The position numbers and the translations under genes are program-made. DNA of 64,000 nucleotides, from positions 1 to 64,000 of the forward strand of contig WGMO01000010.1 in the NCBI GenBank assembly GCA_016125075.1, in the 5' to 3' direction. The notes under the pieces are model-generated. The model saw only the letters and a program-made list of their open reading frames with translations, ran no database searches and was not told the DNA's origin. Within the stretch, counting starts at the first letter, position 1; each line of letters begins with the position of its first letter. This document shows, one piece after another, positions 1 to 64,000 of the stretch. The stretch comes from Terrimonas sp. (GTDB lineage Bacteria > Bacteroidota > Bacteroidia > Chitinophagales > Chitinophagaceae).

Positions 1-101
1 AAAAACGCGGTGGTTCGGCAAATAAGCTTCCTATAACATCCATATAACTACAGTACCAAAACTCATTTTTTTAAATGGTCAAAAACCAAATACTGCCCTT
101 T

Positions 102-146
102 TAATGAAAAAAGGCCATCCTTTTTGGACAGCCTCTTTTCATTGAG
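102..146 (-). terminator. hairpin / probable terminator for the minus-strand gene at 139-963
   Basis: AATGAAAAaaGGCcaTCC ttttt GGAcaGCCTcTTTTCATT imperfect inverted repeat; A-tract on + equals U-tract on -. Confidence 0.5.
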
Positions 147-963
147 GTTTTTCATACACAAATTTGACCATCGCATTTTTTTGTTCTGTGGAAGTGAGGT
201 ATAGCTGGTACCTTTTCTTACCGGCGGTAACAATCATCAATGCGGTATTGGGAGGGATTTCTCCAAGATTTTCCGCGACCATCACCACCTCGTGTTCTCT
301 ATTGACCAAATCGATGATGATATTCAAAATAATGGGTTGGGTCGTTAACCGCTGTTGCGAAAGAACGATCTGTTTGTCCAGGAATACGGAAATACTGTCT
401 CCGTCTATGGTGGCATTATCATAAAAGGCCAGTTTAATGGTTCCCGTATCGACTTTTATTTCCCTGACCAGTTCGTTTTTCCGGGCAGTCAGCGGTACTG
501 ACTGATCTACATCTTTAAAAGCGGATTGCAGGGTCCTGTTGAGCCCAATCTTTCCCGGCGGGCATACATTGCTGTTATTCATGGTGACTCCGCCCCAATC
601 ACCCCCCAGTAATTCCTTGTCACCGTTCTTGGAATAGGTAAGGGTATATTTCTTGATACAGGGAACACAATCGGAGGGCACATGAAAGGTGATCACTTTT
701 ACTTCGTTGATGACAAGGGTCTGGGTCAGCGAATCGTAGGAGCCTACAAATTCTTCCTTGACGTAATTGGACAGGTCAGAATAATGATAAGAGGCCCCCG
801 TGACTTTCGAACCATCCACCTGGATCTGTAATTCGATATTGTATACAGCAAAACAACCCCCGGGACCCTGTGTCAGCGTCCCTTTCCAGATGCCATTGAG
901 TTCCTGGGCCTGTGAGGGTAAAATAAATATGCAAACCCATATGCTGCTTAGAAGCCTTTTCAT
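139..963 (-). CDS. hypothetical secreted protein, paralog of the adjacent 1006-2154 product
   Basis: ORF with signal peptide (MKRLLSSIWVCIFILPSQAQ); C-terminal ~110 aa similar to neighbour (NELVRxI...SVxLDK...LSxQRLTTxP...IPPNTxLMIV). Confidence 0.8.
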   Translation of the reverse strand: MKRLLSSIWVCIFILPSQAQELNGIWKGTLTQGPGGCFAVYNIELQIQVDGSKVTGASYHYSDLSNYVKEEFVGSYDSLTQTLVINEVKVITFHVPSDCVPCIKKYTLTYSKNGDKELLGGDWGGVTMNNSNVCPPGKIGLNRTLQSAFKDVDQSVPLTARKNELVREIKVDTGTIKLAFYDNATIDGDSISVFLDKQIVLSQQRLTTQPIILNIIIDLVNREHEVVMVAENLGEIPPNTALMIVTAGKKRYQLYLTSTEQKNAMVKFVYEKPQ

Positions 964-1005
964 TGCTTGAAAGATATTGAGAAATCTTTTCCGTTGATAA
1001 AAAAA

Positions 1006-2154
1006 TTACGGGAGCGGCAAGGGGGGCCGGGGATCTTCATACTTAAACCTTACCACTGCATTTTTCTGGTCAGTAGAGGTGATCCTGACTTCATAGCGGT
1101 CTTTTCCGGCATCTACGATCATCAGGGATGTATTGGGTGGGATTCTTCCCATGTTGTCGGCAACCATGACCAGTTCATGATCGGGATCAGATTCGTCCAG
1201 TTTTATTTTCACGATCAGGGGTGCTGTGGTCAGCCGTTGATGGGAAAGCACATTTTTCTTATCCAGGTACACACTGATCGTGTCATCATCAATTTCTCCG
1301 TTATCATAAATTTTGACCGTAATTTCCTTCGTATTGACAATAATGGTTCTGACCAGTTCATTGGTCCTTTTTTTAAGTTCCGGTGGGGTAGGGACCACTG
1401 GTTTTTCAATGATTTTTGTTTCCGGCTTTTTGGCCACCTCATTCTTTTCTTCAGGGATAACAGGGCTGATTTCAGGTTTAGGCTTTTGCGTTGTCCTGGT
1501 CAGGTTAGTAGCGTTGTTTTTATTGTTGCTGTTGGATTTCGTATTGTTTTGGGAAGTATTATTCCTTACTGCAGGTTTTTTGGCCACCGTCTTGTTTGGC
1601 GGGGGATTGTTGTTCTTGACAACCGGGGGGTTGTCTTTCTGCTCTATTTTGGCCCTAAGGGAGGGTTCAATATAGAAATCAGAAGTCTTGACTTTTCGAA
1701 GGTAAACCCTTCCGCCTCCGGCTGAATCACCCTTGGCATGACCGTAACCTGTATATTCATAAGCGGAGGAGAAAACACCTTCCAGGAATTGCTCGTTACC
1801 CGATTTTACCAGTTTCAACTGGCATTTCATGATACAGACGCTCGACTGGTCGGCACCTTTAACTTCCACGGTTCGCATTTCCTGTACAAGGGTATTCCCG
1901 GAACGGCTTAAAAAGTTGCCGGTAAATTCCGCTTTCCCGTAAAAATCCTTTTGGCTGTAGGAATAGGTTACTCCGTTCAGGATCCCTGAATTGGATTGAT
2001 TGATCTGGACCTCGAAACGGTATTGTTGGGGAGCATAACCACTGGTATCGACAAAATATCCACGCCAGATCCCTGTAATATCCTGGCCCTGAAGAGCGGT
2101 TACGGATAAGAATAAAACTGCAATTACAGATAATCGTAGTAAAAGTCTTTTCAT
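1006..2154 (-). CDS. hypothetical secreted protein with Asn/Lys/Pro-rich linker and C-terminal domain shared with 139-963
   Basis: ORF with signal peptide; low-complexity NNNPPPNK...NNTKSNSNNKNN linker; shared C-terminal domain. Confidence 0.8.
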   Translation of the reverse strand: MKRLLLRLSVIAVLFLSVTALQGQDITGIWRGYFVDTSGYAPQQYRFEVQINQSNSGILNGVTYSYSQKDFYGKAEFTGNFLSRSGNTLVQEMRTVEVKGADQSSVCIMKCQLKLVKSGNEQFLEGVFSSAYEYTGYGHAKGDSAGGGRVYLRKVKTSDFYIEPSLRAKIEQKDNPPVVKNNNPPPNKTVAKKPAVRNNTSQNNTKSNSNNKNNATNLTRTTQKPKPEISPVIPEEKNEVAKKPETKIIEKPVVPTPPELKKRTNELVRTIIVNTKEITVKIYDNGEIDDDTISVYLDKKNVLSHQRLTTAPLIVKIKLDESDPDHELVMVADNMGRIPPNTSLMIVDAGKDRYEVRITSTDQKNAVVRFKYEDPRPPLPLP

Positions 2155-2281
2155 TGCGCTGTAAAACTAACGAATATGTTCGTATCCGTCCTGCCGGGCC
2201 CCGTTCAACAATGTTAATTTCTTTTAAAAAATAGCAAATATCCTGGATGCCAAAGACCGCTCACCCCGTTATTTTAAACAT

Positions 2282-2309
2282 AAACTCTGAACAGAGTTTG
2301 TTACCTTTG
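2282..2309 (+). promoter_or_regulatory. thrS promoter region: 8+8 inverted repeat next to a TACCTTTG -7 element
   Basis: AAACTCTG-AA-CAGAGTTT at 2282-2299, then TACCTTTG (TAnnTTTG) at 2302-2309, 25 nt before the thrS ATG. Confidence 0.55.
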
Positions 2310-2333
2310 CAGCCTTAAATTTTAGAACCAGGA

Positions 2334-4268
2334 ATGATCAATATTACTTTTCCGGACGGGGCTGTTCGATCCTATGAAGCAGGGGTAACAGCCATTGATA
2401 TTGCCAAATCCATATCAGAAGGACTGGCAAGAAAAGTTTTGGCTGCGAATATCAACGGGCAGGTATGGGACGCAACCCGACCTATTCAGGAAGATGCTAC
2501 ATTAAGCCTCTTGACATGGGACAGCAAAGACGGGCAAAGCACTTTCTGGCATTCCACCGCGCACCTGATGGCAGAAGCAGTAGAAGACATGTATCCGGGT
2601 GTTAAATTCTGGGTAGGGCCACCGGTAGAGGGTGGATTTTATTATGACATGGATCTTGGAGACCGGAAGATGACAGAGGAAGACCTGCAGAAACTGGAAA
2701 AAAAGATGAACGAACTGGCCCGGCAAAACAATAACTATATACGAAAAGAAATCTCCAAAAAAGATGCTGTAGCTTATTTTACTGAAAAAGGAGATGAATA
2801 CAAACTGGACCTGCTCGAAAACCTGAACGACGGGGAGATCACTTTTTATACACAGGGAAGTTTTACGGATCTCTGCCGGGGGCCGCATATTCCCAATACC
2901 GGTTTGATCAAGGCTGTGAAACTGACAAATATAGCCGGAGCCTATTGGAAGGGGGATGAAAAGAACAAACAGCTCACCCGTCTGTATGGCGTGAGTTTCC
3001 CCTCTCAAAAGCAACTGGACGAGCACCTGCAGATGCTGGAAGAAGCCAAAAAAAGGGACCACCGGAAACTGGGCAGGGAACTCGGTATCTATACCATGGA
3101 TGAGGATGTGGGCCCCGGGTTGATCATGTGGATGCCCAACGGCACCGTGATCATCGAAGAATTGGAAAAACTGGCCAAAGAAACTGAAAATGCAGCCGGA
3201 TACAAAAGGGTGGTGACCCCGCATATTGCCAAAGAGAGCATGTACCTGACCAGCGGACACCTTCCCTACTATGCAGACAGTATGTACCCGCCCATGGAAA
3301 TGGAAGGGGAGAAATATTACCTGAAATCCATGAACTGTCCGCACCACCATAAGATATTTGCGGCAGAATCAAAAAGCTATCGTGATCTTCCGTACAGGAT
3401 AGCCGAATACGGTACCGTTTACCGTTATGAACAAAGCGGTGAATTGTTTGGGCTCATGCGGGTCCGATGCCTGCACATGAACGATGCCCATATTTACTGT
3501 ACGAAAGAGCAGTTTAATGATGAATTCCGTGCAGTGAATGACATGTATCTCAAGTATTTTAAGATTTTCGGTATCGACAAATATGTGATGCGGCTATCAT
3601 TGCATGCTCCCGAAAAACTGGGGGTTAAATATGTCAATGAACCTGTTCTGTGGACAGAAACCGAAGAAATGGTGCGCAATGTGCTCAAGGAATCAAATAT
3701 TCCTTATGTGGAAGTACAGGATGAAGCCGCGTTTTATGGCCCCAAGATCGATGTTCAGATCTATAGTGTTATTGGCAGGGAGTTTACCCTGGCTACCAAC
3801 CAGGTTGATTTTTCCCAGGGAAGGAGTTTTAAACTTGAGTATACTACCCAGGATAACAGTACCGATACGCCCCTCATCATTCACAGGGCACCGCTGGGTA
3901 CACATGAAAGATTTATCGGGTTCCTCTTAGAACATTATGCCGGGAAACTGCCCGTTTGGCTTTCACCGGTACAGGTGAAAATTTTGCCGATCAGCGATAA
4001 ATTTACAGAGTATGGCAAAACAGTTTTGCAGGAATTAAAAAAAGCTGATATTCGTGCAGAGATTGATGACAGGAATGAAAAGATCGGAAAAAAGATCAGG
4101 GATACCGAAATGATGAAAGTACCCTATATGCTGGTGATCGGGGAAAAGGAAATGAACGAAGGAAAGGTATCCGTCAGAAGACAGGGAAAAGGGGACTTGG
4201 GAGCGGTATCCATAGCCGAATTTTTGAACACTGTTTCAACGGAAATAAAAAACAGAAGTTCTTTATAA
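2334..4268 (+). CDS. thrS: threonyl-tRNA synthetase
   Basis: Full-length 644 aa; TGS domain start, HSTAHLMAEAV, SMNCPHHHKIF, RHAPLGTHERFIGFLLEHYAG-type motifs. Confidence 0.97.
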   Translation: MINITFPDGAVRSYEAGVTAIDIAKSISEGLARKVLAANINGQVWDATRPIQEDATLSLLTWDSKDGQSTFWHSTAHLMAEAVEDMYPGVKFWVGPPVEGGFYYDMDLGDRKMTEEDLQKLEKKMNELARQNNNYIRKEISKKDAVAYFTEKGDEYKLDLLENLNDGEITFYTQGSFTDLCRGPHIPNTGLIKAVKLTNIAGAYWKGDEKNKQLTRLYGVSFPSQKQLDEHLQMLEEAKKRDHRKLGRELGIYTMDEDVGPGLIMWMPNGTVIIEELEKLAKETENAAGYKRVVTPHIAKESMYLTSGHLPYYADSMYPPMEMEGEKYYLKSMNCPHHHKIFAAESKSYRDLPYRIAEYGTVYRYEQSGELFGLMRVRCLHMNDAHIYCTKEQFNDEFRAVNDMYLKYFKIFGIDKYVMRLSLHAPEKLGVKYVNEPVLWTETEEMVRNVLKESNIPYVEVQDEAAFYGPKIDVQIYSVIGREFTLATNQVDFSQGRSFKLEYTTQDNSTDTPLIIHRAPLGTHERFIGFLLEHYAGKLPVWLSPVQVKILPISDKFTEYGKTVLQELKKADIRAEIDDRNEKIGKKIRDTEMMKVPYMLVIGEKEMNEGKVSVRRQGKGDLGAVSIAEFLNTVSTEIKNRSSL

Positions 4269-4355
4269 TCATTTATCTTTCACTTCTTACCCTGGAAGAG
4301 GCATTTAACAATTAAAACAGGATTACTCCCAAGCAGGGATGGGAGCTTAAAATTT

Positions 4356-4961
4356 ATGGCAGTATCAAAAGGAGGATTTAAACCATCTGGTGGCGGTTTT
4401 AAAAAACCTGGTGGCGGTTTTGGAAGGGGCAGGTTTATGCCCCGCAAAGAAGCGGAACACCGGATCAACAACTTTATCAGGGTTCCTGAGGTTCGCCTCG
4501 TAGGCGAAAATATTGAAATTGGCGTGTACAGCACACAAGAGGCCCTTCGCATAGCGCAGGATCAGGGTCTTGACCTTGTGGAGATTTCACCGACAGCTAA
4601 TCCACCTGTCTGCAAAGTGATCGACTACAACAAGTTCCTCTACGATAAGAAGAAGAAAGAAAAGGAGATGAAGGCAAAAAGCAAAACCTCCGAAGTCAAG
4701 GAGATACGCTTTACACCCAATACGGATGAACATGATTTTGAGTTTAAATCAAAGCACGCAGAGAAATTTTTAAAGGATGGGAATAAGGTGAAGGCCTACG
4801 TACAGTTTAAAGGAAGAGCGATCCAGTTTAAAGACAGGGGAGAGCTTTTGCTATTAAAATTTGCTGAACGACTGGCAGAAGTGGGTGCCCTTGAACATAT
4901 GCCCCAGATGGAAGGAAGGCGAATGCATGCGATTTTTGTACCCAAGGGTAAGAAGAAATAA
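4356..4961 (+). CDS. infC: translation initiation factor IF-3
   Basis: RINNFIRVPEVRLVGENIEIGV...DLVEISPTANPPVCKVIDYNKFLYDKKKKEKE...; Gly-rich N-terminal extension; exact start uncertain. Confidence 0.95.
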   Translation: MAVSKGGFKPSGGGFKKPGGGFGRGRFMPRKEAEHRINNFIRVPEVRLVGENIEIGVYSTQEALRIAQDQGLDLVEISPTANPPVCKVIDYNKFLYDKKKKEKEMKAKSKTSEVKEIRFTPNTDEHDFEFKSKHAEKFLKDGNKVKAYVQFKGRAIQFKDRGELLLLKFAERLAEVGALEHMPQMEGRRMHAIFVPKGKKK

Positions 4962-4980
4962 CACTACGATCTTTACTTTC

Positions 4981-5007
4981 AACCCCGGACTCCCCGGGGT
5001 TTTTTAT
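4981..5007 (+). terminator. Rho-independent terminator after infC
   Basis: AACCCCGG-actc-CCCGGGGTTTTTTATT. Confidence 0.8.
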
Positions 5008-5103
5008 TATTCCAGTCTTAATTACTGGTTTTTAATGTGTTATGATACCGTTAGGCTGTAATTTTCAAGGATAGAATTGTTTCATGATTAGATTTTCTTG
5101 CCT

Positions 5104-5111
5104 TATCTTTG
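5104..5111 (+). promoter_or_regulatory. Bacteroidota-type -7 element upstream of rpmI
   Basis: TATCTTTG matches TAnnTTTG; TTG at 5077-5079 is a possible -33 element (spacer somewhat long). Confidence 0.5.
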
Positions 5112-5217
5112 CGCTCCGTTTTAAAAAAGGATTTTAAAACGTATTTCCTGAAGAGGTTCAACAAGGGCTCCGGCTGAACGGGGACGCCTCAAGGGATTCA
5201 AATTAAAGCATAAAAAA

Positions 5218-5415
5218 ATGCCCAAGGTTAAAACAAACTCCAGTGCCAAAAAACGTTTCAAAGTAACGGGCACCGGGAAGATCACCCACCAGAAAGCTTT
5301 CAAGCGTCACATCCTGACTAAAAAAAGCACCAAGCGTAAACGAGCCATGCGAATTGATGCCACTGTGCACAAATCAAATCTTGATTTTGTAAAGAGACTC
5401 CTTCGTCTGAAATAA
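5218..5415 (+). CDS. rpmI: 50S ribosomal protein L35
   Basis: [22 protein letters not shown]...[16 protein letters not shown]. Confidence 0.97.
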
Positions 5416-5459
5416 GAACGCTCATCAATCAAATTGAATAACTCCAAACTTATTATTAT

Positions 5460-5804
5460 ATGCCTCGTTCAGTAAACTCTGCTGCATCAAAAGCCCGCAG
5501 GAAAAAAATATTAAAGAAAGCAAAAGGCTTCTACGGTAAACGCAAAAATGTTTATACGGTTGCCAAAAACGTTGTTGAAAAGGGTATGACCTATAGTTAT
5601 GTAGGTCGTAAACTGAAAAAAAGGAATTACCGCCAGTTGTGGATCGCCCGTATCAATGCGGCTGTAAGGGAAGAAGGCCTTACCTATTCTGAATTCATCC
5701 ACAAATTGAGTGAGAAAGGAATTGACCTCGATCGTAAAGTACTGGCTGACCTGGCAATGAACAACCCGGAAACATTTAAAGGGTTGGTGGCACAGGTCAA
5801 ATAA
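5460..5804 (+). CDS. rplT: 50S ribosomal protein L20
   Basis: [42 protein letters not shown]...[19 protein letters not shown]. Confidence 0.98.
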
Positions 5805-5834
5805 GCCTGGGGTAATACCTGCATAAAGAACCGG

Positions 5835-5870
5835 ACCGGTTGCAAGTCAAAACTGCAGCCGGTTTTTTTA
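5835..5870 (+). terminator. Rho-independent terminator after rplT
   Basis: ACCGGTTGCA-agtcaaaac-TGCAGCCGGTTTTTTT, 10-bp stem with one G-T pair. Confidence 0.8.
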
Positions 5871-5969
5871 TCCCCCCTGCCCGGAATAAAATTTCGGGAT
5901 TTACTGATTGGATTCTCCAAAACTTTACATTTGTACCCATTAAAGCATTTCTTAAACTGACAGTGGTTA

Positions 5970-7370
5970 ATGAATAACACCTATAACGACCTCGTACAGC
6001 AAACATTTGATTTCCCCCAGGATGGATTTGATGTAAAAGACGGGTACCTCCAGTTCAATGGTCTTGATATAAAATCCCTGATCGATAAGTATGGAACGCC
6101 CATGAAACTTACCTATCTGCCAAAGATTGGGATGCAGATCAAGAAAGCCAAACAGATGTTTGCCGATGCCTTTAAGAAAAACAGGTATGAAGGGAAGTAT
6201 TATTATTGTTATTGCACCAAGAGCTCCCATTTCAGTTTTGTGGTGGAGGAGGCCCTGAAACATGATATCCACCTTGAGACCTCTTATGCGTACGACATAG
6301 AAATCATCAAGAAACTCTATGAAAAGAAAAAGATCACCAAGGATATCCATATCATTTGTAACGGTTATAAACAGAAGGGGTATACCCGGCGGATTGCCAA
6401 CCTGCTCAATACGGGCTTTACCAATGTCATCCCGGTATTGGACAATAAGGATGAATTAAAGGAATATGCCAAGTCGGTAAAAGTACCCTTTAAACTGGGC
6501 ATCCGGGTGGCGGCAGAAGAAGAACCTACTTTCCCTTTTTATACTTCCAGGCTGGGTATCCGCGTGAAAGATATACTGGAGTTTTATGTGGACAGGATCG
6601 AAGGTTATGAAAGTAAGTTCCAGCTCAAAATGCTGCATATTTTTTTAAATAAGGGTATCAAGGATGATATATACTATTGGAGCGAACTGAACAAAATCAT
6701 CAACCTGTATTGCCAGCTGAAGAAAATATGCCCGGAACTGGATTCAATCAATATTGGCGGAGGATTCCCCATTAAACATTCACTTGGGTTTAACTATGAT
6801 TATCAGTTCATGATCAATGAGATCGTAAGAAATATCAAGATGGCCTGCAAAAAGGCCAAAGTGCCCATGCCCAATATCTTCACGGAATTCGGAAGTTATA
6901 CCGTAGGGGAAAGCATGGCCCATATCTATAGCGTAATCGGGGAGAAGGTACAGAATGACCGGGAAAACTGGTATATGATCGATTCTTCCTTTATCACAAC
7001 ACTTCCCGATACCTGGGGTATTGGTGAACGATTCTTACTGTTGCCTATCAATAAATGGGATGTGGAATACCAGCGGGTGGTTTTGGGAGGGATCACCTGT
7101 GACAGCCATGATTATTATGATTCGGAAGAACATATCAATGAAGTCTTCCTGCCTAAGTTAAATAACGGGGAGCCGCTTTACCTTGGTTTTTTTCATACCG
7201 GGGCCTACCAGGACCAGATCAGTGGTTACGGAGGGATTAAACATTGCCTGATCCCTTCTCCCAAACATGTAATTGTTGGACAGGATAAAAACGGAAAACT
7301 GGTCGACTGGTTATACGCAAAAGAGCAGACGGCACAGAGCATGCTCAAGATACTGGGTTACGTAAAATAG
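5970..7370 (+). CDS. speA: arginine decarboxylase (group IV PLP-dependent decarboxylase fold)
   Basis: YYYCYCTKSSHFSFVVEEAL (PLP-lysine-like region), LDSINIGGGFP, FTEFGSYTVGES; Bacteroidota-type biosynthetic decarboxylase. Confidence 0.8.
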   Translation: MNNTYNDLVQQTFDFPQDGFDVKDGYLQFNGLDIKSLIDKYGTPMKLTYLPKIGMQIKKAKQMFADAFKKNRYEGKYYYCYCTKSSHFSFVVEEALKHDIHLETSYAYDIEIIKKLYEKKKITKDIHIICNGYKQKGYTRRIANLLNTGFTNVIPVLDNKDELKEYAKSVKVPFKLGIRVAAEEEPTFPFYTSRLGIRVKDILEFYVDRIEGYESKFQLKMLHIFLNKGIKDDIYYWSELNKIINLYCQLKKICPELDSINIGGGFPIKHSLGFNYDYQFMINEIVRNIKMACKKAKVPMPNIFTEFGSYTVGESMAHIYSVIGEKVQNDRENWYMIDSSFITTLPDTWGIGERFLLLPINKWDVEYQRVVLGGITCDSHDYYDSEEHINEVFLPKLNNGEPLYLGFFHTGAYQDQISGYGGIKHCLIPSPKHVIVGQDKNGKLVDWLYAKEQTAQSMLKILGYVK

Positions 7371-7385
7371 TTTTGCAGGCAATCT

Positions 7386-7454
7386 TTAGCATCCCGCTGC
7401 CATCACAAAGATGACCATGAGCGCAACCGCTTGTAAAATTTTTTCAGGCTTCAT
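7386..7454 (-). CDS. micro-ORF, 22 aa, signal-peptide/lipobox-like
   Basis: Manual translation MKPEKILQAVALMVIFVMAAGC*; below the ORF-track size cutoff. Confidence 0.25.
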   Translation of the reverse strand: MKPEKILQAVALMVIFVMAAGC

Positions 7455-7516
7455 GGCTGTAGGTTATATATTTATCCTCACAATTCATTGGCCACAAAAA
7501 CCTAAATCACATTAAC

Positions 7517-7972
7517 ATGAGGCAGTTTTATGTTTTGTTAACAGTAACCCTGCTCTGGTCGGCTGAAGGAAAATCTCAGCAGGCAAGCGATTCGGTAAAA
7601 GCAGTCATCAATCAGTTGTTTGAAGGGATGAAACTTGCCGATCCGGATATGATCCGGAGTGTTTTTGCCGACAGTGCTATCCTGCAGACCACTGTGGCAA
7701 CCCCGGGCAACCAGTTTGTGGTCAAAAACGAGCAGGTCGCGGCTTTTGCCAGTTCTATTGCGAAACTGAATAAAGGGGATGCAGACGAAAGAATTGAATG
7801 GGAGACCCTGAAAATCGATGGCCCGCTGGCCATAGCCTGGACACCTTACAGGTTTTATTATAAAGGTAGTTTTAGTCATTGCGGGGTGAACTCCTTCCAA
7901 TTGGTCCGTATCAATGGCGCCTGGAAGATCCAATACCTGATCGATACCCGGAGAAGAACGGGTTGTGAATGA
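7517..7972 (+). CDS. NTF2-like/DUF4440-type secreted protein
   Basis: Signal peptide; SVKAVINQLFEGMKLADPDMIRSVFADSAILQT...FHC/NSFQLVRINGAWKIQYLIDTRR pattern. Confidence 0.7.
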   Translation: MRQFYVLLTVTLLWSAEGKSQQASDSVKAVINQLFEGMKLADPDMIRSVFADSAILQTTVATPGNQFVVKNEQVAAFASSIAKLNKGDADERIEWETLKIDGPLAIAWTPYRFYYKGSFSHCGVNSFQLVRINGAWKIQYLIDTRRRTGCE

Positions 7973-9238
7973 TCATTTGCCCTTAAGCCTGTACTTTTTA
8001 TTCACTTTGGGATTTGTAAAATATTCGTTCAGCTCTTTCGCCGACATGTCATTGGTGATATCAATCGGGAGATCGATCAACTGAATCTGAATCTGTTTTA
8101 ACTCCTCTTTCAGTTTATTGGTCTTTTTTAAGATATCCGGATCCTTATCACCGATCCTCATATTGTCATTCACCATATATTCCAGTCTTTTGATCGATGT
8201 GCGGACCAGCGAAGCCTGGTTTTGTTCCACCACCCTGTTGGGAGCAGCCGCTTCTTTGACGGGTACCAGGGCAACCCCTACGCTGGGCATCACCTTACCG
8301 GTATTCTTGATCTTATCTTCAGATGAAGTGCTCATAATGGTGCCCGTCAGCGCAGTAGCCCCGGAAGTGAGATCAAAAGCGGTTCGGGTGCTCTTCGTTT
8401 TTTTAAGCCGCTTGTCCAACTGAAGAAAGGCAAATTTCAGTTTCAGGACATAGTTTTGAATATTGTCTTTCACCTGGTCAAACTCCTTGTTGGCGATCGG
8501 GTAATTCAGGGCATTTTTGACAATTACTTTCACAGATGCCGTATCCCTTGCCTGGAATTTGGTGGAACCGATAAAATTTAATACAATCGATCTTTGCCTG
8601 CCATCCTCATTGTCTTTCACAAAATCATAACCGGGGGTCCAGGAAAATTCATCATTACAATGTTGCACAAGTTTGAAATCCGAAATGGGTTCGCTGGACT
8701 TGAAGAGTATGTTCTCGATCGGGAAACTTCCGGTTTCACAGAGGATCCTGAATGATACCGTTTCTCCTTCTTCAATTACTAAATTATCGCTGACTGTCGG
8801 TTTGATCCTGGAGGGGATGATTTCGGTATTATAAAAAATAATGGTAATGGATGTATCGACAAATTCGTGGGCATCATGCAGGTTTTGCACTCCCAGGTTG
8901 ACTTTGTATTCCGTATCGTATTTCAGCTTCCCGGTCAGGAAAAATGATTTTTCGGCCTTGAAGGTCATTAATCCATCATCCTTATTGATCTTAAGCCCCA
9001 GGGGAGAGTTTTTCAGGTACCAGTAATAATCTGCTTCGTCTTTATTGATCTGGAATTTATAGAGCAGCGTTGAATCTACGTGCAGGGTAAAAAAGGGGTT
9101 CAGGTTTATGATCCTCAGTAAAGAATCTGTATTGACCGGAACCGGGGGTTGGGGCAGGGTATCGGTTAAGGTGGGTACCTGGGAATAGGTCTTTGCCAAG
9201 AAAAATAGAAATAATAAAGCCAGTGCTGTATTCTTCAT
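7973..9238 (-). CDS. hypothetical secreted protein with Ig-like/cadherin-like region
   Basis: 421 aa ORF with signal peptide; no confident family. Confidence 0.75.
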   Translation of the reverse strand: MKNTALALLFLFFLAKTYSQVPTLTDTLPQPPVPVNTDSLLRIINLNPFFTLHVDSTLLYKFQINKDEADYYWYLKNSPLGLKINKDDGLMTFKAEKSFFLTGKLKYDTEYKVNLGVQNLHDAHEFVDTSITIIFYNTEIIPSRIKPTVSDNLVIEEGETVSFRILCETGSFPIENILFKSSEPISDFKLVQHCNDEFSWTPGYDFVKDNEDGRQRSIVLNFIGSTKFQARDTASVKVIVKNALNYPIANKEFDQVKDNIQNYVLKLKFAFLQLDKRLKKTKSTRTAFDLTSGATALTGTIMSTSSEDKIKNTGKVMPSVGVALVPVKEAAAPNRVVEQNQASLVRTSIKRLEYMVNDNMRIGDKDPDILKKTNKLKEELKQIQIQLIDLPIDITNDMSAKELNEYFTNPKVNKKYRLKGK

Positions 9239-9327
9239 CCTGAATCTGTTTTAATGGGGTAATTCTGTGCAAAGTAAATTTATTTGCAAATAACGACCGT
9301 AAGTTTAATATAAGAAAACCCGGCTAA

Positions 9328-9359
9328 ATAAAAAACCCATCCCGAAGAATCGGGACGGG
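9328..9359 (-). terminator. Rho-independent terminator for hsp20 (minus strand)
   Basis: On minus strand CCCGTCCCGA-ttct-TCGGGATGGGTTTTTTATT. Confidence 0.85.
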
Positions 9360-9420
9360 ATGTAAACCAAAACCAACTGCTTATGAGAAACTTTTATAAT
9401 GATAACGTTTTAAAACTCTT

Positions 9421-9867
9421 TTAGTTGATGACGATCTCTTTACTGGTAGCTTTGACTTCCGCTTTCTTGGGAAGGTTTAATACCAATACTCCATTGACGT
9501 AAGAAGCTTCAATATGGGTTGCTTCAATTTTCTCGTCAATTGTGAAAGAACGCTTAAAATTGCGGAAGCTGAACTCTTTCCTGATCGTTTTCAGGTTTTC
9601 CTGCTTGTTTGCTGTATTTTTTTCACCCGTTATGGTGAGCAGGTTCCCTTCCAGCGACACCTTAAAATCTGATTTTTCGAATCCTGGTGCGATGATTTCC
9701 ACCCTGTAGGCATCGTTGGATTCCTGGATGTTTACCGGCACAAAATTCCGGGTACCCAGTTTATCCAATCCTTCGTTAAAGAATACGGGCAGACCATTGA
9801 TGATTTCATCAAAAATGCCGTCTACGGTCTTATCGAATGGCCGGCTGTTGAATTTTACCTGTGTCAT
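9421..9867 (-). CDS. small heat shock protein, Hsp20/alpha-crystallin family
   Basis: PVNIQESNDAYRVEIIAPGFEKSDFKVSLEGNLLTITGE...EFSFRNFKRSFTI...YVNGVLVLNLPKK. Confidence 0.93.
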   Translation of the reverse strand: MTQVKFNSRPFDKTVDGIFDEIINGLPVFFNEGLDKLGTRNFVPVNIQESNDAYRVEIIAPGFEKSDFKVSLEGNLLTITGEKNTANKQENLKTIRKEFSFRNFKRSFTIDEKIEATHIEASYVNGVLVLNLPKKAEVKATSKEIVIN

Positions 9868-10089
9868 AGTTTTCTTATTGAGGTTAATAATTTTTTTTAG
9901 AAATCGTCAAACAGCATACCAGTGGCTTAAATGCTCTTTTCTCCTGACAATTCTAATCAATTCAAAACCGTGATAAGCCATAATTTCCGAAATCCGGAAT
10001 AATTCCTGACAGAATTACTGATATTGTAAACTAAGAAAACAGAACACAACTTTTTACTTTAATTTTGTGTTCTTTAAATTAAAATAAAC

Positions 10090-10506
10090 ATGTATCCAGA
10101 AGAAATTGTAATTCCCATGAAGGAGGAACTCACTGAAAATGGGTTTACAGAGTTACTGACTGCCTCCGAAGTTGACGCCCAGCTTTCAAAGAAAGGCACC
10201 ACACTGGTAATGATAAATTCCGTTTGTGGTTGTTCCGCCGGTACGGCTCGTCCGGGAGTGGTCATGGCAGTCATTAACAGCACCAAAAAACCCGATTTCC
10301 TAACCACCGCTTTTGCCGGCTTTGATATTGAAGCCATCAACAAGGTGAGGGAACATCTACTACCGTATCCCCCTTCTTCTCCGGCCATTGCCCTATTCAA
10401 GGATGGTCAATTGGTTCATTTTATTGAGCGACACCAGATTGAGGGAAGACCGGCCCAGGTAATAGCCAATAACCTGATCGGGGCATTTGAAGAGCATTGT
10501 AATTAA
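10090..10506 (+). CDS. BrxA/BrxB family bacilliredoxin
   Basis: VMINSVCGCSAGTARPGVVMA (CGC active site), ALFKDGQLVHFIERHQIEGR. Confidence 0.92.
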   Translation: MYPEEIVIPMKEELTENGFTELLTASEVDAQLSKKGTTLVMINSVCGCSAGTARPGVVMAVINSTKKPDFLTTAFAGFDIEAINKVREHLLPYPPSSPAIALFKDGQLVHFIERHQIEGRPAQVIANNLIGAFEEHCN

Positions 10507-10526
10507 TTTGTAAAAATGGCAGCTAT

Positions 10527-10555
10527 AACCTTCCCACGGGAAGGTTTTATTTTTT
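10527..10555 (+). terminator. Rho-independent terminator after bacilliredoxin gene
   Basis: AACCTTCC-cacg-GGAAGGTTTTATTTTTT. Confidence 0.8.
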
Positions 10556-10625
10556 AATGGACCATCAATCCATTTGATTTGTATATTCGCTTCCACTCAA
10601 TTTTTATCAAAATCAAAAAGCGATA

Positions 10626-11921
10626 ATGTATCCTAATCTTTATTATGCTTTCAGGGACCTTTTTGGTGTGGAATTGCCATTTCTGCGGTTTGTAAACAGT
10701 TTCGGGTTTTTTGTGGCGCTTTCCTTTATCCTGGCGGCTTTTGTACTTACGCTTGAATTAAAAAGAAAAAGTAAACAGGGTTTTTTTAAACCAACCGAAA
10801 TAGATGTCATGGTCGGCAAACCGGCCACCCAATCGGAATTGCTCCTGAATTTTGTCCTTGGTTTTATTTTAGGATATAAGATATTAGGATTATTCATCAT
10901 GAGTAAAGCCGCAACCAATGATCCCCAGGCATTTATTTTTTCCGGCATCGGCAGCTGGCCGGCCGGGATCATCCTCGGGTTCCTATTTGCCGGATTGAAA
11001 TGGTGGGAAAAGAACAAGCAAAAACTTCCCAAACCCGAACAAAGAAAGATCAGGATTTGGCCACAGGACAGGGTGGGGGAAATCACCATTATTGCCCTCG
11101 TTTTTGGCTTATTGGGTGCCAAGTTATTCGACATTTTTGAAAATTGGTCTGATTTTTTAAAACATCCCTCTTCCTATATTTTTTCCCCGGCCGGACTCAC
11201 ATTTTACGGTGGGCTGATCTGCGCCACAATCGCCATCTGGTGGTATGCCAGGAAAAACAATATTGGAATCCTTCACCTCAGCGATGCAGCTGCTCCCGCA
11301 CTTATGCTTTCATACAGTACAGGAAGGATTGGTTGCCAGGTAGCCGGTGACGGGGATTGGGGGATCCATAATTCTGCTTATGGCGTGGATGCCGCGGGAA
11401 CCATTTTCAAGGCCAGTCCCGAACAGTTTACGCAGGCCATCCAAGAAAATGCCCAGTACTTCACGGGCCAGTTTGGTGGCCTTGACAAAGTACCCCACCT
11501 CAGTGTTGCCAAGCCGCACCTGCTGAACTTCCTGCCCGATTGGATGTTTGCCTTCGACTTTCCCCATAATGTAAATGAAGAGGGCGTGAAACTGGCCAAT
11601 TGCCTCGACGATAAGTATTGTGCTCACTTACCCATTCCGGTATTCCCAACCCCTTTTTATGAAACCCTCATGTGCCTGGCACTCTTTGGGATACTATGGG
11701 CCATCCGTAAAAAACTGAAAGTGCCTGGAACTATTTTTTCTATTTATTTGATAATGAACGGCATAGAGAGATTTTTTATTGAAAAAATAAGGGTCAATAA
11801 CCGTTTGGATATTTTTGGCTTTCAACCCACACAGGCTGAAGTCATTTCCTCGCTGCTGGTGCTCACCGGTTTATTGCTTTTCTATTTCCTGACCAAAAGG
11901 AGTCAAAAAAGCCCGGCCTGA
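10626..11921 (+). CDS. lgt: prolipoprotein diacylglyceryl transferase
   Basis: TFYGGLI, SYSTGRIGCQVAGDGDWG, FYETLMCLALF, NGIERFFIEKIRVN motifs; large lineage-typical insertion. Confidence 0.93.
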   Translation: MYPNLYYAFRDLFGVELPFLRFVNSFGFFVALSFILAAFVLTLELKRKSKQGFFKPTEIDVMVGKPATQSELLLNFVLGFILGYKILGLFIMSKAATNDPQAFIFSGIGSWPAGIILGFLFAGLKWWEKNKQKLPKPEQRKIRIWPQDRVGEITIIALVFGLLGAKLFDIFENWSDFLKHPSSYIFSPAGLTFYGGLICATIAIWWYARKNNIGILHLSDAAAPALMLSYSTGRIGCQVAGDGDWGIHNSAYGVDAAGTIFKASPEQFTQAIQENAQYFTGQFGGLDKVPHLSVAKPHLLNFLPDWMFAFDFPHNVNEEGVKLANCLDDKYCAHLPIPVFPTPFYETLMCLALFGILWAIRKKLKVPGTIFSIYLIMNGIERFFIEKIRVNNRLDIFGFQPTQAEVISSLLVLTGLLLFYFLTKRSQKSPA

Positions 11922-11956
11922 TAAATTATCCAGATAATTCATGAGAAAAAATCGCA

Positions 11957-12010
11957 GGATTCAAAAAGCTGAAAGGGTTATTCCTGCTGCATTTCAGGCG
12001 AATCCTTTTT
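11957..12010 (+). terminator. probable terminator after lgt, with an alternative pairing
   Basis: GGATTC...GCTGAAA...TTTCAGGC.GAATCCTTTTT; the 5' arm also pairs with ATTCCTGC. Confidence 0.45.
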
Positions 12011-12072
12011 GATATTACCTTTTTCGGGTAAAGTTTTTTCCACAACAGCTATGAGAAACGGGATTTGCGGCG

Positions 12073-12080
12073 TATTTTTG
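12073..12080 (+). promoter_or_regulatory. -7 element upstream of the primary sigma factor gene
   Basis: TATTTTTG matches TAnnTTTG. Confidence 0.45.
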
Positions 12081-12172
12081 CAGACGGTCTTGGACGGTAA
12101 ATTAACTTACCCTTTGCAACTTCCTTAGAACAAACCAGGTCAACATTCGTTTTTATTAAGTAATTATTTAGT

Positions 12173-13030
12173 ATGAGGCAACTTAAAATTGCTACACAGA
12201 TCACGAACAGGGATTCGCAGGCAGTAGAGAAGTATTTACAGGAAATTTCAAAGATTCCAATGATTACTCCTGAAGAGGAGACTACTCTCGCCCAGCGAAT
12301 CAAAATGGGTGATCAGAAAGCATTAGACAAATTAGTACAAGCCAACCTGCGTTTTGTGGTATCCGTTGCAAAGCAATATCAACACCAGGGGCTTTCTCTT
12401 AGCGACTTGATCAATGAGGGTAACCTGGGTTTGATAAAAGCAGCTCAACGTTTCGATGAAACGAAGGGTTTCAAATTCATTTCTTATGCGGTTTGGTGGA
12501 TCCGCCAGTCAATTTTACAGGCTCTTGCCGAACAGGGAAGACTGGTACGTCTGCCCCAGAATAAAATTGGCACTTATAACAAAGCGAATAAGGCGTATAT
12601 GGCCTTTGAACAGGAATTTGAAAGAGAGCCCAGCACAGAAGAACTGGCCGACATTCTTGAAATGAGTGAAACAGAGATCAATAATATTTTCCAGAGTAAT
12701 ACCCGGCACACTTCATTGGACGCTCCCGTTCATGAGGCTGAAGACGTTGCAATGGGTGATCTGCTGGAAGGTAGTGATGATACCGATGAAGATGTGATGA
12801 AGGATTCTTTGAGAAACGAAATCAGGAGAATACTTAAATCATTAAGCCCCAGGGAAGCTGAAATAGTTAACGCGTATTTTGGTTTAGATGGCGAAAATGG
12901 TGTCACCATCGAACAGATCGGGCAGAAATACGATCTAACCAAAGAGCGTATCCGCCAGATCAAGGAAAGAGCAATCAAACGTTTGCAAAAAGCCCGTTAC
13001 AGTAATGCTTTAAAAGCATACCTGGGCTAA
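12173..13030 (+). CDS. rpoD: primary sigma-70 family RNA polymerase sigma factor
   Basis: MRQLKIATQITNRDSQAVEKYLQEISKIPMITPEEE...DLINEGNLGLIKAAQRFDETKGFKFISYAVWWIRQSILQALAEQGRLVRLP...TKERIRQIKERAIKRLQKA. Confidence 0.97.
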   Translation: MRQLKIATQITNRDSQAVEKYLQEISKIPMITPEEETTLAQRIKMGDQKALDKLVQANLRFVVSVAKQYQHQGLSLSDLINEGNLGLIKAAQRFDETKGFKFISYAVWWIRQSILQALAEQGRLVRLPQNKIGTYNKANKAYMAFEQEFEREPSTEELADILEMSETEINNIFQSNTRHTSLDAPVHEAEDVAMGDLLEGSDDTDEDVMKDSLRNEIRRILKSLSPREAEIVNAYFGLDGENGVTIEQIGQKYDLTKERIRQIKERAIKRLQKARYSNALKAYLG

Positions 13031-13091
13031 AATCATATAATTGTTTTTCTGAATATTGCAGGAATCCTAAAACTTAATTGATGGGTTATTT

Positions 13092-13122
13092 GCGGCCCCG
13101 GATTTCCGGGGCTGCTTTTTTT
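13092..13122 (+). terminator. Rho-independent terminator after rpoD
   Basis: GCGGCCCCGG-attt-CCGGGGCTGCTTTTTTT, 10-bp stem. Confidence 0.88.
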
Positions 13123-13130
13123 AGGCATCT

Positions 13131-13164
13131 TTTGAACAAAAAACTGGAAAGCAGGTTATTTTTG
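13131..13164 (+). promoter_or_regulatory. Bacteroidota-type promoter
   Basis: TTTG (13131-13134) - 22 nt - TATTTTTG (13157-13164) immediately 5' of the DUF4249 gene. Confidence 0.5.
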
Positions 13165-13175
13165 TACAATTCTTT

Positions 13176-14063
13176 ATGAAAATTTATTCCTCCCTTTTTG
13201 TAGTAGTCGCTTGTTCCATTTTTTTTTCCTGTGAAAAAGCGGTTTCTATCGACTTAAAAGATGCTTCCGGCAAACTGGTGGTTGATGCGACAATCGAGAA
13301 TGGTATGGCACCGGTGGTCATTTTATCAAAGAGCCTGGGCTATTTTTCCGAAATCAATCCAACTATCCTGGCGAATAGCTTTGTCAGGGATGCTGAGGTG
13401 TTCATATCAAACGGGGTGAAAACACATCAGTTAAAAGAATATGCGGTCCCTTTGGGCGGAGGCAATACCTTTTATTACTATTCCATTGACTCGACCGATA
13501 TTGGTTCTGCCTTTACCGGGGAACTTGCACATCGTTATGACCTGCGGATCATATGGCAGGGAACAGAATACAAGGCGACTACCACGATCCCCCAAACCAC
13601 CCGGCATATCGATTCATTGTTCTGGCGGGATGCTCCTCCCGGCAATGACTCGGGCAAAGTGGCCCTGGTAGTGAGGGCAACCGATCAGCCCGGGTATGGT
13701 GATTATATCCGCTATTTCACCAAAAGAAACAGCGAGCCTTTTTATCCCGGTATCAATTCGGTGTATGATGACCAGATCATCGACGGTATCACCTACGAAA
13801 TCGAGGTGGAAAGGGGTGTGAATAAGAATGAAGAAAGAACGGATGGCTATACCTTTTTTGATAAAGGGGATACGGTAACCCTTAAACTCTGCAATATCGA
13901 TAAAGCCACATACGATTTCTGGAGAACTGTCGAATTCAGCTATGCAAATATTGGCAACCCATTTTCCACCCCTACTAAAATAACCGGCAATATCAGCAAT
14001 AATGCACTGGGTTATTTTGGAGGGTATGCAGCTCAATACAGAACGATCATCATTCCCCGTTAA
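13176..14063 (+). CDS. DUF4249-family lipoprotein
   Basis: Lipobox FFSC; EKAVSIDLKDASGKLVVDATIENG...VILSKS pattern. Confidence 0.8.
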   Translation: MKIYSSLFVVVACSIFFSCEKAVSIDLKDASGKLVVDATIENGMAPVVILSKSLGYFSEINPTILANSFVRDAEVFISNGVKTHQLKEYAVPLGGGNTFYYYSIDSTDIGSAFTGELAHRYDLRIIWQGTEYKATTTIPQTTRHIDSLFWRDAPPGNDSGKVALVVRATDQPGYGDYIRYFTKRNSEPFYPGINSVYDDQIIDGITYEIEVERGVNKNEERTDGYTFFDKGDTVTLKLCNIDKATYDFWRTVEFSYANIGNPFSTPTKITGNISNNALGYFGGYAAQYRTIIIPR

Positions 14064-14147
14064 CCTCCTATTTCCCCTTTGTCATTTAAGTCACCAACAA
14101 TCTTGGTTGAATTGGCTTAATTTTGTGCACTTTTAAAAATTTAAAGG

Positions 14148-15095
14148 ATGGATAATAATAACAGCGAAAGGATTCATTGCCTGATCATCGGTTCAGGACC
14201 CGCCGGCTATACTGCCGCCATTTATGCTGCGAGGGCCAATATGAAACCCGTCTTATACCAGGGTATCCAACCGGGTGGTCAGCTTACCATCACCACAGAA
14301 GTTGAAAATTATCCGGGATATGCGGATGGAGTGCAGGGACCTGAAATGATGATCCATTTTGAAAAACAGGCCACCCGAATGGGTGCTGATATCCGTTATG
14401 GTCTGGCCACCAAAGTTGATTTTTCTGCACAACCCTATAAGGTCTGGATCGATGATGAAAAAATACTGGAAGCCGATGCGGTAATTATTGCCACGGGAGC
14501 TTCAGCCAAATGGCTGGGTCTGGAAAGTGAAGAACGTTTCAATGGATTTGGGGTCAGTGCCTGTGCGGTCTGTGATGGCTTCTTTTTCAGGGGTAAGGAT
14601 GTGGCGATAGTAGGCGCCGGAGATACTGCAGCGGAAGAAGCCTTATATTTAAGCAAGCTTTGCACGACGGTTCACATGTTTATCCGCAGGGATGAAATGA
14701 GGGCCAGCAAAGTCATGCAGGACCGGGTCAAGGCTACCCCGAACATCAAGATATACTGGAATACGGATACGGAAGAAATCCTGGGCGATAAAAAAGTTGA
14801 ATCGGTACGGATCAAAAATAATAAAACCGGTGAATCACAGGTCATCCCTGTTAATGGGTTTTTTGTGGCCATCGGACACCAGCCCAATTCCGATATCTTC
14901 AAGGGGTGGATTGACATGGATGAAGCCGGGTATATCAAAACGATCCCGGGTTCCGCCCGGACAAATATTGAAGGTGTGTTTGCTGCCGGTGATGTACAGG
15001 ACAAGATTTACCGGCAGGCCGTTACGGCAGCGGGTACCGGCTGTATGGCGGCACTGGATGCTGAAAGGTATTTAAGCGCCAGGGCCATACTGTAG
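14148..15095 (+). CDS. trxB: thioredoxin-disulfide reductase
   Basis: GSGPAGYTAAIYAARA, QLTITTEVENYPG, SACAVCDGFFFRGK (CxxC), GVFAAGDVQD. Confidence 0.96.
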   Translation: MDNNNSERIHCLIIGSGPAGYTAAIYAARANMKPVLYQGIQPGGQLTITTEVENYPGYADGVQGPEMMIHFEKQATRMGADIRYGLATKVDFSAQPYKVWIDDEKILEADAVIIATGASAKWLGLESEERFNGFGVSACAVCDGFFFRGKDVAIVGAGDTAAEEALYLSKLCTTVHMFIRRDEMRASKVMQDRVKATPNIKIYWNTDTEEILGDKKVESVRIKNNKTGESQVIPVNGFFVAIGHQPNSDIFKGWIDMDEAGYIKTIPGSARTNIEGVFAAGDVQDKIYRQAVTAAGTGCMAALDAERYLSARAIL

Positions 15096-15132
15096 CCTAT
15101 TTAAAAAACAGGAACCTACAATTTACCAGGCA

Positions 15133-15504
15133 ATGAAAGATGAGCAGCAAATAACGGTCAGGCTTCAGGACCTTCGTTTTTTTTCCTACCATGGTCTTTA
15201 CCCGGAAGAAAGAAAAAACGGGAATGAATTTATCGCTGACCTGGCGATTTTTTTTGAGACGGGAAATCCTCATCCAATCACGAAAATCGAAGAAACGGTA
15301 GATTATGCCAGGTTATTTGAAATTGTGCAATCAGAAATGGACAACCCCCGGGATCTGCTGGAGACGGTTGCAACGGTAATCGGGGAAAGGATATCGGAGG
15401 AATTTTCCCTTGTCAATGAAATTGTAGTTTCCGTTACCAAGCTAAACGCTCCCATTCCTGGCTTCTCTGGCAAGGTTTCTGTTACGTACCATAAGAAGAA
15501 ATAA
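15133..15504 (+). CDS. folB: dihydroneopterin aldolase
   Basis: VRLQDLRFFSYHGLYPEERKNGNEFIADL...TVDYARLFEIV...LLETVATVIGERI. Confidence 0.92.
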   Translation: MKDEQQITVRLQDLRFFSYHGLYPEERKNGNEFIADLAIFFETGNPHPITKIEETVDYARLFEIVQSEMDNPRDLLETVATVIGERISEEFSLVNEIVVSVTKLNAPIPGFSGKVSVTYHKKK

Positions 15505-15513
15505 CCATACACT

Positions 15514-16269
15514 ATGAAGCAATTCTTGCTCCTCTTTTATTTTTTTCAAAGCGGTACTTCGCTTTTTGGGCAGGATGTCAGCCTGATCATCAGGGAAGCT
15601 GACCGTTTGGAATCCTCCTTAAATGAATCTGCTGCGTATGAAAAATTCAAACTGGCATTAAAGACTGACCACCGAAATTATTATGCATTGTGGAAATGCA
15701 GTGAGCTTTGCAGCCGCATTGGAAGGAGGCAGGCCACCCGGGGGAAGCAAATGGATTTTTATAAGGCCGGCAGGATCTATGCCGAATCTGCCATCAGGGT
15801 GGACCCGGCACAGGCTGATGGGTATTATGCATTATCAGTTGCCATGGGCCGACTTGCGATGATGGAAAGTGGTAATGACAGAATTAAGGCTGTAAAAGCC
15901 ATCAAAGAAAATGCTGATAAGGCCCTGGCTATTAATCCTACCCATGGAAGGGCCTGGCATGTATTGGGAAAATGGCATTATGAAGTCAGTAACCTGAATG
16001 CAGTGGAAAAGGCTGCATTAAAGATCTTTTACGGGGGTCTGCCAAAATCATCATTGAAGGAATCTATCAAAGCATATGAGAAAGCTATGCAGTACGAACC
16101 TGCTTTTGCCCTGAACAACCTGGAACTGGCCAAGGCCTATCACCGGAATAACCAGGATGATAAAGCGATTGCATTACTCAGGTTGTTACCCACCATTGCG
16201 GATAGAACGGAAGATGATAAGGGGATCAAGGAGGAAGGGAAAAAATTGTACGAAAAGCTTTCCCGCTGA
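15514..16269 (+). CDS. tetratricopeptide-repeat protein, secreted
   Basis: Signal peptide and TPR-like repeats (AYEKAMQYEPAFALNNLELAKAYHRNNQDDKAIALL). Confidence 0.8.
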   Translation: MKQFLLLFYFFQSGTSLFGQDVSLIIREADRLESSLNESAAYEKFKLALKTDHRNYYALWKCSELCSRIGRRQATRGKQMDFYKAGRIYAESAIRVDPAQADGYYALSVAMGRLAMMESGNDRIKAVKAIKENADKALAINPTHGRAWHVLGKWHYEVSNLNAVEKAALKIFYGGLPKSSLKESIKAYEKAMQYEPAFALNNLELAKAYHRNNQDDKAIALLRLLPTIADRTEDDKGIKEEGKKLYEKLSR

Positions 16270-16271
16270 GG

Positions 16272-17645
16272 CTATATCTTTTTATTTTTCCAACGGCCAC
16301 TACGAATATAGAAGAAAGACAATGAAAACAGGGTTGTCCAGTATATCCATTCACTCATCCATCCGATCGTGAGCGGCAAATGAAATTTTTCCATGACCAG
16401 GAAAACATATACGCAATAAAGGGTGATTGCTGCCAGTTCAATGATAAATGTCACTTTGCTGTTACCGGTTGCTGTTACGGCATTCAGCCAAACAGTACTG
16501 AACGACATCAACAGCATGGCCAGGGATACCACCCGAATAACGGGAATAGCATCGTGCATGAAAACTTCACCCTGTCCAAAAAGAGCAATAAACAGGGATG
16601 GAAAAAGATTCAGAAAGAAAAAAATGAATAAACCAATCCCACTGCTGAGGTGGATGATCCGGTTGATGACAGGGATCACCATTTCGTTTTTCCCCTGCCC
16701 GATAATATTGCTGACCATCGCGTTACTGGTTGCAGCAAATGACCAGCTCAATACACCCAGTAAACCGAACAGGTTACGCATCGTATTCGAAATCCCTAAA
16801 CCTTCCTGTCCTGTATTTCGTTCAATCAGGAGGTAAAAGAACCACCAGCTCATAATGCTAATCGCATGCTGAAAGATGATGGGACCCGACATTGACATCA
16901 CCTGTCGGACCCTGACTTTATCCCATCTAAAATGTGTAAAGAGTGAAAAACGCCGGCTGATCCCCTTTTTTCTGATGACCAGGTATATGACAAACATCCC
17001 CACGAATTCTGCGATAAGGGAGGCATAGGCTGCACCGTTAAATCCCAGTGCCGGAAAACCCAGTTTTCCGAAAATTAGCACATAATCCAGCCCGATATTT
17101 GTCAGGGCCTCGGCTAGGGTTCCTGCAATCAGGTAACGACTTTGATTGGTCCCTACCAATAAGGCGTTTCGCAGCTGGTATACATAAAGAAATGGAAGTC
17201 CCCAGATCCTGATGCGCAGGAACCGGGTATAAAAGGGCACGGTACCCGGCTCCCGGATGACCAGGTTCAGTACAAGCGGGGTAATAAACCAGGTGATCAG
17301 TATTCCTGCTGCGGCAATCAGCAGGGCAAGGATAATACCCTGGTTAAAAATCCTGCCAATTTCATCTTCACGATTTTCTCCTGCCCTGCGGGCAATTAAA
17401 GCCTGTAAGCCATTGTTCAGACCATACCCGATTGCAGCAAAAATGAGGTAATAAACACCGGTGATAGCCGCAAATGCCAGGGAGGAAGAACTTTGATGAC
17501 CCAGAAAAATATTATTGGTAATAAAATTGAGTTGGGGGACCAGCATGGCAAGGCTGATCGGCAGGGCTATCCTGATAATCTGCCGGTAACTGGTTTCGAC
17601 CTGTAAGGAAACTTGTTTTTTGGACATGAGAAAAAAGTGGTGCAA
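16272..17645 (-). CDS. MATE family efflux transporter
   Basis: IALPISLAMLVPQLNFITNNIFLGHQSS...GLQALIARRAGE; 12 TM pattern. Confidence 0.88.
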   Translation of the reverse strand: MHHFFLMSKKQVSLQVETSYRQIIRIALPISLAMLVPQLNFITNNIFLGHQSSSSLAFAAITGVYYLIFAAIGYGLNNGLQALIARRAGENREDEIGRIFNQGIILALLIAAAGILITWFITPLVLNLVIREPGTVPFYTRFLRIRIWGLPFLYVYQLRNALLVGTNQSRYLIAGTLAEALTNIGLDYVLIFGKLGFPALGFNGAAYASLIAEFVGMFVIYLVIRKKGISRRFSLFTHFRWDKVRVRQVMSMSGPIIFQHAISIMSWWFFYLLIERNTGQEGLGISNTMRNLFGLLGVLSWSFAATSNAMVSNIIGQGKNEMVIPVINRIIHLSSGIGLFIFFFLNLFPSLFIALFGQGEVFMHDAIPVIRVVSLAMLLMSFSTVWLNAVTATGNSKVTFIIELAAITLYCVYVFLVMEKFHLPLTIGWMSEWIYWTTLFSLSFFYIRSGRWKNKKI

Positions 17646-17723
17646 ACTAAGCTAAAGCTTGCTTATACACAACACCTGGAAAAGCAATGTTGTATTTTTG
17701 TTCTATTATTGCAGGCAGGTAAA

Positions 17724-18554
17724 ATGGATGCTTTGAAAAATATGTTAGACATCGGGGGAAGTAACAGTTTTGAGGGTCACCAAAGTGTTTTGTTGATAGA
17801 AATTGCTGATCAATTCACGGCTTTTGCCGTATTGAACAGCCCCGACAAAACCCTGATCCGTTATTGTTGTTATTCAGCAGAGGAGGGGGAGGAAGCACTT
17901 TTTCCCCTGGTTTTTAGCCGGCATCCGGAATTGCACCAGCCATTTTCACAGGTGGCGATTGCCTATTACTTTGACGAGGCCGTGATGGTGCCCGCCCGTG
18001 TGCACCATTCGGATATGGATAATCTTTATTTAAAAATGACAATAGCACCCAAAACGGACGCTGTTGTTCACTCTGATTTTCTTGCCGATCTGGGTATTTA
18101 TTGCCTGTATTATGTACCCGTTTCGATCAACAATATTGTGAGCCGTACCTTCCTGACCGGTAAATACTGGCATATGGGATCACTTCATCTCAAAAACAGG
18201 GAAACAGGATATCCTTTTACCATGCTGGTTGATTTCAAAGCAAATACTTTTTCTGTAATCCTTTTAAAGGATGGCCAGTTACAGCTTTGCCAATTGTATC
18301 ATTATTCCACGCCTGAAGACATACTCTATATCCTGTTAAAGATCTGCAGGCAGTTTACCATTTCTCAAAACGATTTGAAAATCACCCTCAGTGGTTTTCT
18401 GGAAAAAGATTCAATGTTGTACCGTGAAATATTTAAATATTTTCGGCATATTGAATTTGCAGATACCATAGCGATGTTGAAATGCGCTGATGATTTTTCT
18501 TCCCTGCCAGGCTATTATTTTGATTCGATGGCTAAACTGGCTGCATGCGTATAA
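17724..18554 (+). CDS. DUF3822 family protein (start reassigned from 17613)
   Basis: In-frame ATG at 17724 avoids overlap with the divergent gene; upstream neighbour of rsmD as commonly seen in Bacteroidota. Confidence 0.75.
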   Translation: MDALKNMLDIGGSNSFEGHQSVLLIEIADQFTAFAVLNSPDKTLIRYCCYSAEEGEEALFPLVFSRHPELHQPFSQVAIAYYFDEAVMVPARVHHSDMDNLYLKMTIAPKTDAVVHSDFLADLGIYCLYYVPVSINNIVSRTFLTGKYWHMGSLHLKNRETGYPFTMLVDFKANTFSVILLKDGQLQLCQLYHYSTPEDILYILLKICRQFTISQNDLKITLSGFLEKDSMLYREIFKYFRHIEFADTIAMLKCADDFSSLPGYYFDSMAKLAACV

Positions 18555-19090
18555 TTTCCGGATCCCTGGGTGGCAGGAAATTAAATCCTCCTGCAAAAAT
18601 GCCTCATACAAGGCCCACAACAGATATTGCCAAAGAAGGACTTTTCAACATCCTTCAGAACAATCTCGATTTTGAAGAATTAAAAACACTTGATCTCTTT
18701 GGAGGCACAGGCAGTATTAGTTATGAATTGGCCAGCCGGGGAGTCTCCGATTTGACCATTGTGGAAAAGGACAACCAGATGTTTGAATTTATCAGGAAAA
18801 CCTCCTCTGCACTGGGTTTAAATGACATCAAAGTGGTCAAGACCGATGTTTTCAGGTTTTTGGACCAATGTGCTGAAAAATTTAATTTTATTTTTGCCGG
18901 CCCTCCATACGCCCTTTCTGAAATTGACGAGATACCCCGACTGATTTTTGAAAACCGGCTGCTCGAGAATAAAGGGTGGCTGGTACTCGAACACACTCCC
19001 CGGAATGATTACAAACTGTATCCCTATTATAAGACTGAAAGAAACTACGGCACCACCGTTTTTTCCATTTTTATTGAAGACAGGGATTAA
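18545..19090 (+). CDS. rsmD: RsmD-like 16S rRNA (guanine-N2) methyltransferase
   Basis: MRIISGSLGGRKLNPPA...RPTTDIAKEGLFNIL...LDLFGGTGSISYELASRG...IFAGPPY. Confidence 0.88.
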   Translation: MRIISGSLGGRKLNPPAKMPHTRPTTDIAKEGLFNILQNNLDFEELKTLDLFGGTGSISYELASRGVSDLTIVEKDNQMFEFIRKTSSALGLNDIKVVKTDVFRFLDQCAEKFNFIFAGPPYALSEIDEIPRLIFENRLLENKGWLVLEHTPRNDYKLYPYYKTERNYGTTVFSIFIEDRD

Positions 19091-19125
19091 GTTTTACGGC
19101 GTATCTTTATGGTATAAATAACGCT

Positions 19126-19767
19126 TTGAAAAACAGTTATTTTATCACCGGTACGGGGACTGGAATCGGTAAAACGTTTGTTTCCGCCATCCTTACAGAA
19201 GCCCTGGAAGCCGACTACTGGAAACCTGTACAGGCCGGATATGAAAATGGAACCGATTCGGATTGGGTCCGGGCAATGGTCTCTCATCAACAAACTGTCA
19301 TTCACCCGGAAACCTATAAACTGAAACTGGCTGCCTCCCCGCATATTGCTGCCCGTGAAGAAGGGGTTGACATTTCACTGGAAAAAATATTTGCTGCTTA
19401 TTCCACAATGGCATTTGGTGAAAAGAACCTGGTCATAGAAGGGGCAGGCGGTTTAATGGTACCCCTGAACGACCATGAATTTGTACTGGATCTTATCATA
19501 AAATTAAACTGCCGGGTCATCCTGGTAAGTAAGAATTATCTGGGAAGTATCAATCATTCCTTACTGACCGCGCATCTTTGCCGACAGAAAAGACTCCGGG
19601 TTGCGGGCTGGATATTCAATGATCATTTTATGGATTATGAAGATGAAATTGTAAAATGGAGCGGTTATCCTGCGCTCGGTTCCATTCCCCGCCTGGAGAA
19701 CCCGGGAAAGGAGCAGGTCCGTGAATGGGCAAACCATATTAAAGAAGACTTAAAGACTTTATTGTAA
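19126..19767 (+). CDS. bioD: dethiobiotin synthetase (TTG start)
   Basis: YFITGTGTGIGKTFVSAIL, YWKPVQAG, LVIEGAGGLMVPL. Confidence 0.93.
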   Translation: MKNSYFITGTGTGIGKTFVSAILTEALEADYWKPVQAGYENGTDSDWVRAMVSHQQTVIHPETYKLKLAASPHIAAREEGVDISLEKIFAAYSTMAFGEKNLVIEGAGGLMVPLNDHEFVLDLIIKLNCRVILVSKNYLGSINHSLLTAHLCRQKRLRVAGWIFNDHFMDYEDEIVKWSGYPALGSIPRLENPGKEQVREWANHIKEDLKTLL

Positions 19768-19768
19768 A

Positions 19769-20338
19769 ATGACAAAATCAGCAGCCAGGAAGATACTCAG
19801 GCAAAAACGCGCTGAACTTTCCATACGCGAAAAATCAAAACTCGATGATCTTCTGCTTATCCAGTTTCAACGGTCTTCATTACCCCATATTCATTACCTG
19901 CTTTCCTACTGGCCGATTGAGGATTACAATGAACCGAATACCCATCTTTTTACAGACTATATTGAGTTCATGAATCCCAAACTGAGCGTATGTTATCCCA
20001 GAACGGACTTCAGTCATCATGCCATGCAGGCCATATTGGCGAAGGAAGGAACCAGTTTTGCCAAAAATAAATTTCATATCCCCGAACCCCGAGAAGGAGA
20101 GGAGATATCGCCAGAAAAACTGGATATGGTATTTGTGCCCTTGCTGGCCTTTGATACAATGGGATTCAGGGCGGGCTATGGAAAAGGATTTTACGACCGG
20201 TATCTTTCAGGTTGCCGGGAAGACTGCCTGAAGGTCGGGTTTTCGTTCTTTGAACCCGTCGATAAACTTGAAGATACGGACGAATTTGACATACCTTTAG
20301 ACCTTTGTGTAACGCCGACAGCCACTTATGTTTTCTAA
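19769..20338 (+). CDS. 5-formyltetrahydrofolate cyclo-ligase
   Basis: FVPLLAFDTMGFRAGYGKGFYDRYL. Confidence 0.93.
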   Translation: MTKSAARKILRQKRAELSIREKSKLDDLLLIQFQRSSLPHIHYLLSYWPIEDYNEPNTHLFTDYIEFMNPKLSVCYPRTDFSHHAMQAILAKEGTSFAKNKFHIPEPREGEEISPEKLDMVFVPLLAFDTMGFRAGYGKGFYDRYLSGCREDCLKVGFSFFEPVDKLEDTDEFDIPLDLCVTPTATYVF

Positions 20339-21413
20339 CCTTTTTCTGAAATCATTTCGGATTCTGCTGCTGCCCTTTGCTCTAATGTATTGGTTGATCA
20401 TCAGCCTGCGTAACTGGATGTATAACAAAAAGATCCTGCCATCTGTTTCTTTTGGCCTTCCGGTCATCTGTGTTGGTAATTTGTCTGTGGGCGGAACCGG
20501 TAAGTCGCCCATGGTAGAATACCTGATCCGGCTGTTACAGGCAGAATTTAAAATCGCTACCTTAAGCCGCGGCTATAAAAGAAGAACAAGAGGCTATGTA
20601 CTGGCAGACAATAATAGTACGGCACTGGATATAGGCGATGAGCCTCAGCAGTTTCATGAAAAATTTCCATCGGTCCCGGTTACAGTGGGTGAGAAAAGGG
20701 TGGAGGCTATTCCGCAGTTATTACATGACCACCCGGAAACTGAATGTATTATCCTGGACGACGCCTTTCAACACCGCGCTGTAGTAGCAGGGCTGAATAT
20801 CCTTTTAACGGATTATAATAACCTTTTTACCCGAGACTTTTACCTGCCAACGGGTGACCTTCGGGACCTTAAATCCGGCTATAAAATGGCCGACCTGATC
20901 GTGGTTACCAAGTGTGATCCCAAAATCAGTGAACAGGAAAAATTGACAATTACTGAAGAAATAAGCCCTTTGCCGCAACAGCATGTTTTTTTTACTGCAA
21001 ACAGCTATTCACACCCGTATCATATCCTGGATAAGCATGACCGGGTGCGGTTGTCCACGCCCCAGGATATTTTACTGATTACGGGTATTGCCAATCCCGC
21101 ACCTTTGAAACACCTGCTCGAGCTTCATGCGGCTTCATACAACATGATGCACTTCCCCGATCATCATATTTTCACCATTGATGACTGGAGAGATATCCAG
21201 AAAAAATTTGCTCAGCTGCAAGGAGCCCATAAAATCATATTAACAACTGAAAAAGATGCCGTCAGGCTGAGTAAATTCAGCAACGAAATGAAGGGCTTAC
21301 CGTTATATGTAATACCACTCGAGCATTTTTTCCTTTTTGAAGAGGAAAACAAATTTCAGCAGTTGGTATTAAATTTCATTAAAAATTTCAAAAAACCGGT
21401 TAACTTGAAGTGA
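20328..21413 (+). CDS. lpxK: tetraacyldisaccharide 4'-kinase
   Basis: VICVGNLSVGGTGKSPMVEYLI, LSRGYKRRTRGY, ILDDAFQHRAV. Confidence 0.95.
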   Translation: MFSNLFLKSFRILLLPFALMYWLIISLRNWMYNKKILPSVSFGLPVICVGNLSVGGTGKSPMVEYLIRLLQAEFKIATLSRGYKRRTRGYVLADNNSTALDIGDEPQQFHEKFPSVPVTVGEKRVEAIPQLLHDHPETECIILDDAFQHRAVVAGLNILLTDYNNLFTRDFYLPTGDLRDLKSGYKMADLIVVTKCDPKISEQEKLTITEEISPLPQQHVFFTANSYSHPYHILDKHDRVRLSTPQDILLITGIANPAPLKHLLELHAASYNMMHFPDHHIFTIDDWRDIQKKFAQLQGAHKIILTTEKDAVRLSKFSNEMKGLPLYVIPLEHFFLFEEENKFQQLVLNFIKNFKKPVNLK

Positions 21414-23425
21414 TGGGAAGAAAAAATTCAAAAAATACTAAAAAGACAAAAAAGGAAAAAGGAAAAAAGAAGTCATCCGCGCCGGAGGAAAAAACGCTGA
21501 AAGGCAGGTTGGATATCAGCCGGTCAGGTATGGGGTTTGTGATTGTTGAAAATCTTCCGGTGGACATTATGGTCCGTCCCGGTGATTTCAACACCGCATT
21601 ACACGGTGATACGGTCAGGGTGGCTGTCAAATCAGCACATAAAGACAAACGTGCACAGGGTGTGATCCGGGAAGTAATTACCCGGAAACAAACAGAGTTT
21701 ATCGGCCGGCTGGAAATGAATAAAAACTTTGCATTTTTCATTGCCGACACAGGCAAGAAAATGCCGGATATTTTTATTCCCTTCTCCAACCTGGGCATGG
21801 CCAAAGACAGGGACCGGGTGGTGGTGAAGATAAAAGAATGGGAGAAAGGAGGAAAAAGGCCTGTCGGGGAAGTGGTCGCGATACTTGATGAGGAGGATGA
21901 AAATGATATCGCAATGAAAGAAATTTTGCTGGATGCAGGTTTTTCAATTGGCTTTTCTGATGATGTGATGGAGGAAGCTGCCAGGTTGCCTGACACGATT
22001 GATCCCCAGGAGATCCAGCAAAGAAAGGATATCAGGGGATTGCTGACATTTACGATCGACCCCGTTGATGCTAAAGACTTTGATGATGCAATTTCTTTCC
22101 GGGTCCTGAAGAACGGTAATTATGAAATCGGGGTGCATATAGCAGATGTCAGCCATTATGTTGCGGAGGGTACGGAACTGGACAAGGCTGCCTATGAAAA
22201 AGCCACCTCCGTTTACCTGCCCGACCGGGTAAACCCCATGCTACCCGAACATATCTCCAATGTACTTTGTTCCTTACGGCCCCATGAAGACAAACTGACT
22301 TTTTCGGCCATCTTCCAGGTTACCCCAAATGCTGAAATAAAACAATACTGGCTGGGGAAGACGGTCATACACTCAGATCATCGTTTCACCTATGAGGAAG
22401 TCCAGGAAATCATTGAATCGGAAGACGGTTTATACAAAGACGAGATTATCACGTTGAATAAGATTGCAAAAACCTTAAGAGCAGAACGGTTCAGAAAAGG
22501 AGCGATTGGGTTTTCGTCACAGGAAGTAAGATTCAAACTGGATGAAAAAGGGAGACCTATCGGCATCATGATCAAAGAAAGTAAGGAATCTCATCAACTG
22601 ATCGAAGAATATATGTTGCTGGCCAACAGGTTTGTAGCCGAAAATATTGCAAAGATTCGGCACAACAACCAACCGATACCGGTACCCTACAGGATACATG
22701 ACACCCCGGACGAGGAAAAACTCTTGCCATTTATTGCCTTTGCTAAAAAATTCGGTCACAAATTTGACATGTCGACACCGGATGCCATTGCCATGTCTTT
22801 TAATAAATTACTGAAGGATGCACAGGGAAAACCAGAACAACATGTGTTGGAACAATTGGGCATCAGAACCATGGCAAAAGCGAAGTATACCACTGATAAT
22901 GTAGGACACTATGGATTGGGTTTTGAACATTATTGTCATTTCACTTCACCCATCCGGCGTTACCCCGATGTGCTTGTGCACCGTGTGTTACAGGAAATCC
23001 TGCAAAAGGAGATCAGGATTGATAAGAAAATGGAAGAGAAATGCAGGCATTGCAGTGAACGGGAACGGGCTGCCATGGAATCAGAACGGGCCGCCAATAA
23101 ATATAAGCAGGTGGAATACATGAAGAATTTCCTGGGCGATGAGTTTGAAGGGGTGATCAGCGGGGTCGCTTCTTTTGGATTTTGGGTGGAGACGGTAGAA
23201 CATAAATGCGAGGGGCTTGTCAGTATCAGCAGCCTGTCGGAATATGATGATTTCAGGCATGTGGAAACCGATTATTGCCTGGTAGGGCAACGGAGTGGCA
23301 GGCAATTCAGGATGGGGGATAAGGTTTGGATAAAAGTGGTGGCCGCCAGCCTGGATAAAAGGCAGCTGGATTACGAATGGGTGATTGCCAGTGGCCTGCG
23401 GGATGAAAAAAATAAAAAAAAATGA
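21410..23425 (+). CDS. rnr: ribonuclease R
   Basis: TIDPVDAKDFDDAISF, YEIGVHIADVSHYV, YCHFTSPIRRYPDVLVHR, C-terminal S1 domain. Confidence 0.96.
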   Translation: MMGRKNSKNTKKTKKEKGKKKSSAPEEKTLKGRLDISRSGMGFVIVENLPVDIMVRPGDFNTALHGDTVRVAVKSAHKDKRAQGVIREVITRKQTEFIGRLEMNKNFAFFIADTGKKMPDIFIPFSNLGMAKDRDRVVVKIKEWEKGGKRPVGEVVAILDEEDENDIAMKEILLDAGFSIGFSDDVMEEAARLPDTIDPQEIQQRKDIRGLLTFTIDPVDAKDFDDAISFRVLKNGNYEIGVHIADVSHYVAEGTELDKAAYEKATSVYLPDRVNPMLPEHISNVLCSLRPHEDKLTFSAIFQVTPNAEIKQYWLGKTVIHSDHRFTYEEVQEIIESEDGLYKDEIITLNKIAKTLRAERFRKGAIGFSSQEVRFKLDEKGRPIGIMIKESKESHQLIEEYMLLANRFVAENIAKIRHNNQPIPVPYRIHDTPDEEKLLPFIAFAKKFGHKFDMSTPDAIAMSFNKLLKDAQGKPEQHVLEQLGIRTMAKAKYTTDNVGHYGLGFEHYCHFTSPIRRYPDVLVHRVLQEILQKEIRIDKKMEEKCRHCSERERAAMESERAANKYKQVEYMKNFLGDEFEGVISGVASFGFWVETVEHKCEGLVSISSLSEYDDFRHVETDYCLVGQRSGRQFRMGDKVWIKVVAASLDKRQLDYEWVIASGLRDEKNKKK

Positions 23426-23484
23426 TCCCCCGGAACCCGTAAAAAGAAAATCCAGGGATCCTGTTTAACTGAATTGAATGACGC

Positions 23485-24450
23485 ATGCAATCTTTTGAAT
23501 CATTAGCCAGACAATTTATCAGCCAGTTTGCGGTAAGGCATTTTCCGGAACAACCTTCCACCCTCTATGAACCCAATGAGTATTTTTTAAACCTGGGTGG
23601 TAAAAGGGTGAGACCGGTGGCTTGCCTGATGGGAAATGAGTTATTCGAAAACATCCTTCCGGACGCATGGCAGGTAGCCAATGCCATTGAGCTGTTTCAT
23701 AATTTTACGCTGATCCATGATGATATTATGGATAAATCGCCGGTAAGAAGGGGTAAGCCTACCCTCCATGAAAAATATGATCAGAGTACGGCTATCCTCG
23801 CCGGGGATGTGATGCTTGTTTTTGCCTATGAATACCTGAACAAGATCGGTAAGGAATTTTTGCATAAGATCCTTCATCTTTTTAATAAAACGGCAAGGGA
23901 AGTCTGCGAAGGACAGCAGCTGGATATGGATTATGAAAAACGAAAGGCGGTTACCCTGGAAGAATATATCCGGATGATCGAATTGAAAACCTCAGTTTTA
24001 CTGGCAGCCAGTCTTCAAATGGGGGCCATTTTAGGAGGAGCCGGTGAGCGGAATCAACAGTTATTATATGAGTTTGGCCGAAAACTCGGCATTGCTTTCC
24101 AGATCAGGGATGATTACCTGGATGCATTTGGTGACCCCGCCAAATTTGGAAAACAGGTGGGGGGTGATATCAAAAAAAACAAAAAAACATTTCTCCTCAT
24201 ACATGCCTACTCGGTCTCTTCTGCTGCGCAAAGAAATGAGTTGGATATGCTCCTGCAACAGGATTCACCCGATAAAGTGGAAAAAACACTTGAGATTTTC
24301 ACGGCTTGTCACGTTGATGAATGGGCGCTCGAACTCAAAAACAAATATTTCAGGGAAGCCCTGGAACACCTGGATGATATAGCGGTGTTATCATCAAGAA
24401 AATCTCCGCTAAAGGAACTGGCAGCCTTCCTCATTGAAAGAGATCACTGA
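23485..24450 (+). CDS. polyprenyl synthetase family protein
   Basis: GGKRVRPVACLM, LIHDDIMDKSPVRRGKPTLH, FQIRDDYLDAFGD. Confidence 0.95.
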   Translation: MQSFESLARQFISQFAVRHFPEQPSTLYEPNEYFLNLGGKRVRPVACLMGNELFENILPDAWQVANAIELFHNFTLIHDDIMDKSPVRRGKPTLHEKYDQSTAILAGDVMLVFAYEYLNKIGKEFLHKILHLFNKTAREVCEGQQLDMDYEKRKAVTLEEYIRMIELKTSVLLAASLQMGAILGGAGERNQQLLYEFGRKLGIAFQIRDDYLDAFGDPAKFGKQVGGDIKKNKKTFLLIHAYSVSSAAQRNELDMLLQQDSPDKVEKTLEIFTACHVDEWALELKNKYFREALEHLDDIAVLSSRKSPLKELAAFLIERDH

Positions 24451-24503
24451 TTTGCGGCCCGTTTCATTTTTTTTCTCTATTTTGAAGTGAAAACCAACTG
24501 TAT

Positions 24504-26216
24504 ATGGCTAACACCCTTTTCAGGAAGAAAACAATTGAAAATATCAAGGCTGAATATGATAAATCTGAAGAAGATCATAAGGTTTCCGGGGGGTTGAGGA
24601 AGGTACTGGGTGTACGGGACCTGACATTTTTGGGGATTGCTGCGATTGTGGGTGCCGGTATTTTTTCCACCATTGGGTCAGCGGCCTACAACGGCGGTCC
24701 CGGGATCTCACTCCTCTTTATCATTACAGCTGTTACCTGTGGCTTTTCGGCCTTATGTTATGCAGAATTTGCAAGCCGTGTTCCGGTGTCCGGCAGTGCT
24801 TATACCTATTCATATGTGACCTTTGGAGAATTGATAGCCTGGATCATCGGGTGGGCCCTGATCCTGGAATATGCCATCGGGAATATTGTCGTTGCTATCT
24901 CCTGGAGTGGCTATTTCAACAACCTGTTGGTCAATGTTTTTCATATTCATTTGCCCGACTGGATGCTGGTAGATCCTCAAACGGCACATACAGCATTCAC
25001 AGAAGCTTCGAATGCAATGGCGGCAGGTACGGTTACAGAAGCCGCTAAAATCGAATCTTACCAGTTTGCCATCAACGCCTGGAACAACGCTCCAATGCTT
25101 GGCGGTGCACATATCTTTTTTAACCTGCCTGCCTTTATCATTGTGGTTTTGATCACCTGGCTGGCCTATATTGGAATTAAGGAAAGTAAACATACCGCCA
25201 ATTTCATGGTGATCTTTAAGGTACTGGTGATCATCTTTGTCATCATTGCCGGTGCCTTTTTTGTCGATACCAATAACTGGACCCCTTTTTTACCCAACCG
25301 TTTTGAAGGGGTTTTAAAAGGGGTATCTGCTGTCTTTTATGCTTATATCGGATTCGATGCTATATCTACCACGGCGGAGGAGTGTAAGAACCCGCAAAGG
25401 GATATGCCAAAAGCCATGATCAATTCCCTGATCATCTGTACCGTGCTGTATATTCTTATTGCACTGGTGCTGACGGGTATGGAAAATTATTCCAATTTCA
25501 AGGATGTACACGACCCCCTGGCTTTTGTATTTGCCAAAAGGGCCCCCTGGATTGAAACTATTGTTTCAATCAGTGCCGTTGTGGCAACAACCAGTGTTTT
25601 ACTGGTATTCCAGTTAGGACAGCCCCGGATTTGGATGAGTATGAGCCGGGACGGTCTTTTACCCAAACAATTCAAAAAGATCCATCCCAAATACCATACG
25701 CCTTCATTTGCTACCATCGTTACCGGAATCCTAGTAGCAGTTCCATCCCTATTTATTGAAGAGGGAATTGTTACCGACCTTACGAGTATCGGGACCCTTT
25801 TTGCGTTTGTACTGGTGTCAGGGGGAGTACTGGTGCTGCCCAGGATACAGAAGGTGCCGGGCAAATTCAGCTTGCCCTATATCAACGGTAAATGGATCGT
25901 TCCCTTTATGATGGCCTTCTTTATTTACCTGTTCCGCCATCGGGTAACCGATGCTGTTCAAAATATTACAACCGTCGATCACCAGGAGATATTTTTCCTG
26001 ATCTTCCTGATCATCGCCACTATTTTAACGATCATGACCGTTATCCGGAATTTTTCACTGATCCCGATACTGGGGGTACTGTTTTGCCTCTACCTGATGA
26101 TCGAAATCCCCACCAAAAGCTGGTACCTCTTTATTGCCTGGATGACACTGGGGCTTATCATCTATTTTCTGTATGGGTTCCGAAACAGTAAACTGGCCGG
26201 GAAACCGAATGGGTAA
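24504..26216 (+). CDS. APC-superfamily amino acid permease
   Basis: LGVRDLTFLGIAAIVGAGIFSTIGSAAYNGGPGISLLFII; FYAYIGFDAISTTAEECKNPQRDMPKA. Confidence 0.93.
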   Translation: MANTLFRKKTIENIKAEYDKSEEDHKVSGGLRKVLGVRDLTFLGIAAIVGAGIFSTIGSAAYNGGPGISLLFIITAVTCGFSALCYAEFASRVPVSGSAYTYSYVTFGELIAWIIGWALILEYAIGNIVVAISWSGYFNNLLVNVFHIHLPDWMLVDPQTAHTAFTEASNAMAAGTVTEAAKIESYQFAINAWNNAPMLGGAHIFFNLPAFIIVVLITWLAYIGIKESKHTANFMVIFKVLVIIFVIIAGAFFVDTNNWTPFLPNRFEGVLKGVSAVFYAYIGFDAISTTAEECKNPQRDMPKAMINSLIICTVLYILIALVLTGMENYSNFKDVHDPLAFVFAKRAPWIETIVSISAVVATTSVLLVFQLGQPRIWMSMSRDGLLPKQFKKIHPKYHTPSFATIVTGILVAVPSLFIEEGIVTDLTSIGTLFAFVLVSGGVLVLPRIQKVPGKFSLPYINGKWIVPFMMAFFIYLFRHRVTDAVQNITTVDHQEIFFLIFLIIATILTIMTVIRNFSLIPILGVLFCLYLMIEIPTKSWYLFIAWMTLGLIIYFLYGFRNSKLAGKPNG

Positions 26217-26275
26217 CAGGTATCGTTACGGTCAGACAGACCCTTTGTTTTTCAGACCTGTTCTTTTGTAACTTT

Positions 26276-27304
26276 GTGCGGATTTTTATGAAATACCAGG
26301 TCGGCGATATCGTATTACTGCTGCATTCCAACGAGGAAGGTGAAATTATTGATATCATCAATGATAAAATGGTGATGATTGATATCAAGGGGGTGAAGTT
26401 TCCTGCCTATATGGACCAGATCGATTTTCCCTATTATAAACGTTTTACAGAAAAGAAGTTGTTTGAGCAGAAAAAGGAAAAGAAATTCATCGATGATATC
26501 AAAAAAGAAAAAGGCAAGCATTCCCAAAAAGTGATTGATGGGGTTTGGCTGACCTTCCTGCCCGTTATCGATGTGGATGAATTTGGCGATGATGTGGTAG
26601 AAGACCTTAAACTCCACCTCGTGAACAGGACAGAGCGGGCCTATCATTTCGATTATAAACAGGCTTTTTTTGGCAAGCCTGAATTTGAGTTGAAGAACAC
26701 CTTACATCCCTTTGAGGACTTTTACCTGCATGACGTGCCTTTTGAGGACATGAACGATAGCCCGATTTTCGAATTTGAGTTTTCGTTGGTTACCCCCGAA
26801 AAAAACAAGGCCGATATCTGTACCGCCTCCCTAAAACTGAAACCCCGGCAATTATTTGAAAGGATCGAGGATATCCGGAGTAAAAATGAAGCGACTTTTT
26901 CGTACCGTTTGTTTGACCAGTATCCCGAGAAAATTGAAGAGGAGAAAATCGATCTTGGAGTACTGTCCAACCGGTATAAGATTTACGACGCTGTACAGGT
27001 CCGGGAACATCTTGAAGCACCCCGTTCGGTGGTCGACCTGCACATCGAAAAAATTACTGACAATTGGAGAGGGATGAGCAACCTCCATATCATTGGTCTG
27101 CAGTTAAAGACCTTTGAGAAATATTATGAACTGGCCCTGGCGCACCTGCAACCCTCTTTAATCGTAATACATGGTGTTGGTAGCGGCCGTCTCCGGGATG
27201 AGATTCATGACCTCCTGAAACACCGGAAAGAAGTGAAAAGTTTTGTCAACCAATATGACCCCCGTTTCGGCTATGGGGCCACCGAGATTTTTTTCCAGTA
27301 CTAA
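26276..27304 (+). CDS. DUF2027/Smr domain protein
   Basis: N-terminal KYQVGDIVLLLHSNEEGEII; C-terminal Smr-like VVDLHIEKI...VIHGVGSGRLRDEIHDLLK. Confidence 0.87.
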   Translation: MRIFMKYQVGDIVLLLHSNEEGEIIDIINDKMVMIDIKGVKFPAYMDQIDFPYYKRFTEKKLFEQKKEKKFIDDIKKEKGKHSQKVIDGVWLTFLPVIDVDEFGDDVVEDLKLHLVNRTERAYHFDYKQAFFGKPEFELKNTLHPFEDFYLHDVPFEDMNDSPIFEFEFSLVTPEKNKADICTASLKLKPRQLFERIEDIRSKNEATFSYRLFDQYPEKIEEEKIDLGVLSNRYKIYDAVQVREHLEAPRSVVDLHIEKITDNWRGMSNLHIIGLQLKTFEKYYELALAHLQPSLIVIHGVGSGRLRDEIHDLLKHRKEVKSFVNQYDPRFGYGATEIFFQY

Positions 27305-28863
27305 TGCAGACCAATCGTTTCTACCTCCGGTATATCTTTCAGGATGAGCTGTATATGTTTGTTGTGCGCTTTGGATTTAAAATCATGAAAGATCTCCAGG
27401 ATATCATTATCAATATAGACACTGTCCGTACCGGTTATTTCCACCACTGCATATTCGGGAATTTTATCAAGCGCCTCCAATATCCGTTTTTTGTTCAGGA
27501 AGCTGACATTCATGGCCAGTTCGATGGTGTAATGTTTTAGATGTCCCTCGTTTCTTTCTTTTAAGGTATAGCCCGCCCGGTAAGTATGTTTGACCAGGAA
27601 ATAAATACTGTAGCCGATGCCGATCAGCACACCGATCAGCAGGTCGGTAAAGAGAATGGCCACTACGGTAATTACGAATGGCAAAAACTGCTCTTTACCC
27701 TGTCTGTAAACGGCCAGGATCATCCGGGGCTTGGCCAGGTTATATCCGGTGCGGATCAGGATAACGGCCAACACACAATAAGGAATCAGGTTTACGACCT
27801 TCACGGCGAAAAGAATTACCATCAGCAACCAAAAACCATGAAAAAAAGCAGAAAGCTTTGTTCTGGCACCCGCCTCTGCATTTGCCGAACTCCTAACAAT
27901 AACGGCTGTAATGGGGAGTCCTCCCAACAATCCACTCAGGAAATTGCCTGCACCCTGGGCCATTAATTCCCGGTTTTGGGGGGTGATCCGGTTATAAGGG
28001 TCCAGTTTGTCAATGGCTTCAATGCTCAACAGGGTTTCAAGACTGGCTACAAAACAGATCACAACTGCATTTTGCCAGATAAAGGCATTGTGAAATAATG
28101 CACCGAAATCCGGCAGCCTGATCTGTGAAATTGTATCCGCAGGAATATTGACAAACTGTGTTGGTTTGAGATGGATCCCGGGAAGGAATTCCCTGAACCC
28201 GAGGGCCAGCAAAACTCCAAATAAAACGGTGATGAAAGAGGTGGGAAGAAATCCTATTTTTTTGGCCATGTATTTTTTCCAAAGGACCAGCATGAGCAGG
28301 GATAAAACCGCAATCAGGATCACCCCGAACGAAGTATGCTTATACAAGCTGGTTACATTTGTAAAAACATGATCAAAAGTGAGGATATTGAACAACTCAT
28401 TCGACCAGAATTCCGGCTGATCATATCCAACCAGGGCAGGGATCTGTTTTGAGATCAGGATGATGCCAATGGCAGCCAGCATTCCCTTGATCACAGCCGA
28501 TGGAATAAAATGAGTAAACCCTCCCAGTTTAAAAATGCCCAACAGGAACTGAAGTAAACCGGCTATCGAAACGGAAAGAAAAAATATTTCCAGGGCCCCC
28601 AATTTTGTAATGGCAGCAGCGCAAATGGCGGTTAATCCTGCTGCAGGACCACTTACACTGAGTTGGGAAGAAGAGAGTAGGGAAATCACCAGTCCTCCGA
28701 TGATACCGGCCATCAACCCGGAATAGATCGGTGCCCCGGAAGCCAGAGAAATTCCCAGGCATAGCGGCAGGGCTACAAAAAAAACAGAAATACTGGCCTT
28801 AAAATCATGTTTGAAAAAAGAAAGAGTATAAAACCTGAACTTCCTTTTTGAAAGACTGATCAT
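27301..28863 (-). CDS. SulP family anion transporter with C-terminal STAS domain
   Basis: HDFKASISVFFVALPLCLGISLASGAP...GLMAGIIGG; C-terminal STAS-like VVEITGTDSVYIDNDILEIF. Confidence 0.92.
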   Translation of the reverse strand: MISLSKRKFRFYTLSFFKHDFKASISVFFVALPLCLGISLASGAPIYSGLMAGIIGGLVISLLSSSQLSVSGPAAGLTAICAAAITKLGALEIFFLSVSIAGLLQFLLGIFKLGGFTHFIPSAVIKGMLAAIGIILISKQIPALVGYDQPEFWSNELFNILTFDHVFTNVTSLYKHTSFGVILIAVLSLLMLVLWKKYMAKKIGFLPTSFITVLFGVLLALGFREFLPGIHLKPTQFVNIPADTISQIRLPDFGALFHNAFIWQNAVVICFVASLETLLSIEAIDKLDPYNRITPQNRELMAQGAGNFLSGLLGGLPITAVIVRSSANAEAGARTKLSAFFHGFWLLMVILFAVKVVNLIPYCVLAVILIRTGYNLAKPRMILAVYRQGKEQFLPFVITVVAILFTDLLIGVLIGIGYSIYFLVKHTYRAGYTLKERNEGHLKHYTIELAMNVSFLNKKRILEALDKIPEYAVVEITGTDSVYIDNDILEIFHDFKSKAHNKHIQLILKDIPEVETIGLH

Positions 28864-28918
28864 GGCCGCAAATGTCAGGAAAAAAAATCAGCTTTCATAT
28901 GATCCTGCTTGGAAGTCC

Positions 28919-29428
28919 CTAGTGCAGGCTGATAACCCTCGACAGTTTCCATTGTCCATCCTTATAATGCCAGGTATGAACAAATTTACCGGGCCGGGAA
29001 GTTGAATGTTCAACCAGGTTATGAAATCGGTGCTGACCCATTTCAATGGCACCATAATCATGAATGGGATAGACTTCAATACTGCCGGGAACCAGTTCCC
29101 GCTGCACCTTGTTACAGATATTGTTTTTTATTGCTTCCACGATCTCATCTTTGGAAGTACTGAGCCCCCCTTTATCATGATAGAATTCAATATCTTCATC
29201 AATAAGCGCCGCAAATTGATTCAAGTCACAATTATTATAGGCTGCAAATAAAAGGCTGTCCAGACGGACGATCGTATCATAAAGTTCCCTCGACTCGGAC
29301 ACATATTTCTCCATGCCGAAATTTTCAGGTTCTTTTTTGGTGGCACAGGCCAGTATCAATAAAATAAGGAGGAGGGGAATGATTTGAACGAGATACCCTG
29401 AAACAGGTTTGTTACTATTATGCTGCAT
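28919..29428 (-). CDS. DUF4440/NTF2-like lipoprotein
   Basis: Lipobox ILACATKK; LDSLLFAAYNNCDLNQFAALIDEDIEFYHDKGG...TWHYKDGQWKLSRVISLH. Confidence 0.8.
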   Translation of the reverse strand: MQHNSNKPVSGYLVQIIPLLLILLILACATKKEPENFGMEKYVSESRELYDTIVRLDSLLFAAYNNCDLNQFAALIDEDIEFYHDKGGLSTSKDEIVEAIKNNICNKVQRELVPGSIEVYPIHDYGAIEMGQHRFHNLVEHSTSRPGKFVHTWHYKDGQWKLSRVISLH

Positions 29429-29636
29429 GAGAAAATTTTAATAAATATGATTGGCGAAATGAAAAAAAAGTACAGTCCCGAAACTTCGGGCCCGGATATC
29501 CAACCCGACAAGGATAAATATAAGGAATGATTGAGGAATCCTGTAAAAACTGAACCTATTCAATGAATTTCAGTAATTCCCTTTGTAGCAGACAGAAGCA
29601 TAAAATCATGGTTCTGACTATGCCTCCAAAATTGAT

Positions 29637-29644
29637 TATCTTTG
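29637..29644 (+). promoter_or_regulatory. -7 element of rnpB
   Basis: TATCTTTG 7 nt before the first paired base of P1. Confidence 0.6.
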
Positions 29645-29650
29645 TATTTG

Positions 29651-30023
29651 CTGCAAACCGGGCTATCGCTCCATCCAGCGCTTGTCGAAGGTGGGGAGGA
29701 AAGTCCGGACAGCGCAGAGCAGTGCACCGGTGAAGAGCCGGGCCCCGGTTTCCGGGGACAGAAAGTGCCACAGAAAATAACTGTCCCGCCCAGGCGGGAT
29801 GAGGGTGAAAACGTGAGGTAAGAGCTCACGGCAGGTACTGGTAACAATATCTGCGGGTAAACCTTGCATGCTGAAATGCCACGTATAGTATCGTTTGAGG
29901 GCTGCTCGTCCAAGATACAGGGTAGGCAGATGGATCCCGGATGGCAACTTCCGGGACAGATAAATGATAGCGCCCGGGGTGCCTGGCACCACGAATCACA
30001 GAATCCGGCTTACAGGTTTGCAG
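29651..30023 (+). ncRNA. rnpB: RNase P RNA (bacterial type A-like)
   Basis: P1 ctgcaaacc/ggtttgcag; conserved GAGGAAAGTCCGGAC, GGGTAAACC, GTAGGCAGATGG-like and ACAGAATCCGGCTTA segments. Confidence 0.96.
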
Positions 30024-30034
30024 TAAATGAACGG

Positions 30035-30060
30035 ATCCCGCAGCAATGCGGGATTTTTGT
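30035..30060 (+). terminator. Rho-independent terminator of rnpB
   Basis: ATCCCGCA-gcaa-TGCGGGATTTTTG. Confidence 0.9.
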
Positions 30061-30082
30061 TTTAATTCCTTTATTTTGAACT

Positions 30083-30673
30083 ATGACGCCCGAACGCCTC
30101 CATAAACTTGTGGCTGTATTAGAAAAACGTCAGCCGGATATAACATTAATCCTGGAAAATGTATTTGACCCGCATAATATATCAGCTGTAATGCGAACCT
30201 GTGACGCGGTAGGTGTTCAGGAAATATTTGTACTCAATACCAAAATCCCTCCGCATAAAAAATGGGGACCCCGGAGTTCCTCCAGTGCGGCAAAATGGAT
30301 AACGGTTCATCAGTTTGAAGATACGGATGCCTGTATCCGGGAGGTGCGGAGCCGTTACCAGCGTATCCTTACAACACATTTGAGCCGGGAGGCCATCAGT
30401 TTATATGATATCGACTTTACCGGGTCCATTGCACTTGTTTTTGGTAATGAACATGCGGGTGTAACTGAAACAATCAGCAAACTGTGCGATGGGAATTTTG
30501 TAATACCCCAGGTAGGTATTATCCGGTCGCTGAATATCAGTGTTGCCTGTGCCGTTACTTTGTATGAAGCCTATCGCCAAAAAAAGTTAGCCGGTCATTA
30601 TGAACGGCAAAGGCTGAGGCCAGAACAGCACAAACGCTTGCTGGATGAATGGGGGATGGGTGAAACAAACTGA
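30083..30673 (+). CDS. TrmH/SpoU family RNA 2'-O-methyltransferase
   Basis: LILENVFDPHNISAVMRTCDAVGV, IALVFGNEHAGVTETI, VGIIRSLNISVACAVTLYEA. Confidence 0.93.
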   Translation: MTPERLHKLVAVLEKRQPDITLILENVFDPHNISAVMRTCDAVGVQEIFVLNTKIPPHKKWGPRSSSSAAKWITVHQFEDTDACIREVRSRYQRILTTHLSREAISLYDIDFTGSIALVFGNEHAGVTETISKLCDGNFVIPQVGIIRSLNISVACAVTLYEAYRQKKLAGHYERQRLRPEQHKRLLDEWGMGETN

Positions 30674-30688
30674 TAAGGTTACAAAAAT

Positions 30689-31180
30689 ATGATGATGAAA
30701 AAAATTCTAATTCTTCTATCTTTTTTGATGGTTTGTATTTTCCTTCAGGCCCAGGAAGTACAGAAAGTAAAAATGAGTGAGTTGCTAACCCTGATCCGGG
30801 AAAGCAATCACCCCTTGATTGTCAATTTCTGGGCTACATTCTGTGGTCCCTGTGTGGAAGAAATCCCCTATTTCCAGGAAGCGGTAAAAAAATATGAAAA
30901 TTCGGGCACTGAGCTTTTGCTGGTCAGTCTTGATTTACCAGGTTTTTTCCCGGATAAGATCAGGACCTTTGCCCGTAAAAGAAATTTTAATGCCAGTTTA
31001 TATTGGCTGGATGAAACGGATGCTGATTACTTTTGCCCGATGATCGATTCGGCATGGTCGGGGGTGATGCCTGCAACTTTACTGATCGATAACAAGACCG
31101 GGTACCGGCGGTTTTTCGAAGAACAAATTCCCCGGGATACAATTGAAGCCGAGATCAGGCGACTGGCGGTTCATCACTGA
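30689..31180 (+). CDS. thioredoxin-like/TlpA-type secreted protein
   Basis: LIVNFWATFCGPCVEEIPYFQEAVKKY (CGPC). Confidence 0.9.
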   Translation: MMMKKILILLSFLMVCIFLQAQEVQKVKMSELLTLIRESNHPLIVNFWATFCGPCVEEIPYFQEAVKKYENSGTELLLVSLDLPGFFPDKIRTFARKRNFNASLYWLDETDADYFCPMIDSAWSGVMPATLLIDNKTGYRRFFEEQIPRDTIEAEIRRLAVHH

Positions 31181-31383
31181 TCATGTAGCACTTCTTCCAT
31201 TTCTTTGTCTTTATCCTGTAGGGCAGTAAGCCGGTACAGAAAATTAGACCAGGCTGCAATGGCAATGATCGCACAAATGATCCCAATTACACTTTGATAG
31301 TAGATACTTCTTGCCAATAAGAACCCAGCCAGCACAAATACGGAAAGTATGATGCATTTGTTGAGGATGCTACGGGTAGTCAT
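31174..31383 (-). CDS. small membrane protein (start reassigned)
   Basis: MTTRSILNKCIILSVFVLAGFLLARSIYYQSVIGIICAIIAIAAWSNFLYRL; ATG at 31383; the longer upstream extension looks non-coding. Confidence 0.6.
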   Translation of the reverse strand: MTTRSILNKCIILSVFVLAGFLLARSIYYQSVIGIICAIIAIAAWSNFLYRLTALQDKDKEMEEVLHDQ

Positions 31384-31535
31384 AAGCTGGTTTTGTGCCA
31401 GGTTTCCGGAGGAACCTAACTGGTTAATGTATGGTGATGAGGCAGGTGCGGATACCCCTAAGATGCAAAAAAGCACAATCTCCATAGGGTGCCGGCAAAA
31501 AAAATGAAAAAAACGGAAAATGGTAAACTTGCAAA

Positions 31536-32171
31536 CTATTCCACCCTGCTGATGCCGCAACCTACTGACCTCGTTTCTTTGACGGATACTTCCTGGCCGG
31601 ATATCATTTCCTCGATGGCAATCTTCAGGTGTTTTCTTGAAACATTCGAAGGGTCGGCGGGATTATTATCAATGGCTCCATGGTAAGCCAGCTTTTTATC
31701 ATTATTGAAAAGAAAACATTCAGGTGTCCTGTTTGCATCAAATTCATTGGCTAATACGGACATTTTGTCTACGGCATAATACCAGTCAAATCCCTGATTT
31801 TGGGCATAGGCCTGCATGGCCGTCAATGACTCTTTCCCGTTTCTGCTACCTTCGTTGGCATTGAGGAGGATCACCCCAAGATCATTTTTCAGGGCATACC
31901 TGCAAATCTCATTCGTACGGGACTGGTTTTTGATAACGTAAGGACAGGTATTACAGCTGAACATGACCAGTAAACCGTTTGTACCAAATGCCTTGTTCAG
32001 TGAAACCTCCTTCCCGGATACATCCTGCAGTGGCCTGTCCGGTTGTGGAATGCCACTTCCAATTGCCAAAGAGGGCTGTTGCGTGGTAAATGATACGACA
32101 AATATGGCTGCGATGGGGATAATCGTCGCAAATAGCTTCTTCATATCAATTTTATGAAATGCACGTATCAT
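31536..32171 (-). CDS. thioredoxin/redoxin family protein
   Basis: GLLVMFSCNTCPYVIKNQSR...NANEGSRNGKESLTAMQAYA...FDANRTPECFLFN. Confidence 0.87.
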   Translation of the reverse strand: MIRAFHKIDMKKLFATIIPIAAIFVVSFTTQQPSLAIGSGIPQPDRPLQDVSGKEVSLNKAFGTNGLLVMFSCNTCPYVIKNQSRTNEICRYALKNDLGVILLNANEGSRNGKESLTAMQAYAQNQGFDWYYAVDKMSVLANEFDANRTPECFLFNNDKKLAYHGAIDNNPADPSNVSRKHLKIAIEEMISGQEVSVKETRSVGCGISRVE

Positions 32172-32242
32172 AGGGCCAAAATATAAGACAGTAAATTAAC
32201 ATAAAAATTTAACAGATTATTGTACTGAATGTTTAATATCTG

Positions 32243-33187
32243 TTAAGTTTTTTTCCGGTCATCAGACAGTTTACGCAAGGATGAAATGCTGACATTGAGT
32301 TCAAATCCAATCAATAACACAATAGAATTAAAGTATATAAGTACCATCAGCATCATGATGGTACCAATGGAGCCGTATAATTTATTATAATTCGAGAAAT
32401 GATTGACCCAATAGGTAAAAACGATTGTAAAGACCAGCATCAGGAAAGTGGCAAGGATGGAGCCGGGATTCATAAGGCCCCATTTTTTTTGAACGGCCGG
32501 CGCATAACGGTAGATGAAGGAAATGATAAAAAAGAATAATAAAATGATAGCAACCCATCTTCCATTGATAAGCAATGCCCTGATATCTTTATTCTCAATA
32601 CCCAGCCAATCCAGCACGTAGCCCTGCATCACGAGAAGGAGGACGCACAATATGACCAGCAAAAACAGGATAACAGTCAGTTTTACGGCCACCCAGCGGT
32701 TATGGAAATTTTTCCTTTTCGTAAATCCGATATAGTCCCTGTTAAAGGAATGACTGATGCCCATCATGGTATTGGTCGAAAAATAAAGCGCCAGCAGGAG
32801 TCCAAACGACAAAAGACCAGTCTTGGGTTTATAGATGAAATCATCGATAAAGGCAATGATTGCCGTATTATTTTTCTCCCCCGGTATGATATCCCTGATC
32901 AATTGATGCAACTGTTCCGTGAACTGGTGTGATATGGGAAAAAAGGGAATAAGTGTGCTGAAAAAGATGATGGCGGGGGGGATGGCCATGATCAGGTTAA
33001 AAGCGATGGACGATGCCCTTTCTGTGAGGTTGGTACTGGTGATCTGACGGTAAAAAAATAAGGTTACATCATACAGGGCAATCTTTTGAAAACCAGGCAG
33101 TACGATCTGTTTGCTTTTTGCAATCAGGAAATCAATGGGAGCAGAGCTCAACACCTTATTTTTCCACCTTTTCAGCAGCTGCCGCAT
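32243..33187 (-). CDS. YihY/BrkB family membrane protein
   Basis: ERASSIAFNLIMAIPPAIIFF...GSIGTIMMLMVLIYFNSIVLLIGFELN. Confidence 0.9.
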   Translation of the reverse strand: MRQLLKRWKNKVLSSAPIDFLIAKSKQIVLPGFQKIALYDVTLFFYRQITSTNLTERASSIAFNLIMAIPPAIIFFSTLIPFFPISHQFTEQLHQLIRDIIPGEKNNTAIIAFIDDFIYKPKTGLLSFGLLLALYFSTNTMMGISHSFNRDYIGFTKRKNFHNRWVAVKLTVILFLLVILCVLLLVMQGYVLDWLGIENKDIRALLINGRWVAIILLFFFIISFIYRYAPAVQKKWGLMNPGSILATFLMLVFTIVFTYWVNHFSNYNKLYGSIGTIMMLMVLIYFNSIVLLIGFELNVSISSLRKLSDDRKKT

Positions 33188-34214
33188 CTTTATCCTTTTG
33201 TTTGGCTTTTAAAAGTGAATCAATAGCTTTTTGGTATAAACGGGCATATTTCAAATGATCGTCATAATCAGATGTAAAAATATGACTACCCGAAAAATCA
33301 CTTTTTGCAACAAAATAAATATAATCAGTTTTCGGGGCATCCAGCACAGCATCAATGGTTTGTTTTTGTACAGTACAAATAGGCCCCGGCGGAAGGCCTT
33401 TATTGAGATAAGTATTGTAGGGTGAAACAGTACGAAGGTGACTGTTCAGAATCCTTCTCAGCGAAAAATCTTTCATCGCGAATTTAATGGTAGGGTCTGC
33501 CTGTAATGGTATTCCACGGGCAATCCGGTTGAGGTAAACACTGGCAATCTCGGGCTTTTCGGGAGCATAATTTGATTCCTCTTCAACAATGGATGCCAGG
33601 GTATATACCTGTAAGGGGGTAAGCCCAATAGCCGCCGCTTTTATTTTACGTTCTTCCGTCCAGAACTTTTGAGAGGCTTCAAAAAGCTTTGTCATTATTT
33701 TATCGGGGGTGCTGTTCCAGAAAAAAGTATAAGTATCAGGAAAAATGGCCGAAACAAATGAAGTAGAGTCTAATCCAAATTTCCGTAGACTGTCGTTATT
33801 TTCCAGGTAATGATACATATCGGCAGCATCAAACTCAAACCTGTTTCCGGTGATTTTTGCCAGGTCTTCCTTTATCCTGATCTTCCGGCTGATCACCAGG
33901 TTAACAGGCGCCTGGTCACCACTTCTCAGTTTCCGGATAAGATGGATGATGCTCGTTCCCTCAGGAATGAAATAGCGTCCCGGTTTTACATGTTGGGGGT
34001 AATCCAGCTTTTTGGCTATTTGTTCAAAGACCATCTTATTTTCAATGATCTGGCTATCCAGTAAAGCCTGCCGAACCTGTGCATAGCCCTCTCCGGTTTG
34101 AATATAGAAATATTTCCCTTTTGGCTGGTGTACAGAAGGACCAAATATTTTCCAGGCAAAATAGCCTCCTGTAACCAGTATAATCAAAAATAAAACGATA
34201 AGTATCTTCTTCAT
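33156..34214 (-). CDS. mltG: endolytic murein transglycosylase
   Basis: FPDTYTFFWNSTPDKI, LASIVEEESNYAPEKPEIASVYLNRI..LQADPTIKFA, PYNTYLNKGLPPGPIC. Confidence 0.95.
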   Translation of the reverse strand: MKKILIVLFLIILVTGGYFAWKIFGPSVHQPKGKYFYIQTGEGYAQVRQALLDSQIIENKMVFEQIAKKLDYPQHVKPGRYFIPEGTSIIHLIRKLRSGDQAPVNLVISRKIRIKEDLAKITGNRFEFDAADMYHYLENNDSLRKFGLDSTSFVSAIFPDTYTFFWNSTPDKIMTKLFEASQKFWTEERKIKAAAIGLTPLQVYTLASIVEEESNYAPEKPEIASVYLNRIARGIPLQADPTIKFAMKDFSLRRILNSHLRTVSPYNTYLNKGLPPGPICTVQKQTIDAVLDAPKTDYIYFVAKSDFSGSHIFTSDYDDHLKYARLYQKAIDSLLKAKQKDKDAAAAEKVEK

Positions 34215-34243
34215 AGGTCTTGCTTACAGGCTTTAAAATAAAC

Positions 34244-34270
34244 AAAAAACCCCGTCAAAAACGACAGGGT
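34244..34270 (-). terminator. Rho-independent terminator after secG
   Basis: On minus strand CCCTGTC-gttttt-GACGGGGTTTTTTG. Confidence 0.75.
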
Positions 34271-34292
34271 CTGTGAAAATATATTGTGTAAA

Positions 34293-34658
34293 TTATTTTG
34301 TAGAATCTGCAGTGGAAGCCGAATTGGATGCAGGGTTACCGCTTTGATTGAAAGGCACGGTATTTCCTGCAGGCTGATTGGCAGGTGCAGGTGCACCGAT
34401 TTCATTGGCCCTGGAATCAATAGTAGTGCCGGAAGAGGGGATCAGCACGGTCGATAACAGGCAAAGAATTCCTACAATGGCGGCAAAAATCCAGGTACCT
34501 CTTTCCAAAACGTCATTGGTTTGTTTAACACCCATGAACTGGCTGCTGAATCCGGCAATATTTCCGGCGAGACCGCCCCCTTTTGGGTTTTGGACCAGCA
34601 CGATAAAACCCAGTGCCACACTGGCAACGATGATCAGGATGATAAATAATAAAGTCAT
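34293..34658 (-). CDS. secG: preprotein translocase subunit SecG
   Basis: IILIIVASVALGFIVLVQNPKGGGLAGNIAGFSSQFMGVKQTNDVLERGTW. Confidence 0.94.
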   Translation of the reverse strand: MTLLFIILIIVASVALGFIVLVQNPKGGGLAGNIAGFSSQFMGVKQTNDVLERGTWIFAAIVGILCLLSTVLIPSSGTTIDSRANEIGAPAPANQPAGNTVPFNQSGNPASNSASTADSTK

Positions 34659-34663
34659 TTTTC

Positions 34664-35497
34664 TTAATCTTTTATTTTTTCTATCAGGGATGCAAAGTAA
34701 GCGCTTTTAGCGGGATTCAGCAAACTTAATTTGCTGTATATTTCACGGGCTTTTTCATGGTTTCCCTGTTTTAACCATACGGCTGCCATAGCCTCAGTAA
34801 CGATGTCTTTTTCCTGTAAGGAAGCTCCCGCAAGCGCCGTCACTTTTTCCTCTCCGCTGTTATCGGCCAGTTCGGGAATCTTATCAGGAGGGATTGTTTT
34901 GAGCGTTTTCAGCCACTCTGTAAAACTTCTTAACTGGGTACTGAAGCGGTCAGGAATAAGCTCTTCTGTTTTTGTTTTGATGCCCTGCGATTCAAAATAA
35001 TCAACGGTATGAAAAGGCCCGAATAAGATCTCTTCCATCTTTTCGGACGACTGCACTTCTTTTTGCAAGAGGTTTCTGATCCCGATATTTTCATCATCCG
35101 CATGCCCGGGTCCAGTCTCGTTTTCAGCATCATCTGCAGCAGCTGCATCAGGTACACCCGGGTCTTCTATTCCGTGTTGTTCAACAGCCGGGTCCGAAAA
35201 TCCGGGTTCATCAACCGATGCTTCCGCCACTAATGTTTCATTGTGGACTAACCTGTATTCCTGGTTGTCGAGGTAATAATTCAGAAGCAAAGGGTTATTG
35301 ACAAACAGGGAAACCGTATTCAGCTGTTCTTCAAATTCCGGGTCGGAAATGGTCTGTAATTTTTTGGCAAGCAGTAACTGAGCGCCGGAAAAAAAAGGAT
35401 AAGTTGCAGTGAATGCCTTTATTTCTTCCACCGAACATGCTGACAAAGATGATTTATCAAATAATGTTTGGATGATCTTTTCAGATGCGGTATTCAT
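34664..35497 (-). CDS. conserved hypothetical protein (Bacteroidota)
   Basis: 277 aa ORF in the secG-lptE cluster; C-terminal TPR-like AVWLKQGNHEKAREIYSKLSLLNPAKSAYFASLIEKI. Confidence 0.75.
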   Translation of the reverse strand: MNTASEKIIQTLFDKSSLSACSVEEIKAFTATYPFFSGAQLLLAKKLQTISDPEFEEQLNTVSLFVNNPLLLNYYLDNQEYRLVHNETLVAEASVDEPGFSDPAVEQHGIEDPGVPDAAAADDAENETGPGHADDENIGIRNLLQKEVQSSEKMEEILFGPFHTVDYFESQGIKTKTEELIPDRFSTQLRSFTEWLKTLKTIPPDKIPELADNSGEEKVTALAGASLQEKDIVTEAMAAVWLKQGNHEKAREIYSKLSLLNPAKSAYFASLIEKIKD

Positions 35498-35517
35498 AAT
35501 TGCAAATTAAAGTTATC

Positions 35518-36096
35518 TTACCAGTCGGAGAAAATGTTATTGAAAATCTCGTCGACAAGGTTACTGATAATCTTATCTGTTAGTTCAGCTTCAGCCTGTG
35601 CGAGGCTATAACGGGCATCAAAATCAAAATTCCTGCTAACATTGATATCCCGGGGATTTTTTCCGGAAACCAAAGGCTCCAGATGATTGATCAGGGTGAT
35701 CTTAGCCCCTACGGTCAACCGGTTGGTCGCTGTCTGTTGATTTGAAATACCCGCTGTTGTAACCGTATAGGATGTTATGGAGCCACTGATCTCGTAATGA
35801 GCATCACTGGTATTGTTAGTCTGGGTGAGTCTGGTCTGGTTCAGGATTTTTTGACGCAGCCTGTCTGTCAATTGCGGACTCAGCTGCGGGTTTACATATT
35901 GTGCCTTATTTTCAATGTAATTGATCTTGATGGTTTTGATACTATCGGGAATCCTGCCCTGGTTGAAAGAGTATATTTTGCAACTGCTCAAAGTAAGGGA
36001 GAAAAACAATACACCTGTTACCAATACCAGGGAAGCGATTTTTAACAGGACCCTGTTTCTACGATGCGAATCGGTATGGCTTTTCAATTTATTCAT
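35518..36096 (-). CDS. LptE-like LPS-assembly lipoprotein
   Basis: LSSCKIYSFNQGRIPDSIKTIKINYIENKAQYVNPQLSPQLTDRLRQKILNQTRL. Confidence 0.85.
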   Translation of the reverse strand: MNKLKSHTDSHRRNRVLLKIASLVLVTGVLFFSLTLSSCKIYSFNQGRIPDSIKTIKINYIENKAQYVNPQLSPQLTDRLRQKILNQTRLTQTNNTSDAHYEISGSITSYTVTTAGISNQQTATNRLTVGAKITLINHLEPLVSGKNPRDINVSRNFDFDARYSLAQAEAELTDKIISNLVDEIFNNIFSDW

Positions 36097-37342
36097 TGAT
36101 ATCGTACTCTTTCAGTTTTCGGTATAAGGTCCTTTCGCTGATCCCTAAATCTGAGGCCGCGTCTTTCCTTTTACCCCTGTGCTTTTTAAGTGCTTTTATG
36201 ATCAGTTCTTTTTCCTTGTCCATGATATTCAGGCTTTCTTCCACTTCCACATGATCATCTACATCCTGCATCACCAGGGGTTGTGAAACCTGCCCGGTTG
36301 ATGGAATTCCCAAGGCAACTGTTGGAGTGGGCAAACCATCATGGGGATGCAATTCCTTCAGTTCATTCATAAACGCCGCATGTTGTGTATTGACATTGGG
36401 ATTTTGCAGTACATCAAAAAACATTCTTTTTAATTCTGTTACATCTTTTTTCATGTCAAAGAAGAGCTTGTATAATATCTCTCTTTCATTGGCAAAACTC
36501 TGGCCTTCGCTCCCCCCGGAAGGGTGGGTCAGGACCGGTAACCTGTTGTTTGAATAAGGTTGAAGGTATTTGCCCAGTTCTTTTGCCGTAACCAGTTTGT
36601 CTTCCGATAACACAGAGATCTGTTCTGCAATATTCTTCAATTCCCGCACATTACCCGGCCAGGGATAGTTAATTAACAGGTTTTTTGCTTCTTCATCTAG
36701 TTGCACAGAACCTGTTTTGTATTTGTCGGCAAAATCGGCTGCAAATTTTCTGAACAGAAGATGGATATCTTCTTTCCGGTCATGCAGTGCCGGCACCCTG
36801 ATGGGAACCGTACTTAGCCGGTAATACAGGTCTTCCCGGAACCTGCCGGCCTGTACCAGTTGCAGCAGTTCTTTGTTAGTGGCAGCAATCACCCTGACGT
36901 CGGTTTTCTGCACTTTCGAGGAGCCCACCCTGATATATTCTCCCGCTTCCAGCACCCGCAGCAATCTTGCCTGTGTACCCAGGGGTAATTCGCCGATCTC
37001 ATCCAGGAAAATAGTACCGCCATTCACGGTTTCAAAATACCCCTTTCTGCTGTCGACGGCCCCGGTAAATGAGCCTTTTTCATGCCCGAATAATTCTGAG
37101 TCAATAGTGCCTTCAGGTATGGCGCCACAGTTCACGGCAATAAAAGGGTTATGTTTCCGTGCACTCAGCGTATGAATGATCTGGGAGAAAACTTCCTTAC
37201 CCACGCCGCTTTCACCATTGATCAGCACAGTAAGATCTGTATTGGCTACCTGCACTGCCACCTGCAGGGCATAGTTGAGGGCAGGGGCATTGCCAATGAT
37301 TCCAAACCTGTTTTTAATTGATAGTAAATCCATTTTATCCAT
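36089..37342 (-). CDS. sigma54-interacting AAA+ transcriptional regulator without N-terminal receiver domain
   Basis: GESGVGKEVFSQIIH, ELFGHEKGSFTGAVDSRKGYFE, NGGTIFLDEIGELP, C-terminal Fis-type HTH. Confidence 0.93.
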   Translation of the reverse strand: MDKMDLLSIKNRFGIIGNAPALNYALQVAVQVANTDLTVLINGESGVGKEVFSQIIHTLSARKHNPFIAVNCGAIPEGTIDSELFGHEKGSFTGAVDSRKGYFETVNGGTIFLDEIGELPLGTQARLLRVLEAGEYIRVGSSKVQKTDVRVIAATNKELLQLVQAGRFREDLYYRLSTVPIRVPALHDRKEDIHLLFRKFAADFADKYKTGSVQLDEEAKNLLINYPWPGNVRELKNIAEQISVLSEDKLVTAKELGKYLQPYSNNRLPVLTHPSGGSEGQSFANEREILYKLFFDMKKDVTELKRMFFDVLQNPNVNTQHAAFMNELKELHPHDGLPTPTVALGIPSTGQVSQPLVMQDVDDHVEVEESLNIMDKEKELIIKALKKHRGKRKDAASDLGISERTLYRKLKEYDINE

Positions 37343-37368
37343 AATCCTGACGAAAAATTTATTCCGGC

Positions 37369-38808
37369 TTATAATATTATTTTACCCAGTAAGGTGGCCT
37401 GTGTACAATCATCCACCCGGACCTGCACATAATCCCCTTTTTGATAAGGGTGATTTTCTTTTGGAAAGACAATTACCTTATTCTGTGAATTCCTTCCCAT
37501 CCAGTCTTTTTCACTTTTCTTGCTATCTCCTTCAATCAGCACCCTGAAAGATTTTCCAAGGTCCCGCTGGTTGCTTTCCAGGGATAGACGATTCTGAAGG
37601 GCCACTATTTCAGCCAACCTTCTTTTTTTTATTTCTTCCGGTACATCATCGCGATACCGCCGGTGCGCCAGGGTTCCGGGTCTTTCACTGTAAAAGAACA
37701 TATAGCTCATGTCATAGCGGCTTAATTCCATTACCTGAAGGGTTTCCTGGTGGTCCTCCTCTGTCTCGGTACAAAATCCGGCAATGATATCCGATGAAAT
37801 GCCGCAATCGGGAATGATCTGACGGATGCGTTTCACTTTTCCCAAATACCATTCGTGGGTATAGGTACGGTTCATCAATTGCAGGATCCTGGAAGAGCCG
37901 CTTTGAACCGGCAGGTGAATATAATTGCAGATATTTTCATGCCGGGCCATCGTATGCAGCACTTCATCTGTAATGTCTTTTGGATGAGAAGTGGAAAACC
38001 GGACCCGGAGCAGGGGAGAGATCGCAGCCACTTTTTCAAGGAGCATGGCAAAGGTGACCGGGATGGTATTTTCTTCCTCTGCGGAGGGTAAATAATAATA
38101 ACTGTCCACATTCTGACCCAATAAGGTTACTTCCCTGTAACCCTGATTAAAAAGATCGGTACACTCCTGAACGATTGAACCCGCATCCCGGCTTCTTTCT
38201 CTTCCCCGGGTAAATGGAACCACGCAAAAAGAACACATATTGTTACAGCCCCTCATAATGCTGACGTATGCTGTAATCCCGTTACTGTTCAACCTCACGG
38301 GTGAAATATCCGCATAGGTTTCATCCCGGCTGAGCAATACGTTTACGGCTTTCTGGCCTGATTCAGCTTCTTCTACCAGAGAGGGCAAATTGCGATAAGC
38401 GTCGGGGCCCACAACGATATCCACCAGTTTCTCTTCTTCCAGGAATTTTGCCTTCAACCTTTCAGCCATACATCCCAAAACCCCTATCAGCAAGGCCGGT
38501 TTCCTGCTCTTGATCTTTTTAAAATCGGTAAGTCTTTTTCGAACGGTTTGTTCCGCCTTTTCACGAATCGAACAGGTATTGATAAAGATCAGGTCTGCCT
38601 CTTCCAGATTCCGCGTAGCCCCAAAACCCTCCCCATTCAATACGGATGCTACAATCTCGCTATCTGCAAAATTCATCTGGCAGCCATAGCTTTCAATGTA
38701 GAACCTTCTTTTATAGGCGTTAGGATCATTTTCAAATGGGGCAAAAGCCTCACCCTGGCGTCCCTCGTCCTGTAATTTTTCTGTCGCAAATTCCAGCATC
38801 TTTTTCAA
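37369..38808 (-). CDS. miaB: tRNA-2-methylthio-N6-dimethylallyladenosine synthase
   Basis: [45 protein letters not shown] domain. Confidence 0.96.
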
Positions 38809-38878
38809 AATTAGCGTGGCAAAGATACTAAAACAGGGTTATTTTGTGACAGTATGGCAGTATAATTTAAAAAGAGAA

Positions 38879-39388
38879 TTAGTTGTTAATCAATAGCTTT
38901 TTAGCCAGCCAGCTGTTTTTGACCGGAATGATCCAGTTTTGTTCCAGTTCTTGTTTGGTTTGAACAAGGTTATTGAAATAAAGGGTGTTTCCATCAATAA
39001 AATGATGCTGGATAGCATATTCCAATTGGTTCATAGGCAACAGTTGCACCTTATTCCCGATGATAAACGCCAGGTTGGTTCGCTCAAAGAGGTTGACCCC
39101 GAATCGTGTTTCAATGTCTTTGACCATCCGCACTGAACTATCTGTACTGCAACCGCTAACACCCGTAGCGGATTCATCGGCCAACAGCACAAGAAATTGA
39201 CCAAAAAAGAGATATCCGGCGCCTTTTACGGGAATCCCATGACTCTTCCATTGTCCCGTAAAATCATTCAGAATATCCTCTATTTCCAGGGACTCAGACA
39301 AAGTGAAAAGCCTGTTTGACTGGTAAACCCAAACCCTTGAATCCGGGTTAAAATTACCCTCAACGTGGTATATGAAGTCATTATTCAT
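38879..39388 (-). CDS. conserved Bacteroidota protein, family often labelled 'ABC transporter ATPase' but lacking Walker motifs
   Basis: SRVWVYQSNRLFT...ILNDFTGQWKSHG..VKGAGYLFFGQFLVLLADESATGVSGCSTDSSVRMVKDIE. Confidence 0.75.
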   Translation of the reverse strand: MNNDFIYHVEGNFNPDSRVWVYQSNRLFTLSESLEIEDILNDFTGQWKSHGIPVKGAGYLFFGQFLVLLADESATGVSGCSTDSSVRMVKDIETRFGVNLFERTNLAFIIGNKVQLLPMNQLEYAIQHHFIDGNTLYFNNLVQTKQELEQNWIIPVKNSWLAKKLLINN

Positions 39389-39417
39389 GCTGCTAAATTA
39401 CACCCGAAATTTAACTC

Positions 39418-39931
39418 ATGAATGAAACACAGGATAATTCCGTTTTAGCCCATTGGTATTATGCAGCAGAAGAATGGAAAGCCTTTATGAAAGGGGAAAA
39501 AAAGGTAAGAGGAACAGATATTCTAGTCGAATGCTTTTTTATCATCCTGCTGGGGGGGGCATTGATTCATTTTTTAAGGGGGGCAGCCTGGTCCGTTGCT
39601 TTTTTAGTCGGTGTCGCATTTGCCTGTATTTATGGCTTGACCAAATTTACCCTAAGGATGTCGTCCCTGAAATGGAATATTCATGCACTTCCACAGGTGA
39701 TGATCACAAAAAATGAGGTCATTGTGAACGGGAAAATAACCGAATTCCATAACGGGTCAAAATGGCTGAGAAGAGTCACCCTGCACGAAAAGGGGGGGGG
39801 TGCATATCATGGAAATCATATATGAATGGCAAACGAGAAGGGGAATAGCTTTTGATGAAATCAGGATACCGGTACCGAAAGGCAGGTTAAAGGAGGCCAT
39901 CAGCCTCCAGGATGTTTTAAATGAAAAATAA
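39418..39931 (+). pseudogene. small membrane protein, reading frame split at a G9 tract (ORF track shows only 39418-39825)
   Basis: Frame 1 stops 13 codons past the G9 tract at 39792-39800; the +1 frame continues GVHIMEIIYEWQTRRGIAFDEIRIPVPKGRLKEAISLQDVLNEK* to 39931. Frameshift, phase variation or error unresolved. Confidence 0.7.
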
Positions 39932-40714
39932 TCAATCTTCCATACTGGCTGCTACCAGTTCAGCTACATCCAGTACTGTTATCCCATCTTCCTTTTCTGC
40001 ATGCTTGATGCCATCGGTGAGCATGGTATTGCAAAAAGGACAGGCTGCCGCGATGATGGAGGAGCCGGTTGCGAGGGCTTCATCCGTTCTTTCGAAATTG
40101 ACCCTCTGACTTCCTTTCTCTTCCTCCTTGAACATCTGGGCGCCACCTGCACCGCAGCATAATCCATTACTCCTGCATCTTTTCATTTCTACCAATTCTG
40201 CGTCCAGTGCCTGAAGCACTTTCCGGGGTGCCTCATAGATTTGATTGGCCCTGCCAAGGTAACAACTATCGTGATAGGTGATCTTTTTCCCCTGAAAGGA
40301 ACCCTTTTCCTTCATCCTGATCCTGCCCTCATCAATGAGTTGCTGTAAAAAAACAGTATGATGAATAACTTCGTAGGTACCGCCCAATGCCGGGTATTCA
40401 TTTTTTAGGGTATTAAAACAATGCGGACAGGCGGTAACGATCTTCTTAATACCATAATTATTGAGTACCTGGATATTCTGGTAGGCCATCATCTGGAAAA
40501 GAAATTCATTGCCTGCCCTGCGGGCGGGATCACCTGTACACATTTCTTCCTGGCCAAGAATGGCAAAACGAATGCCGACCTTTTGAAGAATTACAGCAAA
40601 AGCCCGGGAAATTTTTTGGGCCCGCTGATCAAAACTACCTGCACAGCCTACCCAAAAAAGCACTTCCGGGCTCTCACCTTTTGTGGTCATTTCTGCTACT
40701 GTTGGTATTTGCAT
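39932..40714 (-). CDS. (Fe-S)-binding protein, heterodisulfide reductase subunit B/CCG-domain family
   Basis: FWVGCAGSFDQRA, ACPHCFNTLKNEYP, CCGAGGAQMFKEEEKG, CPFCNTMLTDGIK. Confidence 0.92.
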   Translation of the reverse strand: MQIPTVAEMTTKGESPEVLFWVGCAGSFDQRAQKISRAFAVILQKVGIRFAILGQEEMCTGDPARRAGNEFLFQMMAYQNIQVLNNYGIKKIVTACPHCFNTLKNEYPALGGTYEVIHHTVFLQQLIDEGRIRMKEKGSFQGKKITYHDSCYLGRANQIYEAPRKVLQALDAELVEMKRCRSNGLCCGAGGAQMFKEEEKGSQRVNFERTDEALATGSSIIAAACPFCNTMLTDGIKHAEKEDGITVLDVAELVAASMED

Positions 40715-40805
40715 CCGGGATATCTTTTTTCAAATCTAAGGCATAAAATTCTTTTTTTTCAAATTGGTTGAGGTTTATAGGAACTACTTTATTTTTGGAA
40801 AATTC

Positions 40806-41849
40806 ATGAAGCAAAAAAAAATATTTGAACGGCTCACCAATTGGGAATTATGGAATTTCTATGTATTGTACCTGCCCATCAGCTTCATGTGGATCTGGTA
40901 CTGCCTGAAGAGCCGTTCCTTTTGGTTCTTCAGCGCTTCCAACCCCACGATTACTTTTGGTGGTTTTGAAGGGGAAGGTAAAAAAGAAATGTATGACCAA
41001 CTACCTCCCGAACATGTACCCCGCACGATATATATATTGCATGATATGCCGTTTGAAGAAGTCGTCAGCAGGATCAGCGGGGCGGGATTTGATTATCCTT
41101 TTATTGTAAAACCGGATGTCGGCATGAAGGGTATCCTGTTTCGGAAAATTGAAAACCAGGACCAGCTTAAAAAATACCACGAGCGGATTCCTGTGGAATA
41201 TATTGTTCAGGACCTTGTTGAACTACCTGTAGAACTGAGTGTTTTTTATTACCGGATGCCCCACAAACAAAAGGGTACGGTCAGTGGATTTATCTACAAA
41301 GAATTATTACAGGTTACCGGAAATGGCCGATCCACTTTACAGCAACTTGTACAGGAACATCCAAGGGCAAAATTCAGGATGGAGGAAATGGAGCATAAAC
41401 ACGGGCACCGGTTTGACAGGATCATACCGGAAGGAGAGATCTTCTATCTTTCTTATGCCGGCAATCATAACCGCGGGGCCCATTTTACCAACCTGCACAA
41501 AGAAATCGATGAAGACCTTCACCGGGTATTTGATACCCTGAGTCACTATTCCAGGCATTTCTATTATGGTCGTTATGATATCAAAACAAGCTCCATCGAA
41601 GCTTTGAAAAAAGGTGAGGATTTCTATATCCTGGAATTTAACGGTTGTGGGGCAGAACCCAACCATATCTATGACTGCGGGATGAGCATCTGGCAGGCTT
41701 ACCGTGAAATTCTGAAACACTGGAAGGCTTTGTACCAGATCAGCCGTTATAACCATAAAAACGGCACACCGTACTGGCCTTTTTTAAAAGGGTACCGATT
41801 CTTAAATGCTTCCAAAAAGCATTTCCGTTTACTGGAACAATATGACTAA
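40806..41849 (+). CDS. membrane-anchored ATP-grasp family protein (paralog 1)
   Basis: N-terminal hydrophobic segment FYVLYLPISFMWIWYCLKSRSFWFF; YPFIVKPDVGMKG, GNGRSTLQQLV, GNHNRGAHF, GRYDIK, ILEFNGCGAEP; ATG at 40806 in frame with the 40764 ORF. Confidence 0.85.
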   Translation: MKQKKIFERLTNWELWNFYVLYLPISFMWIWYCLKSRSFWFFSASNPTITFGGFEGEGKKEMYDQLPPEHVPRTIYILHDMPFEEVVSRISGAGFDYPFIVKPDVGMKGILFRKIENQDQLKKYHERIPVEYIVQDLVELPVELSVFYYRMPHKQKGTVSGFIYKELLQVTGNGRSTLQQLVQEHPRAKFRMEEMEHKHGHRFDRIIPEGEIFYLSYAGNHNRGAHFTNLHKEIDEDLHRVFDTLSHYSRHFYYGRYDIKTSSIEALKKGEDFYILEFNGCGAEPNHIYDCGMSIWQAYREILKHWKALYQISRYNHKNGTPYWPFLKGYRFLNASKKHFRLLEQYD

Positions 41850-41905
41850 ACAGTAGGGGACAATCTGGTTTTTTATCTTTAAATTGCTTGCATACTTTTT
41901 CTTTT

Positions 41906-42607
41906 ATGCCTGCTGACGATCAATTCCTGCTGATCCGTAATTATGATCTATGGTCACAGATCACCGACGAAGAATATGAAGAACTGAACCTGGTCCATCA
42001 TTTTACAGAAGCCCGAAAAGGCGAATACATTTATTTTGACTCGCATCACCATAATAAACTTTATTTTATCAAGGGGGGCTATGTAAAAATCGGATTCATT
42101 GATGCTGAAGGAAATGAGATCATCAAGGAGATCATCCAGGAAGGGGAAATTTTTGGCCAGTTCAGTCTGGAAAAAAATAACCTGAACGGTGAGTTTGCCC
42201 GGGCGCATAAAGGAGATGTGAGCCTATGCGCTTTTAACATCGAGGATTTTGAAAAACTATTAAAGAAAAAACCGGATATCGCCATCAAATACAGCAAGCA
42301 GGTAGGACAAAAACTCCGGAACGCAGAGTTCCGGCTTGTCAATATGCTGAATAAGGATGTCCGTTCAAGATTACTGGGCTTTTTTTATCATCTTACCGTC
42401 ATGAATGGTTATGATGGAACGAAGTCCTCCTTTGCGATTGAAAATTTTCTTACCCACGAAGATATCGCCCGACTGATCGGATCTGCCCGGCAGACGGTTA
42501 CCACCTTCATCAACCAACTGGAAGATGAAGGGTTAATCAGGATCAGCAGGCAGGAGATCCTGATACCGGATGTTAAAAAAATTCAAAAGATGGTAATTGT
42601 CACCTGA
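41906..42607 (+). CDS. Crp/Fnr family transcriptional regulator
   Basis: cNMP-like domain (EYIYFDSHHHNKLYFIKGGYVKIGFIDAEGNE) and HTH LTHEDIARLIGSARQTVTTFINQLEDEGLI. Confidence 0.9.
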   Translation: MPADDQFLLIRNYDLWSQITDEEYEELNLVHHFTEARKGEYIYFDSHHHNKLYFIKGGYVKIGFIDAEGNEIIKEIIQEGEIFGQFSLEKNNLNGEFARAHKGDVSLCAFNIEDFEKLLKKKPDIAIKYSKQVGQKLRNAEFRLVNMLNKDVRSRLLGFFYHLTVMNGYDGTKSSFAIENFLTHEDIARLIGSARQTVTTFINQLEDEGLIRISRQEILIPDVKKIQKMVIVT

Positions 42608-42661
42608 CCGACAGGAAGGGGGGGAGCCCAACTATAAATTTGCCTTCTAAAATTTAAGCTT

Positions 42662-43159
42662 TTGAAATTGGCATTCCCCGATAATAGACACATTTTGCTG
42701 AAACCCGGATTCGTTTTATGTTTGATGCTGGGAGTTTATCTGAGCCCGGCACAGGATAAAACTGTTTTGCGTAAGCAGCAATTTAACCTGGAGGATGGCC
42801 TGGCAATACAGGGATATGACCCTGTAGCTTATTTTACATTTCACAAAGCCATAAAAGGCAGTAAGGACAAAGCGGTTTTCCACCAGGGCGTCATCTATTA
42901 CTTCTCGACAGATGCCAATAAGGAGCTCTTTAAAAAGGATCCCATGAAATATGAACCCGCCTACGGAGGATGGTGTGCCTACGCAATGGGCAATAGCGGG
43001 GAAAAGGTCAGCATCGACCCCAAAACATTCAAGATCATAGACGGAAAGCTTTACCTTTTTTATAACCGGTTCTTTCAAAATACGCTAACCAGCTGGAACA
43101 AAGATGAACCCCATCTGAAAGAATCGGCCGATCAAAACTGGACAAAATTTTATCAATAA
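42662..43159 (+). CDS. YHS domain-containing protein, exported
   Basis: LAIQGYDPVAYFTFHKAIKGSKDKAVFHQGVIYYFSTDANKELFKKDPMKYEPAYGGWCAYAMG. Confidence 0.9.
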   Translation: MKLAFPDNRHILLKPGFVLCLMLGVYLSPAQDKTVLRKQQFNLEDGLAIQGYDPVAYFTFHKAIKGSKDKAVFHQGVIYYFSTDANKELFKKDPMKYEPAYGGWCAYAMGNSGEKVSIDPKTFKIIDGKLYLFYNRFFQNTLTSWNKDEPHLKESADQNWTKFYQ

Positions 43160-43168
43160 ACCAAAACA

Positions 43169-43579
43169 ATGAAAACAGCCAACATCATTACCTGGATCGC
43201 CAGGCTCCTGGCAGCCCTGATCTTATTACAAACCCTCTATTTTAAATTTTCGGGTGCCCCGGAATCGGTATACATTTTTGAACGATTACATGCTGAACCC
43301 TGGGGCCGGATCGGGAGTGGGATAGTAGAGTTGATCGCTGCCGTGCTGATACTCATCCCTGCCACCACCCGATGGGGTGCTTTGTTGGGAATGGGGGTAA
43401 TCAGTGGTGCAATCATTTCTCATCTCACCGTACTGGGCATTTCTGTAAAAAATTCGGATGGTACTGAAGATGGGGGCCTGTTGTTCATTTATGCTATCAT
43501 CGTATTCATTTGCTGTTTTTACCTGGTATGGATCAACAGGAAAAGAATACCGGTCATCCAGTCATTTTTTCACAAATAA
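43169..43579 (+). CDS. DoxX-like membrane protein
   Basis: Four-TM pattern; RLLAALILLQTLYFKFSGAPESV...RIGSGIVELIAAVLILIP..RWGALLGMGVISGAI. Confidence 0.85.
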   Translation: MKTANIITWIARLLAALILLQTLYFKFSGAPESVYIFERLHAEPWGRIGSGIVELIAAVLILIPATTRWGALLGMGVISGAIISHLTVLGISVKNSDGTEDGGLLFIYAIIVFICCFYLVWINRKRIPVIQSFFHK

Positions 43580-43686
43580 TCGGGCCGGCTTAGCATCCAA
43601 TGACATTCCATTTTCGTAAGTGGAACCTGTAGACCTGGATTTTTCAGTTGATAAATTTGTATTTTTTTACATATTTTTTATTTTCA

Positions 43687-44208
43687 ATGCCATCAGCAAA
43701 TTTGCCATCCATGCTTCAACAAACCCTGCAACAAGTTTTTACACAACTGTCCGGTACCCTCAGTATGATCAGCCAGGACCAATATATCCACCCGTCCCGT
43801 GTTTTGTCCAATGCAACCATCGGACAACATGTACGCCATATCATCGAATTGTTTCAGTGCCTGGAAACAGGATATGAAAGCGGGATTGTGAACTATGAAA
43901 AAAGAAAGCGGGACAGCCAGATCGAACAGCAGAAGGCAATGGCTGAACAACTGATTGCAGGCATCTATAATCAACTTGGACGCCCGAATAAGGATTTGAT
44001 CCTCGAAGGTTGTTATGATGGCCCTGTTTCGGAGACCCTACATATTCATACCAATTATGACAGGGAACTGGCCTATAACCTGGAACATACCATCCACCAT
44101 ATGGCCCTGATCCGGATCGGTATTGAAGAAGTAGCCCAGCTTGCTTTGCCGGAAGCATTCGGCGTAGCGCCCTCGACCATCAAACACAGAAAAGAATGTG
44201 CACAGTAA
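43687..44208 (+). CDS. DinB-superfamily protein
   Basis: TIGQHVRHIIELFQCLE...NLEHTIHHMALIRIGI (His metal-ligand pattern). Confidence 0.85.
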   Translation: MPSANLPSMLQQTLQQVFTQLSGTLSMISQDQYIHPSRVLSNATIGQHVRHIIELFQCLETGYESGIVNYEKRKRDSQIEQQKAMAEQLIAGIYNQLGRPNKDLILEGCYDGPVSETLHIHTNYDRELAYNLEHTIHHMALIRIGIEEVAQLALPEAFGVAPSTIKHRKECAQ

Positions 44209-44927
44209 CCTATATACCTGTTGGTGATAAAACTTATCTCACTTCTAACCGGGATGAAAAAAAGTGGCGGGAAACGGCCCTGCCTCCCGCCTTGTATGCA
44301 CACAATACGGGTCAAATCCTTTATCCCAGGGATGGCCAAGCAGGTGGAACCTGGATGGCGGTTCATGAAAACGGAAACGCAATTGTATTATTGAATGGAG
44401 GATTCGAGAACCATCATCCAACACCCCCTTATCTCAAAAGCAGGGGGCTTGTAATACTGGAGCTATTACAAACATCAGACCCTTACCAATATTTCAGGTC
44501 CTGCAACCTCGAAAACATTGAGCCTTTCACCATCATCATTTTATCGGCCGGTTCGTTATTTGAATGCCGCTGGAATGCAGAAAGAAAATTTGCCAAACCC
44601 CTGGATAAGCATATACCCCATATCTGGTCATCGGTTACCCTGTATTCACCCGATATCATCCGAAAAAGAGAAAACTGGTTCCGCCAATGGCTGAATACAC
44701 AAGAGGAATTCAATCTGGATACAATTTTGGATTTTCACCGGTTTTATGGTGATGGGGATCCTTATAATGATTTTTTAATGAACCGGGATGGAGAAATCTT
44801 TACGGTCAGTATCGCAGCAGCGGAAATAACATCTGTTTCCGCCCGCATGTTTTACCTGGACCTGATATCCAACCAGGCCAGTGTCCAAGCTATCAGATTT
44901 TCGAAAGAACCTGTTACCGGCTTATGA
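44196..44927 (+). CDS. NRDE family protein (TANGO2-like, predicted Ntn-hydrolase fold)
   Basis: MCTVTYIPVGDKTYLTSNRDEKKWRE...YPRDGQAGGTWMAVHENG; Cys2 and SNRDE motif. Confidence 0.92.
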   Translation: MCTVTYIPVGDKTYLTSNRDEKKWRETALPPALYAHNTGQILYPRDGQAGGTWMAVHENGNAIVLLNGGFENHHPTPPYLKSRGLVILELLQTSDPYQYFRSCNLENIEPFTIIILSAGSLFECRWNAERKFAKPLDKHIPHIWSSVTLYSPDIIRKRENWFRQWLNTQEEFNLDTILDFHRFYGDGDPYNDFLMNRDGEIFTVSIAAAEITSVSARMFYLDLISNQASVQAIRFSKEPVTGL

Positions 44928-46003
44928 ATGCAGTAAAACGGATTCTTCACAAACCCATTTTCATTCAGCTATTGCATTGGGAATACTGGAGTATGCCTTT
45001 TGTATATTTCCCAACCTATTTCTATTTTCTATGGCTTTGTATCAGGAGTGGCTGGAAATATTTTTTTACTGCCGCAGACCCCCTGATCACTTACGGTGGT
45101 TTCCTGATGGAGTCGAAAAAAGAGATCTACGATTCCTTACCCACCGGTTATTACCCTAAAACACTTTTTTTTAAGGCAGGAACAGATCCCGGGGCAGTGA
45201 ACAGCGACGTCCAAAGATTTGGATTACAATACCCGCTGATTGTAAAGCCCGATATCGGAATGCGGGGGCTCGCGGCTAAAAAAGTGGAACAAGTTGAAGA
45301 CCTGATGAAATTTATACCGGTCTTCACCATTGATTTCCTGATCCAGGAATTTGTGCCTTATAAAAAGGAAGCCGGTTTTTTTTATTACCGCTATCCCGGT
45401 GAACAGGAGGGACGACTCAGCGGTATCGTATCCAAGGAATTCCTTGAATTAGTGGGGGACGGGAAAAGCACCCTGCTGGAATTACTGCAATCCGACAAAA
45501 GGTTTATTCTGCAGATACCCTCCCTGAAAAAAGAATATAAGGATGAATTAGATCATGTGTTGAAGATGGGCGAATCCAGGGAACTGGTGCCCTATGGTAA
45601 TCATGCAAGAGGTGCCAAATTCATTGATGATAGTCATCTGATTGACGCAGAACTGACCGCTATGATTCATTCCTTTTGTCTGCAGGTGCCCGAATTTTAT
45701 TATGGCCGCCTGGATATCCGATACGATAACTGGGAAGACCTGCGGAAAGGTGAAAAATTTTCTGTCATTGAATTAAACGGTGCGGGAAGTGAGCCGACGC
45801 ATATGTATGACCCCCGTCATTCCCTTTTTTTTGCATGGAAGGAGATAATCAGGCACTTTAAAATACTCCATACCATTTCGCAACGCAACCATAAACGGGG
45901 CTTTAACTATATGAATTGGTCAGAAGGATCCAGGATGTTCCGGGCAAGCCGCAGGTATTCAAAACGGTTACGGGCTGTTCACGAGTCGTTACTGCACTTA
46001 TGA
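44924..46003 (+). CDS. membrane-anchored ATP-grasp family protein (paralog 2)
   Basis: Paralogous to 40806-41849: YPLIVKPDIGMRG, GDGKSTLLELL, GNHARGAKF, GRLDIRYD, VIELNGAGSEPTHMYD; ATGA overlap with NRDE gene. Confidence 0.87.
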   Translation: MNAVKRILHKPIFIQLLHWEYWSMPFVYFPTYFYFLWLCIRSGWKYFFTAADPLITYGGFLMESKKEIYDSLPTGYYPKTLFFKAGTDPGAVNSDVQRFGLQYPLIVKPDIGMRGLAAKKVEQVEDLMKFIPVFTIDFLIQEFVPYKKEAGFFYYRYPGEQEGRLSGIVSKEFLELVGDGKSTLLELLQSDKRFILQIPSLKKEYKDELDHVLKMGESRELVPYGNHARGAKFIDDSHLIDAELTAMIHSFCLQVPEFYYGRLDIRYDNWEDLRKGEKFSVIELNGAGSEPTHMYDPRHSLFFAWKEIIRHFKILHTISQRNHKRGFNYMNWSEGSRMFRASRRYSKRLRAVHESLLHL

Positions 46004-46041
46004 CATTTTCAATTACCTGATTCATTCCCTATTTTTGATCC

Positions 46042-46734
46042 ATGCATCCCCTGGTCAAAGTTTTTTTTGTCGGCATGCTGGTCAGCTTTCTTGGGTCACT
46101 CCCCCTGGGGACACTCAATGTGGCGGCTATGCAGATATCCGTGTCCGATGGTATTTCACCCGCACTTTGGTTTTCCCTGGGTTCCCTTACAGCTGAAATC
46201 GTTTATGTGCGTTTATCCCTGGTGGCGATGGACTGGGTAAGAAAACAGGAAAAGATTTTCCGGGCACTGGAATGGATCACGGTCCTGATTGTTACGGCGC
46301 TCGCCATATCCAGTTTTTATGCGGCCTTACACCCCTCGGTGGGTCAAAATGTGATCCTGAGCAGTACCCTGCACCGGTTCTGGCTGGGTCTGACTATGAG
46401 TGCCCTGAATCCCGTACAGATCCCGTTCTGGTTTGGATGGAGCACGGTTTTGTTCACGAAAAATATATTGCAACCCAAAAACAGTCATTACAATATTTAT
46501 ATCATGGGGATAGGCCTGGGAACCCTACTGGGAAATTCTGTATTTATTTTTGGAGGGCAGGTCATTGCCGACCGTCTGAAAAACAACCAGCATATTTTAA
46601 ATTGGGTAATCGGGGGTATCTTTTCTGTTACGGCCCTGATCCAGCTATGGAGAATTTTCATAAAAAAAACTACGATGCACCAGATTGAACATCCCGAAGA
46701 AATCACCCATGGGATTGAGAAAAATATCCATTAA
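46042..46734 (+). CDS. LysE-type translocator family membrane protein
   Basis: SFLGSLPLGTLNVAAMQISVSDGISPALWFSLGSLTAEIVYV; 6 TM pattern. Confidence 0.82.
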   Translation: MHPLVKVFFVGMLVSFLGSLPLGTLNVAAMQISVSDGISPALWFSLGSLTAEIVYVRLSLVAMDWVRKQEKIFRALEWITVLIVTALAISSFYAALHPSVGQNVILSSTLHRFWLGLTMSALNPVQIPFWFGWSTVLFTKNILQPKNSHYNIYIMGIGLGTLLGNSVFIFGGQVIADRLKNNQHILNWVIGGIFSVTALIQLWRIFIKKTTMHQIEHPEEITHGIEKNIH

Positions 46735-46748
46735 AACAAGTCGGAAAA

Positions 46749-47282
46749 TCAAAAACGGTACCCGGCAGAAATGCCTGGAATAAAGCGGCCACCGGCATCC
46801 TCATCCAAAGAATTATAATCAGGGATCACCCGGAGGGTAAAACCATAACCTACGGCCGGTGCCGCAAATAATCGCTGTTTAGCAAAAGTCAGGTGATAGC
46901 CGGCCTCTGCGATCGGGGTTATCAGCGGGCTGAATAGACTTGATTTACCTTCCCAGCTGAGCAGGTTAAATAAAATTTTAGCCCCTACAAACAGGTTATT
47001 GCCATTGGTATTACTACCGAAAGCATAGCGGTAACCGCCAAAAATACCAAACCCCTTCGCAGTGGAATATGAACTTTTCGACGAAAACTGGTAAGTGATC
47101 CCTACATTGAAACTGCTTTTATTGCTGAATGTTTCGCCCCGCACACCTGCAATATTGTCCTTGAACCCTTTTCCCATGGAACGCATATACTCCCCACCGA
47201 TTTCAAAAGGATGCTGTGAATGGCCTGCAAGATCAAAGGCAGCAAGGAACACAGATATTGTTATAAAATATCGCATACCCAC
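46749..47282 (-). CDS. hypothetical outer-membrane beta-barrel-like protein
   Basis: Signal peptide, alternating strands, C-terminal aromatic GYRF*. Confidence 0.65.
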   Translation of the reverse strand: MGMRYFITISVFLAAFDLAGHSQHPFEIGGEYMRSMGKGFKDNIAGVRGETFSNKSSFNVGITYQFSSKSSYSTAKGFGIFGGYRYAFGSNTNGNNLFVGAKILFNLLSWEGKSSLFSPLITPIAEAGYHLTFAKQRLFAAPAVGYGFTLRVIPDYNSLDEDAGGRFIPGISAGYRF

Positions 47283-47425
47283 TCTAAACGGGATTCTGTA
47301 AAAATTATTTTATACATGAAGCTAAAGGGGCTCAAAATGATCCATGATCCTTTCAATGAAAAGGAGAAACTGCATCCCCGGTTAATTGGTGATAGTTTAC
47401 AACAACAAAAGGTGTCCGGCTTAAT

Positions 47426-48733
47426 TTATATCTCCGTCACCCACTTGTTTCTTTCATCAGGGCTGAATTTCCAGGGAGCAAAATTATTCTCAACATTACT
47501 GAACATTGCATTCCATTCCTGTGGGGCATTACTGTCTTCCATAATGAGTGAGCGTCGCATTTCAAGGATGATTTCCAGGGGTGAAATGGATACGGGGCAG
47601 GCTTCCACGCAGGCATTACAGGTAGTACAGGCCCTTAGCTCTTCTATACTGATATGATCAAAAAGTGTTTTTCCATCATCTTTGAATTGTCCGTTCCGGT
47701 CAATATTGCGGCCAACTGTTTCCATGCGGTCGCGGGTATCCATCATGATCTTTCGGGGTGACAGCAATTTTCCTGTTTGGTTGGCAGGGCAGGCTGCAGA
47801 ACAGCGGCCACATTCCGTACAGCTGTAGGCATCCATTAAACTTTTCCAGCTCAGGTCAAATATATCTTTTGCCCCAAATTTTCCAGGGGTACCGGCATCA
47901 GCGGGTGCCAGTTCCGGTTGCATAGCATATAAAACCTCATTTTGAATACTCGGCATATTCTTCATTTCACCCTGTGGCGCCAGTCTTGCATAATATGCAT
48001 TGGGGAAGGCCAGCAGTATATGCAGGTGCTTTGAATAAGGCAGGTAATTTAAAAAAGCAAAAATGCCGGCAATATGTAGCCACCAGCAGGCCCTTTCCAC
48101 ACTTACCAGCGATGAGGCGGAAAGATGCTGAAGGGAAGGTGCCCATAAACCGGAAAGTAAAAAATTACCGGTATCATGATAATGGATATGACCCTGTAAC
48201 TGAAGCGCACGGTCGGCGCTGTTCATGGTCAGAAAAAGCGCCATCAGGATGATCTCCGTGATCAGAATATAATTGGCATCACTCCGGGGCCAGCCGTCCA
48301 GGTCTTTGCTGACGAACCTTTGAATTTTAAGTACATTTCTACGGATAAGAAATAGGACACAGGCCACCAAAACAAGGGCCGCCAATATCTCAAAAGTATT
48401 GATCAGGAAAGTATAGAAACTTCCTAGCGGGGATGCAAATAGCCGGTGTTTGCCCGTCAGGCCGTCGAGGATGATCTCCAGCACTTCAATATTGATAATG
48501 ACAAATCCAGCATAAACAAAAAAGTGCATGATGGCAACGAGGGGATTTTTGAACATTTTTTTCTGACCGAAAGCCAGCAGCAGGACATTTCGCCAGCGCT
48601 GCCCGGGTTGATCATTGATGGATTCGTCCTTTCCCAGGAGGATGTTACGGCGAATTTGTCTGACCTTTTTGGCAAAAAGGAATACCGCAACAGCGGTAAG
48701 GATGAAAAATAATATTTGTTCAAGAAATTGCAT
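47426..48733 (-). CDS. membrane (Fe-S) protein with 4Fe-4S dicluster domain, NarI-like TM region
   Basis: CTECGRCSAACPANQTGKLLSP and CTTCNACVEACPVSISPLEIILEMRRSLIM. Confidence 0.93.
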   Translation of the reverse strand: MQFLEQILFFILTAVAVFLFAKKVRQIRRNILLGKDESINDQPGQRWRNVLLLAFGQKKMFKNPLVAIMHFFVYAGFVIINIEVLEIILDGLTGKHRLFASPLGSFYTFLINTFEILAALVLVACVLFLIRRNVLKIQRFVSKDLDGWPRSDANYILITEIILMALFLTMNSADRALQLQGHIHYHDTGNFLLSGLWAPSLQHLSASSLVSVERACWWLHIAGIFAFLNYLPYSKHLHILLAFPNAYYARLAPQGEMKNMPSIQNEVLYAMQPELAPADAGTPGKFGAKDIFDLSWKSLMDAYSCTECGRCSAACPANQTGKLLSPRKIMMDTRDRMETVGRNIDRNGQFKDDGKTLFDHISIEELRACTTCNACVEACPVSISPLEIILEMRRSLIMEDSNAPQEWNAMFSNVENNFAPWKFSPDERNKWVTEI

Positions 48734-48812
48734 ATCACAACAATTGTTTTGCTAATTTACGGCTTGTGTCCAGATATAAATCATTAAGTTTGGTTCAACC
48801 GACAATAAAAAG

Positions 48813-49313
48813 ATGACTACCGCCAGGAACTATATTCTCGACCAGGAAACTGCTGAAAAAAAATTGTTACGAATGGCTTATGAGATTCTGGAAAACAATG
48901 CCGATGAACCGGCCATCATTTTTGCGGGTATCCGGGAGAGAGGGAAATCCATAGCCCGGAGGATCCAGCAACTGTTTTCTACCATATCTACCATTCCAAC
49001 ATCCGTGATTTCAGTACAACTGGATAAAGATATGCCGGACGAGGTCAAACTGAGCGAAGAAATGAATTTTGACGATAAGGTAATCATCCTTATTGATGAT
49101 GTGGCCAGCAGTGGCAAGACCCTGGTCTATGCACTCAAACCCTTTATCCACGATCATCCCCGCAAGATCCAAACGCTGGTTTTGGTAGAACGCAGTCACA
49201 AAACCTTTCCGGTGCATCCCGACTATGTAGGGTTATCATTAGCTACCACCTTACAGGATCATATATTTGTGGAGGTGGAAGGGGATACAGTAAAGGGCGC
49301 TTATCTGGAGTAG
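48813..49313 (+). CDS. phosphoribosyltransferase family protein (PyrR-like)
   Basis: IIFAGIRERGKSIARRI; KVIILIDDVASSGKTLVYAL (PRPP loop). Confidence 0.88.
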   Translation: MTTARNYILDQETAEKKLLRMAYEILENNADEPAIIFAGIRERGKSIARRIQQLFSTISTIPTSVISVQLDKDMPDEVKLSEEMNFDDKVIILIDDVASSGKTLVYALKPFIHDHPRKIQTLVLVERSHKTFPVHPDYVGLSLATTLQDHIFVEVEGDTVKGAYLE

Positions 49314-50309
49314 TTAGAAATAAAAGGCATAAGCCTTTAGCTTTCCTTTTGTATCCACCATCAATGCGGGTGCCGGGAACTTGAAGGCATTCAGTCCGCT
49401 TAACAGTGTCTTTACAAACTTACTGTTGGTTTTGATTTTAGTGAAGTCAATATCGGGTGCTATATAGAATTGTCTTTTCCTGCTGATATCAGTTCTGTCA
49501 AAAACAATATTATTGTTTTGATCTTTGTCAACATTCTCAAATCCTCCAAACATACCATCTGCTCCATAGCCCACTGCGATATTGAGCCAGGGGGGGAAGC
49601 TGCTATTCCTGAAAAATGATTTCAGGTTGGTGCTGAGCCAATAGGTTTGACCGTTATAATCCTTTAGCATTCTTTCATACCAACTGCTGCCAAAAAGTTC
49701 ATCGGCACGGTTACCCAACTCACTATCCCGATAGCGCATCCTGTGAAAGGAAAACTTATACTGAATCCGCTGTCCCTCCCAGGCAAGTTGCTGGGCAATA
49801 AAGAGACCTGACCCCATCAGGTTAGCACCCATATCGGCCCAGCTCCAACCCCATTCGGCAGAATGCGCATCCAGAAATTCGATAACGGTCAAATAGGCTG
49901 TGCCGCTGAGTCCGCCGATCCAGGTTGCTTTTTTATTGGAAAGACCGGCCCATTTCCACATCGCAGCAGAGGCCTTACCTGTATTGTACGCGGTCCAGGC
50001 ATGTCCAAATTTATCCACCTGCAACCATTCCCGGCTGTCGTTAAAGGTGTGAAAGGAAGTTCTGGGATAATCTTTATACCAGGCATTGTTCAAAATGATG
50101 AGGGAACCGCCATAGCCAGCCAGGTTAATGGCTCCGATTAACCGAACCCTGGTTTTGACCGGGCGGGGAGTGGAAATAGAATCCCTGGTTATTACCTGGG
50201 CTGATACTGGCAGAAAGTAAACTGCAAAACAAAGGATGGCGAGACAGGAACGGAACCCTGAAAGGAGCGTCGCAACAAATGTTGAGTTTTGCACAGGTGC
50301 TGGCTTCAT
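49314..50309 (-). CDS. DUF2279-family protein
   Basis: LQVDKFGHAWTAYNTGKASAAMWKWAGLSNKKATWIGGLSG..EFLDAHSAEWGWSWADMGANLMG. Confidence 0.8.
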   Translation of the reverse strand: MKPAPVQNSTFVATLLSGFRSCLAILCFAVYFLPVSAQVITRDSISTPRPVKTRVRLIGAINLAGYGGSLIILNNAWYKDYPRTSFHTFNDSREWLQVDKFGHAWTAYNTGKASAAMWKWAGLSNKKATWIGGLSGTAYLTVIEFLDAHSAEWGWSWADMGANLMGSGLFIAQQLAWEGQRIQYKFSFHRMRYRDSELGNRADELFGSSWYERMLKDYNGQTYWLSTNLKSFFRNSSFPPWLNIAVGYGADGMFGGFENVDKDQNNNIVFDRTDISRKRQFYIAPDIDFTKIKTNSKFVKTLLSGLNAFKFPAPALMVDTKGKLKAYAFYF

Positions 50310-50398
50310 AAAACAAAAATACGTTTCCTGGTGGTTTTCAGTTTTTAAAGGTAAAATTCAATAACTTTCAAGCCTGAACCTTAAAAAATATATGCAAT

Positions 50399-52123
50399 AT
50401 GGATGCAGCAATTCAGGCAAAAATAGAAGCTTGGCTGAGCAATGGTTTTGACCAGTCAACAAAGGACGAGATCAAAAAATTACAGTCTGAAAATCCAAAT
50501 GAACTTACGGACGCATTTTATAAAAATCTTGAATTCGGTACGGGGGGATTGCGGGGACTGATGGGTGTGGGTACCAACCGGATGAATAAGTATACGGTGG
50601 GAATGGCCACCCAGGGATATGCCAATTACCTGAAACAAAGTTTTCCGGGTAAGGAGATCAAAGTGGCCATTGCACATGATAACCGTAATAACAGCCGTTT
50701 TTTTGCAGAAACCGTGGCCAATGTGTTCGGCGCAAACGGCATCAAGGTTTTTCTGTTTGAAAGTTTAAGACCGACACCTGAATTGAGTTTTGCGATCCGT
50801 AACCTGGGTTGCAAAGGGGGTGTGGTGTGTACCGCTTCGCATAACCCGAAAGAATATAACGGGTATAAAGCCTATTGGACAGATGGCGGTCAACTGGTAC
50901 CGCCCCATGATAAAAATGTGATCAGGGAAGTAGATAAAATTGCATCAGTAGAAGATGTGAAATGGCAGGGCGGAGAAGCCAATATCAGTTTGATAGGGAA
51001 GGAAATGGATGATGCCTATATAAAAATGGTCAAAAGCCTGAGTGTATACCCTGATGTGATTGCCCGGCAACAGGACCTGAAAATTGTGTATACCCCGATT
51101 CATGGAACCGGCATCAAACTGGTTCCGGAGGTATTGAAACAGTTTGGGTTCACGAATGTGCATATCGTGGAAGAGCAGATGGTACCGGATGGTAATTTCC
51201 CCACCGTGGTGTATCCAAATCCCGAAGAGAGCGAGGCAATGAGCATCGGTTTGAAAAAAGCCGGGGAACTGGATGCCGACATCTTATTGGGTACAGACCC
51301 TGATGCCGACAGGGTGGGAATCGGTGTAAAAGACAATAATGGGAACTGGGTACTGATGAATGGCAACCAGACCGCTGTGCTGGCGTTCAATTATATGATC
51401 GAAGCCCGGAAAGCAAAAGGGATCGCCCGTCCCAACGATATGGTTATCAAAACGATCGTTACCACCGATATGATCCATCATATTGCCCGTAAGAACAATG
51501 TTGCCTGTTATGATGTACTGACCGGTTTCAAATGGATTGCCGAACTGATCAAATCGAAAGAAGGAAAAGAGCATTATATTATTGGCGGAGAGGAAAGTTT
51601 TGGCCTGATGATCGGCGACCAGTTAAGGGATAAGGATGCCGTGAGTGCTGTGGCCTTCCTTTGCGAGATGGCCGCTTATGAAAAAGAAAAGGGGAGGACC
51701 CTGTTCCAGAAAATGATCGACCTCTATGTGGAATATGGTTTTTATAAGGAACACCTGGTCTCCATCACCAAGAAAGGGATGGACGGGCAACAGCAGATTG
51801 CCACCATGATCCAGGGATACCGGGATAACCCACCCACCATGATCGCCGGTCATGATGTGATGCAGTTTCTTGACTATGAAATGCAAAAAGGCAAAAACCT
51901 GAAGACCGGAGAGGTCTGGGATATCAGTTTGCCTAAATCAAATGTCTTGCAATTCATATTAAGTGATGAAACAAAAATTTCAGCCAGGCCTTCCGGAACG
52001 GAACCTAAGATCAAATTTTATTTCAGTGTCAATGACAAGTTATTCAGTCCTGCCGATTATGAAAAGGTCAATGCCAAACTGGATCAAAAGATAAAGAGTG
52101 TTATCAATGACCTTAAACTATAA
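50399..52123 (+). CDS. phospho-sugar mutase (phosphoglucomutase/phosphomannomutase family)
   Basis: GTGGLRGLMGVGTNRMN, VCTASHNPKEYNGYKAYW, LGTDPDADRVGIG, GGEESFG, RPSGTEPKIKFY. Confidence 0.96.
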   Translation: MDAAIQAKIEAWLSNGFDQSTKDEIKKLQSENPNELTDAFYKNLEFGTGGLRGLMGVGTNRMNKYTVGMATQGYANYLKQSFPGKEIKVAIAHDNRNNSRFFAETVANVFGANGIKVFLFESLRPTPELSFAIRNLGCKGGVVCTASHNPKEYNGYKAYWTDGGQLVPPHDKNVIREVDKIASVEDVKWQGGEANISLIGKEMDDAYIKMVKSLSVYPDVIARQQDLKIVYTPIHGTGIKLVPEVLKQFGFTNVHIVEEQMVPDGNFPTVVYPNPEESEAMSIGLKKAGELDADILLGTDPDADRVGIGVKDNNGNWVLMNGNQTAVLAFNYMIEARKAKGIARPNDMVIKTIVTTDMIHHIARKNNVACYDVLTGFKWIAELIKSKEGKEHYIIGGEESFGLMIGDQLRDKDAVSAVAFLCEMAAYEKEKGRTLFQKMIDLYVEYGFYKEHLVSITKKGMDGQQQIATMIQGYRDNPPTMIAGHDVMQFLDYEMQKGKNLKTGEVWDISLPKSNVLQFILSDETKISARPSGTEPKIKFYFSVNDKLFSPADYEKVNAKLDQKIKSVINDLKL

Positions 52124-52132
52124 AAAAAATCT

Positions 52133-52483
52133 ATGAACCCTATCAGCCTGAGCAGTATTCCGGAAATTGAAAGGATACCCGGATATTTTGGCAGATTTAT
52201 CCATTCCCGTAACATGACCATGGCCTTTTGGGAAGTTAAAGCCGGTTCGCCCATCCCGGAGCACCGGCATGTACAGGAACAGATCATGACCGTAACAGAT
52301 GGCCTCTTTGAACTGGTGGTAGAGGGTCAGCGGCACATGATGAAAGCAGGTGATGTCTGTATTATTCCTTCCAATGTACTGCATGGGGGAAAGGCCATCA
52401 GCAACTGCAGGATCGTAGATGTCTTTAACCCGGTACGGGAAGATTATGTTGAAAAAGATTATTCGTACATCTCCAACAATTAA
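52133..52483 (+). CDS. cupin domain protein
   Basis: GSPIPEHRHVQEQIMTVTDGLFELVVEGQRHMMKAGDVCIIPSNVLHGG. Confidence 0.92.
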   Translation: MNPISLSSIPEIERIPGYFGRFIHSRNMTMAFWEVKAGSPIPEHRHVQEQIMTVTDGLFELVVEGQRHMMKAGDVCIIPSNVLHGGKAISNCRIVDVFNPVREDYVEKDYSYISNN

Positions 52484-52496
52484 CCGGGGTCTTTAG

Positions 52497-53690
52497 CTAT
52501 TCAAGAATTTGTTCAGAGATTTTTCCTGTTTTTTTATTTTTAAGGATCAGCTTTTTCGCTCCATAATGTGTGATTTCTTCTTTTACAAGGTAATGATTTT
52601 CATCAAAGGAAGTTAGATGGCTGTCGCGGGTCACTCCCACACGGCCTCTCCAGTGATCGAGTTGAACCGGCTCCCATAATTTGCTTTTGGATGAACGGTA
52701 TGCAGCATCAAGGATACAATTCACAACATACCCGTCGTAAAAAGTTTCTTTGGGGGGTTGCCCGGATTCAAGTGCATTCAGCATGTCCATGAACATATGG
52801 TTATATCCCAGTTCGTTCAGTTCATCACCTACCGGGAACAGCCAGCCGGTATTACTTTCTGCTTTTTCAGCCACATAATCGGCCCCCTTCCCGGTGGTGA
52901 ACATTTCAAAACCCGTTCTCAGGAAACTATTGATCCAGATGGTGCCTTCGCTGCCCATGACCTCGTCGCGCAGGTCGAGACCACCCCGGAAAGTCCAGCT
53001 CACTTCAAACTGACCTATGGCGCCGTTCTCGTACCTGACCAACCCGATGGCATGGTCCTCTGCCTCGATCGGTTTTACCTGTGTATCGGCCCAGCACATC
53101 ACTTCAACAGGTTTAATATCTTTCCCGATATAACTGCGGGCAATCTCCACGCAATGACAACCCAGGTCAAGGATACAGCCGCCGCCGGCCTGTTCCATAT
53201 CCCAAAACCAGTCACTATGGGGGCCGGGATGTGTTTCCCGGGATTTAGCCCAAAGGATCCTGCCCAACGCACCGGACTTTACACTTTCAAGGGCCTTGAT
53301 GAATTTAGGGGTATAGACCAGGTCCTCAAGATACCCGTTAAAAATCCCGGCCTTTTCAACGGCTTCCAGCATCCGCCTGGCCTCATCGGCGTTTCTGCCA
53401 AGGGGCTTGGTAGTCATAACCGCCTTTTTATGCTTACAGCAAAGCATCACCGCAGTTTCATGAAGATTGTTGGGGAGTGCAATACAGACAATATCGACAT
53501 CCGGATGGGCAATTGCCTCTTCCATATGGGTGGTCCAGTGAACCAAATGATAGTCTTCGGCAAATTGCCTGGCACTTTCTTCCCGGCGGGAATAGATACT
53601 GACAATCTTATCCTGGCTCCTGTAGCCTTGTAAAGAATCTGCATAAAAACGCCCGATAAAACCGGAGCCCAGCATAGCAATACGTTGCAT
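52497..53690 (-). CDS. Gfo/Idh/MocA family oxidoreductase
   Basis: MLGSGFIGRFYADSL, IVCIALPNNLHETAVML, KKAVMTTKPLGRNADEA, GGCILDLGCHCVEIAR. Confidence 0.94.
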   Translation of the reverse strand: MQRIAMLGSGFIGRFYADSLQGYRSQDKIVSIYSRREESARQFAEDYHLVHWTTHMEEAIAHPDVDIVCIALPNNLHETAVMLCCKHKKAVMTTKPLGRNADEARRMLEAVEKAGIFNGYLEDLVYTPKFIKALESVKSGALGRILWAKSRETHPGPHSDWFWDMEQAGGGCILDLGCHCVEIARSYIGKDIKPVEVMCWADTQVKPIEAEDHAIGLVRYENGAIGQFEVSWTFRGGLDLRDEVMGSEGTIWINSFLRTGFEMFTTGKGADYVAEKAESNTGWLFPVGDELNELGYNHMFMDMLNALESGQPPKETFYDGYVVNCILDAAYRSSKSKLWEPVQLDHWRGRVGVTRDSHLTSFDENHYLVKEEITHYGAKKLILKNKKTGKISEQILE

Positions 53691-53714
53691 ATAATTAATT
53701 TATCGTTTACAAAA

Positions 53715-54916
53715 TTATAATGTAGAACTGATTTCTTTTTTCTCCCTGAAAAAGATGATAAAATAGAGTAAACACCGGCAGCAATAAAGGCAGGCACCCA
53801 CCAGATATTGGTCCATTGGTGGCGGCCCCCTTCGATCTTATACTGATCGACAACGATGCCGGAAAACCATGTCCCGATAAACATCCCTACACCATAGGTG
53901 GCAAAAGTGAAAAGACCCTGGGCCGCATTCTTGATTTTTTCACCGGCTTTCTTTTCCGTATACATATAACCTGTAACAAAAAAGAAATCATAACAGATGC
54001 CATGCAGGATGATACCGGCATATAACATCCACAGATGGGCATCATTATCTCCATATGCAAAACATATGTATCGCAGTATCCAGGCAGTCATACCCATCAG
54101 CAGCATTCTTTTGACGCCGATCCTGTTAAACAGGAAAGGGATGGCCAGTATGAATAAGGCCTCCGACATCTGTCCCATGGTCATTTTACCGGCAGCATTT
54201 TTAACGCCCAGCTCGTTTAAAAAAGGGTTGGCAAAACCATAATAAAATGAAAGGGGTATGCAGACGAGGATGGCTGCAATGATGAATACGAGGTAAGGCC
54301 GCTCTTTAAAAAGTACAAAGGCATCCGTTCCCAGCACCTTCGAAGCCGAGGCATTTGCCGGCTTCCCTTTTGGAGGCGTATTGGGTAAGACGAAACTGAT
54401 CAGCCCCAGCAATGCAGAGGCTCCTGCGGCCATATGAAAGGTAGAAGCAGATTTTTCGATGCCCAGGCGGGAGATCATCAGCCCGGCAACAATCCAACCC
54501 AGGGTGCCAAAAACCCTGATCCAGGGAAACTGCCTTCCGGGATCTGTCATTTGGTAAAAGGCTATGCTATTGGACAATGCAATTGTGGGCATATACGCCA
54601 AAGAATATAAGAGAATCACCCAATAAAAAAGACTGTTCCCATTGATGGTGGTAGCTAAAAACAAAAGAACTGCGCCGGTCAAATGCAAAATGCCCATAAT
54701 TTTTTGTGCGGAAAAAAAACGGTCTGCCACCATGCCTACAAAAAAAGGCGAAATCATCGTTGCAATGGCGAGTGCAGAATAGGCAGCACCGACCTGGACG
54801 CCGGTTGCCTGTAAATGTTCGCCCATATAGGTACCCATTGTAACATACCAGGAACCCCAGATAAAATATTGGATCAGCATCATGATGGCAAGCAATATAC
54901 CGGTCGACATTTTCAT
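53715..54916 (-). pseudogene. MFS nucleoside/sugar permease (NupG-like), probable 1-nt frameshift near 3' end; ORF track gives 53447-54916
   Basis: IQYFIWGSWYVTMGTYMGEHLQATGVQVGAAYSALAIATMISPFFVGMVADRFF; adjacent frame supplies LLYFIIFFREKKEISSTL* ending at 53715. Confidence 0.8.
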
Positions 54917-55004
54917 ACAGCAGCTGTTTAAGAATGAAATTGAAATTTACGAAAGAAAATTATCTGTCATTATATTTTTCAAAGCAATTATCTTGCAAGT
55001 GCTT

Positions 55005-55661
55005 ATGAGACCCATTGAAGATACATACCGCCACAAAGGATTAAGAAACAAACTGGTCGATACGATACGGGAAAAAGGCATTACCGATCAAAAAGTGCTA
55101 CAGGCCATCAGTGGTATTCCCCGGCATTTTTTCCTGGATTCAGCATTCGATGAACTGGCTTATGAAGACAGGGCCTTTCCGATCGGAGAAGAACAGACCA
55201 TTTCACAACCCTATACAGTGGCCTATCAATCGCAGTTGCTGGAAGTAAAACCCTTTGAAAAGATCCTGGAAGTAGGTACCGGAAGTGCCTACCAGGCCTG
55301 TGTGCTGGCAACAATGGGGGCCCAGGTCTTTACCATCGAAAGACAAAGAAAATTATTTGATAACAACAAGCAATTCCAGCATCTTCAAAAATATCCTTCG
55401 ATCAAATTCTTTTATGGAGACGGGTATGAAGGCCTGCCTACTTTTGCGCCTTTTGACAAAGTGATCATAACTGCCGCCGCGCCAACCATTCCCTCAAAAC
55501 TGATCGACCAGTTGAAAACGGGCGGGATGATGGTCATTCCGCTGGGGGCAGGGGAGGTGCAGCAGATGATGCGGATCACCAAACTGGAAAATGGAACGGT
55601 GCAAGAGGAGGTCTTTGACCATTTCTCATTCGTGCCCATGGTGGTTGGAAAGAAAAACTAA
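55005..55661 (+). CDS. pcm: protein-L-isoaspartate O-methyltransferase (start reassigned from 54882)
   Basis: IPRHFFLDSAFDELAYEDRAFPIGEEQTISQPYTVA...KILEVGTGSAYQACVLA. Confidence 0.95.
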   Translation: MRPIEDTYRHKGLRNKLVDTIREKGITDQKVLQAISGIPRHFFLDSAFDELAYEDRAFPIGEEQTISQPYTVAYQSQLLEVKPFEKILEVGTGSAYQACVLATMGAQVFTIERQRKLFDNNKQFQHLQKYPSIKFFYGDGYEGLPTFAPFDKVIITAAAPTIPSKLIDQLKTGGMMVIPLGAGEVQQMMRITKLENGTVQEEVFDHFSFVPMVVGKKN

Positions 55662-56608
55662 ACAAACTGTTCCAGTAATTCGATCCTTTTCTGAATGGGC
55701 GGATGGGTGGCAAAAAGATTATCCCAGCTAAAATCGTGATGAGATGGTTTTGGATTGTCAATGAAGAGCTGTGCCACATCGCGGTTCTGCACGGCTTCAA
55801 TCAGGGGGTCCTCATCAATTTTCCGCAGGGCACTGGCCAGGGCATAGGGTTTTTTTGTCATTTCAGCAGATCCTGCATCTGCGAGGTATTCCCTCGATCT
55901 TGAAATACCAAACCGGAGAAGGATCGATAAAAGGTAACATACCGCGGTCACAACGATCGCCACTAAAATGATCAAGCCGGTACCGCCTTTCCCGTCCCGG
56001 CTTTTCCTTCCCCTGCCGGCAAAACGAAGGCTGCGGAAAGCGAGTTCTGCCAGGAAGGAGAATATCCCCACAAATATGATTGAAATGATCAGCAATCGCA
56101 CATCCCTGTTCCTGATATGAGTGAGTTCATGTGCCATTACGGATTCCAGTTCTTCATCATTGAGTTTATGGATGATCCCCCTCGACAGGGAAATACTGTA
56201 TGTCCTATTATTAATTCCACTGGCAAATGCATTGAGCGAGTCGTCTTCGATGATGTTTATCGTCGGGGTTTGCATACCCTGTGAAATGCAAAGATTTTCT
56301 ACAAGATTATAAACCCGCTTATTTTCCTTTCTTTCAAGGGGACGGGCACCTGTGGCCATCCTGATCATCGTACTATGCCCTGTCCAGGCAATCAGGAACC
56401 ATAATGCAACCCCGATCAGGAGGATGGGGGCTACCGAAAGAAATACAAGATTTGAATCCTGGCTATTACCAGGAGCGGGGTTGCGCTGTACGGTAAACCA
56501 GACAATGATGTATAACATCCCCAATAACAAAACAGGAAAGGCGATAAGCAGCAGAACTGAATTGAGATTATTTTTTCTGATCTGGCTGGTTAACCCAACA
56601 TATTTCAT
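55658..56608 (-). CDS. M48 family metalloprotease (HtpX-like)
   Basis: VMAHELTHIRNRDVRL (HExxH), FASGINNRTYSISLSRGIIHKLNDEE, THPPIQKRIELLE. Confidence 0.94.
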   Translation of the reverse strand: MKYVGLTSQIRKNNLNSVLLLIAFPVLLLGMLYIIVWFTVQRNPAPGNSQDSNLVFLSVAPILLIGVALWFLIAWTGHSTMIRMATGARPLERKENKRVYNLVENLCISQGMQTPTINIIEDDSLNAFASGINNRTYSISLSRGIIHKLNDEELESVMAHELTHIRNRDVRLLIISIIFVGIFSFLAELAFRSLRFAGRGRKSRDGKGGTGLIILVAIVVTAVCYLLSILLRFGISRSREYLADAGSAEMTKKPYALASALRKIDEDPLIEAVQNRDVAQLFIDNPKPSHHDFSWDNLFATHPPIQKRIELLEQFV

Positions 56609-56619
56609 CAGCCTTTCTT

Positions 56620-57180
56620 TTAAAATTTAATGGAAGGGGGTTCTTCCATGTTTTTTCTGCCTTCATCTCCCAGGTCAAACAGGATTTCCCGTTTGAAACC
56701 GAAATTATTAGCGATGAGGTTGGAAGGAAATGTTTCAACGGCATTGTTATACTCGGTTGTGGCGCCGTTGAAAAACCGCCTGGCGGCTGCCAGCTTGTTT
56801 TCGATATCGCTCAGTTCCTCCTGCAGCTGCATGAAGTTCTGGTTAGCCTTCAGGTCGGGATAGGCTTCAACCTGGACCTTCAAACCTGCCAATGCAGAAC
56901 TCAGCTGCTGTTCGGCAACAATTTTATCGTCAATACCCTTTGCCTGCAGGGCTGCGCTTCTTGCTTCCGTGATCCTTGTCAGGACCTCTCTTTCATGACC
57001 GGCATAACCTTTTACCGTTTCCACCAGTTGCGGAACGAGGTCGTGACGCTGGCGCAATTGTACATCGATATCTGCAAAGGCATTCTGCCGCCGGTTTCGC
57101 AAGCTTACAAGCCGGTTAAATAAACTGATCATCCAGAAGATGATGATGACGATAACGACAATAAAAATGATAAATCCCAT
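56620..57180 (-). CDS. LemA family protein
   Basis: LVSLRNRRQNAFADIDVQLRQRHDLVPQLVETVKGYAGHE...LQEELSDIENKLAAARRFFNGATTEYNN. Confidence 0.95.
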   Translation of the reverse strand: MGFIIFIVVIVIIIFWMISLFNRLVSLRNRRQNAFADIDVQLRQRHDLVPQLVETVKGYAGHEREVLTRITEARSAALQAKGIDDKIVAEQQLSSALAGLKVQVEAYPDLKANQNFMQLQEELSDIENKLAAARRFFNGATTEYNNAVETFPSNLIANNFGFKREILFDLGDEGRKNMEEPPSIKF

Positions 57181-57225
57181 GCTCTGAATTTTAATGAAAG
57201 TTAACCAAAAAACTAATTCTTAATT

Positions 57226-59718
57226 ATGACTAAAAATTCTTTTATCTTTCTGTATCTTTTACCTAAGCTTTTTTTTGATATGCGAGTAGTACCATTTATC
57301 ATTTCTACAGCGGTTACTGCAGGAATGGTCCTGGCCCTGAACAGACCCTGGGGCACGGTGCCCCCCATGGGAAAATTCCTAAGCCCCCAGCATGGTTTCT
57401 GGCAAAATGCAGAACCGGTTGACGCCAGTTTCAATGAGGATCTCAAATTGCCCGGACTACAGGGAAAGGCCTCGGTTTATTTTGATGACCGGCTGGTTCC
57501 GCACCTGTTCGCAGACAATGATCATGATGCCTATTTCCTGCAGGGATACCTCCATGCAAAATTCCGGCTTTTCCAGATGGATCTCCAGACCCTGGCCGCG
57601 GAAGGCAGGGCCAGCGAAATTGCCGGCGAAAAAGCGGTCCGGTATGACCGCGAGCAAAGAAGGCTGGGTATGCGGTTTGCAGCTGAAAATGCCCTGAAAG
57701 TGATAGAAAGTGAAAAAAATTCAAAAATCGCTTATGACGCCTATACTGCCGGCGTCAACGCTTATATCAGTTCTTTAAAAGAAAGCGAACTCCCCATTGA
57801 ATACAAACTGCTCAATTTCAAACCGGAAAAATGGACCAATCTCCGCACGGCTCTTTTATTAAAGATGATGGCGAAAATGTTATCCTCTGGTACGGAGAAT
57901 GACCTGGCCTATACCAATGCCAAATCCGTTTTCAGCAGGGAAGAAATGAATATCCTCTATCCACAGGTTCCTGATTCACTGGTTCCGATTGTACCCAAAG
58001 GCACACAGTTTCCGGCCCCCGGTATTATTCCGGTAGCGCCCGCTTCAGCCGATTCCCTTTATTTGGCAAAAAAAGAGTCTGTCCCTGAACTGGAGGTCTC
58101 AAAACCCGATAAGAATAACGGCAGTAATAACTGGGTGGTTGCCGGTACCAAGACCGCCAGCGGTGCCCCCATTCTTTGTAATGATCCGCATCTTGAACTT
58201 TCCTTACCCTCCATTTGGTACGAAATACAGATTGTTACGCCCACCTCAAACGCATACGGCGTTTCCCTTCCGGGAAGCCCCTTTGTGATCATCGGTTTTA
58301 ATGACAGCATTGCCTGGGGGGTCACCAATGCCCAACGGGATGTAAAAGATTATTACGAAATAAAATTCAGGGATGATTCAAAGAAAGAATACTGGTTTGA
58401 TGGAAAATGGGTACCGACCATATTAAGACCCGAAGAGATAAAAGTGAAAGGTGGCCAAACGATTTTTGACACGGTGGCTTATACCGTTTTTGGCCCGGTG
58501 ATGTATGACAAAAGTTTTTCCGATGCGTTTTCAAAAGAAAGGAACCTGGCGGTACGCTGGACAGCACATGACCCCAGCGACGAAGGCGAGACATTCTATA
58601 AACTGAACAGGGCAAAGAATTATGATGATTATGAAAATGCCATCAGGACTTTCCAATGCCCCGGGCAAAATTTTGTATTCGCCTCCAAAACCGGGGATAT
58701 TGCCATCTGGCAACAGGGGAAATTCCCGGCCCGTTGGGACCGGCAGGGATTATACATCATGCCCGGCAGCGATAGCAGCTACATGTGGCAGGGATTTATA
58801 CCCCAACAGGAAAACCCACACAGCAGGAACCCCGAACAACAATTCCTGATGAGTGCTAATCAACGACCGGTCGATTCCACTTATCCCTATTTTATTCCCG
58901 GCAGCTATATCACCCCGAGGGGCATTACGATCGACCACTATTTATCGGCCATGCACGATATTACACCCGAAGACATGATGCGGTTACAAAACAATTATTT
59001 CAATACGATGGCAGAAGATGTCAGACCGGTTCTATTACAAAATGTAATGGAAAACAAATTGGATGCCGACGAAAAAAAATATCTTGATATCGTACGAAAC
59101 TGGGACCTGATGGCCGGCCCGGATGCAAAAGGCCAGACGATCTACCAGTGCTGGCTCGATAGCCTGGAAGTAGAAATTTGGCAGGATGAATTATCCCGGG
59201 TACATCCCGCCGCACCTTACCCCGAGGAGGAGACTACCATGGAATTACTCAAAAAAGATCCGGCAACAAAATTTGCCGATAATATCAATACTCCTAACGT
59301 TGAAACGCTTGCTGACGACGTTACGACGGCCCTGAAAAAAGCTTCCGCCAACCTGAAGAAAGCAGAAGATTCCGGTAAACTGGAGTGGTATAAATTCAAG
59401 GATCCCACTGTCTATCACCTGATAAAAGACCTGACGCCTTTTGCCAGAAAAGGATTGCATGTAGGCGGTAATGGAAATATCATCAATGCAGTGACGCACA
59501 GCCATGGTCCGAGCTGGCGGATGATCGTCCAGATGACAAATGTTACCGAAGCATACGGTATTTATCCCGGTGGACAAAGCGGTAACCCGGGGAGTAAATA
59601 CTATGATAATTTTGTGGACCAATGGACAGCAGGCCAATATAATTTCCTTTTCTTTATGCATGAGATCGATAAGGCCAGCAATAAGATAAAATGGACCATG
59701 TCTTTTAATCAGCCATAA
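57226..59718 (+). CDS. penicillin acylase family protein (Ntn hydrolase; true start may be downstream)
   Basis: HDAYFLQGYLHAKFRLFQMDLQTLAAEGRASEI; NNGSNNWVVAGTKTASGAPILCNDPHLELSLPSIWYEI. Confidence 0.94.
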   Translation: MTKNSFIFLYLLPKLFFDMRVVPFIISTAVTAGMVLALNRPWGTVPPMGKFLSPQHGFWQNAEPVDASFNEDLKLPGLQGKASVYFDDRLVPHLFADNDHDAYFLQGYLHAKFRLFQMDLQTLAAEGRASEIAGEKAVRYDREQRRLGMRFAAENALKVIESEKNSKIAYDAYTAGVNAYISSLKESELPIEYKLLNFKPEKWTNLRTALLLKMMAKMLSSGTENDLAYTNAKSVFSREEMNILYPQVPDSLVPIVPKGTQFPAPGIIPVAPASADSLYLAKKESVPELEVSKPDKNNGSNNWVVAGTKTASGAPILCNDPHLELSLPSIWYEIQIVTPTSNAYGVSLPGSPFVIIGFNDSIAWGVTNAQRDVKDYYEIKFRDDSKKEYWFDGKWVPTILRPEEIKVKGGQTIFDTVAYTVFGPVMYDKSFSDAFSKERNLAVRWTAHDPSDEGETFYKLNRAKNYDDYENAIRTFQCPGQNFVFASKTGDIAIWQQGKFPARWDRQGLYIMPGSDSSYMWQGFIPQQENPHSRNPEQQFLMSANQRPVDSTYPYFIPGSYITPRGITIDHYLSAMHDITPEDMMRLQNNYFNTMAEDVRPVLLQNVMENKLDADEKKYLDIVRNWDLMAGPDAKGQTIYQCWLDSLEVEIWQDELSRVHPAAPYPEEETTMELLKKDPATKFADNINTPNVETLADDVTTALKKASANLKKAEDSGKLEWYKFKDPTVYHLIKDLTPFARKGLHVGGNGNIINAVTHSHGPSWRMIVQMTNVTEAYGIYPGGQSGNPGSKYYDNFVDQWTAGQYNFLFFMHEIDKASNKIKWTMSFNQP

Positions 59719-59729
59719 AACACCAACAC

Positions 59730-60074
59730 ATGAAATTCTTTGTAGCCACCCTGCTGACCGCTTTGCTAGCCTTTATCGGAGGTTTAAAATTCGACTGGTG
59801 GATCATTGCCCTTGCGGGCTTCCTGGTTGCCGTGCTGGTACACCAGAAAGCAGGAAAAGCCTTTTTATCAGGCTTTACAGGTTTATTCCTTTTACACGGT
59901 ATACTGGCATTTTGGATCAATAAAGAAAATGACGGGATTCTCGCCACAAAAGTGGCCATGCTGCTCCCCCTGGGCGGCCATCCCTATTTGCTGATCCTGG
60001 TTACAGCATTCATCGGTGGGCTCGTGGCGGGAATTGCTGCTTTGAGTGGGAGTTATTTGCGAAAATCGCATTGA
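59730..60074 (+). CDS. small hypothetical membrane protein
   Basis: ORF with 3-4 TM segments. Confidence 0.7.
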   Translation: MKFFVATLLTALLAFIGGLKFDWWIIALAGFLVAVLVHQKAGKAFLSGFTGLFLLHGILAFWINKENDGILATKVAMLLPLGGHPYLLILVTAFIGGLVAGIAALSGSYLRKSH

Positions 60075-60183
60075 TCTTTCGGAAAGGATACCCTTTTTCG
60101 CCAATTTCATTATTTTTGCAGCGCTTTAAAATTTTGCCCAACCTGCAATTGGGTCCCGGTGATCCGGGATAAAATTTATCAAC

Positions 60184-61224
60184 ATGGCGCCATTTCACAA
60201 CCGCATTTCCAGAAAGGAACTGAAGGAACGTATTCTTAAGGACCCTACCCCCAGGACCACCATTTCCTTTTATGCTTATTTTTTTATTGAAGATCCCGCT
60301 TGCTTCAGGAATGAACTTTATCAGCAACTGAACGAATTACAAGTGCTGGGCAGGATTTATGTAGCCCATGAAGGTATCAATGCCCAGGTCAATGTGCCCA
60401 CGGTGAACCTGGAGTTGTTCAGGGCTTGCCTTCATGCTTACCCTGCCTTACAAAATATCCGGTTAAATTTAGCAGTGGATGACAATGGTAAATCTTTCTT
60501 TGTCTTGGATATAAAGGTCCGGAAAAAGATCGTGGCCGATGGTATCGAAGATCCTGATTTTGACATGAACAACAAGGGACGGTATGTAAACGCCGAGGAA
60601 TTTAACCGGCTGACAGAAGACCCTGATACGATTGTGATTGACATGCGCAATCATTATGAGTATGAAGTGGGACATTTTGTAAAAGCGCTGGAAGTACCCA
60701 GTGATACTTTTCGGGAACAACTTCCGATGGCAGCGGATATGATGAAAGAACATAAGGAAAAAAATATCATCATGTATTGTACCGGGGGGATCCGATGCGA
60801 AAAGGCCAGTGCCTATATGAAACACAGGGGATTTAAGAATGTGTTTCACCTCGAGGGAGGGATCATTCATTATACCCGGCAGGCCAGGGAAAAAGGGCTT
60901 GATAATAAGTTTATCGGCAAGAATTTTGTTTTTGACGAAAGACTGGGCGAAAGAATTACTACAGACGTTATTGCCAGATGCCACCAATGCGGAAAACCCT
61001 GTGATACCCATGTCAATTGTGTAAACAGCGCCTGTCATTTACTTTTTATTCAATGCGATGAATGCAAAGCGAAAATGGATGCCTGCTGCAGCAAAGCCTG
61101 CCAGGATTTCATCCATCTGCCGGAGGCCGAACAAAAAGAAAGAAGAAAGGGAATCGATAAAGGCAGGAATATTTTCAACAAATCCAGGAAACGTATTCCC
61201 CTGCAAAAAAGAATGAGAAAGTAA
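60184..61224 (+). CDS. trhO: rhodanese-domain tRNA uridine 5-oxyacetate-type hydroxylase (TrhO/YceA family)
   Basis: [43 protein letters not shown], Cys-rich C-terminus. Confidence 0.93.
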
Positions 61225-61246
61225 TTGATTGACTTTCAATTGGTTC

Positions 61247-61330
61247 TTATTTGATTTCCTCGATACAATCCGGATGGTAAGGTTTCTCGTATATCCTTAA
61301 CAGTTTAGTAAAAACTGCATTCCGATCCAT
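61247..61330 (-). CDS. micro-ORF, 27 aa
   Basis: Manual translation MDRNAVFTKLLRIYEKPYHPDCIEEIK*; only intergenic context. Confidence 0.15.
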   Translation of the reverse strand: MDRNAVFTKLLRIYEKPYHPDCIEEIK

Positions 61331-61371
61331 TTCCTGCGAAAAACTTATTCCGAACCAAAATAATTCGTACC

Positions 61372-62754
61372 ATGAATAATGTCTTCGCAAGGATGCGTTC
61401 CGCTCTGCATATCATCAAAAAAATTGGTTTTCGCCCGGGAATGGATGAATATGAAAAAAGAAAACTGGGCATCTTTAATCTCCTGAATTTTTTTGGGCTG
61501 ATCTCCGGACTCCTGGTTCCGTTTGCCGGTTTTTTTAATCAGGATCATTTACCGTTGCTGGCGTGGGTGGTTGCTTTTTCACCATTTTTTATCAGCTTTT
61601 CAGTTTTGATGGGTAACTATTATGGCAAATATGAAACCGCAAGGGTTTGCTATTTCATATTTTATCCGCTGATAACAGGTCTGGTTTATGCCACAGGGAT
61701 GGATGTGGGCATACAGCTGTTTTTTATCTTATATGGCCTCCTATCTGTTTTCTTTTTAAAGCGGATAGCACATGTACTATTTTCGTTCAGTCTTTCGATG
61801 CTGCTTTACTTCATGGTTTCGGTGGTCAATTACCGGTATACCCTATATCTTAAAGACAGCAACTATCCTTTCTATGTATTTAATAATGCCCTTGCCGTAG
61901 CTTTCATATTCTATTCGCTATACCTTATTAAACAGGAAAATGCCCGGTATCAGCAAAGCCTTCTTAGGGCCAACAGTGAATTAAACCTTAACAATATTGA
62001 GATCAATCAACAAAAGACTGAAATTGACCAGAAAGCCACTTTGCTGGAAGCACAAACCCAGCAGTTATCCGAACTGAATGCGGTGAAAAATAAATTATTT
62101 TCAGTCATCTCCCATGACCTGAAAGGCCCCCTCTATGCTTTGAGGAACCTGTTCCGTAATATGCAGCAATTCGATACCCCCGCTAATGAGATCAAGATGA
62201 TCATCCCGGATGTGGTCAACGACCTGAATTATACCACCGGGCTGATGGAGAATCTCCTGCAATGGGCTAAAAGCCAGATGCAGGCTGAAGCGATTCATAA
62301 ACAGGTCATTGATCTCCGTGAGTTAATCGAAAAAGCCACCCGGCTTTTAAAACTGCAGGCAGATTCAAAACAGGTTTACCTGGAAACCAGGACCGATAAA
62401 CCGGTCTATGTATATGCAGACATAGACATGGTTGACCTGGTGATCCGGAATATCCTTTCCAATGCAATCAAGTTTACGCCATCACGGGGAAATGTTTCCC
62501 TAAAATTGAACAAAGCTGCTTCATTTGCAGAGGTCATCATTGAAGACACCGGAATGGGTATGAATGCAGAAGCCCTGGAAAAGATTAGAAGAAAAACATA
62601 TTACACGACAAAGGGAACGGCTAACGAAAGCGGCACTGGACTGGGTTTGATGTTATGCCAGGAGTTTCTGAGTAAAAACGGGGGGAGGATGCATATCGAA
62701 AGTGAAGAAGGGAAGGGCACCACCTTTTCATTTACCCTTCCTGTTTCCAATTGA
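61372..62754 (+). CDS. membrane sensor histidine kinase
   Basis: Multi-TM N-terminus; coiled coil; HisKA LFSVISHDLKGPLYALRNLF; HATPase_c NILSNAIKFTPSRGNV, DTGMGM, GTGLGLMLCQEFLSKNGGRM. Confidence 0.95.
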   Translation: MNNVFARMRSALHIIKKIGFRPGMDEYEKRKLGIFNLLNFFGLISGLLVPFAGFFNQDHLPLLAWVVAFSPFFISFSVLMGNYYGKYETARVCYFIFYPLITGLVYATGMDVGIQLFFILYGLLSVFFLKRIAHVLFSFSLSMLLYFMVSVVNYRYTLYLKDSNYPFYVFNNALAVAFIFYSLYLIKQENARYQQSLLRANSELNLNNIEINQQKTEIDQKATLLEAQTQQLSELNAVKNKLFSVISHDLKGPLYALRNLFRNMQQFDTPANEIKMIIPDVVNDLNYTTGLMENLLQWAKSQMQAEAIHKQVIDLRELIEKATRLLKLQADSKQVYLETRTDKPVYVYADIDMVDLVIRNILSNAIKFTPSRGNVSLKLNKAASFAEVIIEDTGMGMNAEALEKIRRKTYYTTKGTANESGTGLGLMLCQEFLSKNGGRMHIESEEGKGTTFSFTLPVSN

Positions 62755-62906
62755 TTTTGAAAGAAAAGGGCATTCTTACCGATTTTTTCATGTACAATCT
62801 TGTGAATTACAAATGATTAATATACTTTTACCCACTTGGTTGACATAATATATTGTACCATTTACAATTGTATTATGATTGATAATATCCAATTCCTGAA
62901 AGATTC

Positions 62907-64000
62907 ATGAAACCCATTGGGCAAAATACTGCAGAAACGGCTGACCAATTTGGGGTGAACGAGAGTTCAGCAGCCATGCACCCGGTAACAGACCTCCCGG
63001 TGAAATCCTTTAAAGATTTTGCCGCCATTTCCGGTTTTCTGATGTCCATTATGAACAGTGTTTCCCGGAGGCTCCTGAAAGTCATTCAATGGATCCGGTT
63101 CAACAGCACGACCTTTTTTCAGGCTATCCTGGAACTCAACAACCGGATCAAATATTTCGGTATATCTGACGATGTAACCGTTACTTACAGACGCCGGTTG
63201 GCATTGCTCAACCAGATCAATATTTTACATTTCCTTTCGAATATCATTATACCGGTTGTCGTATTTGTATCCAATGACAATTATTCGGTAACCTCGTTGT
63301 TACTGTCGCTCGCGCCCTCGCTGGTAAGTGTACTGGTGCTGACGCTGAATGCCTATCGTAAATACAATTCAGCCTTATTGGCCTACTTTATCCTGTATCC
63401 CTTTTTTACCTGTCTTATTTACCTCGGGGGTATGAACCTGGGCATGGAATTGTATTTTATCATGTATGGGATATTAGCTGTTTTTTTTCTCAACGAGATC
63501 GGGCAGATCATCTTTTCTGTAAGTTTTTCAATGATCAGTTATTTTATCCTGACCGTAGTGTTGAAAAATTATTCCTTCCAGTTGCAGACGGCCAACCCTG
63601 CTTTTTATTTTTTTAACCAGTTCGTGGCCATCATCTTTATTTTTTATGGCCTTTTGCTCATTAAAAAGGAAAATTCAGATTACCAGGAACATATCCTTGC
63701 CCAAAACAGGGATATTACCGAAAAGGCAAAATTATTGGAAGCACAAACGGCCCAGTTGTCGGCATTAAATTCCGTAAAGACCAGGTTATTTTCGATCATT
63801 TCGCATGATCTTCGTGCACCCGTATACGCCCTGCGGGACCTGTTCAGAAATGCAGAGAAGAAAAGGGTATCGCCGGAGCAGTTCACCGAACTCATTCCCG
63901 ATGTGGTGAATGATCTCAATAAGACCACTGAACTAATGGAAAGCCTCCTGCAGTGGGCAAAAAGCCAGATCAAGGCTGAAACCCTGGAAAAACGCCTGAT
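62907..64000 (+). CDS. membrane sensor histidine kinase, paralog of 61372-62754, truncated by window end
   Basis: Manual translation from ATG 62907 is open to the window end: ...TRLFSIISHDLRAPVYALRDLFRNAEKKRVSPEQFTELIPDVVNDLNKTTELMESLLQWAKSQIKAETLEKRL; not in supplied ORF track. Confidence 0.9.
   Translation, partial: MKPIGQNTAETADQFGVNESSAAMHPVTDLPVKSFKDFAAISGFLMSIMNSVSRRLLKVIQWIRFNSTTFFQAILELNNRIKYFGISDDVTVTYRRRLALLNQINILHFLSNIIIPVVVFVSNDNYSVTSLLLSLAPSLVSVLVLTLNAYRKYNSALLAYFILYPFFTCLIYLGGMNLGMELYFIMYGILAVFFLNEIGQIIFSVSFSMISYFILTVVLKNYSFQLQTANPAFYFFNQFVAIIFIFYGLLLIKKENSDYQEHILAQNRDITEKAKLLEAQTAQLSALNSVKTRLFSIISHDLRAPVYALRDLFRNAEKKRVSPEQFTELIPDVVNDLNKTTELMESLLQWAKSQIKAETLEKRL

Follow-up and report, generated by a model that had tools for sequence, protein, structure and literature searches.

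Amino-acid lipids are made by the acyltransferases OlsB and OlsA, and the usual cargo of LysE proteins is soluble amino acids, which they export. In ergothioneine biosynthesis, EgtA, EgtB and EgtC likewise combine a ligase with a DinB domain and a Cys Ntn hydrolase, where EgtB is a DinB-FGE fusion and EgtA is not an ATP-grasp like the one described here (ATP-grasp 2). The Legionella acyl-histidine route employs an ATP-grasp that is not known to be accompanied by an NRDE or a DinB protein. The biochemical role of TANGO2, a gene linked to human disease, is contested, the protein being viewed either as a heme carrier or as a Cys Ntn hydrolase, and in the TANGO2 protein HtpA the heme-binding residue is Tyr108. 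For human TANGO2, activity as a Cys Ntn hydrolase on fatty-acid derivatives was proposed, with a site comprising Cys2, Asn25, Arg26, Asp27, Asn75, Asn157 and Lys166 (PMC13044924), and the Legionella ATP-grasp is described as acylating an amino acid with fatty acids (PMC11631085). Glycine-serine lipids are found in Bacteroidota including Chitinophaga (PMC10191378, PMC8433624), and a 2023 review listed both the flavolipin pathway and the route to peptide-type lipids as still unknown (PMC10191378).

We analysed a stretch of 64,000 nucleotides of Terrimonas sp. DNA (contig WGMO01000010.1; hereafter the window), in which consecutive same-strand genes encode a DinB-superfamily protein (DinB), an NRDE/TANGO2-family protein (NRDE), ATP-grasp 2 and a LysE-family transporter (Table 1). 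An earlier reading made from the letters alone (the sequence-only reading) had proposed these four ORFs with a 13-nt DinB/NRDE overlap and an ATGA overlap at the NRDE/ATP-grasp 2 junction, and all of these matched to the base. The box drawn around them (43687-46734) holds the four genes and proved too small, since the genes for ATP-grasp 1, a Crp/Fnr-type regulator, a YHS-domain protein and a DoxX-family protein lie upstream in the same orientation and accompany the four-gene unit repeatedly in relatives. Same-strand intergenic gaps were short across 40806-46734, with a maximum of 107 nt ahead of DinB, and the DinB ORF also holds an in-frame TTG at 43648, upstream of its ATG at 43687.

Table 1. 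Features of the DinB-NRDE-ATP-grasp-LysE locus in window coordinates.
Feature	Position	Strand	Remarks
ATP-grasp 1, paralogue of ATP-grasp 2	40806..41849	+	37% identical, same family
Crp/Fnr-type regulator, recurrent neighbour	41888..42607	+	
YHS-domain protein, recurrent neighbour upstream of DinB	42662..43159	+	NCBIfam YHS_seleno_dom, 135 bits, cut-off 70
DoxX-family membrane protein, recurrent neighbour upstream of DinB	43169..43579	+	
DinB-superfamily protein, 173 aa	43687..44208	+	ATG start; orthologues match DinB_2
DinB/NRDE overlap, 13 nt, ATGTGCACAGTAA	44196..44208	+	exact in 82/90 distinct loci
NRDE/TANGO2-family protein, 243 aa, predicted cysteine Ntn hydrolase	44196..44927	+	PF05742
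ATP-grasp ligase 2, 359 aa	44924..46003	+	profile and structure model
LysE-family membrane transporter, 230 aa	46042..46734	+	PF01810

The 13-nt overlap, ATGTGCACAGTAA, is read in two frames, as the end of DinB (..CAQ and stop) and as the start of NRDE (MCTV), and the codon of the NRDE catalytic Cys falls within the last DinB codons. Its exact retention among distinct loci exceeded chance, yet the overlap is partly self-preserving because the NRDE start codons contain the DinB stop, and it therefore indicates long linkage and by itself no regulation. A Bacteroidetes -7/-33 promoter motif, TAAATTTG, was located upstream of DinB at 43652. This motif was not enriched across 86 loci (11 occurrences vs a shuffle mean of 7.3 and a shuffle maximum of 14), and sigma-70 and terminator scans gave counts close to shuffled controls. 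No base-composition anomaly was seen at the locus (GC 0.43-0.45). A role in anti-phage defence was rejected, as PADLOC returned no defence match for the four proteins or for ATP-grasp 1.

Gene order was surveyed in 80 named loci, these being the best 80 matches to the ATP-grasp, and the fractions describe its close clade. NRDE adjoins or is fused with the ATP-grasp in 78/80 of these loci, DinB-NRDE-ATP-grasp is contiguous in 75/80, LysE adjoins the ATP-grasp in 48/80, and all four genes are found together in 48/80. Genera possessing the module included Niastella, Flavihumibacter, Longitalea, Lacibacter, Mucilaginibacter, Pedobacter and Flavobacterium, and at one Dyadobacter locus (L144) DinB lies approximately 1.9 kb away. 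The sequence-only reading had named a gene order confined to close relatives as refuting its proposal; the order is in fact conserved across several families. NRDE and ATP-grasp form a single ORF in six loci (L045, L046, L048, L107, L123 and L132), which include Mucilaginibacter and Pedobacter, and L051 carries a fusion of LysE with a member of the paralogous (ATP-grasp 1) clade. A longer ATP-grasp ORF at L062 was considered as a further transporter fusion and rejected, its extra part consisting of MORN repeats. Phylogenetic analysis placed ATP-grasps 1 and 2 in two supported clades, and members of the ATP-grasp 1 clade often have their own LysE partner in relatives. The gene fusions, this recurrent LysE partner and the OlsB/OlsA-type operon link presented below had all been omitted from the sequence-only reading. 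The four-gene unit is a real, ancient operon. Searches of the open-access literature (ATP-grasp or DinB with each other or with ornithine lipid, and ATP-grasp with DedA) returned no description of such a unit, and as far as that literature shows the operon is undescribed.

ATP-grasp 2 scored below the Pfam curated cut-offs (ATP-grasp_3, RimK), indicating a divergent member. Its profile matched CphA2 at 3e-9 and CphA and GshAB structures down to 1e-5, and its AF2 model (pLDDT 96.5) matched CphA2 with a Foldseek E value of 1.9e-10, where the best PDB matches were CphA2, CphA1 and GshAB, followed by D-Ala-D-Ala ligases (Ddl). The closest folds are peptide-bond-forming ATP-grasps. Alignment to CphA2 showed that the metal-site D..E.N pattern and the Lys are retained. 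A degenerate active site, which the sequence-only reading had named as grounds for giving up its proposal, was not encountered; the site is intact, with K108, E149, R262, D264, E283 and N285 invariant in 36/36 members. Residues 24-41 form a conserved, aromatic-rich hydrophobic N-terminal helix. Judged on profiles and models, the assignment of ATP-grasp 2 as a divergent member of the ATP-grasp ligase family is sound.

NRDE scored 53 bits against PF05742 (Pfam cut-off 22.6), where canonical members encoded by relatives score 216-257 bits, and it represents a divergent subfamily; the profile score and the Cys2/Asn/Arg/Asp motif both place it in the TANGO2/NRDE family. In 21 aligned sequences Cys2, R19, D20, E21 and N67 were invariant and N18 was present in 19/21. 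The position of human TANGO2 Asn157, the second oxyanion Asn, is occupied by Ser145/Ser146 in all 21 sequences, and the pairing of this Asn with a nearby Lys/Arg that is proposed for a TANGO2-type Cys Ntn hydrolase was not found in NRDE; a near-invariant Arg158 may stand in for TANGO2 Lys166. The NRDE structure model (pLDDT 90.4) gave human TANGO2 (8sv7/9bwa) as its top match, followed by a Chromobacterium protein, isopenicillin N acyltransferase, penicillin V acylase and bile-salt hydrolases, such that its closest folds include amide-cleaving or acyl-transferring Cys Ntn hydrolases. The Cys2 and Ntn fold that had been suggested for this protein are therefore upheld by an invariant Cys2 and by model matches to TANGO2 and Ntn enzymes. 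Catalysis by NRDE is plausible because Cys2/Arg19/Asp20/Asn67 are invariant, and it would involve a variant oxyanion site, as Ser stands at the position of human Asn157.

The DinB protein of the window gave no DinB match in Pfam, and its predicted membership of the superfamily rests on its relatives, where 17/21 aligned orthologues matched DinB_2 (PF12867; best 6e-6). H48, H51, H134, H137 and H138 were invariant among the aligned orthologues, and H48 (or H51), H134 and H138 are the residues expected to make up the usual DinB metal triad. This DinB subfamily was present in 34/101 relatives, despite most relatives carrying several other DinB candidates, a distribution indicative of a specific subfamily. 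The ATP-grasp was present in 30/34 of the subfamily-positive relatives (Fisher p 6e-11 across the 101 relatives, phylogeny-uncorrected). The transporter is a LysE-family protein by its score against PF01810 (59 bits, Pfam cut-off 25.6). By family membership and active-site residues, the interpretation of the four genes as an amide-chemistry unit is well supported. The amide module of the sequence-only reading stands in so far as an amide-forming ATP-grasp, an Ntn-fold NRDE and LysE form a conserved unit, and its bacillithiol component does not (see below).

When 393 genomes of the phylum were searched for the ATP-grasp, matches in other families were located inside ORFs of 810-910 aa, and 20 loci from these families were sampled. 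In 20/20 of the sampled loci the long ORF directly follows acyltransferase genes, OlsB-like and OlsA-like genes were both detected in 19/20 (at L189 the OlsB-like gene was detected and no OlsA-like gene), and the same DinB lies between the acyltransferase genes and the long ORF in 14/20. At three scanned loci the acyltransferases are PF13444 and PF01553 proteins (Pfam) whose best NCBIfam matches were OlsB and OlsA at 120-156 bits, with the equivalog cut-offs of 300-350 unreached, and those of the remaining 17 loci were detected with profiles built from these three. Domains of the long ORF were scanned in three cases (L182, L185 and L190). A VTT/DedA domain was identified at L182 and L185 by Pfam and at L182 and L190 by NCBIfam, an alpha/beta-hydrolase domain was identified at L185 and L190, and the N-terminal segment at L182 gave no hydrolase match. 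The ATP-grasp forms the C-terminal part in 10/10 long ORFs with domain positions, and the same architecture is extrapolated to the remaining loci from ORF length and position. NRDE is absent from these OlsB-OlsA operons. Outside the family of the window (f1), a strong match to PF13444, marking OlsB/OlsF-type genes, occurred in 53/60 ATP-grasp genomes vs 94/319 others (Fisher p 6e-18, phylogeny-uncorrected). Within f1 no strong PF13444 match was found in any of the 12 ATP-grasp genomes, among them the genome of the window, which gave no PF13444 match at all. The lipid link therefore rests on distant relatives, and in the family of the window the substrate is either made differently or the role has shifted.

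Our leading interpretation, held tentatively and at somewhat less than an even chance, is that the unit comprises a membrane-associated amide ligase and a Cys-Ntn hydrolase that act on lipo-amino acids. The site of action would be the inner membrane and the substrates would be amino-acid-containing lipids. The ligase is placed at the membrane because of the hydrophobic helix 24-41 and the DedA or LysE fusions of relatives, and its aromatic N-terminal helix would hold it at the membrane surface. From family chemistry, we infer that the ATP-grasp would phosphorylate a carboxylate and then couple it to an amine. OlsB and OlsA yield an amino acid acylated at both N and O, and its free carboxylate could be offered to the ATP-grasp; in the simplest case this enzyme would extend the head group of an N-acyl amino acid by an amine or amino acid. 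Alternatively, it may join an amino acid to a side-chain amine. NRDE would act on the ATP-grasp product through its N-terminal Cys, hydrolysing or transferring an acyl or amide group, a step for which Cys Ntn enzymes cleaving or forming lipid amides are a precedent. DinB would be a metal enzyme with the head group as its target, and moving the amino acid or the product across the membrane would fall to LysE, in a direction that we likewise infer. The version in the window may share the substrate type of the distant relatives, with its NRDE and LysE possibly taking the places of their hydrolase and DedA domains.

Against this interpretation stand the lack of strong PF13444 matches in the genome and family of the window, the absence of NRDE from the OlsB-OlsA operons, the Ser at the second TANGO2 oxyanion position and the soluble amino acids usually carried by LysE proteins. 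A possible, if rather unlikely, alternative is a soluble amide pathway, in which the ATP-grasp joins a small carboxylate and an amine, the product is trimmed by NRDE and modified by DinB, and a soluble amino-acid derivative leaves through LysE. The soluble amino-acid substrates of CphA and GshAB, the closest ATP-grasp relatives, are consistent with this, as are the family membership of the transporter and the lack of OlsB in the window's genome. It does not account for a conserved aromatic hydrophobic helix on the ligase or for the fusion of ATP-grasps to membrane domains (DedA or LysE), and the linkage to OlsB/OlsA-type operons at distant loci suggests a lipid-bound product more than a small soluble one.

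Two further explanations draw on the recurrence of redox-type neighbours (YHS, DoxX, YceI, DM13 and Crp/Fnr) around the module, and both are improbable. NRDE could be a heme carrier of the HtpA/TANGO2 type whose neighbours function in heme or redox homeostasis, as HtpA, the TANGO2 protein of Shewanella, is a heme binder with a supporting role in cytochrome c biogenesis (PMC10470608). HtpA is however replaceable only by its closest homologues (PMC10470608), and the low-scoring NRDE of the window belongs to a divergent subfamily; human TANGO2 heme contacts were deemed nonspecific in a crystal study (PMC13044924), and the fusion of NRDE to ATP-grasp would be left unexplained. Alternatively, the genes may form a loose stress-response cluster with regulation common to Crp/Fnr-YHS-DoxX and separate biochemical roles. 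This is at odds with the fusions between genes, with a 13-nt overlap that hardly varies among loci, and with the co-occurrence of DinB and ATP-grasp even in operons lacking YHS or DoxX.

The sequence-only reading had raised bacillithiol chemistry on the basis of a bacilliredoxin-like ORF (10090-10506 of the window). A pathway for a low-molecular-weight thiol of the bacillithiol type, in which DinB would act as thiol S-transferase, is in keeping with that ORF, with thiol S-transferases belonging to the DinB superfamily and with BshC in the window's genome, and is very improbable. Bacillithiol was rejected as a specific link because BshC is near universal (95/101 relatives, module-bearing or not) and was not found in G060 (a 91% complete draft) carrying the closest module (ATP-grasp 65% identical). 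No recognised thiol gene lies beside the module.

Returning to lipo-amino acids, a stronger version of our interpretation, which we regard as unlikely, is a new pathway in which a membrane ATP-grasp builds the amide of the head group and a Cys Ntn enzyme of the TANGO2 family, joined to it as a single protein in some species, removes or transfers an acyl or amide group, the pair replacing the N-acyltransferase where OlsB is lacking. If true, TANGO2 proteins would be lipid-amide enzymes in origin. A TANGO2-family/ATP-grasp operon with natural fusions and with relatives beside OlsB-OlsA may offer a concrete substrate class for TANGO2, and the ligase family is a candidate for making the head-group amide bonds of bacterial aminolipids.

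In comparison to described systems, the glycine-serine lipids (flavolipin, Lipid 430 and Lipid 654) resemble our proposal in needing an amide ligase on N-acyl glycine. A specific function as flavolipin (Gly-Ser lipid) ligase was weakened, and a general one is excluded, because a GlsB-bearing Bacteroidales-like family (f38) had no strong ATP-grasp match in the 393-genome search. The Legionella acyl-histidine route provides a precedent for an ATP-grasp joining a fatty acid to an amino acid (PMC11631085), although that enzyme belongs to another Pfam family (PF13535). OlsB/OlsA aminolipid biosynthesis (ornithine, glycine and glutamine lipids) is linked to the module through the DinB and ATP-grasp families adjoining OlsB-OlsA-like genes in distant families; it differs in that the genome of the window has no OlsB and in that the reviewed two-step pathway contains no ATP-grasp, DinB or NRDE step (PMC11631085). 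CphA/CphA2 and GshAB are the best profile and fold matches of ATP-grasp 2 and have the D..E.N pattern in common with it, whereas ATP-grasp 2 consists of an ATP-grasp only, without the Mur-ligase or GshA-type domain of the multi-domain cyanophycin synthetase/GshAB architecture, and has its own N-terminal interfacial helix. Finally, the NRDE of the window shares with TANGO2/HtpA (PF05742) the Cys2, Arg, Asp, Glu and Asn67 residues and the alpha-beta-beta-alpha Ntn fold, and is distinguished from them by the Ser in place of human Asn157 and by its translational coupling or fusion to an ATP-grasp.

The block running from the upstream ATP-grasp paralogue (AG1) to LysE is bracketed, in the window and in several relatives (loci L033, L044, L050 and L058), by genes for a CCG-domain (HdrB-like) protein and a 4Fe-4S membrane protein, and looks as if it had been inserted between the two genes of a redox pair. 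At L081:3025-4720 and similar loci of relatives, the DoxX-DinB interval holds outer-membrane beta-barrel, DM13 and YceI (isoprenoid-binding type) genes, which suggests a setting of redox or membrane stress; all three are absent from this interval in the window. A CGC-motif ORF fits the bacilliredoxin gene named in the sequence-only reading, and BshC is encoded elsewhere in the same genome.

Features in the window outside the AG1-to-LysE block
Feature	Position	Strand	Remark
Bacilliredoxin-like ORF	10090-10506	+	138 aa, CGC motif
CCG-domain (HdrB-like) gene	39932-40714	-	one side of block
4Fe-4S membrane protein gene	47426-48733	-	other side of block

NRDE adjoins DinB in two genomes of relatives (G066:C227:4394-5384 and G024:C268:8315-9153) where ATP-grasp was found nowhere in the genome, although the G024 contig may stop at this pair. 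At L051:7229-8926 (-), LysE and ATP-grasp are fused into a single 565-aa ORF, whose ATP-grasp part belongs to the paralogous clade and whose LysE part is a transporter.

Loci sampled from other families of the phylum (L182-L191, L206-L215) carry operons ordered OlsB-OlsA-(DinB)-[hydrolase-like segment/DedA/ATP-grasp], the domains of the last ORF being scanned in three and extrapolated from length and position in the rest. This multi-domain ORF looks like a lipid-modifying enzyme and merits separate study.
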